Source of the DNA: Microcella flavibacter
GTDB lineage: Bacteria; Actinomycetota; Actinomycetes; Actinomycetales; Microbacteriaceae
Assembly: GCF_012530535.1 (NCBI RefSeq)
Contig: NZ_CP051299.1
Location: 1,240,001 to 1,304,000, forward strand
Direction of reading: 5' to 3'
DNA length: 64,000 nucleotides
The notes under the pieces are model-generated. The model was not told the origin of the DNA and searched no databases. It saw only the letters and a program-made list of their open reading frames with translations. Of this stretch, positions 1 to 64,000 are shown in pieces (position 1 is the stretch's first letter; the number at the start of each line of letters is the position of its first letter). A program made the translations under genes and the position numbers.

Positions 1-146
1 TCGACGTGGGGGATCCCCGTGCGCGCGCTGATCTCTCGCGCGAGCGTCGACTTGCCCGCACCGGACGCGCCGGCGATGACGACGCGCGCGTCTCCGGCCC
101 GCATCGTGACGAGCGCCCGCTCGGGAAGGCGCAGTGGCGGAGGCAC
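1..146 (-). CDS. P-loop NTPase, N-terminal fragment (runs off the left edge)
   Basis: Only the first 48 or so codons lie in the window. Read on the minus strand, the fragment gives RVVIAGASGAGKSTLAREI, a Walker A loop (GASGAGKST) on the first beta strand. This is the beginning of an adenylate- or uridine-kinase-like nucleotide-binding fold; the rest, and so the substrate, is outside the window. I chose the GTG at 146 because a TACATT -10 box ends seven bases upstream with a 17-bp-spaced TCGACA -35, which would give a leaderless mRNA. An in-frame ATG at 104 is the alternative. The upstream promoter overlaps one arm of the 15-bp inverted repeat. Confidence 0.6.
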   Translation of the reverse strand, partial: MPPPLRLPERALVTMRAGDARVVIAGASGAGKSTLAREISARTGIPHV

Positions 147-153
147 GCCCCAG

Positions 154-182
154 AATGTAGGCGAGAACCCGCTGCCTGTCGA
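154..182 (-). promoter_or_regulatory. Promoter of the P-loop NTPase gene, overlapping a repeat arm
   Basis: On the minus strand, TCGACA (182-177) and TACATT (159-154) are separated by exactly 17 bp and lie seven bases before the GTG start at 146. The -35 hexamer is made of the outer GTCGAC end of the repeat arm at 178-192, so anything binding the arm could affect this promoter. Confidence 0.45.
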
Positions 183-275
183 CAACTCAGGAACTTCGTC
201 AAGCGGCAGCGGCCCGACAGGCGCGGGTTCGGGCTTCGACCGGCGTGACTTGCGTGGATCTCCTGAGTTGTTGAC
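178..275. repeat. Inverted 15-bp arm pair A (98 bp span)
   Basis: The left arm GTCGACAACTCAGGA is at 178-192. The right arm TCCTGAGTTGTTGAC is at 261-275 and differs from the perfect inverse at one base. Arm starts are 83 bp apart. The pair lies in the gap between the P-loop NTPase start and the end of the TRIC-type gene. The 68-bp interior does not resemble the other copies. Confidence 0.85.
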
Positions 276-322
276 ACGGGCGCCGGATGACCCGGCTCGC
301 GCAGGCCCGCGCGGGCGGAAGC

Positions 323-1189
323 TCAGCGTCGGGCGCGGCTCGCACCCGGGATGGGGGAGCGGCGGCGGCCGCGCACCGGCTCGGGCGCGGGCCGCACGAT
401 GCGGATCGCTCCCGTGCGGGCGCGCTCGACGAGGCCCGGGCTCTCGTCCGGCTCGTCGACCGGCGGCGCCGCGGTCGTCGGCAGCAGGTGGATGACCCCG
501 GTCGCGGTCGAGACGGTGCGGCGGCGCGCGAGGCGCGGTCGGGGGATGCGCGGCAGGCGCTCGATGCGCCGCTGCTCCGGCAGCGACCAGCCGAAGAGCA
601 CCGAGAGGATGCGCACGCCGAAGGTCACGGCGACGCAGATGCCCGCCGCGAGGAACACGGGCACTTCGAGCGCGAGCAGCACGGTGAGCACGGTCGTGCC
701 CCCCGCGGCCGCGAGCGCGTAGAGCGAGCCCACGTGCATGAGGGCGATGGGCATGGTGAGGAGCAGGTCGCGCAGGATCGATCCGCCCACCGCCGCGAGA
801 ACCCCCACGAAGACGGCGGCCACCGGGGGCAGCCCGAGGGCGAGCGCCTTCGTGGTGCCGATCGCGCCGAAGAGCCCGAGCGTCAGGGCGTCGAGCGCGG
901 TGATGAGCAGGCCCAATCGGGAGAAGAGGCGTTCGAGGAGCATCCCGAGCAGGGCGGCGGCCGTGGCGACGGTGAGGTACCAGTTGCTGGCGAGCGGGGC
1001 GAGCGGCTGGTCGAGGAGGATGTCGCGCAGCAGACCACCGCCGAAGCCGGTCGCGATGCCGATGAGGGCGACGCCGAGGAGGTCGAGCCGCCGGTCGCGG
1101 AACTGCGCCGCGAAGAGCGCGCCCTGGAGCGCTCCGATGCCCACGGCGAGCAGGTCGGCCCAGAGCGGGATCACGAAGAGGGCGGTCAC
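323..1189 (-). CDS. TRIC/UPF0126-type channel family membrane protein (YicG-like)
   Basis: A 288-residue integral membrane protein. The family (UPF0126, trimeric intracellular cation channel-like) has two tandem repeats of three helices, each with a glycine-rich kink. Here these are GIATGFGGGLLRDILL and GVLAAVGGSILRDLLL, both with the family G-G-x-[LI]-R-D motif. Helices fill roughly residues 1-205, followed by an Arg-rich cytoplasmic tail of about 80 residues. Established homologues conduct K+ or Mg2+, but the ion here is unknown. Start: GTG at 1189, because upstream codons translate to unlikely sequence running into the nrtR promoter. It is divergent from nrtR and shares that 122-bp regulatory gap. 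Confidence 0.85.
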   Translation of the reverse strand: MTALFVIPLWADLLAVGIGALQGALFAAQFRDRRLDLLGVALIGIATGFGGGLLRDILLDQPLAPLASNWYLTVATAAALLGMLLERLFSRLGLLITALDALTLGLFGAIGTTKALALGLPPVAAVFVGVLAAVGGSILRDLLLTMPIALMHVGSLYALAAAGGTTVLTVLLALEVPVFLAAGICVAVTFGVRILSVLFGWSLPEQRRIERLPRIPRPRLARRRTVSTATGVIHLLPTTAAPPVDEPDESPGLVERARTGAIRIVRPAPEPVRGRRRSPIPGASRARR

Positions 1190-1214
1190 CTCGTCAGTCT
1201 GCCAGTGCGCTGAG

Positions 1215-1243
1215 CCAGTTCGTGTGCCCGTGACCCGAACTGG
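1215..1243. promoter_or_regulatory. Inverted repeat, candidate NrtR operator
   Basis: CCAGTTCG (1215-1222) and CGAACTGG (1236-1243) form a perfect 8-bp inverted repeat whose half-site centres are 21 bp (two helical turns) apart. A further GGTTCG half lies at 1251-1256. The site is in the divergent gap just upstream of nrtR-nadABC, where an autoregulatory NrtR site is expected. Assignment to NrtR is inference from position. Confidence 0.5.
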
Positions 1244-1311
1244 TACGATCGGTTCGTGTCGGAGTGACTTTAACCCGGCGTGAACGCGAGCGAGTACGAC
1301 GGGAGGGCGCG

Positions 1312-2007
1312 ATGAGCACCAGTGCAGCATCCATCGATCTCGCCGTGTCGACCGTCATCTTCGCCCTGCGCACCGACGAGCGCGGCGCCTCGAGCGTGTG
1401 GCTGCCCCTCGTGCGCCGCATCCGCGAGCCGCACCTCGACTGCTGGGCGCTGCCCGGCGGCCCGGTCGACGCGCTCGAGAGCCTCGAGTCGTCCGCCCGC
1501 CGCAACCTGCTCGAGACGACGCAGCTCGAGCCCGCGTACCTCGAGCAGCTCTACGCCTTCGGCGACGTCGACCGCTCGCCCGACCGCCGCGTCGTGTCGA
1601 TCGTCTACTGGGCGCTCGTGCGCGCCGAGGAGGCCGAGCGGGTGACCGCGGGCGAGAACGTGCGCTGGTTCGCGGCGGATGCCCTGCCCGAGCTCGCGTT
1701 CGACCACAACCTCATCGTCGACTACGCCCTGTGGCGACTGCGCACGAAGATGGAGTACTCGCGCATCGCGCAGGCGTTCCTCGGCGACCAGTTCACGCTC
1801 GCCGAGCTGCGCGGCGTGTACGAGGCCGTGCTGCAGAAGCCGCTCGACCCGGCGAACTTCCGTCGTCAGGTCGAGTCCTCCGGCGACGTCGTCGCGACCG
1901 ACGAGGTCGTCACCGGCGGCCGCCACCGCCCTCCCCGCCTGTATCGATACGTCGGCGACGTCCAGCTCGTCGACGCCGGCCCGCTCACCCCGAGGATCCC
2001 CGCATGA
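1312..2007 (+). CDS. nrtR: NrtR, Nudix-domain transcriptional regulator of NAD biosynthesis
   Basis: A 231-residue protein. The N-terminal ~145 residues form a Nudix-like fold. The region LPGGPVDALESLESSARRNLLETT occupies the Nudix-box position, but the box is degenerate (no REUxEE core), as usual in NrtR repressors that sense ADP-ribose or NAD metabolites instead of hydrolysing them. The C-terminal part (YSRIAQAFLGDQFTLAELRGVYEAVLQKPLDPANFRRQV) is the NrtR winged helix. ATG 1312 follows GGGAGG at a good distance; a longer upstream start adds only basic low-quality sequence. The gene overlaps nadA by four bases (ATGA), so regulator and pathway are cotranscribed. It probably binds the inverted repeat at 1215-1243. 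Confidence 0.9.
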   Translation: MSTSAASIDLAVSTVIFALRTDERGASSVWLPLVRRIREPHLDCWALPGGPVDALESLESSARRNLLETTQLEPAYLEQLYAFGDVDRSPDRRVVSIVYWALVRAEEAERVTAGENVRWFAADALPELAFDHNLIVDYALWRLRTKMEYSRIAQAFLGDQFTLAELRGVYEAVLQKPLDPANFRRQVESSGDVVATDEVVTGGRHRPPRLYRYVGDVQLVDAGPLTPRIPA

Positions 2008-3275
2008 CGCTCGACACGACCATCCGCGCCATCACGAACGGCACGGCCCCCGGCGACACGTGCACCCCCGACCTCGCGAAGGGGCCGTGGGAGTTCGATG
2101 CGATGCCCGGCTACGGCCCCGGCTCGTCGATGTTCGACGTCATCCCGACGGGCTCGCCCCGGCAGGGCGGCCTGCCCCGCGAGTACCAGGATGCTCCCGC
2201 CGAGGAGCTGCGCGAGCGCATCCTCACCGCCAAGCGGACGCTCGGCGACCGCCTCGTCGTGCTCGGGCACTTCTACCAGCGCGACGAGGTCGTGGAGCAC
2301 GCCGACTTCCTCGGCGACTCCTTCCAGCTCGCGAACGCGGCCCTGACGAAGCCCGATGCCGAGTACATCGTCTTCTGCGGCGTTCACTTCATGGCCGAGA
2401 CGGCCGACATCCTCGCCCGGCCCGAGCAGAAGGTCATCCTGCCGAACCTCGCCGCCGGCTGCTCGATGGCCGACATGGCCGACATCGACTCGGTCATGGC
2501 CGCGTGGGAGGAGCTCGAGGCCGTCTACGGCACCGAGCCCGACGCCGAGGGCCGCGTGCCGATCATCCCCGTCACCTACATGAACTCCTCGGCGGCGCTC
2601 AAAGCCTTCTGCGGCGAGCGCGGCGGCATCGTCTGCACCTCCTCGAACGCGAAGACCGTGCTCGAGTGGGCCTTCGAGCGCGGGCAGCGGGTGCTGTTCT
2701 TCCCCGACCAGCACCTCGGCCGCAACACCGCGAAGGCGATGGGCGTGCCCACCGACCTCATGCCGATGTGGAACCCGCGCAAGGCGCTCGGCGGCTCCAG
2801 CACCCAAGAGCTCATGGACGCGAAGGTCGTGCTCTGGCACGGCTTCTGCAGCGTGCACAAGCGGTTCACCGTGGGGCAGATCGAGCAGGCCCGCGCGGAG
2901 CATCCCGATGTGCGCGTCATCGTGCACCCGGAGTGCCCGATGGCCGTCGTCGACGCCGCCGACGAGGCGGGCTCGACCGACTACATCCGCCGCGCCGTGG
3001 CCGGTGCGACGGAGCCGACGACCTTCGCGATCGGCACCGAGATCAACATGGTCAACCGGCTCGCCGCCGAGTTCCCGCAGCACACGATCTTCTGCCTCGA
3101 CCCCGTAATCTGCCCCTGCTCGACGATGTACCGCATCCACCCCGGCTACCTCGCCTGGGTGCTGGAGGAGCTCGTCGCCGGCCGCGTCGTCAACAGCATC
3201 GAGGTGGACGAGCGCGTGCAGTCCGGCGCCCGCGTCGCCCTCGAGCGCATGCTCGCCGCGAAGCCGCGCGACTGA
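2004..3275 (+). CDS. nadA: Quinolinate synthase NadA
   Basis: A 423-residue enzyme that condenses iminoaspartate with dihydroxyacetone phosphate to quinolinate, using a [4Fe-4S] cluster. Family features are visible: VVLGHFYQRDEVVEHADFLGDS near the start, FCGVHFMAETA, the GCSMADM loop, VTYMNSSAALKA, HPECPM and the C-terminal CPCSTMYRI segment. The conserved cysteines of FCGVHF, HPECPM and CPCS can supply the three cluster ligands. It has an N-terminal extension of about 60 residues before the catalytic core, common in actinobacterial NadA. ATG 2004 overlaps the nrtR stop. The cysteine desulfurase at the end of the operon is the likely sulfur source for its cluster. Confidence 0.97.
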   Translation: MTLDTTIRAITNGTAPGDTCTPDLAKGPWEFDAMPGYGPGSSMFDVIPTGSPRQGGLPREYQDAPAEELRERILTAKRTLGDRLVVLGHFYQRDEVVEHADFLGDSFQLANAALTKPDAEYIVFCGVHFMAETADILARPEQKVILPNLAAGCSMADMADIDSVMAAWEELEAVYGTEPDAEGRVPIIPVTYMNSSAALKAFCGERGGIVCTSSNAKTVLEWAFERGQRVLFFPDQHLGRNTAKAMGVPTDLMPMWNPRKALGGSSTQELMDAKVVLWHGFCSVHKRFTVGQIEQARAEHPDVRVIVHPECPMAVVDAADEAGSTDYIRRAVAGATEPTTFAIGTEINMVNRLAAEFPQHTIFCLDPVICPCSTMYRIHPGYLAWVLEELVAGRVVNSIEVDERVQSGARVALERMLAAKPRD

Positions 3276-3283
3276 GGCCCGCC

Positions 3284-5119
3284 GTGCGCGTCGTCATCAT
3301 CGGCAGCGGCCTCGCGGGGCAGCTCGCCGCGCTGCGCCTGGCCGACGGGCCGGGCCTCTCCGCGTCGACAACTCAGGAGATCGTGCTCGTCACGGGCGGG
3401 CGCCTGCCCTCGGGCTCGAGTCTCTGGGCGCAGGGCGGGATCGCCGCGGCGACGGGCGCCGACGATGCTCCTGAGTCTCACACCGCCGACACGATCGCGG
3501 CCGGCGCCGGACTCACCGACCCCGCCGTCGCCGCCGCGCTCTGCGCCGACGGCCCGGCCGCGGTCGCGGAGCTGATCGCCCGCGGCGTCGTCTTCGACCG
3601 GGACGCCGACGGCGAGCTCTCCCGTGGTCTCGAGGCCGCGCACTCCCGCCGGCGCGTGCTGCACGCCGGCGGCGATGCGACCGGCTCGGTCATCGTCACG
3701 GCCCTCAGCGCCCGCATCCGCGAGAGCCGCGTCGAGGTGCGCGAGCGCACCCTCGTCACGCGCATCCTCACCGAGGGCGGACGCGCGACCGGCGTCGAGC
3801 TCGACGGGCCCGAGGGCCGCAGCACGCTCACGGCCGATGCCGTCGTGCTCGCCACCGGGGGAGCGGGGGCCCTCTACCCCCACACCACCAACCCCGAGAC
3901 CTCGATCGGCTCGGGCATCGTGCTCGCCTACGCCGCCGGGGCCGCCGTCGCCGACCTTGAGTTCGTGCAGTTCCACCCGACGGTGCTCGCCGGCGGCGGG
4001 CTCGTCTCCGAGGCCGTCCGCGGCGAGGGCGCCGTACTGCGCGACGAGAGCGGCCGCCGCTTCATGCTCGACGTGGATGCCCGTGCCGAGCTCGCTCCGC
4101 GCGACATCGTCGCCCGCGCCATCGCCGCCACCATGGCCGCGCAGGGCGGCAGGCCCGTGCAGCTCGACGCCACCGGCCTCGGAGGCGCGAGCGCCCTCGC
4201 CGCCCGCTTCCCCACGATCGACCGGCTCGTGCGCCGGCTCGGCATCGACTGGGCGACCGAGCTCGTGCCGGTGACGCCCGCCGCGCACTACGCGATGGGC
4301 GGCGTGCTCGCCGACCTCGACGGGCGCACCACCGTGGCCGGCCTCTTCGCGATCGGCGAGACGGCGGCGACCGGCGTGCACGGCGCGAACCGGCTCGCCT
4401 CGAACTCGCTGCTCGAGGCGGCGGTCTCGGCGATGCGGTGCGCGGCGCTGCTGCAGCAGGAGCCCACGGTGTGGGGCGCGCCTCTACCGGTCCCGGCGGC
4501 GGCGGAGCCCGCTGCCGCGGTCGGGGCGACGCTCGCGAGCGATCCGGGGCGGGTCGTGCCGTCGGCGACCCCGTTCGGGGCCGCCTTGCCGACCCCGTCG
4601 GCGACACGGTCGGCGGCCGCGTCGACTGCCCCGTCGCCGACTCCGTCGACAACTCAGGAGATCCCGATCCGGCTCCTCGCCGCGCCCGGTCGCGACGACC
4701 TCCTCACCCACGGCAGCGACCCCCTCTCCGGGGAGGAGATCCGACAGCTCGCCTGGCAGCACCTCGGGCTCGTCCGCGACGGCGTCTCGCTCGCCTCACT
4801 GCGCTCCCGGCTCGCGGGATCCCGGCCCGCCGACGCCCTCGCGACCACGCTCCTCCCGCTCGCCCGGCTCGTCACCGAGGCCGCTCTCGCCCGCGTCGAG
4901 TCGCGCGGGGCGCACTTCCGCTCCGACGCCCCGGCGACCGATCCGGCAGCAGCGGTGCGCTCCGCCTGGATGCGCGCGATGGCAGCGTCTCCTGAGTTGT
5001 CGACGACGGGCGTGCCCGCCGCCGCATCCCCGGCAGCCGCCGACGCGACCGCCGCCGCCGCGACCGCCGCCGCCGACGACATTCCCGCCCCCACGACCCC
5101 CGCAGGAGCCCTCGCATGA
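3284..5119 (+). CDS. nadB: L-aspartate oxidase NadB, with Pro/Ala-rich insertions
   Basis: FAD enzyme that oxidises L-aspartate to iminoaspartate for NadA. Visible features: the N-terminal Rossmann motif VIIGSGLAGQLAALRLAD, SLWAQGGIAAA, the FAD/substrate loop HYAMGGV, and GETAATGVHGANRLASNSLLEAA near residue 375. GTG 3284 follows GAGG at seven bases. At 611 residues it is clearly longer than the usual ~530. The excess is a segment of about 65 residues rich in Pro, Ala, Ser and Thr between the FAD domain and the helical C-terminal domain, plus an Ala-rich tail. Repeat arms at 3364 and 4645 encode STTQE and the arm at 4990 encodes SPELST. The stop overlaps nadC by four bases. Confidence 0.95.
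   Translation: MRVVIIGSGLAGQLAALRLADGPGLSASTTQEIVLVTGGRLPSGSSLWAQGGIAAATGADDAPESHTADTIAAGAGLTDPAVAAALCADGPAAVAELIARGVVFDRDADGELSRGLEAAHSRRRVLHAGGDATGSVIVTALSARIRESRVEVRERTLVTRILTEGGRATGVELDGPEGRSTLTADAVVLATGGAGALYPHTTNPETSIGSGIVLAYAAGAAVADLEFVQFHPTVLAGGGLVSEAVRGEGAVLRDESGRRFMLDVDARAELAPRDIVARAIAATMAAQGGRPVQLDATGLGGASALAARFPTIDRLVRRLGIDWATELVPVTPAAHYAMGGVLADLDGRTTVAGLFAIGETAATGVHGANRLASNSLLEAAVSAMRCAALLQQEPTVWGAPLPVPAAAEPAAAVGATLASDPGRVVPSATPFGAALPTPSATRSAAASTAPSPTPSTTQEIPIRLLAAPGRDDLLTHGSDPLSGEEIRQLAWQHLGLVRDGVSLASLRSRLAGSRPADALATTLLPLARLVTEAALARVESRGAHFRSDAPATDPAAAVRSAWMRAMAASPELSTTGVPAAASPAAADATAAAATAAADDIPAPTTPAGALA
3364..3483. repeat. Inverted arm pair B inside nadB, right arm degenerate
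   Basis: The left arm is an exact GTCGACAACTCAGGA at 3364-3378. The partner at 3469-3483 keeps TCCTGAGT at its inner end and 10 of 15 positions overall. The exact arm encodes STTQE where NadB proteins normally have a short surface turn before the second beta strand. Confidence 0.6.
4645..5004. repeat. Inverted arm pair C inside nadB (360 bp span)
   Basis: GTCGACAACTCAGGA is exact at 4645-4659 and TCCTGAGTTGTCGAC is exact at 4990-5004. The two arms bracket the coding sequence of the C-terminal helical domain of NadB and lie in the Pro/Ala-rich linker and in the start of the Ala-rich tail, so neither disturbs the catalytic domain. Confidence 0.85.
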
Positions 5120-6012
5120 CCGCAGCCCCCGCCCCGATCGGCCCCCGCCCCGGCGACGCCGACCCGCCCCTCGCCGCGGTCGAGCAGATCGTCGCCCTGG
5201 CCCTCGCCGAGGACGCCCCCTGGGGCGACCTGTCGAGCGAGGCCTCGACCCCGGCGTCGGCGACCGCGACCGCGCGGCTCGTCAGCCGCGTCGACGGGGT
5301 GCTCGCGGGCGGGCTCGCGCTCGCCACCGCGTTCCGACGGGCCGACCCCCGCATCGAGGTGCGCCTGCTGCTCGCCGACGGCGCGCCGCTCGCCCCCGGA
5401 GCCGACGTCGCCGTCGTCGAGGGCCCGGCCCGGGGCATCCTCACCGGCGAGCGCGTCGCGCTCAACCTCGCCCAGCGCCTCTCCGGCGTGGCGACGCTCA
5501 CGCGCGCGTACGTCGACGCCGTCGCGGGCACGGGGGCCCGCATCGTCGACACCCGCAAGACGACCCCCGGCCTGCGCGTGCTCGAGAAGGCGGCGGTGCG
5601 GGCGGGCGGCGCGCACAACCACCGGCACTCGCTCTCGGACGCGGTCATGCTGAAGGACAACCACCTCGCCGTGCTCGCGGCCGAGGGGCTCGGCGTGGCC
5701 GAGGCGATCCGCGCGGTGCGCAGCCGCATCCCGCACACCACGACGCTCGAGGTCGAGGTCGACCGCCTGGACCAGCTCGACGCGGTGCTCGAGGGCGGCG
5801 CCGACATCATCCTGCTCGACAACTTCGCGCCCTCCGACATCCTCACCGCGGTCGCGCAGATCGACGGCCGGGCCCTCATCGAGGCCAGCGGGGGAGTGAC
5901 CCTCGGCACCGTGCGCGCGATCGCCGAGACCGGCGTCGACATCATCTCGGTCGGCGCGCTCACCCACTCCGCCCCGGCGCTCGACCTCGGGCTCGACATC
6001 GCCGTGCGATGA
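5116..6012 (+). CDS. nadC: Quinolinate phosphoribosyltransferase NadC
   Basis: A 298-residue enzyme that converts quinolinate and PRPP to nicotinate mononucleotide, CO2 and PPi. Diagnostic motifs are EDAPWGDLSS near the N-terminus, GERVALNLAQRLSGVAT, the substrate-binding DTRKTTPGLRVLEKAAV, GGAHNHRHSLSDAVMLKDNH, the acidic EVEVDRLDQLD, and the C-terminal EASGGVTLGTVRAIAETGVDIISVGALTHS. Length and motif order match the family. It starts with an ATG overlapping the nadB stop and overlaps the desulfurase gene by four bases, so the whole operon is translationally coupled. Confidence 0.97.
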   Translation: MTAAPAPIGPRPGDADPPLAAVEQIVALALAEDAPWGDLSSEASTPASATATARLVSRVDGVLAGGLALATAFRRADPRIEVRLLLADGAPLAPGADVAVVEGPARGILTGERVALNLAQRLSGVATLTRAYVDAVAGTGARIVDTRKTTPGLRVLEKAAVRAGGAHNHRHSLSDAVMLKDNHLAVLAAEGLGVAEAIRAVRSRIPHTTTLEVEVDRLDQLDAVLEGGADIILLDNFAPSDILTAVAQIDGRALIEASGGVTLGTVRAIAETGVDIISVGALTHSAPALDLGLDIAVR

Positions 6013-7184
6013 CCGACCGCCTCATCGACCTCGACCAGTCGGCCACGACGGCGGTGCGCCGCTCCGTGCTCGAGGCGATGTGGCCGCACCTGACCGGCGG
6101 CTACGGCAACCCCTCGAGCACGCACGCGCTCGGTCGCGCGGCCGCGTCGGCGCTGCAGGATGCCCGCGCCCGCGTCGCCGCCGCCTGCGGGGTGCGCCCG
6201 GCGCAGGTGGTCTTCACCAGCGGCGGCACGGAGGCCGACAACCTCGCCGTCATCGGCCTGACCCTCGGAAGCGTCCGAGCCGGCCGTGACCGCCACATCA
6301 TCGTGGGGGCCGTCGAGCACGAGGCCGTGCTCGAGGCCGCCGACCATCTGCGCCGCTGGCACGACGTCGAGGTGACCCTCGCGCCCGTCGACAACTCAGG
6401 AGTCGTCGACGTCGCGGCCGTCCGCGCCGCGCTTCGGCCGGGCACCGCGCTGGTCAGCGTGCAGCACGCGAACAACGAGGTCGGCACCCTGCAGCCCCTG
6501 CGGCTGCTGGGCGCGGCGGCGCACGAGGTCGGGGCGCTGCTGCATGTCGACGCCGTGCAGACGGCGGGGTGGGTCTCGCTCGACCCGGTGAAGACTCCTG
6601 AGTTGTCGACGGCCGACGCGATCAGCATCAGCGGGCACAAGCTCGGCGCGCCGAAGGGCGTCGGTGCGCTCATCCTGCGCACCGCCGCGCCGCTCGAGCC
6701 GCTCGTGCACGGCGGCGGGCAGGAGCGCGACCGGCGCTCGGGCACGGAGAACGTCGCCGGCGCCGTCGGGCTCGCGACCGCGCTCGAGCTCGCCGAGGCC
6801 GAGCGCGACGGGGCCGCCGTGGACGCGGTCGCCGCACGCCGCGACCGCTTCATCGCGCACGTGCTCGAGGCCGTGCCCGAGGCCCGGCTCACCGGGCATC
6901 CCGAGAACCGCCTGCCCGGCCACGCCTCGTTCGTCGTCGAGGGGCTGGGCGGCGAGCCGCTGCTCATCGCGCTCGACGACCGCGGCATCATCTGCTCCAG
7001 CGGCTCGGCCTGCGCGGCCGGCCGCGACGACCCCTCGCCGGTGCTGCTGGCGATGGGGTTCGAGCCCGACCTCGCTCGCACGGCCCTGCGCTTCAGCTTC
7101 GGCACGGCGACGACCGAGGAGGAGCTCGACGCCGCGGTCGCCGCGCTGCGCGACTCGGCGGCCGGGCTGCGCGCCCTGCGCTGA
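6009..7184 (+). CDS. NifS/IscS-type cysteine desulfurase, last gene of the nad operon
   Basis: A 391-residue PLP enzyme that takes sulfur from cysteine. It shows [25 protein letters not shown], the [11 protein letters not shown] loop, [14 protein letters not shown] with the PLP lysine, the RSGTENVAG loop, and the persulfide cysteine in SSGSACAAG. Placement directly after nadABC (four-base overlap) suggests it builds the NadA Fe-S cluster, as proposed for other nad-linked NifS proteins; a general role cannot be excluded. Two arms of the 15-bp inverted repeat are read in frame: the first as VDNSG in the family PVDxxGxVD stretch, the second as TPELST before the SGHK loop. Confidence 0.93.
6387..6610. 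repeat. Inverted arm pair D inside the cysteine desulfurase gene (224 bp span)
   Basis: Both arms are exact: GTCGACAACTCAGGA at 6387-6401 and TCCTGAGTTGTCGAC at 6596-6610. They fit the protein family without changing length: VDNSG sits where NifS proteins usually read VDxxG, and the second arm falls in the variable stretch before SGHK. The arms appear to have arisen in place, not by insertion. Confidence 0.85.
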
Positions 7185-7315
7185 GCACCGCGCGCGCCCG
7201 AGCCGCCTGCCGGGCGGGGTCTCGCCGCCAGCAGGGCGGGCCCGAGCCGCCAGCCGGGCGACCCCGGGCCGCCGCCCGAGCGCGCGCCGTCCACCCCGCT
7301 CGCCGCCGCTCGCGG

Positions 7316-7321
7316 GATACT
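7316..7321 (+). promoter_or_regulatory. -10 box for leaderless recO
   Basis: GATACT ends five bases before the recO GTG at 7327, too close for a ribosome binding site on the mRNA. The preceding gap (7185-7315) holds only GC-rich near-repeats of GAGCCGCC and GCCGGGCG and no gene. Confidence 0.5.
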
Positions 7322-7326
7322 GGAGC

Positions 7327-8112
7327 GTGCCCACCTACCGAGACGAAGCCGTCGTGCTGCGCACCCACAAGCTGGGTGAGGCCGACCGCATCGTCACGAT
7401 GCTGAGCCGCCAGCACGGCAAGATCCGCGCGGTGGCGAAGGGCGTGCGCCGCACCGGCAGCCGGTTCGGATCCCGCCTCGAGCCGTTCATGGTCGTCGAC
7501 GTGCAGCTCTACCAGGGCCGCAGCCTCGACATCGTGCAGCAGGCCGAGTCGCTCGGCGCGTACGGCGAGGACATCGTGAGCGACTACGGCCGGTACACGG
7601 CCGCGAGCGTCATGGTCGAGACGGCCGATCGCGTGACGGGCGACGACGGCGGGGGCATCCAGCAGTACCTGCTGCTCGTCGGAGCCCTGCGCTCGCTCTC
7701 GCGCGGCGAGCACGACCCGAGCCTCACGCTCGACTCGTACCTGCTGCGGTCGCTCTCGATCGCGGGATGGGCGCCGAGCTTCGGCGACTGCGCCGTCACC
7801 GGCGCGCCCGGCCCGCACCGGTCGTTCGTGGTGCAGCTCGGCGGCATGGTCGCCGACGAGGCCGCGCCGCCCGGGGCGCCGAGGGTGAGCCCGCCCGCGC
7901 TCGCGCTGCTCTCGGCGCTCATGACCGGCGACTGGGACGTCGCCGACGGCAGCGACGACCGCGCGCGCCAGCAGGCGAGCGGCATCATCGCGGCCTACGC
8001 GCAGTTCCACCTGGAGCGGGGTCTGCGCTCGCTGCCCCACGTCGATCGCGATGCGCGCGCGAGCATCCCCGTGCACCCGGCCGACGACCTCGCGATCGGC
8101 AGCACCGCGTGA
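7327..8112 (+). CDS. recO: DNA repair protein RecO
   Basis: A 261-residue recombination mediator of the RecFOR pathway that loads RecA on SSB-coated DNA. The N-terminal OB fold reads [39 protein letters not shown], the typical RecO opening, followed by [24 protein letters not shown]. The helical C-terminal domain ends in a Q-x-H-L-x-R-x-LRSL motif. Length is normal. The GTG start is set by this motif and by the -10 box five bases upstream. uppS follows with a GTGA overlap; recO-uppS-glyS is a known actinobacterial gene order. Confidence 0.95.
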
Positions 8113-8981
8113 GCGGCGTCGAGCAGGGGGCGGGCGGCGTCGCCCGCCCCGCGACCGGCCGCGAGCGCCGCGCGGCCCGCAGGGCCGAGGCCGCCGAGCC
8201 GCTGCGCCCGATCGACTGGACGGGCGAGCATCCCCCCGCCGTGCCCGCCGCCGCGGTGCCGAAGCACGTCGCGATCGTCATGGACGGCAACGGCCGCTGG
8301 GCCAATCTGCAGGGCCTCACCCGCATCGAGGGCCACCGCGCCGGCGAGGCGAGCCTGCTCGACGTCGTCGCGGGCGCCATCCAGCTCGGCGTCACCCACC
8401 TCAGCGTCTACGCCTTCTCGACCGAGAACTGGAGCCGCAGCCCCGAGGAGGTGCGGTTCCTCATGGGCTTCAACCGCGAGGTGCTGCGCCGCCGCCGCGA
8501 CCAGCTCGACGCCTGGAACGTGCGCATCCGCTGGTCGGGCCGCCGCCCGCGGCTGTGGCGCAGCGTCGTCTCCGAGCTCGAGGAGGCCGAGCGCCGCACC
8601 GCCGGCAACACCGGCCTCACCCTCACGATGTGCGTCAACTACGGCGGCCGCATCGAGCTGGTGGATGCCGTGCGCCGCATCGCGGAGGAGGCCGCGGCCG
8701 GCCGCATCGCGCCTGCCCGCATCACCGAGCGCACGATCGGCGCCCACCTCTACGAGCCCGACGCCCCCGACGTGGATCTCTTCGTGCGGTCGAGCGGCGA
8801 GCAGCGCACGAGCAACTTCCTGCTCTGGCAGAGCGCCTACGCCGAGATGGTGTTCCTCGACACGCTGTGGCCCGACTTCCGGCGCCGGCACCTGTGGGCG
8901 GCGATCGAGTCGTACGCGGGGCGCGACCGGCGCTTCGGCGGAGCGGTGGACAAGCCCGCCGAGCCCGCGCCGGGGGAGTAG
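8109..8981 (+). CDS. uppS: Isoprenyl transferase (cis-prenyl/decaprenyl diphosphate synthase)
   Basis: A 290-residue cis-prenyltransferase making the polyprenyl phosphate carrier used for peptidoglycan and other cell-wall glycans. Motifs in order: [12 protein letters not shown] with the catalytic Asp, [31 protein letters not shown], the [14 protein letters not shown] segment, and the C-terminal [27 protein letters not shown] with the pyrophosphate-binding Arg residues. About 45 basic residues precede the core. The start is the GTG overlapping the recO stop. Product chain length cannot be told from sequence; actinobacteria generally use C50. Confidence 0.95.
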
Positions 8982-9063
8982 CCGCACCCGGCCTCAGTAG
9001 ACTCGGACTTTGCGCGACCGGCGCCGAGCATCCAGTTCGGCCGACCCCTTTAGGAGACCCACA

Positions 9064-10449
9064 GTGGCAGCCCCGACCCGACTCGACTCGGTCATCTCCC
9101 TCGCCAAGCGGCGCGGATTCGTGTTCCAGGCCGGTGAGATCTACGGCGGGTCGCGCTCCGCGTGGGACTACGGGCCCCTCGGCGTCGAGCTGAAGGAGAA
9201 CATCAAGCGCCAGTGGTGGCGCACGATGGTGCAGGGCCGCGCCGATGTCGTCGGCCTCGACTCGAGCGTCATCCTGCCGAAGAAGGTCTGGGAGGCCTCC
9301 GGCCACGTCGACGTCTTCAGCGACCCCCTCGTCGAGTGCCTGCAGTGCCACAAGCGCTACCGGGCCGACCACCTCGAGGAGGAGTACGAGGAGAAGAAGG
9401 GCCGCGCCCCCGAGAACGGCCTCGCCGACATCGTCTGCACGAACTGCGGCACCCGCGGCCAGTGGAGCGAGCCGCGCGAGTTCAGCGGCCTGCTCAAGAC
9501 CTACCTCGGCCCCGTCGACGACGAATCCGGGATGCACTACCTGCGCCCCGAGACGGCCCAGGGCATCTTCGTGAACTTCGTCAACGTGCTCGGCGCCTCG
9601 CGGCAGAAGCCGCCCTTCGGCATCGGGCAGATCGGCAAGTCGTTCCGCAACGAGATCACGCCCGGCAACTTCATCTTCCGCACGCGCGAGTTCGAGCAGA
9701 TGGAGCTCGAGTTCTTCGTCGAGCCGGGCACGGACGAGGAGTGGCACCAGTACTGGATCGACCTCTCGCAGAAGTGGTACACCGACCTCGGCATCGACCC
9801 CGAGAACATCCGGCAGTACGAGCACCCCGCCGAGAAGCTCTCGCACTACTCCAAGCGCACCGTCGACCTCGAGTACCGCTTCGGGTTCACCGGCAGCGAG
9901 TGGGGCGAGCTCATGGGCGTCGCCAATCGCACCGACTTCGACCTCGCGACCCACGCGGCCGCCTCGGGCACCGACCTGTCGTACTTCGACCAGGCCAAGA
10001 ACGAGCGCTGGGTGCCGTACGTCATCGAGCCGGCGTTCGGTCTCACGCGCGCGCTCATGGCGTTCCTGCTCGACGCCTACTACGAGGACGAGGCGCCGAA
10101 CACGAAGGGCGGCGTCGACAAGCGCACCGTGCTGCGGCTCGACCGCCGTCTCGCCCCCGTCAAGGCCGCGATGCTGCCGCTCTCGCGCAACGAGCAGCTC
10201 TCGCCCGTCGCGCGCGAGCTCGCCGCGACGCTGCGCCAGCACTGGAACGTCGACTTCGACGACGCCGGCGCGATCGGTCGCCGCTACCGCCGCCAGGACG
10301 AGATCGGCACGCCGTTCGCGATCACGGTCGACTTCGACACCCTCGAGGATCAGGCCGTCACGGTGCGCGAGCGCGACAGCATGGAGCAGCAGCGCATCCC
10401 GCTCGCGAAGCTCGAGGCTTTCCTCGCGGCCGAGCTGCTCGGCGCGTAG
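9064..10449 (+). CDS. glyS: Glycyl-tRNA synthetase, homodimeric class II
   Basis: A 461-residue single-chain GlyRS. Evidence: the opening [44 protein letters not shown] (motif 1 region); a zinc site made of CLQC and CTNCG; motif 2 around [25 protein letters not shown]; the [29 protein letters not shown] motif 3; and an anticodon-binding C-terminal domain. GTG 9064 has AGGAG seven bases upstream. A TAGACT -10 at 8998-9003 gives a leader of about 55 nt. No T-box-like leader is visible. Confidence 0.96.
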
Positions 10450-10492
10450 CGCGGGTCGCGGCGGAGCGTAGGGCGGGTCGCGGCCGGGCGCC

Positions 10493-10518
10493 GCGTGTCG
10501 CCGGTGTGCGCGACACGC
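10493..10518 (+). terminator. Hairpin downstream of glyS
   Basis: GCGTGTCGC (10493-10501) pairs with GCGACACGC (10510-10518) across an 8-nt loop, with no T run after it, typical of terminators in GC-rich actinobacteria. The rest of the 298-bp gap 10450-10747 has no gene; its last 200 bp should carry the promoter of the polysaccharide cluster. Confidence 0.55.
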
Positions 10519-10747
10519 CGGTGGATGTTTCCGGGGGATGTCGGCTCAGCGCCGTTATGTGAACAATCCGCGACGAACTGATCGTTCTCGTTGACCGCGG
10601 TCGTGCACCTCTGTCAGGGTCGCCCCGTCACCGGGCCGTACTCGCGGATCCACCCGAAAAGGATTCCGCGTCGACGGCGGTCCACCCCGATCCGCGCACC
10701 CGAGCGTCGGTGTCATCCTGCTGCCACCCACAGAAGGACCACCCGAA

Positions 10748-12055
10748 TTGCACCCCACCCGAAGCCCGTTCCCCCTGCTCGAAAACGGCGTCATGCCGAT
10801 GGTCACCATCGGCGAGACGACCATCACGGTGGAGGGGTTGGCGAACTGGTTCGCCACCCTCGCCCCGTACTTCCCGCTCGCCGTCGCCGGCGCGGTCGTC
10901 TGGGCCCTCTGGCTCTACCGGTCGATCCTCTCGGCGCGCGTCAAGCCCATCGAGAGCGACTTCCGCACGACGACCTCGGTGATCGTGCCCTCGTTCCACG
11001 AGGACCCCGACATCCTGCTCGACTGCCTCGAGACCTGGCGGGCGCAGTCGCCGACCGAGATCATCATCGTGCTCGACGTCGCGGACATCGAGGCCTACGA
11101 CCGCATCGTCATGCTCGGCGACGAGACGGTGCATCCGATCCTGTTCGAGCACGCCGGCAAGCGCTCGGCGCTCGGCGCCGGCATCCGTCGAGCGAAGGGC
11201 GAGATCCTCGTGCTCACCGACTCCGACACCTCCTGGACGCCCGGGCTGCTCGAGAACGTGCAGAAGCCCTTCATCGACCCCACGGTCGGGGGCGTGTCCA
11301 CCCAGCAGAACGTCTACCAGCGCACGTCGAGCATCTGGCGCCGCGTCGCCGACTGGCTCGTGAACCTGCGTTACTACAATTACGTGCCGGCGATGGGCGC
11401 CGCGGGTGCCGTGCCGTGCATCTCCGGTCGCACCGCGGTGTACCGGGCCAGCGCCGTCATGCCGGTGCTCGAGCAGCTCGAGAACGAGTTCTTCCTCGGC
11501 CGGCGCTGCATCTCCGGCGACGACGGGCGCCTCACCTGGCTCGTGCTGGCCTCCGGCTACCGCACGGTGCACCAGCGCTCGGCCCGCGCCGTCTCGATGT
11601 TCCCCTCCTCCTTCCGCGCCTTCGTGAAGCAGCGGGTGCGCTGGAGCCGCAACTCCTACCGCTGCTACCTCACCGCGATCGCCAAAGGCTGGCTCTGGAA
11701 GGTCCCCTTCGTCACGCAGGTGACCGTGCTGCAGATCCTGCTCACGCCCGTCACGATGGGCTTCACGATCGCGTACATCGCCTTCAGCAGGCTCGAGCTC
11801 ACGACCATCGGCATCTGGGCCGTGGTCGCGTGGATCCTGCTCGGGCGGGGCATCCGGGGCATCTCGCACCTGCGCCGCCACCCGCAGGAGATCCTGCTGC
11901 TGCCCGTGATCGTGCTCGTCGTGATCTTCATCGCCCTCCCGATCAAGCTGTACGCCTTCGTGACGATGAACAAGCAGGGCTGGCTCACCCGGCACGCCGA
12001 CCGCGTCGGCGGCGACGGCCAGACGGCGAAGACGCTGCAGGCGGTGCCCGCGTGA
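10748..12055 (+). CDS. Processive GT2 membrane glycosyltransferase, hyaluronan-synthase/NodC-like
   Basis: A 435-residue membrane enzyme. One N-terminal helix (~30-57) precedes a cytosolic GT-A domain with SVIVPSFHEDPDILLDCLETW, the DxD-type TDSDTSW (~158), CISGRTAVYR (~225), GDDGRLTW (~257) and the processivity signature QRVRW (~295-299). Four or so C-terminal helices follow. SGxxxVYR, GDDxxLT and QxxRW together mark hyaluronan, chitin-oligosaccharide and cellulose-type synthases, which extrude their product. A TTG start is chosen because AAGGA precedes it; ATG 10799 is an alternative. It overlaps the next gene by four bases. The UDP-glucose dehydrogenase in the cluster suggests UDP-glucuronate as a donor; the polymer is unknown. 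Confidence 0.85.
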   Translation: MHPTRSPFPLLENGVMPMVTIGETTITVEGLANWFATLAPYFPLAVAGAVVWALWLYRSILSARVKPIESDFRTTTSVIVPSFHEDPDILLDCLETWRAQSPTEIIIVLDVADIEAYDRIVMLGDETVHPILFEHAGKRSALGAGIRRAKGEILVLTDSDTSWTPGLLENVQKPFIDPTVGGVSTQQNVYQRTSSIWRRVADWLVNLRYYNYVPAMGAAGAVPCISGRTAVYRASAVMPVLEQLENEFFLGRRCISGDDGRLTWLVLASGYRTVHQRSARAVSMFPSSFRAFVKQRVRWSRNSYRCYLTAIAKGWLWKVPFVTQVTVLQILLTPVTMGFTIAYIAFSRLELTTIGIWAVVAWILLGRGIRGISHLRRHPQEILLLPVIVLVVIFIALPIKLYAFVTMNKQGWLTRHADRVGGDGQTAKTLQAVPA

Positions 12056-13899
12056 GCGCCGCGCGCGCTGCCGGGCTGCGCGCCCGCAGCACCGCCCTCG
12101 CCGCGCTCGTCCTGAGCGCGGGCGTCCTCGCCTCGGTCCTCGGCGCGGCCCCCGCGCCCGCCTCCGCGGCGGCGCAGTCCCCGTCGGTCGACGCGCTCGC
12201 CGCCTACGGCGGGGACCCGGAGGCGGAGGCGCGCCTCGTGCTCACCGAGTCGGAGCGCATCACGGGCGTTCAGACCACGCTCACCACGGCGCTGCGGGCC
12301 GGCGTCGACCTCTCCCGGCCGTTCCGTCTCGACACCGCGCCGGTGGCGACCCTCGTGCTGACCGAGCGCGACAGCCCGTACTCGCTCGACGAGATCACGC
12401 GGCTCTCCCCGCGAACGGCCTCGCGCACCGGCGACGGCACCATCGAGGTGCTCGAGCACATCGTCATCACCCGGGGCGCCGCGGTGGTCATCGCCGCCGT
12501 GGACGCGGACGTTGTGCGCCTGCGCTCCGACGCCGCCGGGTTCGTCAGCATCGTCTCGGCGGGCGGCTCGCTGAGCGTGCGCGGCGAGCCCGACCGCCCC
12601 GTCCGCATCAGCTCCTGGGATGCCGGGGCGGACGCCGTTGACGCGCTCACGGACGACGGGCGCGCGTACGTCCGCGCCTTCGGCGGTCGCGCCGACATCA
12701 TCAACGCCGAGCTCTCGGGGCTCGGCTTCTGGAGCGGCACGACCGGCGGGCTCTCCTTCACGGGCACCGAGCTCGCCACCGAGGGCACGAGCGATGCGGC
12801 GGCGGGCCAGGCCGCCGCGCTGAGCGACGCCACGGGCGCCGAGGTGCTGCCGCTCGAGAGCGAGCTCGACACGCTCGACTTCGTCGGCGAGGAGCCCGAC
12901 CTGGGCTACGCCTCCGGCGTCGTGCAGTCGGTGACCCTCGACGGCAACGCGTTCGGGCTGTTCGTCACCTCCTCGACCCAGGTCGAGGTGCGCGACACGC
13001 TCATCCGCAACAGCCTCGTCGACGGCATCGTGTTCCACCGCGACGTCAGCAGCAGCGCGATCATCAACACGACGACCTCGGGGAGCGGCCGCGACGGGAT
13101 CCTCATCGCCCGGTCGACCTCGAGCGTCGTGCTCGACCGCATCACCGCCAACGGCAACGGCCGCAACGGCATCACGCTCGACGGCGGATCGATCGTCGAC
13201 GGACCGAGCGCGATCGGCCTGCCCGTGCGCGTCTCCGGCGACAACGCGGTGACGCAGAGCACCCTCACCGACAACGGTCGGGCCGGCATCGCCGTGACCG
13301 ACGGCCTCGACATCGAGCTGCGCGGCAACACGCTCGCCGGCAACGACCTCGGCATCGTCGTCAGCGAGGGCGCCTCGCGCGTCACCATCGTGGGCAACGA
13401 GCTGACCGATCACCCGCGGCAGGCCATCAGCGTGCGCGACGCGGGCACCAGCATCATCATCCGGGACAACACGATCGACGGCGCGACCACCGGCATCATG
13501 GTGCGGGAGTCGGTCACCGCCATCGAGGACAACCGCATCGCGGGCGTCTCCGTGCACGGCGTGACGCTCATCGGCGACACGGGCAACTCGGTCGTCGTCG
13601 ACAACCGCATCGCCGGAGCGGGCCCCTCGCCCGTCGACGTGATCCGCACCTCCGGCACCGCGGTGCGCGCCAACGACGTCTCCGACTGGCGCAGCACCAA
13701 GCCGCTCTCCGTCGTGCTGGCGAGCATGTTCCAGCCGCTGACGATCCTCTGGATCGCGATCGGGATCTTCGTGCTCGTCGGGCTCGTCGCCGGCCGGCGC
13801 CTGCGGGCGAAGGGCATCCACGACCCCTTCGCCGACCGCGCACCGCTCACGAGCATGACCCGCGGCATCGTGCCGCGGGAGACGGTGGGGGCCTCATGA
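12052..13899 (+). CDS. Secreted, membrane-anchored right-handed parallel beta-helix protein
   Basis: A 615-residue extracytoplasmic protein. It has a signal peptide (hydrophobic residues ~15-35 ending in an Ala-rich cleavage region), a beta-helix from about residue 300 to 540 seen as serial coils such as VEVRDTLIRNSLVDGIVF, VVLDRITANGNGRNGITL and IELRGNTLAGNDLGIVV, then a transmembrane anchor at ~563-585 and a basic cytosolic tail. Such NosD/AlgG-like coils occur in mannuronan C5-epimerases and polysaccharide lyases. The gene overlaps both the GT2 and the second beta-helix gene, so it probably acts on the nascent polymer at the outer face of the membrane. Enzymatic activity is inferred; no catalytic triad could be assigned. 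Confidence 0.75.
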   Translation: MSAARAAGLRARSTALAALVLSAGVLASVLGAAPAPASAAAQSPSVDALAAYGGDPEAEARLVLTESERITGVQTTLTTALRAGVDLSRPFRLDTAPVATLVLTERDSPYSLDEITRLSPRTASRTGDGTIEVLEHIVITRGAAVVIAAVDADVVRLRSDAAGFVSIVSAGGSLSVRGEPDRPVRISSWDAGADAVDALTDDGRAYVRAFGGRADIINAELSGLGFWSGTTGGLSFTGTELATEGTSDAAAGQAAALSDATGAEVLPLESELDTLDFVGEEPDLGYASGVVQSVTLDGNAFGLFVTSSTQVEVRDTLIRNSLVDGIVFHRDVSSSAIINTTTSGSGRDGILIARSTSSVVLDRITANGNGRNGITLDGGSIVDGPSAIGLPVRVSGDNAVTQSTLTDNGRAGIAVTDGLDIELRGNTLAGNDLGIVVSEGASRVTIVGNELTDHPRQAISVRDAGTSIIIRDNTIDGATTGIMVRESVTAIEDNRIAGVSVHGVTLIGDTGNSVVVDNRIAGAGPSPVDVIRTSGTAVRANDVSDWRSTKPLSVVLASMFQPLTILWIAIGIFVLVGLVAGRRLRAKGIHDPFADRAPLTSMTRGIVPRETVGAS

Positions 13900-15065
13900 C
13901 CGAGCAGACCGGCAGCAGCGATCCGGGCAGCGCGCCCGGGGCGCCCACGCGCCGCCGGGGGATGCTCCGCCGGCCGATCGTCATCGGCGGCGTGATCCTG
14001 GCGCTCCTCGCCGGGACGGTCGGAGCGGGCATCGCGGCGCTCGTCACCGCACGCGGCGGCGAGCCGTCCGTCGGCGCCTACTCGACGCCGTCGCCGCGCC
14101 CGGAGACGACCCCGGGAGCGCCGGGGCCGGAGGCCGAGGAGGAGCCCGCGCCCGCTCCGGCCGGCGGCCCGGCGGCGGAGTGCCCGGCGGCGACGGTCAC
14201 CGTCAGCACGGCGGAGGAGCTCGAGGAGGCCCTGGCCGACGCGCGGCCCGGGACGAGCATCCAGCTCACCGCGGGGGAGTACGTCGGCGAGTTCGTCGCG
14301 GCGACCCCCGGCACGCCGGACGAGCCGATCAGCCTGTGCGGACCCCGTGACGCCGTGCTCGACGGCGACGGCATCGAGGGGGGCTACGTGCTGCACCTCG
14401 ACGGCGCCGATCACTGGCTCGTCGCCGGCTTCACCGTGCGCAACGGGCAGAAGGGCGTCATGGCCGACGGCGTCACCGGCGTCAGGATCGAGGGCCTCGA
14501 GGTGACCCGCATCGGCGACGAGGCGATCCACCTGCGGCAGTACAGCACCGACAACGCCGTCATCGGCAACACCATCAGCGACACCGGCAACCGTCGGGAC
14601 AAGTTCGGCGAGGGCGTCTACATCGGCACGGCCGAGAGCAACTGGTGCGACATCACCGAGTGCGAGCCCGACCGATCCGACCGCAACCTCGTCGAGGGCA
14701 ACACCATCTTCGCGACCTCGGCCGAGGCCGTCGACATCAAGGAGGGCACCTCGGGCGGCATCGTCCGCGGCAACACCTTCGACGGCAGCGAGATCACCGG
14801 CGCCGACTCCTGGGTCGACGTCAAGGGCAACGACTGGCTCATCGAGGGCAACTCCGGGGTCAACAGCCCCATGGACGGGTACCAGACGCACGAGATCATC
14901 GACGGCTGGGGCACCCGCAACGTCTTCCGCGCCAACGCCGCCGATGTGAACGGCCCCGGCTTCGGCTACTCCCTGACCCCGGAACGCGACAACGTCGTCG
15001 AATGCTCCAACACGGCTTCTCGAGCGGGAGAGGGGACGAGCAACACCGACTGCGCATCCCGCTGA
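13896..15065 (+). CDS. Membrane-anchored parallel beta-helix protein, possible polysaccharide lyase/epimerase
   Basis: A 389-residue protein of type II topology: basic N-terminus, one helix at about residues 28-50, a Pro/Glu-rich linker, then a beta-helix domain. Coils are visible as LDGADHWLVAGFTVRNGQKG, VRIEGLEVTRIGDEAIHL and GIVRGNTFDGSEITG. The stretch DKFGEGVYIGTAESNWC and EAVDIKEGTSGGIVRGNTF are the most distinctive. Four or more cysteines in the exported domain could form disulfides. Fold and neighbours suggest modification or cleavage of the polysaccharide made by the GT2. It is distinct from the preceding beta-helix protein, which has a signal peptide and C-terminal anchor. ATG overlaps the upstream stop. 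Confidence 0.7.
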   Translation: MTEQTGSSDPGSAPGAPTRRRGMLRRPIVIGGVILALLAGTVGAGIAALVTARGGEPSVGAYSTPSPRPETTPGAPGPEAEEEPAPAPAGGPAAECPAATVTVSTAEELEEALADARPGTSIQLTAGEYVGEFVAATPGTPDEPISLCGPRDAVLDGDGIEGGYVLHLDGADHWLVAGFTVRNGQKGVMADGVTGVRIEGLEVTRIGDEAIHLRQYSTDNAVIGNTISDTGNRRDKFGEGVYIGTAESNWCDITECEPDRSDRNLVEGNTIFATSAEAVDIKEGTSGGIVRGNTFDGSEITGADSWVDVKGNDWLIEGNSGVNSPMDGYQTHEIIDGWGTRNVFRANAADVNGPGFGYSLTPERDNVVECSNTASRAGEGTSNTDCASR

Positions 15066-15247
15066 GCAGGTGCGCGACCCGAACGCGCGCAGCAGCACCG
15101 CACCACCCCGGCAGGCCTCGAGCACCCCTCGCGGCGTCTACGCTCCGCACCACCGCATCCCGGCACCCCCACGGCCGCCCGAGCCGGCACCACACCCCTA
15201 CCCGACACCCGCCTCGTCCGAGGCTCTCCCGACCCAGGAGGAACCCC

Positions 15248-16630
15248 ATGCACACCGAGCACACCCCCGCACGACGCCCCCGCCTCACCGTCATCGGCAC
15301 CGGATACCTCGGAGCGACCCATGCGATCTGCATGGCGACGCTCGGCTTCGAGGTGCTCGGCGTCGACGTCTCCGAGGAGAAGATCGACGCGCTCGCGAAC
15401 GGCCGCGTGCCGTTCTTCGAGCCCGGCCTTCCCGAGAAGCTGCGGGATGCCCTCGACTCTGGCCTGCTGCGCTTCACCACCTCGTTCGACGAGGCGGCCG
15501 CCTTCGGTGACGTGCACTTCGTGTGCGTCGGCACCCCGCAGAAGGCCGGCTCGGCCGCGGCCGACATGCAGTACGTCGAGTCCGCCTTCAGCGAGCTCGC
15601 CCGCCGCATCGACCGTCCCGCGCTCATCGTCGGCAAGTCGACGGTGCCCATCGGCACGGCCGCGCGCATGGCCGAGCTGGTCGCCCGTCTCTCGCCCGCC
15701 GGATCGGCCGTCGAGGTCGCCTGGAACCCGGAGTTCCTGCGCGAGGGCTTCGCCGTCGAGGACACCCTGCACCCGGATCGCCTGGTGTTCGGCGTCAGCT
15801 CGGCGACGGCGGAAGCATCCCTTCGCGAGGTCTTCGCGCCCATCCTCGCCGTGGGCACGCCGCTCGTGGTCGCCGACACCGCCACGGCGGAGCTCGTCAA
15901 GGCGGCGGCCAACTCGTTCCTGGCCACCAAGATCTCATACATCAACGCGATGGCGGAGATCTGCGAGACGACCGGGGCCGACGTCACGCTGCTCGCCGAG
16001 GCGCTCGGCTACGACGACCGCATCGGCTCGCGGTTCCTCAAGCCCGGGCTCGGCTTCGGCGGCGGCTGCCTGCCGAAGGATATCCGCGCCTTCCGCTACC
16101 GCGCGGAGGAGCTCGGGGTCGGGCAGGCCGTCGCCTTCCTCGACGAGGTCGACCAGATCAACCTGCGCCGGCGCTCCCGCACGGTCGACCTCGTCCGCGA
16201 GCTCGCGGGCGGATCGCTCGACGGGGTCCGCGTCGCCGCCCTGGGCGCCGCGTTCAAGCCGAACTCCGACGACGTGCGCGACGCGCCGGCCCTGGACGTC
16301 GCGCGCATGCTCTACCTGGAGGGCGCGAGCGTCGCGGTCTACGACCCGGAGGCGAGCGCCAACGCGCACCGGGTCTACCCCGACCTCGACTACGCCGACA
16401 TCCTCGGCGACGCACTCAACGGCGCCGACGTCGTGGTGCTCCTGACGGAGTGGGACGAGTTCCGCGAGATGAGCCCGGTCTCGGCGGCGGCGCTCGTCAC
16501 CCACCGGCGCATGGTCGACGGCCGCCACGCGCTCGACGCGGCGGCCTACCGCGCCGCCGGCTGGGAGTACCGCGCGCTCGGGCGGCCCAGCGTGCCCACC
16601 GCGGTGCCGTCCTACCAGCCCGCGGGCTAG
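15248..16630 (+). CDS. ugd: UDP-glucose 6-dehydrogenase
   Basis: A 460-residue NAD-dependent dehydrogenase producing UDP-glucuronate. The N-terminal Rossmann motif is LTVIGTGYLGATHA. The region ENPEFLREG appears as WNPEFLREGFAVEDTLHPDRLVFG. The catalytic cysteine lies in LGFGGGCLPKDIRAF, and the C-terminal UDP-binding domain carries GAAFKPNSDDVRDAPALDV. The GDP-mannose dehydrogenase branch has the same fold, so the exact sugar is not certain. ATG 15248 has AGGAGGAA four bases upstream. It follows the beta-helix gene after a 182-bp gap and may have its own promoter. Role: supplies uronic acid precursor to the GT2. Confidence 0.88.
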   Translation: MHTEHTPARRPRLTVIGTGYLGATHAICMATLGFEVLGVDVSEEKIDALANGRVPFFEPGLPEKLRDALDSGLLRFTTSFDEAAAFGDVHFVCVGTPQKAGSAAADMQYVESAFSELARRIDRPALIVGKSTVPIGTAARMAELVARLSPAGSAVEVAWNPEFLREGFAVEDTLHPDRLVFGVSSATAEASLREVFAPILAVGTPLVVADTATAELVKAAANSFLATKISYINAMAEICETTGADVTLLAEALGYDDRIGSRFLKPGLGFGGGCLPKDIRAFRYRAEELGVGQAVAFLDEVDQINLRRRSRTVDLVRELAGGSLDGVRVAALGAAFKPNSDDVRDAPALDVARMLYLEGASVAVYDPEASANAHRVYPDLDYADILGDALNGADVVVLLTEWDEFREMSPVSAAALVTHRRMVDGRHALDAAAYRAAGWEYRALGRPSVPTAVPSYQPAG

Positions 16631-16696
16631 CGACCCGCGCACCGACCTGTCGGGTCGCCGTCTACGGGTGGACGGTGACCCGGCAGCCCACGGGTT

Positions 16697-16732
16697 CCCC
16701 GGGGCGGCCCACCCCCCAATGCCGCCCCGGGG
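16697..16732 (+). terminator. Strong hairpin ending the polysaccharide cluster
   Basis: CCCCGGGGCGGC (16697-16708) pairs perfectly with GCCGCCCCGGGG (16721-16732) over a 12-nt loop, 67 bp after the ugd stop. There is no T run. The 372-bp gap 16631-17002 holds this hairpin and the 86-bp arm pair at 16812-16897 and no gene. Confidence 0.7.
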
Positions 16733-16811
16733 AGTCCCCGCGCGCCGCGCGGGCCGTGCCCGCCCCGCGCGCCCCGCCCGCCGCCCCCTCGTCCGCGCGC
16801 CCCGACCCCGC

Positions 16812-16897
16812 GTCGACAACTCAGGAGTTCTCCACTCGTAACTCCTTTTCGGCCCCTCATGCCGTCCCCGCCGCGCCCGCGCTCCTGAGTTGTCGAC
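16812..16897. repeat. 86-bp inverted arm pair E (intergenic)
   Basis: Exact GTCGACAACTCAGGA at 16812-16826 and exact TCCTGAGTTGTCGAC at 16883-16897, with a 56-bp core unrelated to the other 86-bp copies. It lies between the ugd terminator and the DUF559-type gene. If transcribed, the arms would form a 15-bp stem. Confidence 0.9.
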
Positions 16898-17002
16898 GGA
16901 GGCGCGGTCCACCGCTCCTCCCCAGCGGCACGAGGGACGCCACACCCGGGGGATCGACCCTCAGCCCGGAGGCGAGGCGCGTCGTCGCGCGACGATGCGG
17001 CG

Positions 17003-17935
17003 GTGCACGACTTGCTCACGACGATCGCCGAGGCCGGGGGAGCCGCCGGCCGCCGGTATCTCAATGCACACGGCTTCCCCGACCGGATGCTCCGCGACGC
17101 CCTCCGGAACGGTGCGCTGCGGCGGCCGCGGCGCGGCTGGTACAGCGTCTGGGCGCGGGACGACCCCCGGTTCCGCGCCGTGCGCGTCGGCGGCAGACTG
17201 ACCGGTCTCGCGGCCGTGCGCGCGCTGGGCGGATGGGTGCTGCACGATCCGCCGCTGCAGGTCGCCGTGCCGAGGAACGCCGCGCGCCTGCGGGATCCTG
17301 AGCGTCGGGGCGGGTTCCGCTCGCGGCGCCGAGGCGCTCGTCTGCTGTGGCGCTCCGAGCGTCACGATGCGGACACCACGACGGGCATCGTCCCCGTCCT
17401 CGAGGCGCTCGAGGTCGTCATCCGCACGGCGCCACTCGAGGACGCCATCGCGGCGCTCGACTGGGCGTGCCGCACCGGAGCCGTCGATGCCGATGGCCTT
17501 CGCGAGCTCGCGTCCAGCATCCCCCGGCACCGACGCCCGGTGCTGGCCGCGGTCGATCCGCGCTGCGACTCGCTTCCCGAGAGTCTCGTCCGCACGCGGC
17601 TCGCCGCGCTCGGACTCGACGTACGCAGCCAGGTGCCGGTCGTCGGCGCGAGCCCGATCGACCTGGTGGTTGAGGGGACCGTCGCCATCGAGGTCGACGG
17701 CGACGCCTTCCACCGGGACCGCTTCGAGGGCGATCGGGCCAAGGATCTCGCCATCACCGTCGCGGGCATGCACGCGCTGCGACCCAGCGCCCGGCAGGTG
17801 TTCCACGACTGGGGCGTCGTCCGCGCCGCGGTTCTCCGCGCTCTGCGCGAGCGCGGTCTCGGCGGCTCGCTCACGGCGATCCCACCGCCGGGCCGGCGGA
17901 ATACTCCGCGGCGCCGAGCGTTGCCCTCTGCATGA
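17003..17935 (+). CDS. AbiEi-like N-terminal domain plus DUF559/Vsr-like nuclease domain
   Basis: A 310-residue protein. The first ~60 residues, including FPDRMLRDALRNGALRRPRRGWYSV, resemble the winged-helix domain at the front of AbiEi-type antitoxin-like proteins. The C-terminal ~110 residues resemble DUF559/very-short-patch-repair endonucleases: SPIDLVVEGTVAIEVDGDAFH provides the D...ExD pattern of a PD-(D/E)XK-like fold, followed by DRFEGDRAKDLAITVAGMHALRPS. Such single genes are common and mostly uncharacterised in actinobacteria; no toxin partner lies next to it. GTG 17003 fits the start of similarity but has only a weak ribosome binding site. It overlaps the DsbA gene by four bases. 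Confidence 0.65.
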   Translation: MHDLLTTIAEAGGAAGRRYLNAHGFPDRMLRDALRNGALRRPRRGWYSVWARDDPRFRAVRVGGRLTGLAAVRALGGWVLHDPPLQVAVPRNAARLRDPERRGGFRSRRRGARLLWRSERHDADTTTGIVPVLEALEVVIRTAPLEDAIAALDWACRTGAVDADGLRELASSIPRHRRPVLAAVDPRCDSLPESLVRTRLAALGLDVRSQVPVVGASPIDLVVEGTVAIEVDGDAFHRDRFEGDRAKDLAITVAGMHALRPSARQVFHDWGVVRAAVLRALRERGLGGSLTAIPPPGRRNTPRRRALPSA

Positions 17936-18600
17936 CCGCTCCCATCAGTGTGCAGATCTTCTCCGACGTGCAGTGCCCGTGGTGCTACATCGGCAAGCGC
18001 AAGTTCGAGGCCGCCGTCGCCGAGTTCGACGGCGACGTGGACATCGTCTACCGCTCCTTCGAGCTCGCGCCCGACACTCCCGTCGACTACGAGGGATCCA
18101 CCGTCGACTACCTGAGCGAGCGCAAGGGCATGCCCCTCGAGCAGGTGCATCAGATGCTCGACCGGGTGACGCAGATCGCCTCGAGCGTCGGCCTCGACTA
18201 CGACTTCGAGCACGTGCACCAGACGAACACAGTGCTCGCCCACGAGCTGCTGCACTTCGCGAAGGCGCATGGGCGGCAGCTCGAGCTCAAGGAGCGCCTG
18301 CTGCGCGCCTACTTCGTCGAGGGCCGGCACGTCGGCCGGGCCGAGGACCTCGCCGACCTCGCCGCCGACGTCGGCCTCGATCGGGATGCTGCTGCCGAGT
18401 CGCTCGCCGACCACCGCCACCTCGCCGACGTCAAGGCCGACATGGCGCAGGCGGTCGCGTACGGCATCCAGGGCGTGCCGTTTTTCGTGATCGACGATCG
18501 CTACGGCATCTCCGGTGCGCAGGAGCCCGCCGCGTTCCTCGGAGCGCTGCAGCAGGCGGCGGCGGATCGCGCTGCCGCGACCGCGGAGGCGTCGGCGTGA
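17932..18600 (+). CDS. FrnE-like DsbA-family thiol oxidoreductase
   Basis: A 222-residue cytosolic thioredoxin-fold protein with the helical insertion of the DsbA/2-hydroxychromene isomerase group. It opens ISVQIFSDVQCPWCYIGKRKFE, with a CPWC redox pair, and contains the FrnE-type segments FELAPDTP, VHQTNTVLAHELLHFAKAHG and the cis-Pro loop GIQGVPFFVIDDRYGISGAQ. There is no signal peptide. FrnE relatives act in oxidative-stress protection or polyketide tailoring; the substrate here is unknown. It overlaps the upstream nuclease-like gene and the 57-residue Cys-pair gene, so these three form an operon. Confidence 0.9.
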   Translation: MTAPISVQIFSDVQCPWCYIGKRKFEAAVAEFDGDVDIVYRSFELAPDTPVDYEGSTVDYLSERKGMPLEQVHQMLDRVTQIASSVGLDYDFEHVHQTNTVLAHELLHFAKAHGRQLELKERLLRAYFVEGRHVGRAEDLADLAADVGLDRDAAAESLADHRHLADVKADMAQAVAYGIQGVPFFVIDDRYGISGAQEPAAFLGALQQAAADRAAATAEASA

Positions 18601-18770
18601 CCGCGCCGGGCGACGTCCCCGACGCGGCCGCCCCGGGCTCGCGCGACGCCGGCACCGACACGGACGCGACTGAGCAGGCACCGGCCGTCGTCGCATCCTT
18701 CACCATGCTCGGCTCGCCCGACGCCGCGGCGTGCGAGGGCGACGTCTGCGCGGTCCCGCTGCGGGACTAG
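18597..18770 (+). CDS. 57-residue acidic protein ending in a CEGDVC motif
   Basis: The GTG overlaps the stop of the DsbA-family gene (GTGA), so the two are translationally coupled. The first ~35 residues are low-complexity Asp, Ala and Thr. The end reads VVASFTMLGSPDAAACEGDVCAVPLRD, with a Cys-x4-Cys pair. I do not recognise a named family. Coupling to a thiol oxidoreductase suggests a redox role, but this is inference. The TAG stop coincides with the left target-site copy of the IS481 element, and the coding sequence is intact. Confidence 0.6.
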   Translation: MTAPGDVPDAAAPGSRDAGTDTDATEQAPAVVASFTMLGSPDAAACEGDVCAVPLRD

Positions 18771-18771
18771 C

Positions 18772-18798
18772 TGTACCCGGTCAGCACGTTGGTGACAC
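18772..18798 (+). repeat. Left terminal inverted repeat of the IS481 element
   Basis: Begins TGTACCCGGTCA and ends GTTGGTGACAC. Just inside it, the palindrome GAAGGCCTTC occurs twice, at 18810-18819 and 18851-18860, flanking the presumed transposase promoter and ribosome binding site. Confidence 0.85.
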
Positions 18799-18862
18799 AA
18801 GGCAGAGGAGAAGGCCTTCATTCTGGGTGGTGTCTAAACGCCCTGAAGAGGAAGGCCTTCTC

Positions 18863-19840
18863 GTGGTCCACCGTAACGCTCCCCTTGCTCCCGCCGGCCG
18901 ACTGATCCTGGTCCGACGGGTGCTGTCCGGCCGGCCTGTCTCGCATGTCGCGAAAGAGCTCGGAGTATCACGCCAGTGCGCTCACCGCTGGGTGACCCGC
19001 TTCCGCGAGCACGGAATCCGCGCGCTGGAGGACCGCTCCTCCAGGCCGCACCGCTCACCCACCACCACCTCCCCGCAGCTGGCCGCAGCGCTGATCGCGT
19101 CCCGGGAACACGACAGGCTCGGCCGCGATGAGCTCGCCCGACGCTTCGCGGTGAGCCCTTCGACCGCGTCCCGGTTGATCGCCCGGGCCGGCTTGCCTGC
19201 CCTGCATGAGTTGGACCCGGTCACCGGGACTCGCATCCGTCAAGGCCGCCGGACCCGTCTTCGATACGAGCGCGAGCAGCCGGGTGATCTGATCCATATC
19301 GACGTGAAGAAGCTCGGCCGCATCCCTGACGGCGGCGGATGGCGCCTGAACGGTCTGGGAACGATCGAGCACAACATCGGCCGGAAACGATCCGTGAGGC
19401 TCGGCTTCGACTACGTCCACGTCGCGGTCGATGACCACTCCCGGCTCGCGTTCGCGCAGGTGCTGCCGGACGAAAAGGGCGAAACCTGCGCGGCGTTCCT
19501 CGCCAACGCTGCTGCGTTCTTCACCGGACACGGGATCAGGATCCGGCAGGTCATGACCGACAACGCCTTGAACTACCGAAACTCCGCAGCCTTCCGAAGC
19601 GTTATGGAGTCGTTAGCGGCCACCCACGTGCTCACGAGACCGTATTCGCCCTGGCAGAACGGGAAAGCCGAACGCTTCAATCGCACCCTCCAGGAGGGGT
19701 GGGCATATCGACACGCGTTCACCTCGAACCAGGAACGCGCCAACGCCCTCGCGCCCTGGCTTGACCACTACAACTACGATCGACCCCACACCGCCTGCAA
19801 AGACCTGCCACCGATCAGTCGAGTGTCACCAACCTCATGA
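18863..19840 (+). CDS. IS481-family transposase
   Basis: A 325-residue DDE transposase. The N-terminal helix-turn-helix reads GRPVSHVAKELGVSRQCAHRWVTRF and is followed by a second HTH (RFAVSPSTASRLIARAG). The rve-type catalytic core has DLIHIDVKKLGRIP (first Asp), MTDNALNY (second Asp) and SPWQNGKAERFNRTL (Glu), completing the DDE triad, then WLDHYNYDRPHTA. The start is the GTG giving VVHRNAPL, matching the usual IS481 opening, with GAGGAAGG upstream. It appears functional. Confidence 0.95.
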   Translation: MVHRNAPLAPAGRLILVRRVLSGRPVSHVAKELGVSRQCAHRWVTRFREHGIRALEDRSSRPHRSPTTTSPQLAAALIASREHDRLGRDELARRFAVSPSTASRLIARAGLPALHELDPVTGTRIRQGRRTRLRYEREQPGDLIHIDVKKLGRIPDGGGWRLNGLGTIEHNIGRKRSVRLGFDYVHVAVDDHSRLAFAQVLPDEKGETCAAFLANAAAFFTGHGIRIRQVMTDNALNYRNSAAFRSVMESLAATHVLTRPYSPWQNGKAERFNRTLQEGWAYRHAFTSNQERANALAPWLDHYNYDRPHTACKDLPPISRVSPTS

Positions 19841-19849
19841 CCGAGTACA
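19823..19849 (-). repeat. Right terminal inverted repeat of the IS481 element
   Basis: Reads inward as TGTACTCGGTCA ... GTTGGTGACAC, with four mismatches to the left end. The last codons and stop of the transposase (19838-19840) lie inside it. Confidence 0.85.
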
Positions 19850-19952
19850 ACTAGCCCTGCCGCGGCTCTCCACTCCGCGAACGTCTGAGCCCCGGCGTGG
19901 GCTCGACTCGGATCTGCTTCGGCGCGCCCCTCGCGGTCGGGCCGTCCGCCGT

Positions 19953-20038
19953 GTCGACAACTCAGGACTTCGTGTCCAGGACGCGCCGTGCTCGGACCCA
20001 GAGCGGACGCTCGACGAGCAGGTTCCTGAGTTGTCGAC
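19953..20038. repeat. 86-bp inverted arm pair F (intergenic)
   Basis: Exact arms at 19953-19967 and 20024-20038, 71 bp apart start to start, exactly as in copies E and G, with an unrelated 56-bp core. It lies in the ~307-bp gap between the IS and the YbaK-like gene (19855-20161), which otherwise shows no gene. Before the IS arrived it would have sat about 180 bp after the CEGDVC gene. Confidence 0.9.
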
Positions 20039-20161
20039 AGGGGCGCTGGTCGCCGGGCGTCTTCGGGAGAGCGAGCGGGTGCGGGCGGGCACGGCACGCA
20101 GGTGCGAGAGGGCGGGCACGGCGAGCGGGCAGGCCCGCGCGGCCGAGCGCGCCGCGCGCGG

Positions 20162-20641
20162 CTACGCCGGCTCGGTGATCGCGCCGACGGTCGCCGCGAA
20201 CGACGCGAGCAGGGCATCCCCGTCGACGAGCGCACTGCGGCCGGGGGCTCCGGCGCCGAGGGCGATGCGGCGCCCCCGGATGCGCTCGTCGGCGATCACG
20301 GGCCAGTCGCCGAGCGCGCCGAGCGGCGTGATCGTGCCGCGGGCGTAGCCGGTGGCCGCGAGGGCCTGCTCCGCGTCGGGCAGCTGCAGCCGGTTGACGC
20401 CGACGAGCGCGCGCAGCGGGGCCCAGGCGATGCGCCGGTCTCCCGGCACGAGCACGAGCAGGTAGCGGTCGTCGGAGCGCTTCACCACGAGCGTCTTCAC
20501 GAGCGAGGCGACGTCGACGCCGATGAGCGCCGCGGCCTCCTCGATCGAGCGCGCCTCCGCCCGTTCGACGATCTGCACGTCGAGCCCGCGCGCGGCGGCA
20601 TCGGCGAGCACGCGATCGGTCCCGTTCGGCGCGGTGGTCAT
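20162..20641 (-). CDS. YbaK/EbsC-type aminoacyl-tRNA deacylase
   Basis: A 159-residue single-domain protein of the YbaK/ProX editing family, which hydrolyses mischarged tRNA (often Cys- or Ala-tRNAPro). Visible signatures: SIEEAAALIGVDVASLVKTLVVKRSDDRYLLVLVPGDRRI with the conserved Lys, then the C-terminal GTITPLGALGDWPVIADERIRG and IALGAGAPGRSALVDGDALL. ATG 20641 is preferred over the slightly longer start at 20653. It stands alone, transcribed away from dusB. Confidence 0.9.
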   Translation of the reverse strand: MTTAPNGTDRVLADAAARGLDVQIVERAEARSIEEAAALIGVDVASLVKTLVVKRSDDRYLLVLVPGDRRIAWAPLRALVGVNRLQLPDAEQALAATGYARGTITPLGALGDWPVIADERIRGRRIALGAGAPGRSALVDGDALLASFAATVGAITEPA

Positions 20642-20724
20642 GGTGCAGTGCAACGCGAGCGGCGCCCGGCTATTCCGGCGACGATGCGGATGCCCCCGCC
20701 GGGTGATGGGAGGATAGGAGCACC

Positions 20725-21951
20725 ATGCCCTCCGCCCTCGACACCGCCGCGCCCGGCAGCGCCGCGCCGCCCACAGCCTCCGCGCCCGGCCCCGCCGCTC
20801 CGGGGGGCACCGCCGCGCCCGCGCTGACGATCGGCCCGCTCCCGCTCAGCGTGCCCGTCGTGCTCGCGCCGATGGCCGGCATCACGAACACCGCCTTCCG
20901 CCGCCTGTGCCGCGAGTACGGCGCGGGCCTGTACGTGAGCGAGATGATCACGAGCCGTGCGCTCGTCGAGCGCACCCCCGAGAGCATGCGCCTCATCAAG
21001 CACCACGAGAGCGAGACGACGCGCAGCATCCAGCTCTACAGCGTCGACCCCGTCACGGCGGGGGAGGCCGCGGCGTTCCTCGTCGGCGAGGGCCTCGCCG
21101 ACCACATCGACATGAACTTCGGCTGCCCCGTGCCGAAGGTGACCCGCAAGGGCGGCGGGGCGGCGCTGCCGTGGAAGCTCGAGCACTTCCGCCGCATCGT
21201 GGAGGCCACCGTGAAGGCCGCGGGGAGCATCCCGGTGACGGTGAAGATGCGCAAGGGCATCGACGCCGACCACCTCACCTACCTGGAGGCCGCGAAGGCG
21301 GCGGAGGGCGCGGGCGTCGCCGCCATCGCGCTGCACGCCCGCACGGCGGCCGAGTTCTACAGCGGGAATGCCGACTGGGATGCGATCGGCACCCTCAAGC
21401 AGTCCGTCTCGAGCGTGCCGGTGCTCGGCAACGGCGACATCTGGAGCGCGGAGGACGCGCTGCGCATGGTCGAGCAGTCGGGTTGCGACGGCATCGTCGT
21501 CGGCCGGGGCTGCCTGGGCCGCCCGTGGCTGTTCGGCGACCTCGCCTCGGCGTTCACCGGCGGGGGCCTCAAGATCCAGCCCGGGCTCGGCGAGGTGGGC
21601 GACGCCTTCCGCCGGCACGCCGAGCTGCTCGTCGACTTCTACGACGGCGACGAGCCGCGGGCCTGCCGCGACATCCGCAAGCACGTGGCCTGGTACTTCA
21701 AGGGCTACCCCGTCGGCGGCGAGCTGCGGGCGCGGCTCGCGAGCGTCGAGAGCCTCGCGCAGATGGACGACCTGCTCGGCGAGCTCGACCGCGATCAGCC
21801 CTACCCGGGCGCTCCGGCCGAGGGCCAGCGCGGCCGCGCGGGCACGCCGAAGAAGCCGTCCCTTCCCCAGAACTGGCTCGCGAGCCGCGAGCTCGACGAG
21901 GCGAACCGCGCCGAGGTCACCGCGGCCGAACTGCACCACAGCGGAGGCTGA
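20725..21951 (+). CDS. dusB: tRNA-dihydrouridine synthase (DusB type)
   Basis: A 408-residue FMN enzyme that reduces uridines in the tRNA D-loop. TIM-barrel motifs: PVVLAPMAGITNTAFRRL, SEMITSRALVER, QLYSVDP, the catalytic-cysteine loop DHIDMNFGCPVPKVTRKGGGAAL, VTVKMRKGI, ALHARTAAEFYSG, PVLGNGDI and GIVVGRGCLGRPWLF. The N-terminus carries about 35 Ala/Pro-rich extra residues and the C-terminus an extra basic tail. ATG 20725 has AGGAG upstream. The dgt gene follows after five bases, so they are cotranscribed. Confidence 0.94.
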   Translation: MPSALDTAAPGSAAPPTASAPGPAAPGGTAAPALTIGPLPLSVPVVLAPMAGITNTAFRRLCREYGAGLYVSEMITSRALVERTPESMRLIKHHESETTRSIQLYSVDPVTAGEAAAFLVGEGLADHIDMNFGCPVPKVTRKGGGAALPWKLEHFRRIVEATVKAAGSIPVTVKMRKGIDADHLTYLEAAKAAEGAGVAAIALHARTAAEFYSGNADWDAIGTLKQSVSSVPVLGNGDIWSAEDALRMVEQSGCDGIVVGRGCLGRPWLFGDLASAFTGGGLKIQPGLGEVGDAFRRHAELLVDFYDGDEPRACRDIRKHVAWYFKGYPVGGELRARLASVESLAQMDDLLGELDRDQPYPGAPAEGQRGRAGTPKKPSLPQNWLASRELDEANRAEVTAAELHHSGG

Positions 21952-21956
21952 GCGAC

Positions 21957-23213
21957 GTGCTGACCGATGTCATGACCCCGGGCTACCTGCCCGAGGACGC
22001 CGAGCGCTGGATGCCCGAGCAGCACTCGACGCGCCGCAGCGACTTCGCCCGCGACCGGGGCCGACTGCTGCACTCGAGCGCGCTGCGCCGCCTCGCCGCG
22101 AAGACGCAGGTGCTGAGCCCGACGGCGGGGCTGGATTTCGCCCGCAACCGCCTGACGCACTCGCTCGAGGTCGCCCAGGTCGGCCGCGAGCTCGCCGCGA
22201 GCCTCGGGCTCGACCCCGACGTCGTCGACACCGCCTGCCTCGCGCACGACCTCGGCCACCCGCCCTTCGGTCACAACGGCGAGCGGGCGCTCAACGACTG
22301 GGCGAGCGACGTCGGCGGCTTCGAGGGCAACGCGCAGACGCTGCGCCTGCTCACGCGCATCGAGCCGAAGGTCTTCGGCGCCGACGGCCGCAGCTACGGG
22401 CTCAACCTCACGCGGGCGAGCCTCGACGCGAGCTGCAAGTACCCGTGGCCGCAGGCGCAGGGCATTCCCGATCCGAGCGGGCGCAGCAAGTTCGGCTTCT
22501 ACGACGACGACGCCGACGCCTTCGAATGGCTGCGCGCCGGGGCCCCCGATCGGCAGCGGTGCATCGAGGCCCAGGTGATGGATCTCAGCGACGACATCGG
22601 CTACAGCGTGCACGACTTCGAGGACGCCGTGGTGAGCGGCTACCTCGACGTGCCCGCCCTGAGCGCCCGGGTCGATCACGACGCCCTGGTGGACTCGATG
22701 TTCGAGTGGATCGGCGGCGAGATCAGCCACGACGAGCTCATCGCCGCCTTCGACCGGCTCGACCACCTCGACTTCTGGATCGACACCTGGGACGGCTCGC
22801 GCCGCGACCTCGCCCGCCTGAAGAACCTCACGAGCCAGCTCATCGGCCGCTTCGCCCACGAGGCCGTGCACGCGACCCGCGCCGCCTATCCCCGGCAGAG
22901 CCTCGCCCGCTTCGGCGCCGACGTCATCGTGCCCCGTGAGACGGCCGCCGAGATCGCGGTGCTCAAGGGCATCGTCGCCGCGAACGTCATGTCGACGAAC
23001 AGCCGCCAGCCGATCTACGCGCGGCAGCGCTCGCTGCTGACCGAGCTCGCCGACGCGCTCTGGCAGGCGGGGGATGCGCAGCTCGACCCCGGCTTCACCG
23101 ACGACTTCCGTGCCGCTCCGAACGATGCGGCCCGGCGCCGGGTCATCGTCGACCAGGTCGCGAGCCTCACCGACCAGTCGGCGATGGCCTGGCACGAGCG
23201 CGTGGTGCGCTGA
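21957..23213 (+). CDS. dgt: dGTP triphosphohydrolase-like protein
   Basis: A 418-residue HD-domain enzyme of the dGTPase family, which cleaves dNTPs to deoxynucleosides and triphosphate. Motifs: RRSDFARDRGRLLHSSALRRLAAKTQV, FARNRLTHSLEVAQVGR (metal His), ACLAHDLGHPPFGHNGE (the HD pair) and later DLSDDIGYSVHDFEDA. GTG 21957 has GGAGG upstream; an ATG four codons later is possible. dgt followed by dnaG is conserved in actinobacteria, linking dNTP pools to replication. Confidence 0.94.
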   Translation: MLTDVMTPGYLPEDAERWMPEQHSTRRSDFARDRGRLLHSSALRRLAAKTQVLSPTAGLDFARNRLTHSLEVAQVGRELAASLGLDPDVVDTACLAHDLGHPPFGHNGERALNDWASDVGGFEGNAQTLRLLTRIEPKVFGADGRSYGLNLTRASLDASCKYPWPQAQGIPDPSGRSKFGFYDDDADAFEWLRAGAPDRQRCIEAQVMDLSDDIGYSVHDFEDAVVSGYLDVPALSARVDHDALVDSMFEWIGGEISHDELIAAFDRLDHLDFWIDTWDGSRRDLARLKNLTSQLIGRFAHEAVHATRAAYPRQSLARFGADVIVPRETAAEIAVLKGIVAANVMSTNSRQPIYARQRSLLTELADALWQAGDAQLDPGFTDDFRAAPNDAARRRVIVDQVASLTDQSAMAWHERVVR

Positions 23214-23244
23214 GGCCCGCGGCGGGCATCCATTCGACCGGCTC

Positions 23245-23250
23245 TAGAAT
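23245..23250 (+). promoter_or_regulatory. -10 box for leaderless dnaG
   Basis: TAGAAT ends six bases before the GTG of dnaG, so transcription should start at or next to the start codon. No clear -35 hexamer is seen. Confidence 0.55.
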
Positions 23251-23256
23251 CGCTGC

Positions 23257-25182
23257 GTGGCGGGCCTGATCAAGCGGAGCGATATCGACGAGGTCCGGTC
23301 GCGCACGAACATCGGCGAGGTCGTGGGCGAGTACGTCACGCTGAAGCGCGCGGGCGTCGGCTCGCTCTCGGGGCTCTGCCCCTTCCACGACGAGCGCAGC
23401 CCGAGCTTCCACGTGCGGCCGCAGGTCGGCTTCTACCACTGCTTCGGCTGCGGCGAGGGCGGCGACGTCTTCACCTTCCTGCAGAAGATGGATCACGTCA
23501 CCTTCAGCGAGGCGGTCGAGCGGCTCGCCCAGCGCCTCAACTTCACCCTCAGCTACGAGGACGGCGGCCCCGCCCGCGAGGAGCAGGGCAACCGCCGGCG
23601 CATCCTCGCCGCGAACGAGGCGGCGGAGGCGTTCTTCCGCGAGCAGCTCGGCACCGCGGCCGCCGAGCCGGCGCGCCGCTTCCTGGGGGAGCGCGGCTTC
23701 GACCCGGCCTCGGCCGACCGCTTCTCGATCGGTTTCGCCCCGCAGTCGTTCGACGCGCTGCGCACCCACCTGACGGGCCGCGGCTTCAGCACCGAGGAGC
23801 TGCTCGCCGCGGGGCTGCTGAGCCAGGGCGACCGCAGCCCCTACGACCGGTTCCGCGGGCGCCTGCTCTGGCCGATCAAGGACGTCACCGGCCAGACGCT
23901 CGGCTTCGGCGCGCGCCGCCTGCTCGATGACGACAAGGGCCCGAAGTACCTCAACACCCCCGAGACGCCGGTGTACCACAAGGCCCAGGTGCTCTACGGG
24001 CTCGACCTCGCCAAGCGCGACATCGCTAGGGCCAAGCAGGTCGTCGTCGTCGAGGGCTACACCGACGTCATGGCCTGCCACCTCGCGGGCGTCACGACCG
24101 CCGTCGCCACCTGCGGCACCTCCTTCGGCGTCGACCACATCAAGGTGATCCGGCGCGTGATGGGCGATACGGCGAATGCCGACACGACCCAGCTCGGCGA
24201 GGTCGTCTTCACCTTCGACCCCGACGAGGCGGGCCAGAAAGCCGCGAGCCGCGCCTTCGCCGAGGAGTCGCGGTTCGCCGCCCAGACCTTCGTCGCCGTC
24301 GCCCCCGACGGGCTGGACCCGTGCGACCTGCGCCTGGCGCGCGGCGACGACGCGGTCAGGATGCTCGTCTCGGGCCGCAAGCCGATGTACGAGTTCATGA
24401 TCCGCCGGCAGCTGGAGCAGTTCGACCTCGAGACGGTCGAGGGGCGGGTCGGCGCGCTCCGGGCCGCCGCGCCCGTCGTCGCCGGCATCCGCGATCGCTC
24501 GATGCAGTCCGGCTACGGCCGCACCCTCGCCGGCTGGATCGGGCTCGACCCGCAGGAGGTCTCGCGCGCGGTGCAGTCGGCCCGCTCCGCCGCCGCGAGC
24601 AAGCCGGCGGAGACGACGCGCTCCCGCGAGGGCCAGCGGCCGTCGGCGCAGGATGCCCGGCCCGACGCGCCCGGATCCGCGACCCCGACCGCCGAGCCCG
24701 CCGCCCCCTCGATGAGCATCGACCAGCTGCCCACCGACCCGGTCACGCGCCTGGAGCGGGAGCTGCTCATGGCGGTGCTGCAGCATCCCGGCGAGGTCGA
24801 CCGCGAGGTGGCTGCGCGGGCGCTCGCGACGACCTTCACCCAGCCCGCGCTCGCGACGGTGCGCGACGCGCTCGTCGCCGCCTTCGAGCACTACGGCACG
24901 CCGCAGTGGGTCGCCCGGGCCGCCGACGAGGCCCCCGGCGTCTTCGCCGCCCTCGTCACCCAGCTCGCGATCGCGCCGCTGCCGATCCGCGACGACCAGG
25001 TGCGGGAGTACTGCCGCGGGCTGACGACGAGCCTCATCGGCCGCGACCTGCTGCGGCGCAAGAGCGAGCTGCTCGGGGCCCTGCAGCGCACCTCCTCGAC
25101 GGAGGATCCGGAGCGCTACCGCTCGCTGCAGCGGCAGCTGGTCGACACCGAGGCCGAGCGCCGCCGCGTCCTCGGGGACTGA
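23257..25182 (+). CDS. dnaG: DNA primase
   Basis: A 641-residue primase that makes RNA primers for replication. Order: N-terminal zinc finger (LCPFHDERSPSFHV ... FYHCFGCGEGGD, a CHCC site), the catalytic TOPRIM core with KQVVVVEGYTDVMACHLAG (acidic Glu) and FTFDPDEAGQKAA (DxD-type region), then a Pro/Ala linker near residue 455-485 and a helical DnaB-binding C-terminal domain. Length is normal for actinobacteria. The GTG start follows the zinc-finger alignment (MAGLIKRSDIDEVRSRTNI) and the -10 box. Confidence 0.96.
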   Translation: MAGLIKRSDIDEVRSRTNIGEVVGEYVTLKRAGVGSLSGLCPFHDERSPSFHVRPQVGFYHCFGCGEGGDVFTFLQKMDHVTFSEAVERLAQRLNFTLSYEDGGPAREEQGNRRRILAANEAAEAFFREQLGTAAAEPARRFLGERGFDPASADRFSIGFAPQSFDALRTHLTGRGFSTEELLAAGLLSQGDRSPYDRFRGRLLWPIKDVTGQTLGFGARRLLDDDKGPKYLNTPETPVYHKAQVLYGLDLAKRDIARAKQVVVVEGYTDVMACHLAGVTTAVATCGTSFGVDHIKVIRRVMGDTANADTTQLGEVVFTFDPDEAGQKAASRAFAEESRFAAQTFVAVAPDGLDPCDLRLARGDDAVRMLVSGRKPMYEFMIRRQLEQFDLETVEGRVGALRAAAPVVAGIRDRSMQSGYGRTLAGWIGLDPQEVSRAVQSARSAAASKPAETTRSREGQRPSAQDARPDAPGSATPTAEPAAPSMSIDQLPTDPVTRLERELLMAVLQHPGEVDREVAARALATTFTQPALATVRDALVAAFEHYGTPQWVARAADEAPGVFAALVTQLAIAPLPIRDDQVREYCRGLTTSLIGRDLLRRKSELLGALQRTSSTEDPERYRSLQRQLVDTEAERRRVLGD

Positions 25183-25330
25183 TTCTCGAACGTTGCCCGA
25201 GAGCCCCCGGCGCGCCGCGGCGGAGCGGTTGTAGAGTCGTCATCAGATCCGGCCAGGGCCGCGGGATCGCCGCTCCCCGCCCCTCTCTCACCGCATCGGC
25301 ACCGCCCGCCGTCGGGAAGGACGCTCCACC

Positions 25331-26170
25331 ATGACCGCCCTCGCACCCCGCGCCGCCATCGGCGCCGACGAGGGCGACGGGGCGGCCGTGCTCGTGGACG
25401 ACCTCTCGGCGCGCTACCGATCGGGCACCGGGCGGGGTCACGCGATCGCGCTCACCGGCATCTCGTTGAGCATCCCCGTCGGGGGCACCCTCGCCGTCGT
25501 GGGCGAGGCCGGCAGCGGCAAGAGCACGCTCGCCCGGGCCGTCGCGGGGCTCACCGACCGCAGTCGGGAGGGCGGTCCGCAGATCTCCGGCGGCGGGCTG
25601 CGCGTGCTCGGCATCGACGTGCGGCACCTGCGCCCGCGCGAGTCGGACGAGCTCGCGCTGCGCGTCGGCTACCTGCCGCAGGACATCTCGCACGTGCTCG
25701 ACCCGCACCTCACCGCGGGCGAGAACGTCGCCGTTCCGCTGTACGAGCGCAACGCCAAGCTCACCCGGCGCACCGCGGGCGGCATCGTGGCCGAGGCGAT
25801 CGACGCGATGCACCTCACCCTCGCGACGATCCCGAAGTACCCGCACGAGCTCAGCCGCGGCCAGCGGCAGCGCGTCGCGCTCGCCCGCGCCCTCGTGCTC
25901 GACCCCGACCTCCTCGTCGCCGACGAGCCGACCAGCGGCGTCGACGCCACCGTGCGCTCGAGCATCCTCGACCACCTCGCCGAGGTGCAGCGGCGCCGCG
26001 GCTTCACCGCCTTCGTCGTCTCGAGCGAGATCGGCGAGGTGCGCCGGCTGTCGGATCGACTCGCGGTGCTGCACCGTGGCACGATCGTGGGGATGGGATC
26101 GGTCGACGAGGTGCTCGCCGCGCCGACCCACCCGTACGTGGAGCGGCTCGCGGCGCTCGGCCGCCGCTGA
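25331..26170 (+). CDS. Orphan ABC transporter ATPase, oligopeptide (Dpp/Opp) type
   Basis: A 279-residue ATP-binding subunit. Walker A is GEAGSGKST, the Q-loop is VGYLPQDISHVLDP, the signature is LSRGQRQRV, Walker B is LLVADEPTSGVD, and the switch region is FVVSSEIGEV, where the usual switch His is Ser. The C-terminus ends HPYVERLAALGRR, like DppD/DppF. No permease or binding protein lies nearby, so the partner is elsewhere or the protein has a non-transport role. ATG 25331 has AAGGA upstream; a TAGAGT -10 box is at 25232-25237. Confidence 0.85.
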   Translation: MTALAPRAAIGADEGDGAAVLVDDLSARYRSGTGRGHAIALTGISLSIPVGGTLAVVGEAGSGKSTLARAVAGLTDRSREGGPQISGGGLRVLGIDVRHLRPRESDELALRVGYLPQDISHVLDPHLTAGENVAVPLYERNAKLTRRTAGGIVAEAIDAMHLTLATIPKYPHELSRGQRQRVALARALVLDPDLLVADEPTSGVDATVRSSILDHLAEVQRRRGFTAFVVSSEIGEVRRLSDRLAVLHRGTIVGMGSVDEVLAAPTHPYVERLAALGRR

Positions 26171-26276
26171 GGCGCCCGACCTCGAGCTCGGCCGTGCGGC
26201 TGCGGCGCGCGTGCGCGGCGGCGACGCGGCGCGCCCGGCGCGCTCCGACCCCCGACCCGACCCCGAGAGGCCCGAC

Positions 26277-27359
26277 GTGGACGAGCAGCAGCGGCAGGAC
26301 CGGATGAGCGGCGCGGCCGCGGGCGCGCCCGCGCGCTCGCTCGTGCCCGAGGGCGGGGTCGGGCATCCCGATCAGCACCGCGACCCCGTCGCCGGCACCG
26401 CGCGGGCCCCCGAGGGCCGGCCGCGCCCCGAGCCCGGACCGATCGCCGTGCTGCCGCGCCCCACGGCGCTCTTCGTCGACGCGGCCGCGGCCGGCGGTGC
26501 CGAGATCACCGAGCTGGATGCCCGTACCCGAGGCCTCATCTGGCTGAGCGAGCAGCGCGCGGAGGAGCTCGGCGAGATCCTCGAGCAGTACCCCGGCATC
26601 GGCTGGGTGCAGCTGCCCTGGGCCGGCGTCGACGGCTTCGCGAGCGTGCTGCCGCGCTACGCGGACGGCGGCGGGCCGGTGTTCACGAGCGCGAAGGGGG
26701 CGTACAGCGAGCCCGTCGCCGAGCACGCCCTCGCCCTGCTGCACGCCGTCATGCGCGAGCTCGGCCCCAAGGCCCGCGCCGCCCGCTGGGCGCCGGTGCG
26801 CACGGGTCTGTCGCTCTACGGGGCGCACGTCGTGATCGTCGGGGCCGGCGGCATCGCGGCCGAGCTGCTGCGGCTGCTGGCGCCGTGGCGCGTGCGGGTG
26901 ACGGTCGTGCGCCGCACGGCCGAGCCGATGCCCGGGGCCGATCGCACGGTCAGCGCGGCCGAGCTGCACGCCGTGCTGCCCGACGCCGACGCCCTCGTGC
27001 TCGCGGCCGCCTCGACGACGGCGAGCCGGCACCTCATCGGCGCGCCGGAGCTCGCGCTGCTGCCCGCGCGCGCCGCGATCGTCAACATCGCCCGCGGCGC
27101 GCTCATCGACACGGATGCCCTCACCGCCGCCCTGCGCGAGAAGCGCATCCTCGGCGCGGGCCTCGACGTGACCGATCCCGAGCCCCTGCCCGACGAGCAC
27201 CCGCTGTGGCGGGAGCCGCGCTGCATCATCACCTCCCACTCGGCCGACACCCCCGAGATGACGGCGCCGCTGCTCGCGCGGCGCATCACCGAGAACGTGC
27301 GCGGGTTCCTCGGCGACGGCCGATTCGTGGGGCTCGTCGACCCGGCGGCGGGGTACTGA
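26277..27359 (+). CDS. D-isomer-specific 2-hydroxyacid dehydrogenase family protein
   Basis: A 360-residue NAD(P)-dependent oxidoreductase. After an unstructured start of ~55 residues come the substrate domain (IGWVQLPWAGVDGFA), the dinucleotide-binding motif HVVIVGAGGIAAELLRLLAPWRVRVTVVRR, and the catalytic NIARGALIDTDAL and GAGLDVTDPEPLPDEHPLW segments. The final His of the catalytic set is in ITSHSADTPE. The substrate is unknown. GTG 26277 has GAGAGG six bases upstream; the next ATG is ten codons in. Confidence 0.85.
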   Translation: MDEQQRQDRMSGAAAGAPARSLVPEGGVGHPDQHRDPVAGTARAPEGRPRPEPGPIAVLPRPTALFVDAAAAGGAEITELDARTRGLIWLSEQRAEELGEILEQYPGIGWVQLPWAGVDGFASVLPRYADGGGPVFTSAKGAYSEPVAEHALALLHAVMRELGPKARAARWAPVRTGLSLYGAHVVIVGAGGIAAELLRLLAPWRVRVTVVRRTAEPMPGADRTVSAAELHAVLPDADALVLAAASTTASRHLIGAPELALLPARAAIVNIARGALIDTDALTAALREKRILGAGLDVTDPEPLPDEHPLWREPRCIITSHSADTPEMTAPLLARRITENVRGFLGDGRFVGLVDPAAGY

Positions 27360-27445
27360 GCCGCGTCGGGGGAGCGCCCGGCGGGCATCCCGCGTGCAGT
27401 GCGCACCGCGGAGTTCTGATAGCGTTGACGAGCTGTTCGCAGCGA

Positions 27446-27518
27446 TCCTCGATAGCTCAATTGGCAGAGCAGCCGGCTGTTAACCGGCAGGTTCTTGGTT
27501 CGAGTCCAAGTCGGGGAG
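27446..27518 (+). tRNA. tRNA-Asn (GTT)
   Basis: Cloverleaf: the acceptor TCCTCGA pairs with TCGGGGA, the anticodon stem-loop CCGGCTGTTAACCGG gives anticodon GTT, and the T-arm is CTTGGTTCGAGTCCAAG. The discriminator is G and CCA is encoded directly after it (27519-27521). Confidence 0.95.
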
Positions 27519-27630
27519 CCAGTGGTCCACCACCGCCCCTCATCACCGTTCCGCCCCTGATCGGCCGCGCATGCCGCGGCGGGCAGGGGCGGCGGTGCGT
27601 CCGGACGGCATCGGCGCGGAAGGAGCCCCA

Positions 27631-28521
27631 GTGATCGCGTGGATGCTCGAGGCGGGCCCCGATCTGGTGCTCGTCATCACGGTGGCCGCCGCGGTGCTGC
27701 TCATGCTGGTGGTCGTGCTGCTCGTCGCGTGGCTGCGCGCACGCTCGCGCGCCGCCTCCCGCGAGCGCGACCGCGCCGCCGCCGAGCAGACCCGCGTCGA
27801 GGCGGAGTTCGCCGCCGCCGATCAGCGCAACCGGCTGCGCATCATCCGCGAGCTGCACGAGGTCGCGGCGCACTCGCTGTCGGTGGTCATCAGCCAGGCC
27901 GACGGCGCGCGCTACGCCGCCGAGCGCGACCCCTCCGCCGCGGCGCGCTCGGCCGCGGTCATCGCGGAGACGACCCGGTCGACGCTCGCCGACCTGCGCC
28001 GCATCATGTCGCTCGTCGGCGAGGGGGAGTCGCGCGCCGTCGCGCCGCGCCTCGACACGACCCACGAGCTCTTCGCCATCATGCGCGACCAGGGGCTCGT
28101 CATCACGGTCGAGGAGTTCGGATCGGCCTTCGATCTCAAGCCCGGCGCCGAGATCGCCGTGTACCGCATCGTGCAGGAGGCGCTCGCGAACGCCCTGGCC
28201 TTCGGGGGGCGCGGTACCGAGGTGCGCGTCACGCTCACCTGGTCGGGGGAGGGCCTGCAGCTGCGCGTCGAGGACGACGGCATCCGGGCGCGGGCGGCGG
28301 GGGAGGACGAGCCCGGCCGCGTGACGATCGCCGAGGACATGGCCGCGCTCACCGCCACCGTCACGGGCCGCGGCATCGCCGAGATGCGCGCCCGGGCCGA
28401 GCTGTACGGCGGCATCCTCAGCGCGACGACCCAGCCCGCCGTCGGCTTCACGCTCTCGGTCGTCTTCCCCTCGCTGCGGCACCACAACGGCGTGCACGGG
28501 GTGGATCTGAGGCGCTCGTGA
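27631..28521 (+). CDS. Orphan membrane-anchored sensor histidine kinase (NarL/DesK class)
   Basis: A 296-residue kinase with one N-terminal helix (~10-38), a short coiled linker, the HisKA_3 phospho-acceptor helix IIRELHEVAAHSLSVVISQADG, and an ATPase domain with the N-box VYRIVQEALANALAFG, a G1-like VEDDG, and GRGIAEMRARAELYGG. It has no extracellular sensor domain, so it must sense within the membrane, the cytoplasm or through a partner. No response regulator lies in the window. It overlaps azlC by four bases, an unusual pairing. GTG 27631 has AAGGAG upstream. Confidence 0.88.
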   Translation: MIAWMLEAGPDLVLVITVAAAVLLMLVVVLLVAWLRARSRAASRERDRAAAEQTRVEAEFAAADQRNRLRIIRELHEVAAHSLSVVISQADGARYAAERDPSAAARSAAVIAETTRSTLADLRRIMSLVGEGESRAVAPRLDTTHELFAIMRDQGLVITVEEFGSAFDLKPGAEIAVYRIVQEALANALAFGGRGTEVRVTLTWSGEGLQLRVEDDGIRARAAGEDEPGRVTIAEDMAALTATVTGRGIAEMRARAELYGGILSATTQPAVGFTLSVVFPSLRHHNGVHGVDLRRS

Positions 28522-29306
28522 ACGGCCCGCGGGCCTCGCGCCATCCCGCGCCGCGCTCGGCGCCCGCTCCCGGCGTCGCCGAGGCTCGCCGGGCGTCGTG
28601 GGCGGTCGGCCTGGCCGTCGCGGCCTACGGCGTCTCGTTCGGCGCGCTCGCGGTGGCCTCGGGGCTCGACGTCTGGCAGGCCTGCGTGCTCTCGCTCGTG
28701 ATGTTCTCGGGCGGATCGCAGTTCGCGCTCATCGGTGTGCTCGCCTCGGGCGGCGCGGCGGCCGGCCCCGCCGCGATCGCCGGCGCCGCCCTGCTCGGTC
28801 TGCGCAACGGCCTGTACGCCATCCGCGTCTCACCGATCGTCGGCGCGGGCTTCTGGCGCCGCCTGCTCGCCGGGCACCTGACGATCGACGAGTCGACCGC
28901 GGTCGCCACCGCGCAGGCCACGCCCGAGGGCCAGCGCGCCGGCTTCTGGTGGACGGGCTGGATCATCTTCCTCGGCTGGAACCTCATGACCCTGCTCGGC
29001 GCCCTCCTCGGCGACCTGCTCGGCGACGTCAGCGCCTACGGGCTCGATGCCGCCGCCGCGGCCGCGTTCCTCGGCCTGGTCTGGCCGCGCCTGCGGGCGC
29101 TGCAGCCCGTCGCGGTCGCCGTGGGGGCCGCGGTCGTCGCGGCGGCGACCATCCCCGTGCTGCCCGCGGGGGTGCCGGTCATCCTCGCGGCACTGGTCGC
29201 GGTCGTCGTGGGCCCGCTCGACCTGCTCGGGCGGCCGGTCGCCGCCCCGATCGAGCACCACGCCGACGTCCCGCCCGCGCCCGACGCCGGGGAGGCCGAC
29301 CGATGA
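28518..29306 (+). CDS. azlC: AzlC family branched-chain amino acid exporter subunit
   Basis: A 262-residue, multi-helix membrane protein. The family signature is GLAVAAYGVSFGALAVASGLDVWQACVLSLVMFSGGSQFALIGV, with LLGLRNGLYAIRVSP and GHLTIDESTAVATAQ later. AzlC forms an exporter with AzlD for branched-chain or related amino acids. GTG 28518 overlaps the kinase stop, and azlD starts within the azlC stop, so all three are coupled. Confidence 0.92.
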   Translation: MNGPRASRHPAPRSAPAPGVAEARRASWAVGLAVAAYGVSFGALAVASGLDVWQACVLSLVMFSGGSQFALIGVLASGGAAAGPAAIAGAALLGLRNGLYAIRVSPIVGAGFWRRLLAGHLTIDESTAVATAQATPEGQRAGFWWTGWIIFLGWNLMTLLGALLGDLLGDVSAYGLDAAAAAAFLGLVWPRLRALQPVAVAVGAAVVAAATIPVLPAGVPVILAALVAVVVGPLDLLGRPVAAPIEHHADVPPAPDAGEADR

Positions 29307-29617
29307 CCCTCTGGCAGATCATCCTGCTCGCCTCGATCGCCGTGCTCGCGCTGAAGCTGCTCGGCTACCTCGTGCCGCCCTCGGTGCTCGAGAAGCCCGC
29401 CGCCGGGCGCACCGCGCAGCTCACCACCGTGGCTCTGCTCGCGGCGCTCATCGTCGTGCAGACGGTCTCGACCGGTCAGAGCCTGGTGCTGGATGCCCGG
29501 CTCCCCGCCGTCGTCGTCGCGGCCGCGCTGCTCGCCCTGCGGGCGCCCTTCATCCTCGTGATCCTCGCGGCGGCGCTCACCGCGGCGGCGCTGCGCGCGC
29601 TCGGCTGGGCCGCCTGA
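29303..29617 (+). CDS. azlD: AzlD family transporter subunit
   Basis: A 104-residue protein with about four helices, the usual size. It opens LWQIILLASIAVLALKLLGYLVPP and ends in an Ala/Leu-rich pair of helices. It forms the small subunit of the AzlCD exporter. The ATG overlaps the azlC stop (ATGA). The operon ends here and the 86-bp arm pair follows after 33 bp. Confidence 0.9.
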   Translation: MTLWQIILLASIAVLALKLLGYLVPPSVLEKPAAGRTAQLTTVALLAALIVVQTVSTGQSLVLDARLPAVVVAAALLALRAPFILVILAAALTAAALRALGWAA

Positions 29618-29650
29618 CCACTCCGCCCGCCCACGCCTGGCCCGCGGTCC

Positions 29651-29736
29651 GTCGACAACTCAGGAGATCCGCCGCCGCCGTGGCCGCTGCGTCCCGGATC
29701 GAGCCTGCGAACGCGCACGGTTCCTGAGTTGTCGAC
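29651..29736. repeat. 86-bp inverted arm pair G between convergent operons
   Basis: Exact arms at 29651-29665 and 29722-29736 with the same 56-bp core length as copies E and F. It lies between the ends of azlD (+) and def (-), where a bidirectional terminator would be expected. Confidence 0.9.
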
Positions 29737-29830
29737 ATCGGCGGCCGCCGACGACGCCGCGCACCGCGGCGCGGGACGCGCCGGGAGGCGCGCAGCACGG
29801 AGCGGGCGGCGCGCAGCGGTCGGCGAGGCC

Positions 29831-30397
29831 TCAGTCGTCGAGGTGGTCGCGCCCCGGCAGCCAGCTCGCGCCCGGGGAGCCCCAGGAGTTGCGGCGCACC
29901 GCCTTGGCCGCGGCCTTGCCGTAGGGGTGGGCGAGGCGGTCGACGTAGAGCACGCCGTCGAGGTGGTCGTACTCGTGCTGGAAGATGCGCGCCAGCCAGC
30001 CGCGCGCGTCGATCTCGAAGGGCGCGCCGTCGAGGTCGACGGCCCGCAGCAGCGCGCGCTCGGCGCGGCGCAGCGGGAACCGCTCGCCCGGCACCGAGAG
30101 GCAGCCCTCGGCCTCGAGATCCTCGTCGAGCTCGTCCAGCTCGAGCGGGCTGATGAGCAGCTCCGGGTTGATGGCGACGCCCTGCCAGCGCACGTCGTCC
30201 TCGTCCGTCCAGTCGTAGACGAACAGCCGCAGCGGAACCCCGACCTGAGGCCCGGCGAGGCCGACCCCGGGGGCCGCGGTCATCGTGGCGACCATGTCGT
30301 CGACGAGCGCGCGCAGGGCGTCGTCGAACTCGGTGACCGGTTCGGCGCGGGTGTGGAGCACCGGCTCACCGGTGATGCGAATGGGGAGCACGGCCAT
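29831..30397 (-). CDS. def: Peptide deformylase
   Basis: A 188-residue metalloenzyme removing the formyl group from nascent N-termini. All three motifs are present: GVGLAGPQVG (motif 1, with the actinobacterial G in place of the second A), EGCLSVPG (motif 2, metal Cys) and QHEYDHLDG (motif 3, HExxH). The C-terminus is extended by about 30 basic residues, as in other actinobacterial deformylases. ATG 30397 lies close to a GATATC-type box, so it may be leaderless. It is divergent from the DMT transporter gene with a 40-bp gap. Confidence 0.96.
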   Translation of the reverse strand: MAVLPIRITGEPVLHTRAEPVTEFDDALRALVDDMVATMTAAPGVGLAGPQVGVPLRLFVYDWTDEDDVRWQGVAINPELLISPLELDELDEDLEAEGCLSVPGERFPLRRAERALLRAVDLDGAPFEIDARGWLARIFQHEYDHLDGVLYVDRLAHPYGKAAAKAVRRNSWGSPGASWLPGRDHLDD

Positions 30398-30425
30398 TCG
30401 CCAAGGATATCCGCGCGGGGGCCGC

Positions 30426-30431
30426 TAGATT
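30426..30431 (+). promoter_or_regulatory. -10 box for the leaderless DMT transporter gene
   Basis: TAGATT ends six bases before GTG 30438, the same layout as dnaG. The 40-bp gap with def must hold both divergent promoters. Confidence 0.5.
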
Positions 30432-30437
30432 GTCCGC

Positions 30438-31358
30438 GTGCTGGGGACCGGGATCGAGGAATTGACGGAGGAGTTCTTCCGATCGCCGACCCTCGGCTTC
30501 GGCATCCCGCTCGCGCTCGTCGGTGCGGTCTTCCTCTCCCTCGGCGCGCAGTTCCAGAGCCAGGGCGTCACGAAGGTCGAGGCGCGGCTCGGCGATGGGG
30601 CGCGCGCCGGCCTCAGCCCGCGGCAGCTGATGCACCTGCTCGGCCGTCCCTCGTGGGTGCTCGGCACCGTGATGCTCGGGCTCGCGATCCTCTTCCAGCT
30701 CACCTCGCTCGGCTTCGCGCCGCTCATCGTGGTGCAGCCGATCGGCGTCGTGGCGCTCGTCATCACCGCGATCCTCAACGCGCGCATCTCGCGGATCCGG
30801 CTCGATCGCAAGGCGATCACCGCGATCGGGATGAGCGTCGGCGGGGTGGCGGTGTTCGTCATCGTCGCGGCCACCTTCGCGGTCGAGAAGCGCATCAACG
30901 AGCAGCAGCTGCTCACGGTGCTCGGCATCCTCGCGGTGGTCACAGCGGCATTCGGCGTCCTGTTCGCCCGCTACCGGCGCCGCGCGGGCGCGATGTTCTA
31001 CATCGTCGGGGCGGGCATCCTGTTCGGTTTCGTCGCAACCCTCGCGAAGGTCATCATCAGCCGCATCTCGAGCGGCGATTTCGACGTGCTGACGGTCATC
31101 GGCCTAGTCGCGCTGCTCGCCTCGGCCGCGCTGGGCAGCTACTTCGTTCAGACCGCGTACTCCGTGGGCTCGCCCGACCTCGTCATCGCGGGGCTCACGG
31201 TGATCGATCCGCTCGTCGCGGTGCTCATCGGCGTGCTCGTGCTCGGCGAGGCCGTGTTCATCCCGCTGCCCGCCGCGCTGCTTTGCGGCGTCGCCGGCGT
31301 CGTCGCGATCATCGGCGTCGTGCGGCTCGCGAAGCACCATCCGCAGACCCACCGCTGA
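30438..31358 (+). CDS. DMT-superfamily (NIPA-like) membrane transporter
   Basis: A 306-residue protein with nine or so helices starting at GIPLALVGAVFLSLGAQFQSQG. The sections PSWVLGTVMLGLAILFQLTSLGFAPLIVVQPIGVVAL and VIAGLTVIDPLVAVLIGVLVLGE match the repeated halves of EamA/NIPA-type transporters, in which Asp and Pro in the last repeat are typical. NIPA homologues carry Mg2+, but the substrate here is unknown. The GTG start is set by the leaderless promoter. Confidence 0.82.
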   Translation: MLGTGIEELTEEFFRSPTLGFGIPLALVGAVFLSLGAQFQSQGVTKVEARLGDGARAGLSPRQLMHLLGRPSWVLGTVMLGLAILFQLTSLGFAPLIVVQPIGVVALVITAILNARISRIRLDRKAITAIGMSVGGVAVFVIVAATFAVEKRINEQQLLTVLGILAVVTAAFGVLFARYRRRAGAMFYIVGAGILFGFVATLAKVIISRISSGDFDVLTVIGLVALLASAALGSYFVQTAYSVGSPDLVIAGLTVIDPLVAVLIGVLVLGEAVFIPLPAALLCGVAGVVAIIGVVRLAKHHPQTHR

Positions 31359-31457
31359 GCGCCGCCGTCCCGGGCGCGCTCTGCGGTACCGTTATCGCGT
31401 AGCCGACCGAGTGCCGGAATCGGCCCCCCACCTCCCCCTACGTCAAGGACCCTCGAG

Positions 31458-32693
31458 TTGACGGACGCCCCGCATCAGCCCGGCTCCACCGCCCGCCCCC
31501 TGCGCATCCTCATCGGCGGTGACACCTTCGCCCCCGACGTCAACGGCGCCGCCAAGTTCGCCGAGCGCCTCGCCGGTGGTCTCGTCGAGCGCGGCCACGA
31601 GGTGCACGTCGTCGCCCCGCGCCCCGAGGGCGGGCCGAACGTCACGCGCGTCGAGGAGCACGAGGGTCAGCGCATGACGGTGCACCGCCTGCGCTCGTGG
31701 CGCTGGCACCCGCACCCCTGGCTGCGCTACGCCCTGCCGTGGCGCATCGAGCAGAACGCCGCTCGCATCCTCGACGAGGTGCGGCCCGACGTCGTGCACT
31801 TCCAGTCGCACATCGTCGTCGGGCGCGGTCTCGCCCGGCAGGCGGCGAAGCGCGGCATCCGCATCGTCGGCACCAACCACTTCATGCCCGACAACGCGAT
31901 GCAGTTCACGCCGTTCATCGGCGGTCTGAAGGACAGCGCGATCTCCGCGATGTGGAAGGCCGCCGGGCGCACCTTCGGCCTCGCCGCCGAGGTCACCACG
32001 CCGACCCGCAAGGCGGCCGACTACCTCGAGAAGTACACCGAGCTGCGCGGCGTGCGGGCGATCAGCTGCGGCCTGCACATCGACAACTACACCCCCTCGA
32101 TGCAGCCGCGCGACGAGAACGTCGTGCTGTTCCTCGGCCGGGTCGAGGCCGAGAAGCACATCGACGAGATGCTGCGCGCGGTCGCCCGCCTCGACGCCGC
32201 CCTCGCCGTGCAGGTCGAGATCATCGGCGACGGCGAGCAGCGCCCCGCGCTCGAGCGGCTCGCACGCGAGCTCGGCATCGCCGACCGCGTGCACTTCGCC
32301 GGCTACGCGCCCGAGGAGTACCTCACGCAGCAGCTCACGCGTGCGACGGTCTTCGCGATGCCGTCGATCGCCGAGCTGCAGTCCATCGCGACGATGGAGG
32401 CCATGGCGAGCGGCCTGCCCGTCGTCGGCGCCAACGCGATGGCCCTGCCGCACCTCATCCACGACGGCGAGAACGGGTTCCTGTACGAGCCGGGCGACAT
32501 CGACGGCTTCGCCGAGCGCCTGAACCGCATCCTCACGATGCCGCACGACGAGCTGCTCGTGCTCAAGCGCGAGAGCCTCGCGATCGTCGAGGCGCACGAC
32601 ATCAACCGCACGCTCGACACCTTCGAGGCGCTGTACCGGGGCGAGCAGGTCGACGACACCGTGGTCGACGGCGTGGGCACCACGAGCCACTGA
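31458..32693 (+). CDS. GT4-family glycosyltransferase (diacylglycerol/phosphoinositol-glycosyltransferase-like)
   Basis: A 411-residue GT-B enzyme. The N-terminal acceptor domain begins LRILIGGDTFAPDVNGAAKFAERLAGGLVERGHEVHVVAP, and DVVHFQSHIVVGRGLA follows. The nucleotide-sugar domain has VVLFLGRVEAEKHIDEMLRAV, VHFAGYAPEEYL and the E-x7-E motif in PSIAELQSIATMEAMASGLPVVG. The opening resembles lipid glycosyltransferases of actinobacteria, so a glycolipid product is likely, not proven. The TTG start has AAGGA eight bases upstream, like the GT2 gene. It stands alone. Confidence 0.87.
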   Translation: MTDAPHQPGSTARPLRILIGGDTFAPDVNGAAKFAERLAGGLVERGHEVHVVAPRPEGGPNVTRVEEHEGQRMTVHRLRSWRWHPHPWLRYALPWRIEQNAARILDEVRPDVVHFQSHIVVGRGLARQAAKRGIRIVGTNHFMPDNAMQFTPFIGGLKDSAISAMWKAAGRTFGLAAEVTTPTRKAADYLEKYTELRGVRAISCGLHIDNYTPSMQPRDENVVLFLGRVEAEKHIDEMLRAVARLDAALAVQVEIIGDGEQRPALERLARELGIADRVHFAGYAPEEYLTQQLTRATVFAMPSIAELQSIATMEAMASGLPVVGANAMALPHLIHDGENGFLYEPGDIDGFAERLNRILTMPHDELLVLKRESLAIVEAHDINRTLDTFEALYRGEQVDDTVVDGVGTTSH

Positions 32694-32801
32694 GGCGGCC
32701 GCACCTTCGGCACGCCGATGCCGCTGACGAGCGGGGCGGATGCCGCTGCCGCGGCCGCGCGCTCGGTAGAGTGTGAGCGGGCGCGCCGCCGCGGGCCCCA
32801 C

Positions 32802-32875
32802 GGGGCGGTAGCTCAGCTGGTCAGAGCAGCGGACTCATAATCCGTCGGTCACGGGTTCAAGTCCCGTCCGCCCTA
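32802..32875 (+). tRNA. tRNA with CAT anticodon, probably elongator tRNA-Met
   Basis: The acceptor GGGGCGG pairs with CCGCCCT (first pair G-T). The anticodon arm GCGGACTCATAATCCGT gives CAT, and the T-arm is ACGGG TTCAAGT CCCGT. No CCA is encoded. The C1-A72 mismatch of initiators is absent. A tRNA-Ile2 with lysidine-modified CAT cannot be excluded by eye. A TAGAGT -10 box lies at 32767-32772. Confidence 0.85.
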
Positions 32876-32906
32876 CGCTCACCGTCGCGCCGCCGAGGAG
32901 GTCGTC

Positions 32907-33686
32907 ATGGGATCCGAGTCGGATCGCGGAGGGGCCGAGCGGCTGCTCGCCATCGTCAACGCGGGCACCGGCCTCGTGCTGCTCGTCGCGGCGGTCGTCG
33001 CGGCCTCGGTCGGGGCATCCCGCGATCGTCTGCTGCTGCCCGCCGAGGCCTCGTTCGGAGCGGGGGAGGGCGCGCCCGTGCGCCTGGTGCTCGCGCAGGT
33101 CGACCTGGTGCTCGCGATCGTCGTGCTGCTCGCCTTCACCGCGCTGCTGCGCTTCGCGTCGTCGCGGCCGGCGGCGAAGGGCGCCTGGCTCGACGCCGTC
33201 GCGCGCGATCGCCACGGTCTGCGCTGGATCGAGCTCTCGCAGCTGAGCGGCGTCACGGTGTTCCTCATCGGGCAGCTGAACGGCATCGCCGAGATCCCGG
33301 CGCTCGTGCTGCTGTACGCGATCGGGGCGGCGGCGCCCCTGCTGCTCGTGCTGCATGACCGCCGCACCGAGCCGGGGCGCCGCGGGCTGCTCGCCTACTC
33401 CTTCGGCACCGCGATCGCCATCGTGCCCTGGGGCGTCATCGCCTTCGCGCAGGTGGGCGGCGGGCTCGCGGGGGCCGGGCCGAGCGTCGCGGTGCGGGTC
33501 GTCACGATCGTCGCCCTCGTGCTGAGCGCGCTCGTGTGGGCGGCCGTGTGGGTCGCCGCCCGGCGTCCGGGGGCGGCCGAGCATCCCGCCGCCCGCGCCG
33601 AGGTCGTGCAGCTGGTGCTGCTCGCGCTGCTGCCGCTCGTCCTCGCCGCGCTCGCCCTGCTGCTGCTCGTGCCCGCCGCGGCCTGA
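32907..33686 (+). CDS. Seven-helix membrane protein resembling heliorhodopsin but lacking the retinal lysine
   Basis: A 259-residue protein with seven hydrophobic segments (about 11-35, 58-85, 106-125, 127-150, 160-184, 193-217, 232-256). Residues 106-132, LRWIELSQLSG ... FLIGQLNGIAEIPALV, follow the heliorhodopsin helix 3-4 pattern (R-W-[VI]-E-x-S ... LIxQxxGIxDIxAL), and YSFGTAIAIVPW at 164-175 matches its FGxxxGIVPW helix 5 motif. The last helix (ending VPAAA, like the heliorhodopsin C-terminus) has no lysine; the only Lys in the protein is K91 in a loop, so retinal cannot attach as a Schiff base. ATG 32907 has GAGGAGG five bases upstream. Function unknown; family membership is from memory of heliorhodopsin sequences. 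Confidence 0.6.
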   Translation: MGSESDRGGAERLLAIVNAGTGLVLLVAAVVAASVGASRDRLLLPAEASFGAGEGAPVRLVLAQVDLVLAIVVLLAFTALLRFASSRPAAKGAWLDAVARDRHGLRWIELSQLSGVTVFLIGQLNGIAEIPALVLLYAIGAAAPLLLVLHDRRTEPGRRGLLAYSFGTAIAIVPWGVIAFAQVGGGLAGAGPSVAVRVVTIVALVLSALVWAAVWVAARRPGAAEHPAARAEVVQLVLLALLPLVLAALALLLLVPAAA

Positions 33687-33741
33687 GCCGGGCAGCGCGT
33701 CGATTCGCGTCGAGCGCCCTCGACTCGACAGGATGGACGGC

Positions 33742-34569
33742 ATGAGCAGCGCATCCCCCGCCCCCGCCAGCCCCGCCGAGCGCTACGCCGTGTTCCGGCA
33801 GCGGCGCGACCTCGCCGCGGTGCAGCCGCAGGGCCCGCTCGCGCTCGTCAACACGCAGTGGGTCGACGGCGAGCAGAGCATCTGGGGCGTGCCCGGCCGA
33901 TGGGCGCCCGCGCCCGAGGGCGGCCTGCTGCTGACGGCGGAGGCGGCGGACGGCATCCGTGTGGACGACGCGCTCGTCGACGGCACGGTGCGCGTGCGGG
34001 GCAACGACGACGCCGCGCCGAGCACGATCGTGTTCGACGAGCACACCACCGGCTTCGTCATCGCCGGCGAGGGCGGCGCCTACGCCCTGCGCGTGTGGGA
34101 CGCCGAGAGCGAGGCCATCGCGAGCTTCGGCCGCATCGACGCCTTCGATTACGCCCCCGCCTGGGTGCTCACGGGCACGTTCCGCGAGATCGAGGGCGGC
34201 ACGACCGTCGGCTTCGAGCACCTGAAGGACGAGGGACGCACCCGCGACGAGGTCGTGCCGGGCGAGATCCGCTTCACCCACGAGGGCGTCGAGTACGACA
34301 TCGCGGCGTTCAAGTCGGGCCGCGCGCTGCAGCTCGTCTTCAGCGACGCGACCGCCGGCGACAGCACCTACTCGGTCGGCCGGTTCCTCTTCATGGCGCC
34401 GAACCCCGACGGCACGATCACGCTCGACTTCAACACGGCGATCCTGCCGCCGTGCGCCTTCAGCTACAACTTCAACTGCCCGCTGCCGCCGAAGCAGAAC
34501 CGTTTCCCCTTCGCGATCGAGGCCGGCGAGAAGAACGTGCTCAAGGCCGACGGCTCGCTCCTGCACTGA
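33742..34569 (+). CDS. DUF1684 family protein
   Basis: A 275-residue soluble protein. The family is recognised from the C-terminal FLFMAPNPDGTITLDFNTAILPPCAFSYNFNCPLPPKQNRFPFAIEAGEK, whose NPPCA/FxxCPLPPxxNRL-type ending is the DUF1684 hallmark, and from RFLFM and the central SFGRIDAFDYAPAWVLTGTF. No catalytic role is established for this family. ATG 33742 is preferred because AGGA then sits about eight bases upstream; ATG 33733 has no room for a ribosome binding site. It is cotranscribed at most with the seven-helix protein (55-bp gap). Confidence 0.85.
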   Translation: MSSASPAPASPAERYAVFRQRRDLAAVQPQGPLALVNTQWVDGEQSIWGVPGRWAPAPEGGLLLTAEAADGIRVDDALVDGTVRVRGNDDAAPSTIVFDEHTTGFVIAGEGGAYALRVWDAESEAIASFGRIDAFDYAPAWVLTGTFREIEGGTTVGFEHLKDEGRTRDEVVPGEIRFTHEGVEYDIAAFKSGRALQLVFSDATAGDSTYSVGRFLFMAPNPDGTITLDFNTAILPPCAFSYNFNCPLPPKQNRFPFAIEAGEKNVLKADGSLLH

Positions 34570-34644
34570 GTCCTCGCCCGCCGTCAGGGCGCCGGGGTAC
34601 CATGTGCTCGCGCATCCACCGGCGGCTGCGCGGCGGAGGTGGGC

Positions 34645-35964
34645 GTGTCGAACCCGTGGCTCTCCTCGCCCGCGCCCGACGACCCCTCGGCCTGGCGCGA
34701 CCGGCTGGAGGAGGCCCAGGCGACCGGCGGCGGCGCCCCCGTGCGCTCGATCGTCCAGGAGTCCTGGCGGCGCGCCCGCGACCGCGCCGTCGATCCTGAT
34801 CGCCTGCCCGGCGCGATCGACCTCGACGAGGATGCCCTGCGCGAGTACCGCGCGGCCCATCCCCTCGCGAGCGCCGTGCCGATCATCCACCGCCTGCTCA
34901 TCCGCCACACCTTCGACGCGGGCCTGATCATCGCGATCGGGGACCAGTCGGGGCGTCTGCTGTGGATCGACGGCGACCGGGGGCTGCGCCGCCGCGCCGA
35001 GAGCATGGCCTTCGTCGAGGGCGCGAACTGGTCGGAGGAGGTCGCGGGCACCTCGGCCCCCGGTACCGCGCTCGCGCTCGATCACGGCGTGCAGATCCGC
35101 GGCGCCGAGCACTACAGCCGCATCGTGCACCCGTGGAGCTGCACCGCGGTGCCCGTGCACGACCCGGCGAGCGGGCGCATCGTCGGCGTCATCGACATCA
35201 CGGGCGGCGATGACGCGGTCGCGCCGGCGACGCTGCCGCTGCTGGAGGCGACGGTCGCGGCCGTCGAGGCCGAACTGCACGTGCGGCGGCTGGATGCCCT
35301 GGCCCGGCGCGCCGCCCGCCCGAGCACCCCGTCCCGCGCCGCCGCTCCGCCGCCCGCCCCGCTCGTGGAGCCGAAGCTGCACGTGCTCGGCCGCGAGACC
35401 GGATTCCTCGAGGCCCACGGCGTCGAGCTCGAGCTGAGCGCCCGGCACGCCGAGATCCTCGCGCTGCTCGCCTGGCACCGCGCCGGTCTCGGGGCTGAGG
35501 CGCTCGCGCTCGCCGTCTACGGCCGGGACGACGCTCTCGTCACGCTCCGGGCGGAGATGGTGCGCCTCCGTCGCGCGCTCGCGAGCGCCGGCCTGAGCGC
35601 TCTGGCGCCGGTCTCCCGGCCGTACCGCCTGCCCGTGCCGCTCGCGCTCGACGCGCAGCGCGTGCTCGCCTTCCTCGACCGGGGCGCCCACCGGGTGGCC
35701 CTCGGGCACTACGCGGGACCGGTTCTGCCGGGCTCGGGCGCTCCCGGGGTCGAGGCGGTGCGGGCCGAAGTGTCGGCGCGACTGCGCGATGCGATGCTCG
35801 CCGACGCCCACGTCGACACGCTGCTCGATTACGCCCGCAGCGACGAGGCCGCGCTCGACCTGCCGGTGTGGACGGCGGCGTTCCGCGCTCTCCCCGTCGA
35901 CAGCCCGCGGCGCACCGCCGTCGTCACGCGCATCGAAGCGATCGAGCGCGAGCTCGGGCGCTGA
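34645..35964 (+). CDS. GAF-domain transcriptional activator next to aldehyde dehydrogenase
   Basis: A 439-residue protein. It opens with the AcoR-type segment [21 protein letters not shown], followed by a GAF domain (~75-210) with [39 protein letters not shown] and [27 protein letters not shown]. The C-terminal half (~250-330), [26 protein letters not shown], is a winged-helix-like DNA-binding region in place of the Fis/AAA+ part of sigma54 activators. Position upstream of the dehydrogenase suggests it senses an alcohol or aldehyde and acts at the repeat array at 36011-36050. GGAGG lies four bases before GTG 34645. Confidence 0.85.
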
Positions 35965-36010
35965 GCCTCGAGTTCCGGGGCGATCGCGCGCGGGCTCGGG
36001 CGCTGCGAGG

Positions 36011-36050
36011 GACGCAGCACGGCGCAACACCGCGCAACCCGACGCAACCT
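36011..36050 (+). promoter_or_regulatory. Four tandem 10-bp repeats upstream of the aldehyde dehydrogenase
   Basis: Successive decamers GACGCAGCAC, GGCGCAACAC, CGCGCAACCC and GACGCAACCT keep the core CGCARC exactly every 10 bp, about 70-110 bp before the ATG. Same-face spacing is what a cooperatively binding activator needs. The GAF regulator encoded just upstream is the obvious candidate. Confidence 0.6.
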
Positions 36051-36121
36051 GCGCCGATCTACCGTGGCGGCACGCGCGATCGCAGCGCGAGCATCCCGAC
36101 AACGACGTCGCAAGGAGTATC

Positions 36122-37645
<1,524 letters not shown>

Positions 37646-37745
37646 GCCCCGCGACGGCGCGGCGGTCGGCTCCCGGCCTGGTGGGGCCGGCCGCCGCGCA
37701 CCATCGAACGACCCGGGCCGCCGAGCCCCGAGCAGAGGAGCGAGC

Positions 37746-38153
37746 ATGCAGGAATCCGCCGTGACGATCGAGAACGAGACGAGCTCGCGGGTGGCGCTGA
37801 GCGATGCGGCCGTGGCGCTGCTGCGGCGACTGCAGGGCATCCACGGGCCCTTGATGTTCCATCAGTCGGGCGGGTGCTGCGACGGCTCCTCGCCCATGTG
37901 CTTCCCGGCGGGCGACTTCATGACCTCGGCGCAGGACGTGCTGCTCGGACGCTTCGACCTCGCCGAGGCGGGGGAGGACCCGCAACCTCTGGAGTTCTGG
38001 ATGAGCAGCGAGCAGTTCGCCTACTGGAGCCACACCCACCTCACGGTCGACGTCGTGCCCGGGCGGGGCAGCGGCTTCAGCGTCGAGGCGCCCGAGGGCG
38101 TGCGGTTCCTCATCCGCTCCCGGCTGATGGAGGACGCGCAGCCCTTCGCCTGA
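37746..38153 (+). CDS. DUF779 family protein, aldehyde-dehydrogenase-associated
   Basis: A 135-residue protein of the DUF779 family, which is nearly always encoded beside acetaldehyde dehydrogenases. The conserved HQSGGCCDGSSPMCFPAGDF holds three cysteines and a His that could bind metal or act in redox chemistry, and EFWMSSEQFAYWSHTHLTVDVVPGRGSGFSVEAPEGVRFLIRS is the family C-terminal half. Molecular function is unknown. ATG 37746 has AGAGGAG six bases upstream. Confidence 0.9.
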   Translation: MQESAVTIENETSSRVALSDAAVALLRRLQGIHGPLMFHQSGGCCDGSSPMCFPAGDFMTSAQDVLLGRFDLAEAGEDPQPLEFWMSSEQFAYWSHTHLTVDVVPGRGSGFSVEAPEGVRFLIRSRLMEDAQPFA

Positions 38154-38277
38154 TCCGGGCCCCGACGGGCGGGCGCGTTTCGGGTCGCCCGCCCGTCGGA
38201 CGCCGCCCGCCGCCGTCCCGGCGTGGCCGGCCGTCGCGGGCATCGCGTCGTCGGTGCGGCAGGGCAGACTGGCCGAC

Positions 38278-39936
38278 GTGCATCTCGTCGTCGACCGCCA
38301 CCCCGAGGGGATGCTCCTCACCGACGATCGCGGCGGCACCGAGGTCGTCCCGGCCGCCGCCTTCCCCGCCCTCGTCGCCGACCGCGAACGCCGCGCCGAT
38401 CCGCCCCGATGGGTCTGGAGCGACACCGCGCACTGGTACCCGCCGCTCCTCCGCGCGGGCGTGCGGGTCGAGCGCTGCCACGATCTGCGCCTCGTCGAGG
38501 GCATCCTCGCCGGGGTGGAGGGGCGGCCCGTGCGCGCCTTCGCCTCCCGCCCGCGCGCCGCGGTCGCCCTGCCCGAGCGGCAGTCGACCGCCCTGTTCGA
38601 TCTCGAGTCGGAGGGCGCGCCGCCCGCCGAGGCGCCCGCTGCGGCCGCACTGCTCGCCGAGCAGCTCGCGGCTCTCGAGCGCGCCTCGGCGGCGCAGCCG
38701 GGCGCGCTCGCCCTGCTCGCCGCGGCCGAGTCGGCGGGCGCCCTCGCCGCCGCCGAGATGACCCACGCCGGCCTGCCGTGGAGCTCGACCGACCACGAAC
38801 GGCTGCTGGAGGACGCGCTCGGAGCCCGGCCGCGCCCGGGGGAGCGGCCGGCGCGCCTCGTCGAGCTCGCCGCCGAGGTCGAGCGCCGGCTCGGCGTGCG
38901 CCCCGGCTCGCTCGCGATCGACTCGCCGCCCGAGCTCGTGGCCGCTCTGCGCGGCGCCGGCATCGACGTCGCCTCGACCCGGTCGTGGGAGCTGCAGCAG
39001 CAGGGCCATCCCGCCATCGCGCCGCTGCTGCAGTACAAGAGCCTCAGCCGCCTCATGACCGCCAACGGCTGGAACTGGCTCGACGAGTGGGTGCGCGACG
39101 GCCGGTTCCGCCCCGTGTTCGTGCCCGGCGGGGTGGTCACCGGGCGCTGGGCCTCCGACGGCGGGGGAGCGCTGCAGCTGCCGAGGCAGGTGCGCAGCGC
39201 CGTGCGGGCCGACGAGGGCTGGGTGCTCGTCGTCGCCGACGCCGCGCAGCTCGAGCCGCGCATCCTCACCGCCCTCTCGCAGGACGCGGAGATGGCGCGC
39301 GCCGGCGCGGGCGTCGACCTCTACCAGGGCATCGTCGACAGCGGCGCCGTGCGCTCGCGCGAGCAGGCGAAGCTCGGCATGCTCGGCGCGATGTACGGCG
39401 GCACGACCGGGCAGAGCGCGCTCGTGCTGCCGCGGCTGCAGCGGGTGTTCCCGCGGGCGACCGCCTACGTGGAGGAGGCCGCGCGGGCGGGGGAGCGGGG
39501 CGAGACGGTGCGCACGCGGCTCGGGCGCACCTCCCCGGCACCCGGGGAGGCCTGGCAGGAGCGCCGCCTGCTCGCGGCGGCCGAGGGCGTCGGCGAGGGC
39601 GAGCGACGGGATGCCCGTACCGCCTCCCGCGCGCAGGGCCGGTTCACCCGCAACTTCGTGGTGCAGGGCACGGCGGCCGAGTGGGCGCTCGCGTGGATGG
39701 CGGGGGTGCGTCGTCGACTCTGGAGCCCCGACGCGGGCCCGCTCACGGTGCAGCCGCACCTGGTGTTCTTCCTGCACGACGAGCTGATGGTGCATGCCCC
39801 GGCGCACCGCGCGGAGGAGGCCGCGACCGCGCTGCGCGAGGCGGCGGCCGATGCCGGCCGGCTGCTCTTCGGCACCGCGCCGGTGACCTTCCCGGTCACG
39901 GTCGCGATCGTCGAGCGGTACAGCGAGGCGAAGTAG
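38278..39936 (+). CDS. Orphan family-A DNA polymerase (bifunctional exonuclease/polymerase annotation family)
   Basis: A 552-residue protein with the PolA catalytic core: motif A VVADAAQLEPRILTALSQD, motif B REQAKLGMLGAMYGG and motif C FFLHDELMVHAP, so polymerase residues are intact. The N-terminal ~230 residues take the place of the exonuclease domain, but I cannot find a clear DEDD set (LVVDRHPEGMLLTDD is all that is left at the expected start). There is no 5' nuclease domain. Such short PolA-like proteins are common in actinobacteria beside a full PolA. GTG 38278 lies seven bases after CAGACT (38265-38270), suggesting a leaderless mRNA; GTG 38254 is the alternative start. Confidence 0.82.
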   Translation: MHLVVDRHPEGMLLTDDRGGTEVVPAAAFPALVADRERRADPPRWVWSDTAHWYPPLLRAGVRVERCHDLRLVEGILAGVEGRPVRAFASRPRAAVALPERQSTALFDLESEGAPPAEAPAAAALLAEQLAALERASAAQPGALALLAAAESAGALAAAEMTHAGLPWSSTDHERLLEDALGARPRPGERPARLVELAAEVERRLGVRPGSLAIDSPPELVAALRGAGIDVASTRSWELQQQGHPAIAPLLQYKSLSRLMTANGWNWLDEWVRDGRFRPVFVPGGVVTGRWASDGGGALQLPRQVRSAVRADEGWVLVVADAAQLEPRILTALSQDAEMARAGAGVDLYQGIVDSGAVRSREQAKLGMLGAMYGGTTGQSALVLPRLQRVFPRATAYVEEAARAGERGETVRTRLGRTSPAPGEAWQERRLLAAAEGVGEGERRDARTASRAQGRFTRNFVVQGTAAEWALAWMAGVRRRLWSPDAGPLTVQPHLVFFLHDELMVHAPAHRAEEAATALREAAADAGRLLFGTAPVTFPVTVAIVERYSEAK

Positions 39937-39940
39937 GCCG

Positions 39941-40510
39941 TCAGCCCGTCGCGTCCTGCGCGAGGCTCTCGGCCGGGTCGGCGGCCCGACGGCCGCGCCG
40001 GCGGCGGTCGGTGCGCAGCGGCCAGGGCTCCAGCTGGGGCAGCGAGTCGAGCCAGGCGAGGGCGGCCGAGCGCAGCAGGCGCTGGGCGTGGGCGGCCGAG
40101 GCCTGCGAGGCTCCGCCCGTCGGGTCGGTCACCTCGTCGGAGACGCCGGGGCGAGGGGCCCACAGCCGGCGGTAGCTCGCGACGAGCTCGGGGGCGTGGT
40201 CGCCCGGCAGGGAGAGGGCGAGCAGCACGCGCTCGACCATGTCGTGCCAGTCGGCGAGATCGGGCTCGGTGAGGAACATGCGCGCCTCGATGCCGCCCGA
40301 GTCGGTGAGGCGGTACAGGGGGAGGTTGTCCGGCGTGCTGCCCGCGTCCTCGACGAGGCCGTCGCGACGCAGGCGGTCGAGCGTCGAGTAGACCTGGCCC
40401 ACGTTGAGGGGGGCGTCGCGCCGGGTGCGCTCCACGACCTCGGCGTGCAACTGGTAGCCGTACGCCGGTCCGAGGGTGAGCACGGCGAGGAGGGAATGAC
40501 GCAGCGTCAT
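39941..40510 (-). CDS. PadR-family transcriptional regulator
   Basis: A 189-residue regulator. The N-terminal winged helix MTLRHSLLAVLTLGPAYGYQLHAEV, then NVGQVYSTLDRLRRDGLVED and LYRLTDSGG, is a typical PadR DNA-binding domain. A helical C-terminal domain for dimerisation ends in a basic tail. It ends four bases from the end of the polymerase gene (convergent). TATAGC at 40518-40523 ends seven bases before its ATG, and an inverted repeat overlaps that promoter, suggesting autorepression. Other targets are unknown. Confidence 0.9.
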   Translation of the reverse strand: MTLRHSLLAVLTLGPAYGYQLHAEVVERTRRDAPLNVGQVYSTLDRLRRDGLVEDAGSTPDNLPLYRLTDSGGIEARMFLTEPDLADWHDMVERVLLALSLPGDHAPELVASYRRLWAPRPGVSDEVTDPTGGASQASAAHAQRLLRSAALAWLDSLPQLEPWPLRTDRRRRGRRAADPAESLAQDATG

Positions 40511-40523
40511 GGCTCCAGGCTAT

Positions 40524-40540
40524 ACGTCACCGGGAGACGT
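40524..40540. promoter_or_regulatory. Inverted repeat at the PadR promoter, candidate operator
   Basis: ACGTC-N7-GACGT lies immediately upstream of the TATAGC -10 box of the padR-type gene, in the -10/-35 spacer. PadR dimers often bind their own promoter at such short inverted repeats; the assignment is by position. Confidence 0.45.
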
Positions 40541-40575
40541 GAGCACCGCTCCGGAGTGAACGCCGAATCCCATGC

Positions 40576-40604
40576 TTGTCATTCGTGCGCCGGATAGGTG
40601 ATAC
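40576..40604 (+). promoter_or_regulatory. Sigma-70-type promoter of the DUF3145 gene
   Basis: TTGTCA (40576-40581) and TGATAC (40599-40604) with a 17-bp spacer, the best canonical promoter seen in the window. It gives a leader of about 80 nt before GTG 40695. Confidence 0.6.
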
Positions 40605-40694
40605 TACGAGCAGCGCTCGCGCGCAAAACTGAAGAGCTGCATGCACCGTGACCAGGTCGATGGGGAAGTCGAACCTGAGGAAACGGAGCGGACT

Positions 40695-41339
40695 GTGGCA
40701 CAGGGATACATCACGCAGGGTCCCACGACCCCGCGCACCCCGGCGGAGGACTCCGCCCGGCGCTCGTCGTCCACGACGACGGGGGCCTCCTCGTCGACGT
40801 CGGACGCGCTGACGACCGACGTGCCGACCGCCGCGGCCGCCTCGCCGGTCGCCCGCGGCGTGCTCTTCGTCCACTCCGCGCCGCGCGCGCTCAGCCCCCA
40901 CATCGAGTGGGCGGCGGGCCGAGCGCTCGGCCGCCCCGTCAGCTTCGACTGGATCGAGCAGCCCGTGCTGGCGAACGCGCAGCGCACCGAGTTCGTGTGG
41001 GAGGGCGAGCCGGGCGCCGCCGCCCGGATGGCGAGCGCCCTGCGCGGCTGGGAGCACCTGCGCTTCGAGGTCACGGAGGATGCCGGCCCCGGCACCGACG
41101 GCGGCCGCTGGATGCACACCCCCGACCTCGGCATCTTCTACGCGCAGACCGACGTCGCGGGCAACACGGTGATCCCCGAGGACCGCGTGCGCTACGCGAT
41201 GGAGGTCGCGGGCTCGAACGCCCTCGAGCTGCACCGCGAGCTGCGGCTCGCCCTCGGCCAGGCATGGGACGACGAGCTGGAGGCGTTCCGGCACGCGGGC
41301 GACGGGCAGCGCGTGGTCTGGCTGCACCGCGCGGGCTGA
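40695..41339 (+). CDS. DUF3145 family protein
   Basis: A 214-residue protein. An unstructured Thr/Ser/Ala-rich N-terminus of ~55 residues precedes the conserved domain RGVLFVHSAPRALSPHIEWAAGRALGRPVSFDWIEQPV, GAAARMASALRGWEHLRFEVTEDAG and YAMEVAGSNALELHRELRLALGQAWDDELEAFRHAGDGQRVVWLHRAG. The family is restricted to actinobacteria and has no known function. GTG 40695 has GGAG six bases upstream and fits the promoter; a start 18 codons earlier is possible but lacks a site. It is convergent with fabF. Confidence 0.85.
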   Translation: MAQGYITQGPTTPRTPAEDSARRSSSTTTGASSSTSDALTTDVPTAAAASPVARGVLFVHSAPRALSPHIEWAAGRALGRPVSFDWIEQPVLANAQRTEFVWEGEPGAAARMASALRGWEHLRFEVTEDAGPGTDGGRWMHTPDLGIFYAQTDVAGNTVIPEDRVRYAMEVAGSNALELHRELRLALGQAWDDELEAFRHAGDGQRVVWLHRAG

Positions 41340-41405
41340 GCCCGCTCCGGCATCATCCGCGCGGCCGACCGGCCGGCGCGGCATCAGGACCCGGCGGAGG
41401 GCGGT

Positions 41406-41503
41406 GTCGACGGCTCAGCGGATTCGCCGCAGCGCGTGAGTGCAGCATCCCGCCTGATCGGGATGCCCGCGCGAGGCGGCACGCATCGTCCTGAGTCATC
41501 GAC
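41406..41503. repeat. Degenerate inverted arm pair H between convergent genes
   Basis: GTCGACGGCTCAGCG (41406-41420) matches the arm at 11 of 15 positions, and TCCTGAGTCATCGAC (41489-41503) at 13 of 15. Arm starts are 83 bp apart, the same as pair A. It lies in the 200-bp gap between the DUF3145 gene and fabF, which otherwise holds no gene. Confidence 0.5.
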
Positions 41504-41539
41504 GCCGCTCGACGCCGCGCCTGCCGCGCCGCCGCGCCG

Positions 41540-42778
41540 TCAGTCGTCGTACGAGCGGAACGCGATGACCGAGTTGTGCCCGCCGAAGCCGAACGAGTTC
41601 GAGATGGCGAGCTGCGGCCCGTCGCCGAGCGGGCGCGGGCTCGTGACGACGTCGAGCGGGATCCGCTCGTCCTGATCGTCGAGGTTGATCGTCGGGGGAG
41701 CGGTGCGCTCGTGCAGGGCGAGGATCGTGAAGACGGCCTCGAGCGCCCCCGTGCCGCCGAGGAGGTGCCCGGTGGAGGCCTTCGTCGCCGAGACGGGGAT
41801 GGAGCCGACCCGATCGCCGAAGACGCGCTTGAGCGCCTCGAACTCGGCGACGTCGCCGACGGGGGTGGAGGTCGCGTGCGCGTTGATGTGCGTCACGTCG
41901 TCGGCCGTGGCGCCGGCCTGCTCGAGCGCGGCGAGCACGGCGCGGGCGGCGCCCGAGCCCTCGGGGTCGGGGGCGGTGATGTGGTACGAATCGCTCGTCA
42001 CCGCGCCGCCGGCGAGCTCGGCGTAGATGCGGGCGCCGCGGGCGAGGGCGTGCTCCTTCGTCTCGAGCACGATCGCGGCCGCCCCCTCGCCGAGCACGAA
42101 GCCGTCACGGCCCGTGTCGTAGGGGCGGGATGCCGCGGCCGGGTCGTCGTTGCGGCGCGAGAGCGCCTGCATGGAGGCGAAGGCGGCGATGGGCAGGGGG
42201 TGCACGACGGCCTCGGTGCCGCCGGCGACGACGATGTCGGCGAGGCCCTGCTGCAGGTGCTCGTAGGCATTGGCGATGGCCTCGGTGCCGGAGGCGCAGG
42301 CGGAGACGACGGTGCGGGCGCCGGCGCGGGCGCCGATGCCCATGCTGATCGCGGCCGCGGCGGCGTTGGGCATGAGCATGGGGATGGTCATGGGCAGGAC
42401 CCGACGGGGGCCCTTCTCCTTGAGCACGTCCCAGGCGTCGAGGAGGGTCCAGAGGCCGCCGATGCCGGTGGCGTAGTCGACGAGGATGCGCTCGGGCTCG
42501 ATCTCGGGGGCGCCGGCATCGGCCCAGGCCTCACGGGCGGCGATGAGGGCGAACTGGGCGGAGGGGTCGAGGCGCTTGACCTCCTGGCGCTCGAGCACCT
42601 CCGAGGGGCGCACCTTGGCCTGCGCGGCGAAGGTCACGGGCAGCTCGTGGGTCGCGACCCATTCCTGCTCGAGCGGGCGGCTGCCCGACTCCCCGCGCAG
42701 CAGGGCGTCCCAGCTCTCGCGCGCGGTGCCGCCGAGGGGGGAGGTGGCACCGATTCCGGTGACGACGATGGTGGTCAT
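41540..42778 (-). CDS. fabF: Beta-ketoacyl-ACP synthase II
   Basis: A 412-residue condensing enzyme extending acyl-ACP with malonyl-ACP. It has VVSACASGTEAIANAYE with the active-site Cys, THINAHATSTPVGD and ATKASTGHLLGGTGALEA with the two catalytic His residues, and the glycine-rich end SFGFGGHNSVIAF. ATG 42778 is the start giving TIVVTGIGATSPLGG. It is the last gene of the fasR-fabD-fabH-acpP-fabF transcription unit. Confidence 0.96.
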   Translation of the reverse strand: MTTIVVTGIGATSPLGGTARESWDALLRGESGSRPLEQEWVATHELPVTFAAQAKVRPSEVLERQEVKRLDPSAQFALIAAREAWADAGAPEIEPERILVDYATGIGGLWTLLDAWDVLKEKGPRRVLPMTIPMLMPNAAAAAISMGIGARAGARTVVSACASGTEAIANAYEHLQQGLADIVVAGGTEAVVHPLPIAAFASMQALSRRNDDPAAASRPYDTGRDGFVLGEGAAAIVLETKEHALARGARIYAELAGGAVTSDSYHITAPDPEGSGAARAVLAALEQAGATADDVTHINAHATSTPVGDVAEFEALKRVFGDRVGSIPVSATKASTGHLLGGTGALEAVFTILALHERTAPPTINLDDQDERIPLDVVTSPRPLGDGPQLAISNSFGFGGHNSVIAFRSYDD

Positions 42779-42874
42779 GGCATCGGCTCTCTCTGGTCGG
42801 GCGCGCACGGTGCGGCGCGGGTGGTGCTGCGCGTCGGGGCCGGCGTTCCCGGCCCCGACGCGATCAGGGCTCGA

Positions 42875-43123
42875 TCAGCCCTGGGCGTTGGTGATGAAGG
42901 TGACGGCGTCGCCGACGGTCTTGAGGTTCTTGACCTCTTCGTCGGGGATCTTGACGTCGAACTTCTCCTCGGCGTTGACCACGATGGTCATCATCGAGAT
43001 GGAGTCGATGTCGAGGTCGTCGGTGAACGACTTGTCCATCTGGACGGAGTCGGTCGCGATGCCCGTCTCGTCGTTCACGAGCTCGGCCAGGCCGGCGAGG
43101 ACTTCTTCGGTGGACAGTGCCAT
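42875..43123 (-). CDS. acpP: Acyl carrier protein
   Basis: An 82-residue acidic protein. The phosphopantetheine site is DLDIDSISMMTIVVNAEEKF, with the Ser in the DSI motif (DSL in most other bacteria). AGGAG lies six bases before the ATG. It sits between fabH and fabF as in other actinobacterial FAS-II operons and carries the growing acyl chain. Confidence 0.96.
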   Translation of the reverse strand: MALSTEEVLAGLAELVNDETGIATDSVQMDKSFTDDLDIDSISMMTIVVNAEEKFDVKIPDEEVKNLKTVGDAVTFITNAQG

Positions 43124-43219
43124 GTGGTTCTCCTAAAGGGGGTGTCGGTTGACCGTCCCCCATCCTAGGGCGGGGGCTCCCGCCGGCGGCGGCGGTCGAC
43201 GGCGGGGCGCCGCGGTCGG

Positions 43220-44221
43220 TCAGGGCAGGCGCACGACCTGCGCGCCGAAGACGAGCCCGGCGCCGAAGCCGATCTGCAGGGCGAGCCCGCCGCTCAGCTC
43301 GGGGTGCTCCTCGAGCAGCCGATGGGTGGCCAGCGGGATGCTCGCGGCCGAGGTGTTGCCGGTCGTGGCGATGTCGCGCGCGATCGCCACCGACTCCGGC
43401 AGCTTCAGCTGCTTGGCGAACTCGTCGATGATGCGCATGTTGGCCTGGTGCGGGATGAAGGCGGCGAGCTGCTCGGCCGTCACGCCGGCGGCGTCGAGGG
43501 CCCGCTGGGCGACCTTCGCCATCTCCCACACCGCCCAGCGGAAGACCGTCTGGCCCTCCTGGCGCAGCGTCGGGAACTCCCCGGCGTCGACGCTCTCGGC
43601 GATCGTGCGGTCCATGCCGATGGTCTCCCACTTCGAGCCGTCGGAGCCCCAGACGCTCGCCGCGATGCCGGGGGTGTCGCTCGGGCCGACGATGGCGGCT
43701 CCGGCCCCGTCGCCGAGCAGGAACGAGATGGTGCGGTCGGTGGGCTTCGCGAAGTCGCTGAGCTTCTCGGCGCCGACCACGAGCACGTAGCGGGCGGCCC
43801 CGGCGCGCACCAGGGCATCCGCCTGGGCGATGCCGTAGGTGTAGCCGGCGCAGGCCGCGGAGACGTCGTAGGCGGGGGCGGGGTTGGCGCCGACCCGCTC
43901 GGCGAGAAGCGCCGCGAGGGAGGGGGTCTGCACGGCGTTCGAGATCGTCGAGACGATCACCGCGCCGATCTCGCTCGGGTCGATGCCCGCGCGCTCGATG
44001 GCCTCGCGCGAGGCCGCCTCGGCGAGGTCGATCGCGCCGACGCCCGCGGAGGCGCGCTTGCGGGTGACGACCCCGGTGCGCTGGCGGATCCACTCGTCGG
44101 AGGAGTCGATCGGGCCGACGATGTCGTCGTTCGGCACGGTGAGGTCGCCGCGGGCGGCCCCGAGCGAGAGGATGCGGGTGAACGGCACTCCCACGGACTG
44201 CTGCAGCACGGGCTCGGTCAT
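43220..44221 (-). CDS. fabH: Beta-ketoacyl-ACP synthase III
   Basis: A 333-residue enzyme starting fatty acid synthesis from acyl-CoA and malonyl-ACP. Catalytic triad: Cys in DVSAACAGYTYGI, His in IPHQANMRI, Asn in ATTGNTSAAS. SSDEWIRQRTGV is the FabH opening. Primer choice sets iso/anteiso branching, which is common in this group but not readable here. The ATG overlaps the fabD stop (ATGA). Confidence 0.96.
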   Translation of the reverse strand: MTEPVLQQSVGVPFTRILSLGAARGDLTVPNDDIVGPIDSSDEWIRQRTGVVTRKRASAGVGAIDLAEAASREAIERAGIDPSEIGAVIVSTISNAVQTPSLAALLAERVGANPAPAYDVSAACAGYTYGIAQADALVRAGAARYVLVVGAEKLSDFAKPTDRTISFLLGDGAGAAIVGPSDTPGIAASVWGSDGSKWETIGMDRTIAESVDAGEFPTLRQEGQTVFRWAVWEMAKVAQRALDAAGVTAEQLAAFIPHQANMRIIDEFAKQLKLPESVAIARDIATTGNTSAASIPLATHRLLEEHPELSGGLALQIGFGAGLVFGAQVVRLP

Positions 44222-45132
44222 GCGGTCTCCAGCATCTCGATGGCGGCGGGGAGGTCGTCGGGGGTCGTCACGGCCACGGTGGGCACGCCCTTGAGGCCGC
44301 GCTTCGCGAGGCCCGCGAGCGCCCCCGCGGGCAGCAGCTCGATGATGCCGGTGACGCCGTCGGCGGCCATCGACTCCATGCAGAGGTCCCAGCGCACGGG
44401 CGAGGCGACCTGGCCGACGAGCAGCTCGATCGCGCGCGCGCCGTCGGTGACGACCGTGCCGTCGTGGTTCGTGTACAGCCGGATGCTCGGCGCGCGCCCC
44501 TCGATCGAGGCGGCCGCGGCGCGCACGCGGTCGACCGCGGGCCGCATGTAGCTGGTGTGGAACGCCCCGGCGACCTGCAGCGGGATCACGCGGCTGCCGC
44601 GCACGGGGTCGGCGGCGAGCGCCTCCAGGTTGTTCAGCTCGCCCGCGACGACGGTCTGCCCGCCGCCGTTGACGTTGGCGGGCTCGAGCCCGAGCTCGAC
44701 GAGCCGCTCGGCGAGGGCATCCGCGTCGCCGCCGAGGACGGCGCTCATGCCGGTGGGCACGAGCGCGGCCGCCTCGGCCATGGCGAGGCCCCGCTCCCGG
44801 ACGAGGCCGAGCGCCTCGCGGTCGGTCATGACGCCGGCGATGGCGGCGGCGGCGAACTCGCCGACGGAGTGCCCGGCGACGGCGCCGATGCGGTCGCGAC
44901 GGCCCTCGAGCAGCACGGCGGCGCTCAGCAGGGAGGCGGCGACGATGAGCGGCTGCGCGATCGCGGTGTCGCGGATCGTGTCGGCGTCGGAGGTGGTGCC
45001 GTGGGCGACGAGGTCGAGGCCGGCGGCCTCGCCGAGCGATTCGAGGCGGGCGCGGTGCACGGGGTCGGCGACCCAGGGCTCGAGGAAGCCGGGGGTCTGG
45101 GACCCCTGGCCGGGGGCGACGACGACGATCAT
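44218..45132 (-). CDS. fabD: Malonyl-CoA:ACP transacylase
   Basis: A 304-residue acyltransferase that loads malonate on AcpP. It opens MIVVVAPGQGSQTPGFLEPW, has the nucleophile elbow AVAGHSVGEFAAA and the catalytic His in VAGAFHTSYM. ATG 45132 is chosen because GGGAGG lies nine bases upstream; the ATG at 45141 abuts that site. First enzyme gene after fasR. Confidence 0.95.
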   Translation of the reverse strand: MIVVVAPGQGSQTPGFLEPWVADPVHRARLESLGEAAGLDLVAHGTTSDADTIRDTAIAQPLIVAASLLSAAVLLEGRRDRIGAVAGHSVGEFAAAAIAGVMTDREALGLVRERGLAMAEAAALVPTGMSAVLGGDADALAERLVELGLEPANVNGGGQTVVAGELNNLEALAADPVRGSRVIPLQVAGAFHTSYMRPAVDRVRAAAASIEGRAPSIRLYTNHDGTVVTDGARAIELLVGQVASPVRWDLCMESMAADGVTGIIELLPAGALAGLAKRGLKGVPTVAVTTPDDLPAAIEMLETA

Positions 45133-45226
45133 GGGTTTCATCCTCCCAAGAGGCGGAGCGGCGGACGGTGGTGGGATCCCCACAGCGCATCGGCGCGACA
45201 TTGTGCGCAGGGCACAGCGCGACGCC

Positions 45227-46405
45227 TCAGCGGCGGGGCGGTTCCGGCTCCGAGATCGAGCCGACGATGAGCGCGCACTGCAGGATGATCGCCTCGCGGG
45301 CGCCCGTGGCGTCCCAGCCGATCAGCTCGCTGATGCGCTTGAGGCGGTAGCGGACGGTGTTCGGGTGCACGAAGAGCTCGCGCGCGGTGGCCTCGAGGCT
45401 GCGGCCGTTGTCGAGGTACGCCCAGAGCGTCGTGAGCAGTTCGACGTTGTGCTGCTTGAGCGGCTTGTAGATGCGGTTGATGAGCGTGCCGCGGGCGATC
45501 GGGTCGCCCGCGAGCGCGCGCTCGGGCAGCAGGTCGTCGGCGAGCGCGGGCCGCGGGGCGTTGCGCCACGAGCGCGCGACGGCGAAGCCCGCGAGCGCGG
45601 CCTTCGCACTCTTGCCCGCGTCGACGACGTCGGGCACCTCGGGGCCGAGCACGAGGTGCCCGGTGCCGAAGAAGGGCTCGAGGCCCTCGGCGATCTGCGG
45701 GAAGGCGAGGGGCGCGGCCGGCGCCTCCTCCGACTTCGGCGCCGCGCGGCCGATGACGACGACCAGGCGGTTGCCCTGCACCCCGATGAGCACGTCCGCA
45801 TCGACGTGGCGGGCGGTGCGCCGGATCTGGTCGACGTCGACGATGCGGGGGGTCGTGCCGACGAGCACGCAGACCGAGCCGTGGCCGTTCCAGCCGAGCG
45901 CGGCGATGCGGCTGGGCAGCTCGTTGTCGTACTCGCCGCTGAGGATCGAGTCGACGACGAGGGCCTCGAGCCGGGCATCCCACAGCCCCCGCGCCTCGGC
46001 GGCACGCGCGTAGACGTCCGCCGCGGCGAAGGCGATCTCGCGGCTGTACAGCAGGATCGCCTCGCGGAGGCCCTGGTCGCCGCTCGTGACGCGCTCCTCG
46101 ACGACCTCGACGGTGACGCGGATGAGCTGCAGCGTCTGCTGCAGGCTCACCGAGCGCAGCAGCTCGCGCGGGGCGGCTCCGAAGACGTCGGCCGCGATCC
46201 ACGGCTGCGAGGTCGGGTCGTCGTACCAGCTGATGAGCGACGAGATGCCCGCCTGCGCGACGAGGCCGACGGCGCTGCGCCGGCTCGGCGGCATGTCGCG
46301 GTACCAGGGCAGCGTGTCGTCGAGCCGCTTGAGCGTCGCCGTGGCGAGGTCGCCCGAGATGTTGCGCAGGTACGCCAGCGTCTGCGCCTTGGTCATCTGC
46401 GCCAC
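45227..46405 (-). CDS. fasR: FasR-type regulator of fatty acid synthesis (PucR/CdaR-like HTH)
   Basis: A 392-residue regulator. A long N-terminal helical/GGDEF-like CdaR region is followed by the C-terminal PucR-type HTH: HNVELLTTLWAYLDNGRSLEATARELFVHPNTVRYRLKRISELIG. In Streptomyces, FasR is encoded directly upstream of fabD and activates the fab operon; here the position and domain structure are the same. GTG 46405 has GAGGGG seven bases upstream. Between it and fabD is a 94-bp gap that could contain its target site. Confidence 0.88.
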   Translation of the reverse strand: MAQMTKAQTLAYLRNISGDLATATLKRLDDTLPWYRDMPPSRRSAVGLVAQAGISSLISWYDDPTSQPWIAADVFGAAPRELLRSVSLQQTLQLIRVTVEVVEERVTSGDQGLREAILLYSREIAFAAADVYARAAEARGLWDARLEALVVDSILSGEYDNELPSRIAALGWNGHGSVCVLVGTTPRIVDVDQIRRTARHVDADVLIGVQGNRLVVVIGRAAPKSEEAPAAPLAFPQIAEGLEPFFGTGHLVLGPEVPDVVDAGKSAKAALAGFAVARSWRNAPRPALADDLLPERALAGDPIARGTLINRIYKPLKQHNVELLTTLWAYLDNGRSLEATARELFVHPNTVRYRLKRISELIGWDATGAREAIILQCALIVGSISEPEPPRR

Positions 46406-46484
46406 GTCGCGCCCCTCGTCGATCGTTCGGAGAATGGATGCACCGGGGCCCCGCTGCGCGGGACCCCGGTGATGGTGCCCGTGG

Positions 46485-49211
46485 CTAGGCCTCGCCGCCC
46501 GCGGAGCCGGTCGTGCCGGCGGTCACGTCGTGCAGGCGGTACTGCTCGATCGCGCGGCCGACGACGCCCGGGTCGATCTCGCCGCGGCGCGCGAGCTGCT
46601 GCAGCGCGCGGACGACGATCGACGGCCCGTCGATGGTGAAGAAACGGCGGGCGGCCGGACGCGTGTCGCTGAAGCCGAAGCCGTCGGCGCCGAGCGTCGC
46701 GTAGTCGCCCGGCACGAACTGCCGGATCTGGTCGGGCACGGCGTGCATGAAGTCGCTCACGGCCACGACCGGGCCCTGCGCGTCCTGCAGCTTCTGCGTG
46801 ACGTAGGCCGTGCGCGGCTCCTGCTCGGGGTGCAGGAAGTTGTGCTCGTCGGCGGCGAGGCCGTCGCGGCGCAGCTCGTTCCAGCTCGTGACGCTCCAGA
46901 CGTCGGCCGAGACGCCCCAGTCCTGCTGCAGCAGCTGCTGGGCCTCGAGCGCCCACGGCACCGCCACGCCGGAGGCGAGGAGCTGCGTCTTGGGGCCTTC
47001 GGCCTCGCTGCGGTTGAGCAGGTAGAGGCCCTTGAGCACGCCGTCCACGTCGAGGCCCTCGGGCTCGGCGGGCTGCACGATCGGCTCGTTGTAGACCGTC
47101 AGGTAGTACATGACGTTGGGGTCCTCGTGATGGCCGCCGTACATGCGGTCGAGACCGGCGCGCACGATGTGGCCCATCTCGTAGCCGTAGGCCGGGTCGT
47201 AGCTGACGACCGCGGGGTTCGTGCTCGCGAGCAGCGGCGAGTGGCCGTCCGCGTGCTGCAGGCCCTCGCCCGTGAGCGTGGTGCGGCCGGCCGTCGCGCC
47301 GATGATGAACCCGCGAGCCATCTGGTCGCCGGCTGCCCACATGGCGTCGCCCGTGCGCTGGAACCCGAACATCGAGTAGAAGACGTAGACGGGGATGAGC
47401 GGCTGGCCGTGCGTGGCATAGCTCGTGCCCACCGCGGTGAAGGCCGCGAAGGCGCCCGCCTCGTTGATGCCGGTGTGGATGATCTGGCCCTGCGGGCTCT
47501 CCTTGTAGGCGAGCAGCAGCTCCCGGTCGACCGAGGTGTAGTGCTGGCCGTTCGGGTTGTAGATCTTCGAGGTCGGGAAGTACGCGTCCATGCCGAAGGT
47601 GCGGGCCTCGTCGGGGATGATCGGCACGATGCGGTTGCCGAACTCCTTGTCGCGCAGCAGATCCTTCAGCAGGCGGGCGAAGGCCATCGTCGTGGCGATC
47701 TCCTGCTTGCCGGAGCCCTTCTTCGCGATCGCGTAGGCGCTCTCGGGCGGCAGCGTGATGTCGACGTGCTTCGAGCGGCGCTCCGGCAGGTACCCGCCGA
47801 GCTCGCGACGGCGCTCGTGCATGTACTGGATCGCCGGGTCGTCGTTGCCCGGGTGGTAGTACGGGGGCTGGTACGGGTCGGCCTCGAGCTGGGCGTCCGT
47901 GATCGGGATGCGCATCTCGTCGCGGAACTGCTTGAGGTTGTCGAGCGTCAGCTTCTTCATCTGGTGGGTCGCGTTGCGGCCCTCGAAGCTCGGGCCGAGG
48001 CCGTAGCCCTTGACCGTCTTCGCGAGGATGACGGTCGGCTGGCCCTTGTGCTCCTGCGCGGCCTTGAAGGCGGCGTAGACCTTGCGGTAGTCGTGGCCGC
48101 CGCGCTTGAGCTTCCAGATCTGGTCGTCGCTGTAGCCCTCGACCATGGCCGCCGTGCGGGGGTCGCGGCCGAAGAAGTGCTCGCGGATGAACGCGCCCGA
48201 CTCGGCCTTGTAGGTCTGGTAGTCGCCGTCGGGGGTGACGTTCATGAGGTCGCGCAGCGCGCCCTCGTGGTCCTGCGCGAGCAGGGCATCCCACTCGCGG
48301 CCCCAGACGACCTTGATGACGTTCCAGCCGGCGCCGCGGAAGAAGCTCTCGAGCTCCTGGATGATCTTGCCGTTGCCGCGCACCGGACCGTCGAGCCGCT
48401 GCAGGTTGCAGTTGATGACGAAGTTGAGGTTGTCGAGGCCGTCGTTGGCGGCGAGCTGCAGCGCGCCGCGGCTCTCGACCTCGTCCATCTCGCCGTCGCC
48501 GAGGAACGCCCAGACCTGCGAGTCGTCGCCGTCGACGATGCCGCGGTTCGAGACGTACTTGTTGAGCTGCGCCTGGTAGATCGCGTTGATCGGGCCGAGG
48601 CCCATCGACACGGTGGGGTACTGCCAGAAGTGCGGCATGAGGCGCGGGTGCGGGTAGCTCGAGAGGCCGCCCGTGTGATGCGACTTCTCCTGACGGAACC
48701 CGTCGAGCTGCTCGGTGCCGAGCCGGCCCTCGAGGAAGGCGCGGGCGTACATGCCGGGGGAGGCGTGGCCCTGGTAGAAGATCGAGTCGCCGCCGTTGGG
48801 GTGGTCGGCGCCGCGGAAGAAGTGGTTGTGCCCGACCTCGTAGAGGGCGGCGCTCGAGGCGTAGGTCGAGATGTGGCCGCCGACGGCGATGCCGGGGCGC
48901 TGCGCGCGGTGCACGGTGATCGCGGCGTTCCATCGGATCCAGGCGCGGTAGCGGCGCTCGAGCTCCTCGTCGCCCGGGAACTCGGGCTCGTTCTCCGGCG
49001 CGATCGTGTTGAGGTAGTCCGTGGTCGGCACCATCGGCACGCCGAGGTGCAGCTCCTTCGAGCGCTTCAGCAGGCTGAGCATGATCTCGCGCCCGCGCTG
49101 GGGGCCGTGCTGCTGCACGAGCGCGTCCAGCGACTCGTTCCACTCGGCGGTTTCCTCGGGATCCGCATCCATGGTGCTCACCGAGTACGGATCCTGGTCG
49201 TTGACCGTCAC
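46485..49211 (-). CDS. aceE: Pyruvate dehydrogenase E1 component (homodimeric type)
   Basis: A 908-residue ThDP enzyme that decarboxylates pyruvate and acetylates E2. The ThDP/Mg site is [19 protein letters not shown] ... [23 protein letters not shown]. Earlier motifs are [26 protein letters not shown] and [20 protein letters not shown]; the pyrimidine/C-terminal domains hold [22 protein letters not shown] and [18 protein letters not shown]. Length is normal. GTG 49211 gives [11 protein letters not shown], the usual actinobacterial start. It lies upstream of fasR on the same strand, with a 79-bp gap, as in mycobacteria. Confidence 0.97.
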
Positions 49212-49382
49212 CCTTGACCTCTTCCTGGGGGTAGATGGGGGAGTGCGCCGGCTCGGCGTCGCGGTCGGGTCACGACCCGCGCGGGCACGGCGGTTCCACT
49301 CTAGACCCGCGTCTGACGAAGACTCCGTGCGAGCTGGTGGGATGCTGGGCGCATCCCGCCCGCCGACGCCAGGAAGGCCGCC

Positions 49383-49847
49383 GTGCTCCCCGCCCTCGAT
49401 GCCCCCGCCCCCGATTTCACCCTCCGCGATCACCACGGGGCGACGGTGACGCTCTCCGAGACCGTCGGCGCGCGCCCGGTCGTGCTCGTCTTCTTCCCGC
49501 TCGCCTTCACGGGCACCTGCACCGGCGAGCTCTGCGCGCTGCGCGACAGCATTGCCCTGTTCGACGACGCCGGGGTCGAGCTGCTCGCGATCTCGGTCGA
49601 CTCGACCGCGACCCTGCGGGAGTTCGCCGAGCGCGAGCGTTACCCCTTCCGGCTGCTCGCCGACTTCTGGCCGCACGGCGAGGTCGCCCGCCGCTACGGC
49701 GTCCTGCTCGAGGACAAGGGCTTCGCCACCCGCGGCACCTTCGTGATCGACCGCGAGGGGATGCTGCGCGCGAGCTTCGTCACGGGCCCGGGCGAGGCGC
49801 GCGATCTCGACGCGTACCGCGAGGCGCTGCGCGCGCTCGAGCGGTAG
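49383..49847 (+). CDS. AhpE-type one-cysteine peroxiredoxin
   Basis: A 154-residue thioredoxin-fold peroxidase. The peroxidatic Cys is in [19 protein letters not shown] (PxxxT/SxxC). A second Cys four residues on is present, as in Ahp[22 protein letters not shown] opens the fold and [15 protein letters not shown] closes it. GTG 49383 has AGGAAGG upstream. It is divergent from aceE, as ahpE is in mycobacteria, sharing a 171-bp promoter region. It detoxifies peroxides. Confidence 0.92.
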
Positions 49848-49860
49848 CCTCGAGCGGTCA

Positions 49861-49933
49861 GGGCTCTTAGCTCAGTTGGTAGAGCGCCTCGTTTACACCG
49901 AGGATGCCGGGGGTTCGAGTCCCTCAGGGCCCA
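49861..49933 (+). tRNA. tRNA-Val (TAC)
   Basis: The acceptor GGGCTCT pairs with AGGGCCC. The anticodon arm CCTCGTTTACACCGAGG gives anticodon TAC, and the T-arm is GGGGG TTCGAGT CCCTC. Discriminator A; CCA is not encoded. It starts 13 bp after the peroxiredoxin stop, so readthrough from that gene is possible. Confidence 0.95.
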
Positions 49934-50038
49934 CCCCTGTCCCGTTCTCCCTCGGCCCGTCCGGGGCTCGATCGCCCGGTGTCGGCGGTCGTCCGTAGCC
50001 TCCCCGTGCGCCCCGCGGCGCGGAGGGAGGGCGGCGCC

Positions 50039-50971
50039 GTGACCGAGAGCGTCGAGCAGTGGTGGCGCCGTCGGCAGTGGTCGACGGGCCGCTCCGTGCC
50101 CTACGGCATCGGTGCGCACCGGGCCGCGTGGTCGCCGTACCGGGCGCTCGTCGAGCAGTTCCGGCCCGAGCGCAACGCCGGGCTGCTGCTCTCGCAGATC
50201 CCGCCGGCCGCCGACGTCTGGCTGATCTGGGTGTGCGCCCTGCGGCACGAGTTCGTCGCGACGCCCGCCGAGCAGCGGGCGCGCCCCGGGGGAGCGAGCG
50301 GTGCGCGATCCTGGTGCCCGGTGTGCGCGGCCCCGAGCGAGGCGCCGCCGCCCGGGCGGCGATGGCCCGCCGCTGCCGAGATCGCGGCGGTGCGGGATGC
50401 CCCGACCCTCGACCCGGCGCGCGCCGACCCGCGCGCCGCATCGTCGGGCACTCGCCCGTCCCGCCCTCCCCGGCCGCGGCACGTGCCGGCGGCGCACCGC
50501 GCGGTGCCGACCGTCGACGTCGGCCGCGTGCCCGTGGGCCGCGCCTTCCGCAGCGCCCGGGCCCCGCGGGCGACCTCGGCCGCCGAGGGCCGCGTGCGGG
50601 CGCTCCTGACCGAGCGGCTCGCGGTCGATCTCACGCCGAACGCGGTGCGGGTGCGCACGGCCTTCTTCGAGCGGCTCGAGGTGTGGCCCGACATCGTCAT
50701 CCCCGAGCTCGCGCTCGCGATCGAGCTCGACACGATCGGCCGCGCGGGCGACGAGCACATCGGCCGGCGCGAGGCGATCGATCGGCGCAAGGACCGCCTG
50801 CTGCGCGAGGTGGGATGGGAGGTCATCCGGCTGCGCGTGCGGCCGCTCGCGCCCCTCGGGCCGCACGATTTGGTCGTGCCGGGTATCTCGCAGCGCGCGG
50901 CCGAGAAGCTCGTCGACCGCATCGGCGAGGCCCGCGGCGAGCTCATGGTGGCCGCCTACCGCCGGGCCTGA
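50039..50971 (+). CDS. Zinc-ribbon (DUF4379-like) plus DUF559/Vsr-like nuclease domain
   Basis: A 310-residue protein. Residues ~60-100, VWLIWVCALRHEFVATPAEQR ... WCPVCA, match the DUF4379 zinc-ribbon pattern (W-x-C-x3-H-E-x...R...CPxC). After an Arg/Pro linker, the C-terminal ~110 residues form a PD-(D/E)XK-like nuclease: WPDIVIPELALAIELDTIGR gives the D...ExD pattern, and RRKDRLLREVGWEVIRLRV the Vsr-like core. It may cleave or bind DNA at mismatches or foreign sequence; the function is unproven. GTG 50039 has GGAGGGAGG upstream. It is the second solitary protein with this nuclease fold in the window. Confidence 0.65.
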   Translation: MTESVEQWWRRRQWSTGRSVPYGIGAHRAAWSPYRALVEQFRPERNAGLLLSQIPPAADVWLIWVCALRHEFVATPAEQRARPGGASGARSWCPVCAAPSEAPPPGRRWPAAAEIAAVRDAPTLDPARADPRAASSGTRPSRPPRPRHVPAAHRAVPTVDVGRVPVGRAFRSARAPRATSAAEGRVRALLTERLAVDLTPNAVRVRTAFFERLEVWPDIVIPELALAIELDTIGRAGDEHIGRREAIDRRKDRLLREVGWEVIRLRVRPLAPLGPHDLVVPGISQRAAEKLVDRIGEARGELMVAAYRRA

Positions 50972-51024
50972 GCGGTGTCGGCGGTCGGCCGTAGCGTGAG
51001 GGCACGAGCCGCTGAGGAGGCGCC

Positions 51025-51432
51025 ATGATGACCACGCTGATCCGCGACAGCCCGGCCGCCGAGCCGCGCCTCTCGATGCCCCTGGGCTACCGCTCGCCGA
51101 CCCTCGGCGGCCGCGCGGGGCGCGTGCAGTCCTGGCATCATCTCGACCGGCTCGTCGCCGATGCGCGCGCCGGGGGCGAGTGGATCATGCTGCACCGGCT
51201 CGACGACCCCGCCGAGCGGTTCCTGCAGCTGCAGCCCCTGGCCGCCGAGCGCACGGCGATCCAGCTCGGAGAGCGGCGCGCCGAGACGCGGCGGCACGCG
51301 GTCTGGAACGTCGAGCGCCCCGCGCCGCCCGCACCCGAGCTGCACGGCATCGTGCTCGACTGGCTCGGGGGCGTCGCGCCGACCGTCGAGCCGGAGGGTC
51401 CGCCCGAGCCCGCCGACGACGAGCCCTTCTGA
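51025..51432 (+). CDS. Hypothetical protein, 135 residues
   Basis: Not recognised. It starts at an ATGATG pair preceded by GAGGAGG and shows consistent actinobacterial codon use, so it is very likely expressed. The middle section WHHLDRLVADARAGGEWIMLHRLDDPAERFLQLQPLAAER looks like a compact alpha/beta fold, and the C-terminus is a Pro/Glu-rich tail. No cysteines, signal or membrane segment. It follows the nuclease-like gene after 53 bp and may be cotranscribed with it. Confidence 0.65.
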   Translation: MMTTLIRDSPAAEPRLSMPLGYRSPTLGGRAGRVQSWHHLDRLVADARAGGEWIMLHRLDDPAERFLQLQPLAAERTAIQLGERRAETRRHAVWNVERPAPPAPELHGIVLDWLGGVAPTVEPEGPPEPADDEPF

Positions 51433-51469
51433 GCGGCGTCGCCTCGCGGCCCGTCGCTCCCGGGATGGA

Positions 51470-51841
51470 CTAGGCGAGGAGGGCGACGAGCAGGGCGACG
51501 AAGACGAGCACGAAGATCGTCGGCGAGACGAAGCGCACGACGTCGACCCCGCGGCCCGTCGCGATGATCCGGCGCGAGATCGCGCTGGGCGCATCCAGCC
51601 CGCGGAGCTCCTCGATGACGGCGGCGCCCTCGTTGGCGGCGGCGAACTGGGCGACGGCGCCGAGCACGCCGGAGGCGAGCAGGATGCCGATGGCGGCGAG
51701 GCGCACGGGCAGAGCCGTCTCCGCGAGACCGTCGACGAGCATCCACACCGTGACCGCCAGCAGGAAGGTCGGGGCCAGCTGCGAGACGATGATGTGCCAG
51801 CGGGCGGTGTTCCAGTGCGCGATCAGCTGCGTCTCGGTCAC
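51470..51841 (-). CDS. Small membrane protein, four helices, unknown function
   Basis: A 123-residue protein with hydrophobic segments near residues 17-40, 45-68 and 100-122. The amphipathic start VTETQLIAHWNTARWHIIVSQLAP precedes the first helix. No known family is recognised. GTG 51841 has GGGAG seven bases upstream; the longer open frame upstream has no supporting site and overlaps the divergent EamA gene promoter. It is convergent with the hypothetical gene before it. Confidence 0.6.
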   Translation of the reverse strand: MTETQLIAHWNTARWHIIVSQLAPTFLLAVTVWMLVDGLAETALPVRLAAIGILLASGVLGAVAQFAAANEGAAVIEELRGLDAPSAISRRIIATGRGVDVVRFVSPTIFVLVFVALLVALLA

Positions 51842-51947
51842 GAGGGCTCCCGGGGTCTCGCGGCGGCGGTCGGAGCGACCGCGCCGTCTCGGTGAGAATG
51901 GTGCTCGCGGCGGGTGCCGCACCCGGCCCACGATAGAGGAGCGCGCC

Positions 51948-52844
51948 GTGAGCAGTGCCGTCTGGGCGCTCGTCGCCGCGAGCGTGCTCTGGGGCACGAC
52001 GGGCACGGCGGCGAGCCTCATGAGCGACGCGGTGAGCCCGCTCGCGATCGGCGCCGCGACGATGGCCGTCGGCGGTGCGCTGCTCTTCGCCGTCTCGGCC
52101 CGCGGCTCGCTCGCCGCGATCCGCCGCCCCGAGACCCGCCGCTGGCTGCTGCTCGGCGCCGTCGGCGTGGTCGTGTACCCCCTCGCCTTCTACTCCGCGA
52201 TGGATCTCGCCGGGGTCGCCATCGGCAACATCACCGCGCTCGGATCGGGGCCGCTCTTCGCGGCGCTGCTCGAGCGGCTCATCGAGCGCCGCCGGCTGAC
52301 CGGGCGATGGATGCTCGGCGCCGGCACCGCGATCGCCGGGGTCGCCCTGCTCGTCGTCGGCGGGCACGGCGGCGCATCGGCCGAGGAGGGCGGTGAGTCC
52401 TTCGGCCTCGGCGTCGCGCTCGGGCTGCTCGCCGGCGCCGCCTACGCGCTCTACACCTACGCCTCCAGCCGGGTCATCGGTCTCGGCGTGCCGAGCCGCA
52501 GCGCGATGGGCGCGGTGTTCGGCCTCGGCGCGGTGCCGCTCGCACTCGTGCTGCTCGTCACCGGCGGGCCGCTGCTGACGAGCGGGCCCACGACGCTCGC
52601 GCTCGCCGCCTATCTGGCCCTCGGCCCGATGCTGCTCGCGTACCTGCTGTTCGGCTGGGGCCTGCGGGCGCTGCGCAGCAGCACGGTCACGGTCATCACC
52701 CTGCTCGAACCGCTCGTGGCGACGCTGCTCGCCGTGCTCGTCGTGGGGGAGCGGCTGCAGCCGATCGGCTGGGTGGGGCTGCTGCTGATCCTGCTCGGAG
52801 TGGCCGTCGTCTCCACGGCCCGTCGCCCGCGCATCGCCGCGTAG
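51948..52844 (+). CDS. EamA/DMT-family transporter (RhtA/YdcZ-like exporter)
   Basis: A 298-residue protein of ten helices in two EamA repeats: AVWALVAASVLWGTTGTAASLM opens repeat 1 and LGVALGLLAGAAYALYTYASSRVIG opens repeat 2. STVTVITLLEPLVATLLAVLVVGERL is the hallmark end of the second repeat. Likely exports amino acids or other small metabolites; the substrate is unknown. GTG 51948 has AGAGGAG seven bases upstream. Confidence 0.92.
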   Translation: MSSAVWALVAASVLWGTTGTAASLMSDAVSPLAIGAATMAVGGALLFAVSARGSLAAIRRPETRRWLLLGAVGVVVYPLAFYSAMDLAGVAIGNITALGSGPLFAALLERLIERRRLTGRWMLGAGTAIAGVALLVVGGHGGASAEEGGESFGLGVALGLLAGAAYALYTYASSRVIGLGVPSRSAMGAVFGLGAVPLALVLLVTGGPLLTSGPTTLALAAYLALGPMLLAYLLFGWGLRALRSSTVTVITLLEPLVATLLAVLVVGERLQPIGWVGLLLILLGVAVVSTARRPRIAA

Positions 52845-52862
52845 CGCCCCTATCATCGGGGC

Positions 52863-55800
52863 ATGATCGACGATCGGCCCGAGGAGTCCCCGGGCTCCGC
52901 GGCTCCGCCCGGGCCCCGCCGGTCGACCTTCACCCCGCCCCCGGCCGGTGCCGAGTACCGCCCGGGCTCGCTCACCGATGGGGAGGGCGCGCCGCCGATC
53001 GCGGCTCCGGCCCCTTCGCCGATGCCGGTCGACGCGATGCCCAGCGCGGCCTCGCCCTCGCCCGCGTCGGCACCCGTGAGCATCCCCGATCCACCGCGCC
53101 GGGCATCCCTCACCGACGAGGCCCTGCTGCGCGTCGCCGACCCGGACGCCGCCGACGCCGACACCGCCGCGCTGATCGCGCTCGTCGAGCAGCAGCTGTC
53201 GCTGCGCGTCGAGGAGGCCGAGCGGCTGCAGCTCTGGGAGCGCGCCGTGCGCGACGCGGGCGTGCCCGACGCGGACGAGCTCGTGCAGTCGGTGCGCAGC
53301 AGCTTCACGGGCGTGATCGACCTCGTTCCGCCGCGCGACGCGGCGCCGACCGTCGGCGACGACCCCTGGGCGCAGTACCCGGGCACGGTCTCGCCGCCGC
53401 CGCGCTCGGAGGAGGACCGCGAGCCCGCGAACGCTCCTCTCGTCGTCCGCTCGGAGGACGCGCCGGCGGCCCCGGCCGTCGAGGCCGGCGTCGAGGCGGA
53501 TGCGCGGCCGGCGTCGCCGTCGCCCGACACGATGCTCGCTCCCGCGGCGGTCGGCGCTGCCGTACCCGGCCCGGCGGGGGTCGACCCCCTGACGCCCGTG
53601 ACGCCGAGTCCTGCGGCGCCGAGCGCCTCTCCCGCCTCGCCCGCACCTGCGGCCGGCCCCGCCCCCGACCTGCTGAGCGCCCTCGCCGAGGCTCCGCCCC
53701 CCGTCGTCGGCACGGGGGTCACCGTGCCCTCGCCCGTCGAGAGCGCGGCGGCGCCGGAGGCCAGCGGATCCGGCTCGTCGGTGCCCTCGATGAGCCCCGC
53801 GCCGCTGCCCGGCTCCCCGGCCGCACCCGGCGCGGGATCCCTCGCCGCCGCGCCGCCGCCCTACGGCCTCGTGCCCTCCGCCGTGGCGCCGCCGCCGGCC
53901 GACGACGACACGGCCGACATCCCGCTCGTGCTGCCGACCTCGCCCTGGTCCGTCGACCCCGTGCCGTCGTCGTCGGCCGCCCCCGCACCCGCCGCGCCGA
54001 CCCCGTCGCCCGCCGACGAGGGCGCCCCGCCGTCGGCATCGCCCGTGAGCCCGACCCCCGAGCCCGTGCCGCTCGTCGAGCCGATCGTGGAGCCGGTGCC
54101 GACCACGACCGGGCTGACCGACCTCGAACGGCTCTTCGCGAGCATCCCCCCGCCGACGGGGGAGACGCCGCTGGGTCGCACCGACGCGCCGGGCTCGGCG
54201 GACGACGCCGACGGCGCCTCCGCGAGCACGTCGACGAGCGGAGGCCCCGGCTCGAGCGCGCCGAGCGCCCCCCTCGCCCCGGCTCACCCGCTCGCCCCGG
54301 CGTCCACCGCGACCGCCGCGCCTGCGCCCGCCGGCCCGCCTGCGCCGCCGGTCGCGCCGTCGACGTCGTCCCCTTCCGCGCCCGCCGTTCCCGTCGGATC
54401 CTCCGCACCCGCCGCGGCGCCGGCCTTCGCCGCCGCCGGACGACCCGACGCCGCCCCGCCCGCGCCGCGCACCCCCGCCCCCGGCACGGCGCCCATCGTC
54501 CCCCTGCCGACGGCCGGGCCGCCCCGCGACCCCGCGCCGCTCCGCGTCGAGGAGGCCGCGCTCGAGCCGACGCCCGCGGCGCTCCGGGCCGGGCGGTCGC
54601 TGCGGCTGTTCTGGCTCTGGTTCTCGGTCTCGGCCAGCGCCGTCAGCATCGGCCTCGGCGGCGTGCTGCTCGGGCTCGGCATGAGCCTGCGGCAGGCCAT
54701 CCTCTCGGCGCTCATCGGCGTCGCCGTCTCGTTCCTGCCCCTGGGGCTCGGCACGCTCGCCGGCAAGTGGAGCGGCCAGCCGACCATCGTGGTCTCCCGC
54801 GCGACCTTCGGCGTCGTCGGCAACGCGGTGCCCGCGGCGCTGTCGGTGCTGACCCGTCTGCTGTGGGCGGCAGCCCTGCTGTGGATGCTCGGCACGGGCA
54901 CCGCCTCCGCCCTCGCGCCCCTCGGCGTCGACCCCCGCCTCGCCGCGCCGCTCGCGGCCCTGCTCGGGCTGCTCATCGCGGCGTCGATCGCCGGGCTCGG
55001 ATTCGGACTCATCGTGCGCGTGGCCGCCGTCGCGAGCGTGCTCGCCGCGGTGCTGCTCGTGGCGCTCATCGCGCTCACGGCACCGCGCCTCGACATCCCG
55101 CAGGCGCTCACCATCCCCGACGGAGGCTGGGTGCTGGTCGTGACGGGCGCCGTGCTCGTGTTCAGCGTCGTCGGGCTCGCCTGGGCGCAGTCGAGCGGCG
55201 ACCTCGCCCGCTACCAGTCCCGCTCGACGCTCGGCGTCGGCGCGGTGATGTGGACGGGGTTCGGTGCGACGGTGCCGGCGTTCCTGCTGGTCTGCTGGGG
55301 CGCGATGCTCGCCGCCTCCGATCCCCGGCTCGCAGTGGGTCTCGCGCGCGATCCGATCGGCGCGCTCGCGGGCGTGCTGAGCGGCCCGGCCTCGCTGCTG
55401 CTGCTGCTCGCGCTCGCGCTGAGCCTCGTGCTCGCGGCCGCGCTCGCGCTGTACTCCGGCGGCTTCGCCCTGCTGACCGCCGGCCTGCGCGCCGCGCGCT
55501 GGACCGCGGTGCTCGTGGCGGCCGTGGTCACCGGCGCGGTGCTCGCAGTCCTCGCGGCGACGACGCCCTCGCTCGACGCGCTGCTGCGCGACGGGCTCAC
55601 GACGCTCGCCGTGCCCGTCGCGGCGTGGGCGGGGGTCTTCGGCGCCGAGACCATGCTGCGACGCCGCCGGGTGCACTCGCCGTCGCTGCTGCGCTCGGGC
55701 GGCGTGTACCCGGCCGTGCGCACCGGCAATCTCGTCGCGCTGCTCGCGGCGACCCTCATCGGCTGGGGCCTCACGGGCGCCGAGACCGCCGGGCTCGGCT

Positions 55801-55964
55801 GGCAGGGCTACCTCTGGGCGCTCGTCGGCGCCGATGCGCTGCTCGTCGCGAGCGACCTCGGCGTGGCGGTGGCCCTCGTCGTCGGACTGCTCGTGCCCGT
55901 CGTCGCCGGGGTGCCCGCGCTGCGCCGTCTCGAGGCCGCCGAGCGCGCCGCGGTCGACTCCTAG
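52863..55964 (+). CDS. NCS1-like permease with a ~560-residue disordered N-terminal region
   Basis: A 1,033-residue protein. Residues ~1-560 are Pro/Ala/Ser-rich and look disordered, except for a helical segment near 95-150 (DTAALIALVEQQLSLRVEEAERLQLWERAV ... DELVQSVRSSFTGVIDLVPP). From about 575, LRLFWLWFSVSASAVSIGLGGVLLGLGMSLRQAILSALIG begins a 12-helix permease like cytosine/purine NCS1 symporters (GQPTIVVSRATFGVVGNAVPA is the family-typical motif). The substrate cannot be assigned. The long cytosolic region may be regulatory or a scaffold. ATG 52863 lies just after the EamA stop. Confidence 0.75.
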   Translation: MIDDRPEESPGSAAPPGPRRSTFTPPPAGAEYRPGSLTDGEGAPPIAAPAPSPMPVDAMPSAASPSPASAPVSIPDPPRRASLTDEALLRVADPDAADADTAALIALVEQQLSLRVEEAERLQLWERAVRDAGVPDADELVQSVRSSFTGVIDLVPPRDAAPTVGDDPWAQYPGTVSPPPRSEEDREPANAPLVVRSEDAPAAPAVEAGVEADARPASPSPDTMLAPAAVGAAVPGPAGVDPLTPVTPSPAAPSASPASPAPAAGPAPDLLSALAEAPPPVVGTGVTVPSPVESAAAPEASGSGSSVPSMSPAPLPGSPAAPGAGSLAAAPPPYGLVPSAVAPPPADDDTADIPLVLPTSPWSVDPVPSSSAAPAPAAPTPSPADEGAPPSASPVSPTPEPVPLVEPIVEPVPTTTGLTDLERLFASIPPPTGETPLGRTDAPGSADDADGASASTSTSGGPGSSAPSAPLAPAHPLAPASTATAAPAPAGPPAPPVAPSTSSPSAPAVPVGSSAPAAAPAFAAAGRPDAAPPAPRTPAPGTAPIVPLPTAGPPRDPAPLRVEEAALEPTPAALRAGRSLRLFWLWFSVSASAVSIGLGGVLLGLGMSLRQAILSALIGVAVSFLPLGLGTLAGKWSGQPTIVVSRATFGVVGNAVPAALSVLTRLLWAAALLWMLGTGTASALAPLGVDPRLAAPLAALLGLLIAASIAGLGFGLIVRVAAVASVLAAVLLVALIALTAPRLDIPQALTIPDGGWVLVVTGAVLVFSVVGLAWAQSSGDLARYQSRSTLGVGAVMWTGFGATVPAFLLVCWGAMLAASDPRLAVGLARDPIGALAGVLSGPASLLLLLALALSLVLAAALALYSGGFALLTAGLRAARWTAVLVAAVVTGAVLAVLAATTPSLDALLRDGLTTLAVPVAAWAGVFGAETMLRRRRVHSPSLLRSGGVYPAVRTGNLVALLAATLIGWGLTGAETAGLGWQGYLWALVGADALLVASDLGVAVALVVGLLVPVVAGVPALRRLEAAERAAVDS

Positions 55965-55974
55965 ACTGGGAGCC

Positions 55975-56790
55975 ATGCCGCCGACGCTCGCCGATGCCAC
56001 CGCCGCGATCGAGCGGCTCTGGCCCCTCGACGGCGCCGAGAGCTGGGACGCGCCCGGGCTGCTGAGCGGCGATCCCGCGGCACCCGTGACGCGCATCCTG
56101 CTCGCCGTCGACGCCGTGCGCGACACCGTCGACGAGGCCGTCGAGCTCGGCGCCGACCTGCTGCTCGTGCACCACCCCCTGCTCATGCGCGGCGTCACGA
56201 CCGTCGCCGAGACGACCGCCAAGGGCGCCCTCCTCGCGACGCTCATCCGCGGGGGCTGCGCCCTCGTCGCGGCGCACACGAACGCCGACGTCGTCGCCAC
56301 GGGAACGAGCGGGCGGCTCGCCGCGCTGCTCGGGCTCGTCGATCCGGCCCCGATCGTGACGACCGGCCCGGAGGCCGGCCTCGGACGGGTCGGCGCCCTG
56401 CCCGAGCCGACGACGCTCGGGGCGCTCGTGCGGCGCGTGGCGGGCATCCTGCCGGCGACGGCGGGCGGCGTGCGGGTCGCGGGGGAGTACGACCAGCCGG
56501 TGCGCACCGTCGCGCTCTGCGGCGGCGCGGGCGACTCGCTGCTCGGCGAGGCGGCGGTGCGCGGCGCCGACGTCTACCTGACCAGCGACCTGCGGCACCA
56601 CCCGGCGAGCGAGGCCCGTGAGACGGCGCGCGTCGCCGGCGGCCCCGCCCTCATCGACGTCTCCCACTGGGCGAGCGAGTGGCTGTGGCTCGACACCGCT
56701 GCCGCCGAGCTGCGCGCCGAGCTGCCGGGCGTCGAGATCGTCGTGAGCGAGCTGCGCACCGACCCGTGGGACTTCGTCGTCCTCCCCTGA
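55975..56790 (+). CDS. Nif3-like dinuclear metal centre protein
   Basis: A 271-residue protein of the Nif3/YbgI family, probable GTP cyclohydrolase-like or metallo-hydrolase hexamers of undefined function. Metal ligands appear in LLLVHHPLLMRG, VAAHTNADVV and DVSHWASEWLW. It is somewhat shorter than the two-domain members with a PII-like insert. TAGACT (55962-55967) ends seven bases before the ATG, pointing to a leaderless mRNA. In actinobacteria it is followed by the coiled-coil zinc-ribbon gene, as here. Confidence 0.92.
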   Translation: MPPTLADATAAIERLWPLDGAESWDAPGLLSGDPAAPVTRILLAVDAVRDTVDEAVELGADLLLVHHPLLMRGVTTVAETTAKGALLATLIRGGCALVAAHTNADVVATGTSGRLAALLGLVDPAPIVTTGPEAGLGRVGALPEPTTLGALVRRVAGILPATAGGVRVAGEYDQPVRTVALCGGAGDSLLGEAAVRGADVYLTSDLRHHPASEARETARVAGGPALIDVSHWASEWLWLDTAAAELRAELPGVEIVVSELRTDPWDFVVLP

Positions 56791-56828
56791 CCACCCCCGC
56801 CGGGCATCCCGGCCGAGAAAGGCACACC

Positions 56829-57569
56829 ATGGCACTGAAGGCCGCCCCCGAGACCCAGGCGCTGCTGCTCGACCTGCAGCGGCTCGACACCCTGCTCACG
56901 CAGATCGCGCACCGCGCCCGCACCCTGCCCGAGCGCGCCGCCGTCGCCGCGCTGAAGGAGGACGCCGAGCGCATCAAGGCCGCGTCGACGGAGACGGGCG
57001 GGCACCTCGAGGACGCCCGCATCGAGCTCGGCCGCGTCGAGAGCGACGTCGCCGTGGTCGAGAAGCGCATCGCGCGCGACACCGAGCGGCTGCAGGCGAG
57101 CAGCTCGGTCAAGGACATCCAGGGGCTCGAGCACGAGCTCGAGTCGCTGCGCGCGCGCCTGTCGAACCTCGAGGAGATCGAGCTCGCCGTCATGGAGCGC
57201 ATCGAGCTGCTCGAGGCCGCGGCGAACGGCGCCCGCGAGACCCTCGACGCCCACGCCGCCCGCCTCACCGCCGCGCAGGCCGAGCTCGAGACGGCCCTCG
57301 CCGCCCTCGTCGCCGAGCGCGACCACGCCGCCGCCGACCGCGCGACCATCGCCGCGCGCATCCCTGCCGACCTGCTCGCCCTCTACGACAAGCAGCGCGA
57401 GCGCTACGGCTCGGGCGCCTCGCTGCTGCGGGCGCGGGTCTCGAGCGCGAGCGGCGTGACCCTCACGGGCAGCGACCTCGATCAGGTGCGCCGCGCGGCA
57501 CCGGACGACGTCGTGCTCTGCCCCGACTCGAACGCGATCCTCGTCCGCACCGCGGAGTCGGGGCTGTAA
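56829..57569 (+). CDS. Coiled-coil zinc-ribbon family protein (CT398-like) with a degenerate zinc site
   Basis: A 246-residue protein. Residues ~15-180 form a long antiparallel coiled coil (QRLDTLLTQIAHRARTLPERAAV ... LQASSSVKDIQGLEHELESL). The C-terminal domain keeps the family frame DLLALYDKQRERYG ... GVTLTGSDLDQVRRAAPDDVVLCPDSNAILVRT, but the usual two CxxC pairs are reduced to a single Cys (the others are Ser or Asp), so it cannot bind zinc in the normal way. Function unknown; in the family it may act in RNA or secretion processes. It follows Nif3 and precedes rnpB. Confidence 0.85.
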   Translation: MALKAAPETQALLLDLQRLDTLLTQIAHRARTLPERAAVAALKEDAERIKAASTETGGHLEDARIELGRVESDVAVVEKRIARDTERLQASSSVKDIQGLEHELESLRARLSNLEEIELAVMERIELLEAAANGARETLDAHAARLTAAQAELETALAALVAERDHAAADRATIAARIPADLLALYDKQRERYGSGASLLRARVSSASGVTLTGSDLDQVRRAAPDDVVLCPDSNAILVRTAESGL

Positions 57570-57590
57570 AGCCCGCTAGCCTGATCCTGC

Positions 57591-57976
57591 AAGTGGGTCG
57601 GCCAGACGGTCGCGTCGGATGCGCGCCCCCGTGAGGGGGGACGGCTCCGCCGAGGAACGTCCGGGCTCCGCAGAGCAGGGCGGTGGGTAACACCCACCCG
57701 GAGCAATCCGCGAGAAAGTGCAACAGAGAGCAGACCGCCACCGGCCTCGGCCGGGGGTAAGGGTGAAACGGTGGTGTAAGAGACCACCAGGGGCCCGAGT
57801 GATCGGGCTCGCTGGGTAAACCTCGCCCGGAGCAAGGTCGAACAGGCACCGCTGAAGCGGCTCGCTGAGGTGCCGGGTAGACCGCTGGAGGGTGTCGGCA
57901 ACGGCTCCCCGAGATAGATGGCCGTCGAACGGGGCTCGCCCCGGGAACAGAACCCGGCGTATCGGCCGGCCCGCTT
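57591..57976 (+). ncRNA. rnpB: RNase P RNA (type A)
   Basis: About 386 nt. The hallmark GAGGAACGTCCGGGCTCC lies near the 5' end and AACAGAACCCGGCGTAT near the 3' end. The terminal P1 stem is formed by AAGTGGGTCGGCC (57591-57603) and GGCCGGCCCGCTT (57964-57976). A -10-like TAGCCT (57577-57582) lies eight bases upstream of the start. It matures the 5' ends of tRNAs. It starts about 20 bp after the coiled-coil protein gene. Confidence 0.95.
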
Positions 57977-58022
57977 GCCCCGCCCGTCCGCATCCCGTGA
58001 TGCGGCGGGTGGATGCTGCGCG

Positions 58023-59504
58023 CTACCAGCGCGAGGGCGCGTAGTCCTTCAGGAACACCCCGAAGAGGTCCTCGCCCGCCTCGCCGCGCACGATCGGGTC
58101 GTACACCCGCGCGGCCCCGTCGACGAGGTCGAGCGGCGCGCGGAACCCCTCCTCGGCGAGTCGGATCTTCGTCGGGTGCGGCCGCTCGTCGGTGATCCAG
58201 CCGGTGTCGACGCTCGTCATGAGGATGCCGTCGGTCTCGAGCATCTCGCGCGCGCTCGTGCGGGTGAGCATGTTCATGGCCGCCTTCGCCATGTTCGTGT
58301 GCGGGTGGCCGGGGCCCTTGTAGCCGCGGCCGAAGACGCCCTCCATCGCCGAGACGTTCACGACGTAGGTGCGGCGGGCGGGCGAGGAGGCCATCGAGGG
58401 GCGCAGCCGGTCGACGAGGATGTACGGCGCGACGCTGTTCGCGAGCTGCACCTCGAGCATCTCGAGCGGCTCGACCGCCCCGACGGCCTGGGTCCAGCTG
58501 TTGACGCCGTGCAGGTCGGGCACGAGGCCTCCGGCGTCGATCGCCGTGCCGTCGCGGTGCCGCTCGATCGAGGCGGAGCCGGCGGCCATCGCCTCGGCCG
58601 TGAGCTGCTCCGCGCGCGAGGCGGCCGCGGCAAGCACCGGGTGGGCGGTCACCGATTCGGCGAGGGCGAGGGGGTGCGCATCGTGGGTGTGCCCGAAGGT
58701 CACGAGCGCAGGTCTCCGCCCGTCGGGCAGCGGCGCGAGCTCGGCCTCGATGAGCGGCTGGTAGGCGCCGGGGGAGCGGCGCACGGTCTGCGCGGCGTTG
58801 TTGATGAGGATGTCGAGGGGGCCCTGCGCGGCGACGTCCTCGGCGAGGCCGATGACCTGGGCGGGGTCGCGCAGGTCGATGCCCACGATGCGCAGTCGGT
58901 CGATCCAGTCGGCGGAGTCGGGCAGGGCCGTGAACCGGCGCACGGCGTCGCGCGGGAACCGCGTGGTGATCGTGGTGTGCGCGCCGTCGCGCAGCAGGCG
59001 CAGCGCGATGTACATGCCGATCTTGGCGCGGCCGCCGGTGAGCAGGGCGCGGCGTCCGTGCAGATCGGTGCGGGCATCCCGCTTCTCGTGGCTCATGCGC
59101 GCGCAGGCGGGGCAGAGCTGGTGGTAGAAGGCGTCGACCTCGACGTAGTGCTGCTTGCAGATGTAGCAGGGGCGCGAGCGCGCGAGCACGCCGGCGAGCG
59201 GCGCGGTGGTCGAGGTCGAGAGCTCGGCCCCTCGGGTCTCGTCGTCGATGCGGTCGTCGGCGCCGGTGGCCGTCGCGGCGATCACGGCGCGGTCGGCCTC
59301 GGCGACCTCGGCGCGCTTCGTCAGGCGTCGGTTCACCTTGACGGCGCGGATCATGTGCGCGGTCGCCTGGCGCACCGCGGTGAAGTCGGGGTGCGTCTCG
59401 TCGACGTGCTGCAGCTGGTCGAGCACGCGCAGGGCGGCGGCGAGGTCGGCCGGGTCGATGCCCGAGGGCGCGGGGGAGGCGGGGGGAGGAGCGTCGGAGG
59501 GCAC
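58023..59504 (-). CDS. SDR-family oxidoreductase with an N-terminal helical and zinc-ribbon region
   Basis: A 493-residue protein. The first ~110 residues are helical; a zinc ribbon follows at ~113-137 (RPCYICKQHY ... QLCPACARM). Then comes a Rossmann domain: RRALLTGGRAKIGMYIALRLLRDG, with LDILINNAAQT, NVSAMEGVFGRGYKGPGHPHTNMAKAAMNML in which the SDR Tyr-x3-Lys is replaced by His-x6-Lys-like residues, and VDTGWITDE. The unusual active site and zinc domain set it apart from standard SDRs; the substrate is unknown. GTG 59504 lies five bases after TACGAT, so the mRNA is probably leaderless. Confidence 0.82.
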   Translation of the reverse strand: MPSDAPPPASPAPSGIDPADLAAALRVLDQLQHVDETHPDFTAVRQATAHMIRAVKVNRRLTKRAEVAEADRAVIAATATGADDRIDDETRGAELSTSTTAPLAGVLARSRPCYICKQHYVEVDAFYHQLCPACARMSHEKRDARTDLHGRRALLTGGRAKIGMYIALRLLRDGAHTTITTRFPRDAVRRFTALPDSADWIDRLRIVGIDLRDPAQVIGLAEDVAAQGPLDILINNAAQTVRRSPGAYQPLIEAELAPLPDGRRPALVTFGHTHDAHPLALAESVTAHPVLAAAASRAEQLTAEAMAAGSASIERHRDGTAIDAGGLVPDLHGVNSWTQAVGAVEPLEMLEVQLANSVAPYILVDRLRPSMASSPARRTYVVNVSAMEGVFGRGYKGPGHPHTNMAKAAMNMLTRTSAREMLETDGILMTSVDTGWITDERPHPTKIRLAEEGFRAPLDLVDGAARVYDPIVRGEAGEDLFGVFLKDYAPSRW

Positions 59505-59540
59505 AGGAGATCGTACCGGGGCGGCGCGCGCCCCCTCGGC

Positions 59541-60275
59541 TCAGGCGATCGCGGTGCCGAGGAGGGCGCCGATGCCGAAGGTCACCGCGAGGGCGATCGC
59601 GCCGCCCGCGAGCACGCGCACGGTCGGTCGCCGCCAGTCGCTGCCGCCGAGCCGGGCGCCGGCGGCACCGGTGATGCCGAGGGCGACGAGCGTCGCGACG
59701 AAGGCGATGGGGATGCGCAGCTCGGCGGGCGGCAGCAGGATCGCGAGCATCGGCAGCACCGCGCCGAGCAGGAACGAGACGGCCGAGGCCCAGGCCGCCT
59801 GCCAGGGCTTCAGCACCTCGTGCTCGTCGATGTGCAGCTCGGCCTCGAGGTGCGCCCCGAGCGCGTCGTGCGCGGTCAGCTCGACGGCGACGCGGTGGGC
59901 CGTCTCCTCGCTGAGGCCCTTCGCGCGGTAGATGCCCGCGAGCTCGGCGAGCTCCTCCTCGGGCTGCTCGGCGAGCTCCCGCCGCTCCTTGGCGATGAGC
60001 GCCGTCTGGCTGTCCCGGGCGCTCGAGACGGAGACGTACTCGCCGAGCGCCATCGAGATCGCCCCGCCGACCACCGCGGCGACGCCCGCGGTGACGATGG
60101 GGCCGAGCTGGCTCGTCGCCCCCGCGACGCCGACGACGACCGCCGCGACCGAGACGATGCCGTCGTTCGCGCCGAGCACGCCGGCCCGGATGCGGTTCAC
60201 CCGGTCGGAGTAGGTGCCGCGATCGTGCGGCTCGTCGGCATGGGGGCCGGATGCTCGTACCGCGGGCTCGCTCAT
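59541..60275 (-). CDS. VIT1/CCC1-family iron or manganese transporter
   Basis: A 244-residue membrane protein. The family opening is NRIRAGVLGANDGIVSVAAVVVGVAGA, followed by GAISMALGEYVSVSSARDSQTALIAKERRELAEQPEEELAELAGIYRAKGL, the cytosolic metal-binding stretch with several Glu residues, and three C-terminal helices. It probably exports or sequesters Fe2+ or Mn2+ across the membrane. ATG 60275 is the start with the SEPAVRASG sequence; no clear site lies upstream. Confidence 0.93.
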   Translation of the reverse strand: MSEPAVRASGPHADEPHDRGTYSDRVNRIRAGVLGANDGIVSVAAVVVGVAGATSQLGPIVTAGVAAVVGGAISMALGEYVSVSSARDSQTALIAKERRELAEQPEEELAELAGIYRAKGLSEETAHRVAVELTAHDALGAHLEAELHIDEHEVLKPWQAAWASAVSFLLGAVLPMLAILLPPAELRIPIAFVATLVALGITGAAGARLGGSDWRRPTVRVLAGGAIALAVTFGIGALLGTAIA

Positions 60276-60516
60276 GACCGCAGTCAAGCACCGCGCACCC
60301 GGCCGCTCAAGCAAGGCGAGCCTGCACTCAGGCCTCCGTCGGATCGCCGCGCCACGGTCGGCGACCGCGGCGTCGCGCCCGCGTTTCGACCCTGTGAACT
60401 CCGCGCGCCCATACCACGTGCGGAATACACGGGTGCGTAGTGTCGAGACATCGACCTGGCGCCCGCCGGGTCACCCTGCCGGCTGGGAAGCCGCCGCACC
60501 CGATCCGGAAGGCCGC

Positions 60517-61620
60517 ATGACCTCCATCGCCTCCTCGTCCTCGGGCGGATTCCGCTCCACCACCCCGCGCGACCCGAATCGCGCCCACCCCACGAGCACG
60601 TACTCCTCGCTCATGCGCACCGTCCGCGACGCGGGCCTGCTGCGCCGCCGCGTCGGCTTCTACGTGGCCGTCTTCTCCGCCCTCGTCGTCGCCCTCGGCG
60701 GCGCCGTGACGGGCTTCATCCTCCTCGGCGACAGCTGGTACCAGCTGCTCATCGCCGCCGCGCTGGGCATCATCCTCACCCAGATCGCCTTCGTCACGCA
60801 CGAGGCCTCGCACCGCCAGATCTTCGCCTCGGGCAAGGTCAACGACCACGTGGGCCGCTGGCTCGCCGCCGGCGTCGTCGGCATCAGCTACCACTGGTGG
60901 ATGCACAAGCACTCGCGCCACCACGCGAAGCCCAACCAGCTCGGGGCCGACCCCGACATCGCGCCCGACACGATCTCCTTCGTGCCGGAGGACGCCGCCA
61001 AGGCGACCGGGCTCGTCGCGCTCATCACGCGCAAGCAGGGCTACCTCTTCTTCCCCCTCCTCACGCTCGAGGGTCTCAACCTGCACTTCCGCTCCATCCT
61101 CAGCCTGTTCGAGAAGGGCAAGATCGAGGGCCGCGCGCTCGAGCTGACGCTCATCTTCCTGCGCCTCGGGCTCTACGCGGCCGTCGTCTTCTGGGCGCTG
61201 CCCGTCGGCATGGCCTTCGCCTTCATCGGCGTGCAGATGGCCGTCTTCGGCGTGTACATGGGCGCGAGCTTCGCCCCCAACCACAAGGGGATGCCCGTGC
61301 TGCCGCACGACAGCCCGCTCGACTTCCTGACGCGCCAGATCATCACCTCGCGCAACATCAAGGGCGGCTGGTGGGCGACCGCGCTGTACGGCGGCCTCAA
61401 CCACCAGGTCGAGCACCACCTGTTCCCGAACATGCCGCGCCCCGCGCTCGCGAAGGCGCGCGAGATCACGCGCGAGTACGCCGCCACGCTCGACATCCCG
61501 TACACCGAGGCGAACGTCGGCGAGTCCTACAAGATCGTCGTGCGCTACCTCAACGAGGTCGGCCTCTCGGCCCGTGACCCCTTCGACTGCCCGATGGTGA
61601 ACCGGTTCCGCCGCACGTGA
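60517..61620 (+). CDS. Membrane fatty acid desaturase
   Basis: A 367-residue diiron desaturase. The three histidine boxes are HEASHRQ (H-x3-H), HSRHH (HxxHH) and NHQVEHHLF (QxxHH type), placed around paired helices. The last box matches front-end/linoleoyl-CoA-type desaturases in which Gln replaces the first His. Likely introduces double bonds in membrane lipids and so aids cold adaptation, though the position of the bond is unknown. ATG 60517 has GGAAGG upstream. It faces away from the VIT gene. Confidence 0.93.
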   Translation: MTSIASSSSGGFRSTTPRDPNRAHPTSTYSSLMRTVRDAGLLRRRVGFYVAVFSALVVALGGAVTGFILLGDSWYQLLIAAALGIILTQIAFVTHEASHRQIFASGKVNDHVGRWLAAGVVGISYHWWMHKHSRHHAKPNQLGADPDIAPDTISFVPEDAAKATGLVALITRKQGYLFFPLLTLEGLNLHFRSILSLFEKGKIEGRALELTLIFLRLGLYAAVVFWALPVGMAFAFIGVQMAVFGVYMGASFAPNHKGMPVLPHDSPLDFLTRQIITSRNIKGGWWATALYGGLNHQVEHHLFPNMPRPALAKAREITREYAATLDIPYTEANVGESYKIVVRYLNEVGLSARDPFDCPMVNRFRRT

Positions 61621-61667
61621 TGCGCGGCTGATCCAGAGCGCGCGACGCGCCCGCAGCATCCCGACCG

Positions 61668-61697
61668 ACGGCGATGGCACACTGGTGCCATCGCCGT
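61668..61697 (+). terminator. 13-bp perfect hairpin downstream of the desaturase
   Basis: ACGGCGATGGCAC (61668-61680) and GTGCCATCGCCGT (61685-61697) with the tetraloop ACTG, 48 bp after the desaturase stop and just before the small membrane-protein gene. It could terminate the desaturase or act as an operator for the small gene. Confidence 0.65.
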
Positions 61698-61722
61698 TCG
61701 TCGTCCGTCAGGAGAACCGCCC

Positions 61723-61818
61723 GTGTCCCAGCGCTGGATCATCTACGCCTCGACCCTCGTCTCGGTGGTCGCGGCCGTCGCCCTCGTCTGGTACCTGGCG
61801 GCCGGCAACGGCGCCTGA
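61723..61818 (+). CDS. 31-residue single-helix membrane protein
   Basis: GTG 61723 has AGGAG eight bases upstream. The translation is VSQRWIIYASTLVSVVAAVA, then LVWYLAAGNGA; residues 5-25 form one hydrophobic helix with Trp and Tyr at both ends, and the N-terminus is polar. It is too short for ordinary gene finders, but the ribosome binding site, hydrophobic span and stop fit well. Function unknown; it may be a small membrane regulator or subunit. Confidence 0.55.
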   Translation: MSQRWIIYASTLVSVVAAVALVWYLAAGNGA

Positions 61819-61892
61819 CCCGCGAAATCCCAGCAAGCTCGCCCGCACCGACCGATCCCGCGGTCGAGCAGGCCGAGCCGATCGCGAGAGCG

Positions 61893-62633
61893 TCAGCGCG
61901 CTGCGAGCGCCGCGGCGCCCATGATCCCCGCGTTGTTGCGCAGCGTCGCCGGCATGATCGGCGCCCGCAGGCTCAGCAGCGGCAGGAACTGCTCGTGGTG
62001 CTTCGAGACGCCGCCGCCCACGACGTGGAGGGCCGGCGAGAAGAGGAACTCCACGTGGGAGTAGAAGCGCTGCAGGCGCTCCGCCCACACGGGGTAGCTC
62101 AGCTCCTCGCGCTCGCGCACGGCGTTCGAGGCCCACGTCTCGACGTCGGCGCCGTCGAGCTGCAGGTGGCCGAGCTCGGTGTTCGGGATGAGCACGCCGT
62201 CGTGCACGAAGGCGCTGCCGATGCCCGTTCCGAGCGTCGTCACGATGACGAGCCCGCGCCGGTCGCCCGCGGCGCCGTAGCGCGCCTCCGCGAGGCCGGC
62301 GGCGTCGGCGTCGTTGACGAAGTGGATGGGGCGGCCGAGCGCCTCCTCGAAGAGCGCGTCGGCGTCGAGGCCGATCCAGGCGTCGGAGACGTTCGCGGCC
62401 GACATCGTGCGGCCCTCGAGCACGATCGCGGGGAAGCAGACGCCGACGGGCGCGTCGGCGGGAGCATCCAGCTCGGCCATGATCTCGGCAGCGGTCGCGA
62501 TGATCGCGCCCGGCTCCCCGCCCTCGGGGGTGGATCGTTTGACGCGGTCGCTCACGAGCTTGCCGGTCGCGAGGTCGACCACGGCGCCCTTGATGCCGGT
62601 GCCGCCGATGTCGATGCCGATGGCGAGCTGCAT
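61893..62633 (-). CDS. ppgK: Polyphosphate glucokinase
   Basis: A 246-residue ROK-family kinase that phosphorylates glucose with polyphosphate or ATP. It has the phosphate-1 motif LAIGIDIGGTGIKGAVVDL, GVCFPAIVLEGRT, the substrate loop FVNDADAAGLAEARYG, LGTGIGSAFVHDG and the PpgK/ROK-specific ELGHLQLDG. ATG 62633 has AAGGAGA upstream. It lies downstream of map in the same direction with a 30-bp gap. Typical of actinobacteria. Confidence 0.93.
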   Translation of the reverse strand: MQLAIGIDIGGTGIKGAVVDLATGKLVSDRVKRSTPEGGEPGAIIATAAEIMAELDAPADAPVGVCFPAIVLEGRTMSAANVSDAWIGLDADALFEEALGRPIHFVNDADAAGLAEARYGAAGDRRGLVIVTTLGTGIGSAFVHDGVLIPNTELGHLQLDGADVETWASNAVREREELSYPVWAERLQRFYSHVEFLFSPALHVVGGGVSKHHEQFLPLLSLRAPIMPATLRNNAGIMGAAALAAR

Positions 62634-62663
62634 GGGTTCTCCTTCTTCAGGCGCGGTCGGATC

Positions 62664-63530
62664 TCACGGCAGCGTGAGGATCTCGGCTCCGCGCTCGGTG
62701 ACGACGAGGGTGTGCTCGAACTGGGCGCTGAGGCTCTTGTCGCGGGTCGTGACCGTCCAGTCGTCGGCCCACAGATCCCACGCGATGTCGCCGAGCGTCA
62801 GCATGGGCTCGATGGTGAAGACCATGCCGGGCTCCATGACGGTGCTGAACTCGGGGGCGGCGTCGTAGTGCGGCACGATGAGCCCGCTGTGGAACGCGCG
62901 CCCGACGCCGTGCCCGGTGAAATCGCGCACGACCCCGTAGCCGAAGCGGCGCGCGTACGACTCGATCGCGCGCCCGATGACGTTGATCTGCCGGCCGGGC
63001 GCGACGGCCTTGATGCCGCGGGCGAGGGCCTCGCGGGTGCGCTCGACGAGCAGCGCGGCCTCGTCGCTCGCCTCCCCGGCGATGAAGGTCTTGTTGAGGT
63101 CGCCGTGCACGCCGTCACGGTAGGCGGTGATGTCGATGTTGACGATGTCGCCGTCCTCGATGACCGTGTCATCCGGGATGCCGTGGCAGATCACCTCGTT
63201 GATGCTCGTGCAGCACGACTTCGGGAATCCCCGGTAGCCGAGCGTCGAGGGGTAGGCGCGGTGGTCGAGCAGGTACTCGTGGGCGATGCGGTCGAGCGCG
63301 TCGGTCGTCACCCCGGGCCGGATCGCGGCGCCGACCTCCTCCACCGCCTGCGCGGCGATGCGGCCGGAGGCGCGGATCAGCTCGATCGTCTCGGCGTCGT
63401 AGACGTCGCTCAGGCGCTCGGAGGACGGCGCGGGCCTGCCGACGTACTCGGGCCGCTCGATACCGGCGGGCACCGCGCGCTGCGGGGCGGGGCGCCCCGG
63501 GAGGAGGTGGCCGGAGGCATCGCGGGGCAT
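62664..63530 (-). CDS. map: Type I methionine aminopeptidase
   Basis: A 288-residue dimetal peptidase that removes N-terminal Met. All five metal ligands are visible in [19 protein letters not shown] (two Asp), GHGVGRAFH (His), FTIEPML (Glu) and EHTLVVTE (Glu). The N-terminal ~40 residues carry the SH3-like PxxP linker of actinobacterial MetAP1. ATG 63530 lies seven bases after TAGGAT, so the mRNA is probably leaderless. The small SPOR-like gene is divergent. Confidence 0.96.
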
Positions 63531-63608
63531 AGGGTCGATCCTATCCAGCCGCCGTGCGACCGCCCCGACCGCGGGCCGCGACGGCGCCGCCCCGATCGAG
63601 GAGGACCC

Positions 63609-63788
63609 GTGGCCGAGAGGACCCAGTGGTGGTACAACCACAAGACCGGCGAGGTCGAGGAGGGGCGGCAGTCCCTCGGCGGCGATCGCGACGGGCCCTA
63701 CGGCAGCCGCGAGGAGGCCGCCCGTGCTCCGGAGATCGCGAAGGAGCGCGCGCGCCGCTGGGCCGAGGAGGAGTCGCGGGGCGACTGA
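63609..63788 (+). CDS. 59-residue charged protein, possible SPOR-like
   Basis: A short polar protein, [21 protein letters not shown] ... [31 protein letters not shown] ... GEVE and [11 protein letters not shown] resemble small SPOR-related or WxxN motif proteins found beside map in this family, but I cannot confirm a family. GTG 63609 has GAGGAGGA three bases upstream. No signal or membrane segment. Divergent from map, so co-regulation through the 78-bp gap is possible. Confidence 0.7.
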
Positions 63789-63798
63789 CCCCGCCGTC

Positions 63799-64000
63799 TC
63801 ACTCCGCGCGGTCGCGCAGCGCCTGTTCGGCGGTGGTGTCGCTGTAGCTGTGCTGCTCGCCGGGATAGGCGCCCGACTCGACGTCGGCGCGGAACGCGAG
63901 AGCGGCATCCGTCAGCACCTGGCGCAGGTTCGCGTACTGCTTGACGAACTTCGGGATGCGCCCGGTCGAGAGCCCCGCCCAATCCGTCCAGACGAGCAGC
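63799..64000 (-). CDS. panB: 3-methyl-2-oxobutanoate hydroxymethyltransferase, C-terminal fragment
   Basis: The last ~67 codons of a gene that continues past the right edge. On the minus strand they read [27 protein letters not shown], then [13 protein letters not shown], matching the C-terminal end of PanB, the first enzyme of pantothenate synthesis. It ends at TGA 63801-63799, ten bases after the stop of the 59-residue gene (convergent). Confidence 0.85.

Follow-up and report, generated by a model that had tools for sequence, protein, structure and literature searches.

The question raised by this locus is what a protein with the fold of a heliorhodopsin (HeR) does once it has lost the Schiff-base lysine. 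The window, a stretch of 64,000 nucleotides from Microcella flavibacter, contains on its forward (+) strand, to which all window coordinates given below refer, an open frame at 32907-33686 that runs from an ATG at 32907 to a TGA at 33686 and encodes a lysine-less HeR paralogue of 259 aa, termed here P0001. A Shine-Dalgarno-like GAGGAGG is read directly before the ATG (32895-32901), and the GC contents at codon positions 1, 2 and 3 (82, 51 and 95%) are within the range of three neighbouring genes. The 3' end of a tRNA-Met (CAT) gene (32802-32876), a syntenic neighbour in Microcella and not part of the protein, is located 30 bases upstream, and a DUF1684 gene (33733-34569), a frequent Microcella neighbour, follows downstream. 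No promoter or terminator consensus was found in 32650-33800. Because only 30 bases separate the tRNA-Met from the start codon, P0001 may be transcribed by read-through from the tRNA-Met promoter.

P0001 is a genuine HeR homologue, with a similarity far above chance. The profile search put forward as a check by the first-pass annotation, which had proposed a HeR-like seven-helix protein with no retinal-binding lysine, gave a match to Pfam Heliorhodopsin PF18761 at E 7.5e-17 (61.9 bits, cut-off 26.7), and PF01036 (type-1 rhodopsin) is absent from the Pfam matches of P0001 up to E 10. Comparison with the 48C12 chains by phmmer gave E about 2e-12, while the score on NCBIfam HeR NF038020, 66.3 bits, is under the 100-bit equivalog cut-off. 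PF18761 is also matched at E 0.001 by 34 of the 36 members of alignment A3. The AlphaFold2 model of P0001 (pLDDT 89.7) possesses seven helices, in agreement with the seven hydrophobic segments that had been annotated, together with a HeR-type A-B beta hairpin (residues 43-50 and 58-66) and a short B-C helix (88-99). All of its best matches among solved folds are HeRs, and the comparison points to a HeR-type fold rather than a different helix packing. The motifs quoted in the annotation are present as RWIELS (106-111), LIGQLNGIAEIPAL (120-133) and FGTAIAIVPW (166-175). Full-length profile homology, the seven helices, the A-B beta hairpin, the B-C helix and the VPW of helix 5 are features that P0001 has in common with the canonical HeRs 48C12 and TaHeR. 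The presumed inner loops contain 15 K+R and the outer loops 3, which, as a charge count only, would be compatible with the N-in topology of canonical HeRs. The resemblance to HeRs at the end of the protein turned out to be weak, as the Pfam match extends no further than residue 205 and the positions aligned to S237 and W246 are L and A. By analogy with HeRs, P0001 is probably dimeric.

K91 (33177-33179), situated in the B-C loop, is the only lysine of P0001. P243 (33633-33635) is aligned to the Schiff-base K241 of 48C12 with a register that is uncertain in this leucine-rich helix, and helix 7 is without lysine, so that, as had been concluded earlier, no covalent Schiff base can form. P0001 thus lacks both the Schiff-base lysine and the SxxxK motif of canonical HeRs. 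The survey of orthologues revealed that the lysine is lost throughout a clade and that the Schiff-base residues are eroded with it: a helix-7 lysine is found in 0/54 lysine-less rows and in 38/38 other rows of a hand-picked table with few near-copies. This table leaves out L022 and L093 (cut by contig ends), L019 and L091 (frame runs on), several near-duplicates, the disrupted L110 and the stop-bearing L073. The last, a lysine-less copy of Salinibacterium xinjiangense (5950-6591), is interrupted by an in-frame stop close to helix 5 and could represent either a pseudogene or an error of assembly. The K241 position is occupied in the 54 lysine-less rows by T (15), G (9), A (7), P (6), S (4), V (4), L (3) and others. 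A sequencing error or frameshift at the end of helix 7 is ruled out, the lysine being missing in 54 rows from many species, and its relocation to another helix is rejected for the clade, since 37/54 rows have no lysine at all.

In 48C12 numbering, all 38 lysine-bearing rows contain H23, H80, N101, R104, E107, Y108, S111, F206, Y226, E230, S237, K241 and W246. This is in contrast to the lysine-less clade, in which H23, H80, N101, Y108, S111, N138, F206 and Y226 are eroded; among the 54 rows H80 is mostly replaced by R (36), and N101 is kept in 6, F206 in 2 and Y226 in 1. Several of the residues listed belong to the hydrogen-bond network described for 48C12 (PMC9726877). In total, 34 columns that are at least 95% conserved in the 37 canonical rows drop below 50% in the lysine-less rows. 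At the same time, eight columns are newly fixed at 90% or more (L122, N123, Y135, G174, A177, Q180, T199 and L203), and five of these residues, Y135, G174, Q180, T199 and L203, occur in 0/37 canonical rows and distinguish the clade from canonical HeRs. The near-invariant new core corresponds to N125, Y137, G176, A179, Q182, T200 and L204 of P0001. N125 and G126 (33279-33284) are both invariant in 54/54 lysine-less rows. The glycine of V173-P174-W175-G176 (33423-33434) and T200 (33504-33506) are likewise present in 54/54 lysine-less rows and 0/37 canonical rows, while the Q182 position (33450-33452) is Q in 50/54 and E in 4/54 of the former and Q in 0/37 of the latter.

A single change is enough to divide lysine-less from lysine-bearing rows in the quick tree of all 92 rows as well as in the careful tree of 83 rows, which was obtained by dropping 11 of the 92, including the long-branched lysine-less L048 and L102, and adding two references; this change of the lysine is present in 100% of 200 bootstrap trees. 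When the careful tree is rooted on TaHeR, its 48 lysine-less rows group in one clade (100/95) that lies within HeRs and has the lysine-bearing L089 of Cryobacterium algoritolerans as its sister (100/99). Canonical Microbacteriaceae HeR is in turn the sister group of the clade plus L089 (99/99, with one outgroup row, TaHeR, setting the root). With the root placed on this single outgroup, the lysine-less proteins descend from within HeR. P0001 and the copy of its closest relative, G005, group with copies from Microbacterium-labelled MAGs and not with other Microcella copies (96/92); their descent may be partly non-vertical, or fast evolution may misplace both.

L089 (5989-6759) has a single lysine, the Schiff-base one. 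It keeps K241, H23, H80, E107, Y108, S111, S237 and W246, yet carries seven of the eight new residues, all except Q180. L049, with Arg at the Schiff-base site, possesses the same seven new residues together with Glu at 180. The residue patterns of L089 and L049 therefore indicate that most of the new core preceded the loss of the lysine, from which we infer that function changed first and the chromophore was lost second. We also note a relative of L089 in C. breve ERMR7:08 (L110) that has Arg at the site, a frame disrupted upstream, and downstream neighbours in common with L089.

The reading that we favour, with roughly even confidence, is that of a HeR paralogue which gained a new core, then lost its lysine a single time, and is now a regulator or sensor free of a Schiff base. 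The paralogue would have arisen in the ancestors of Microbacteriaceae or close to them, and would have acquired the new core of helices 3-6 with the Schiff-base lysine still present; the lysine would then have been lost once and the gene retained in many genera. The product would be a seven-helix membrane protein, a regulator or a ligand sensor, whose conformation may be set through the new core by a partner protein or a small hydrophobic molecule rather than by photoisomerised bound retinal. AbHeR was reported to alter the kinetics of glutamine synthetase, lowering Km, in the dark as in the light (PMC9529153), and such light-independent effects of a HeR on its partner support the reading as a regulator. 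The old network partly persists in the lysine-less rows (E107 in 34/54, with E109 of P0001, 33231-33233, as the retained equivalent of this counterion, R104 in 32/54, E230 in 25/54 and W246 in 22/54), which counts against the favoured reading. More tentatively, a photoreceptor may have been turned into a chemoreceptor or regulator, in which the new core recognises another ligand, held non-covalently in the former retinal cavity, with Cryobacterium L089 as a living intermediate.

The first-pass annotation had gone further and placed the rhodopsin fold in a light-independent use. The HeR fold without Schiff-base lysine stands, but light independence is not established, because the missing lysine excludes a covalent Schiff base and not non-covalent retinal or carotenoid, and genes for type-1 rhodopsin and beta-carotene dioxygenase (BCD) co-occur. 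Likewise, the window itself may be free of retinal and carotenoid genes, as had been observed, but the same genome contains a type-1 rhodopsin, a BCD and a phytoene-synthase-family gene, each outside the window. Among 299 family genomes, uncorrected for phylogeny, type-1 rhodopsin is found in 21/25 lysine-less genomes versus 60/274 others, and BCD in 15/25 versus 14/274. Counted by genus, also uncorrected, the values are 9/10 versus 16/68 for rhodopsin and 8/10 versus 4/68 for BCD. Canonical HeR, in contrast, is tied to rhodopsin (34/42 versus 47/257) and hardly to BCD (7/42 versus 22/257, phylogeny again uncorrected). This association with rhodopsin and BCD could mean a role linked to retinal or carotenoids, which weighs against the favoured reading. 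Non-covalent binding of retinal, a carotenoid or a retinal precursor in the old pocket is possible, though rather unlikely; the protein would then serve the type-1 rhodopsin of the genome as a carrier, store or antenna, or act as a UV/blue sensor. Besides the enrichment of both genes, that of BCD persisting by genus, and the different behaviour of canonical HeR, this explanation gains from a Microcella genome that is 99% complete (G015), in which matches to the lysine-less gene, canonical HeR, type-1 rhodopsin and BCD are all missing together. Nevertheless, rhodopsin and BCD are both missing from 4/25 lysine-less genomes, and BCD is found in only 15/26 Microcella genomes. F206, which by alignment takes the place of W182, a residue that packs against retinal in bacteriorhodopsin, is retained as F in only 2/54 lysine-less rows, and the association, which ignores species phylogeny, may reflect shared lit habitats.

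The lysine-less gene is present in 23/26 Microcella genomes: 14/26 carry it together with a canonical HeR, 9 carry it only, 3 have neither, and canonical HeR alone occurs in 0. Of these copies, 22/23 lysine-less (L022 ends earlier) and 14/14 canonical ones were read through helix 7. In the family sample, 25/299 Microbacteriaceae genomes from 10 genera carry the gene, and every copy counted (25 lysine-less, 42 canonical) was read. Canonical HeR is absent from 17 of these 25 genomes, including the complete genome of the window, which suggests that the lysine-less protein can act without it. A scan of contigs, restricted to its peptide patterns, gave 49 loci in Microcella, Cryobacterium, Microbacterium, Agromyces, Frigoribacterium, Salinibacterium, Subtercola, Curtobacterium, Frondihabitans, Labedella and Amnibacterium records and in MAGs with other labels or none; two of the loci, both from Cryobacterium, have Lys or Arg at the Schiff-base site. 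Members outside the family were sought in 297 genomes of the order sample, of which 22 match; the 21 besides the window's own (20 of them extra-family) are all lysine-bearing. A scan of viral contigs gave 53 pattern matches and, within the patterns used, no relative, and a phage origin was rejected. HeRs are described as dimers (PMC9385722), and the co-occurrence of both genes in 14/26 Microcella genomes, where the canonical one is never found without the other, would suit a lysine-less protein that heterodimerises with canonical lysine-bearing HeR and tunes it. This is improbable, given that canonical HeR is missing from 9/23 Microcella carriers (3 of them incomplete MAGs), and from 17/25 family-sample carriers, among them the window's own genome.

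The lysine-less rows are depleted in lysine as a whole, which constitutes 0.14% of their residues versus 2.6% in the 38 lysine-bearing rows, and contain 6.6% arginine versus 3.7%. Since lysine deserts have been tied to bacteria with pupylation (PMC10665810), a general avoidance of lysine, for example as an escape from pupylation, might have purged the Schiff-base lysine along with the rest. There is little to recommend this explanation: L089 holds the Schiff-base lysine alone, so that the other lysines were lost first, and the new core is left unexplained.

Comparison of 15 Microcella loci reveals a common arrangement, with a glycosyltransferase upstream in 14, tRNA-Met in 14 and DUF1684 at most 2 kb downstream in 14; DUF1684 was not found in the 1.5 kb past the gene of G005. 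The syntenic neighbours are 67-95% identical to those of the window, whereas the gene product itself is 29-44% identical to P0001 within the genus, with the exception of G005 (81%). The gene thus evolves fast, and this also counts against the favoured reading, as does the 29-45% identity to P0001 of 34 of the 35 other rows of alignment A3. Across genera the neighbours mostly differ and the recurrent ones are mostly genus-specific, a further point against the favoured reading, and a conserved operon partner was rejected on this ground. Of the 10 neighbour proteins annotated, those of the window are a DUF1684 protein, a glycosyltransferase, a GAF protein and a NIPA/EamA-like protein, and those of other loci are an acetyltransferase, a DNA-alkylation-repair-like protein, two ABC-transporter proteins, and DnaJ-C28-like and DUF222 proteins. 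Estimates of dN/dS (Nei-Gojobori, uncorrected for codon bias) are 0.17-0.40 in 16/16 lysine-less pairs and 0.03-0.16 in 6 canonical HeR pairs; the lysine-less gene is maintained and selected, not decaying, under a constraint weaker than that of canonical HeR, and the higher ratio is one more point against the favoured reading. Since the clade shares a lysine-less HeR fold under purifying selection, P0001 is neither a sequencing error nor a lone mutant. That it is a decaying, functionless HeR copy under relaxed constraint, as fast evolution, the in-frame stop of L073 and the disrupted frame of L110 with Arg at the site might suggest, is improbable in view of these dN/dS values, the eight columns newly fixed at 90% or more and the one syntenic site retained in 14/15 Microcella loci.

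Rhodopsin folds that have lost the retinal lysine are already published. The Rh-noK proteins of betaproteobacteria, Guillardia and the fungal opsin-related group share this loss with P0001 (PMC7714340); six of them are expressed in Guillardia, and regulation of the plasma-membrane H+-ATPase is ascribed to those of fungi. The Rh-noK described in that paper are type-1 sequences, however, while P0001 matches PF18761 and not PF01036. The same source refers to a survey (Yamauchi 2019) in which about 600 of 5,558 microbial rhodopsin genes, with HeRs counted among them, are lysine-less, and lysine-less HeRs may already lie within those genes. In freshwater FArhodopsins, most members of a paralogue group are without the helix-G lysine and have Q, T, L or R instead (PMC10308929), but these are described as a proteorhodopsin family beside a flotillin gene, and there is no flotillin among the 10 annotated neighbours here. 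Viral lysine-less HeR-like proteins have been reported as well: in 23 betachloroviruses Asn takes the place of the lysine (PMC12390592). By description these are algal-virus genes, whereas T, G, A, P, S, V, L and others occupy the position in the bacterial clade. We did not find a description of a bacterial lysine-less HeR clade in the open-access literature among the matches listed, and the clade may be new. Two HeR surveys, as described, retained only sequences with a helix-7 lysine (PMC9601134, PMC8612252), so that lysine-less relatives would have been discarded by design. The function of HeRs is still largely open, and a chromophore-less clade on the HeR scaffold separates the role of the scaffold from that of light, while the lysine-bearing intermediate makes the switch from a chromophore protein testable.

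Two further observations concern lysine-bearing HeRs. W246 is not universal in canonical HeRs, as Tyr is found in 4/28 extra ones that were read, namely L179, L182, L188 and L194 (SLIAKTALAYQV), all of which are lysine-bearing. In addition, a second, divergent type of lysine-bearing HeR is present alongside canonical HeR in small-genome Microbacteriaceae (L150-L153).
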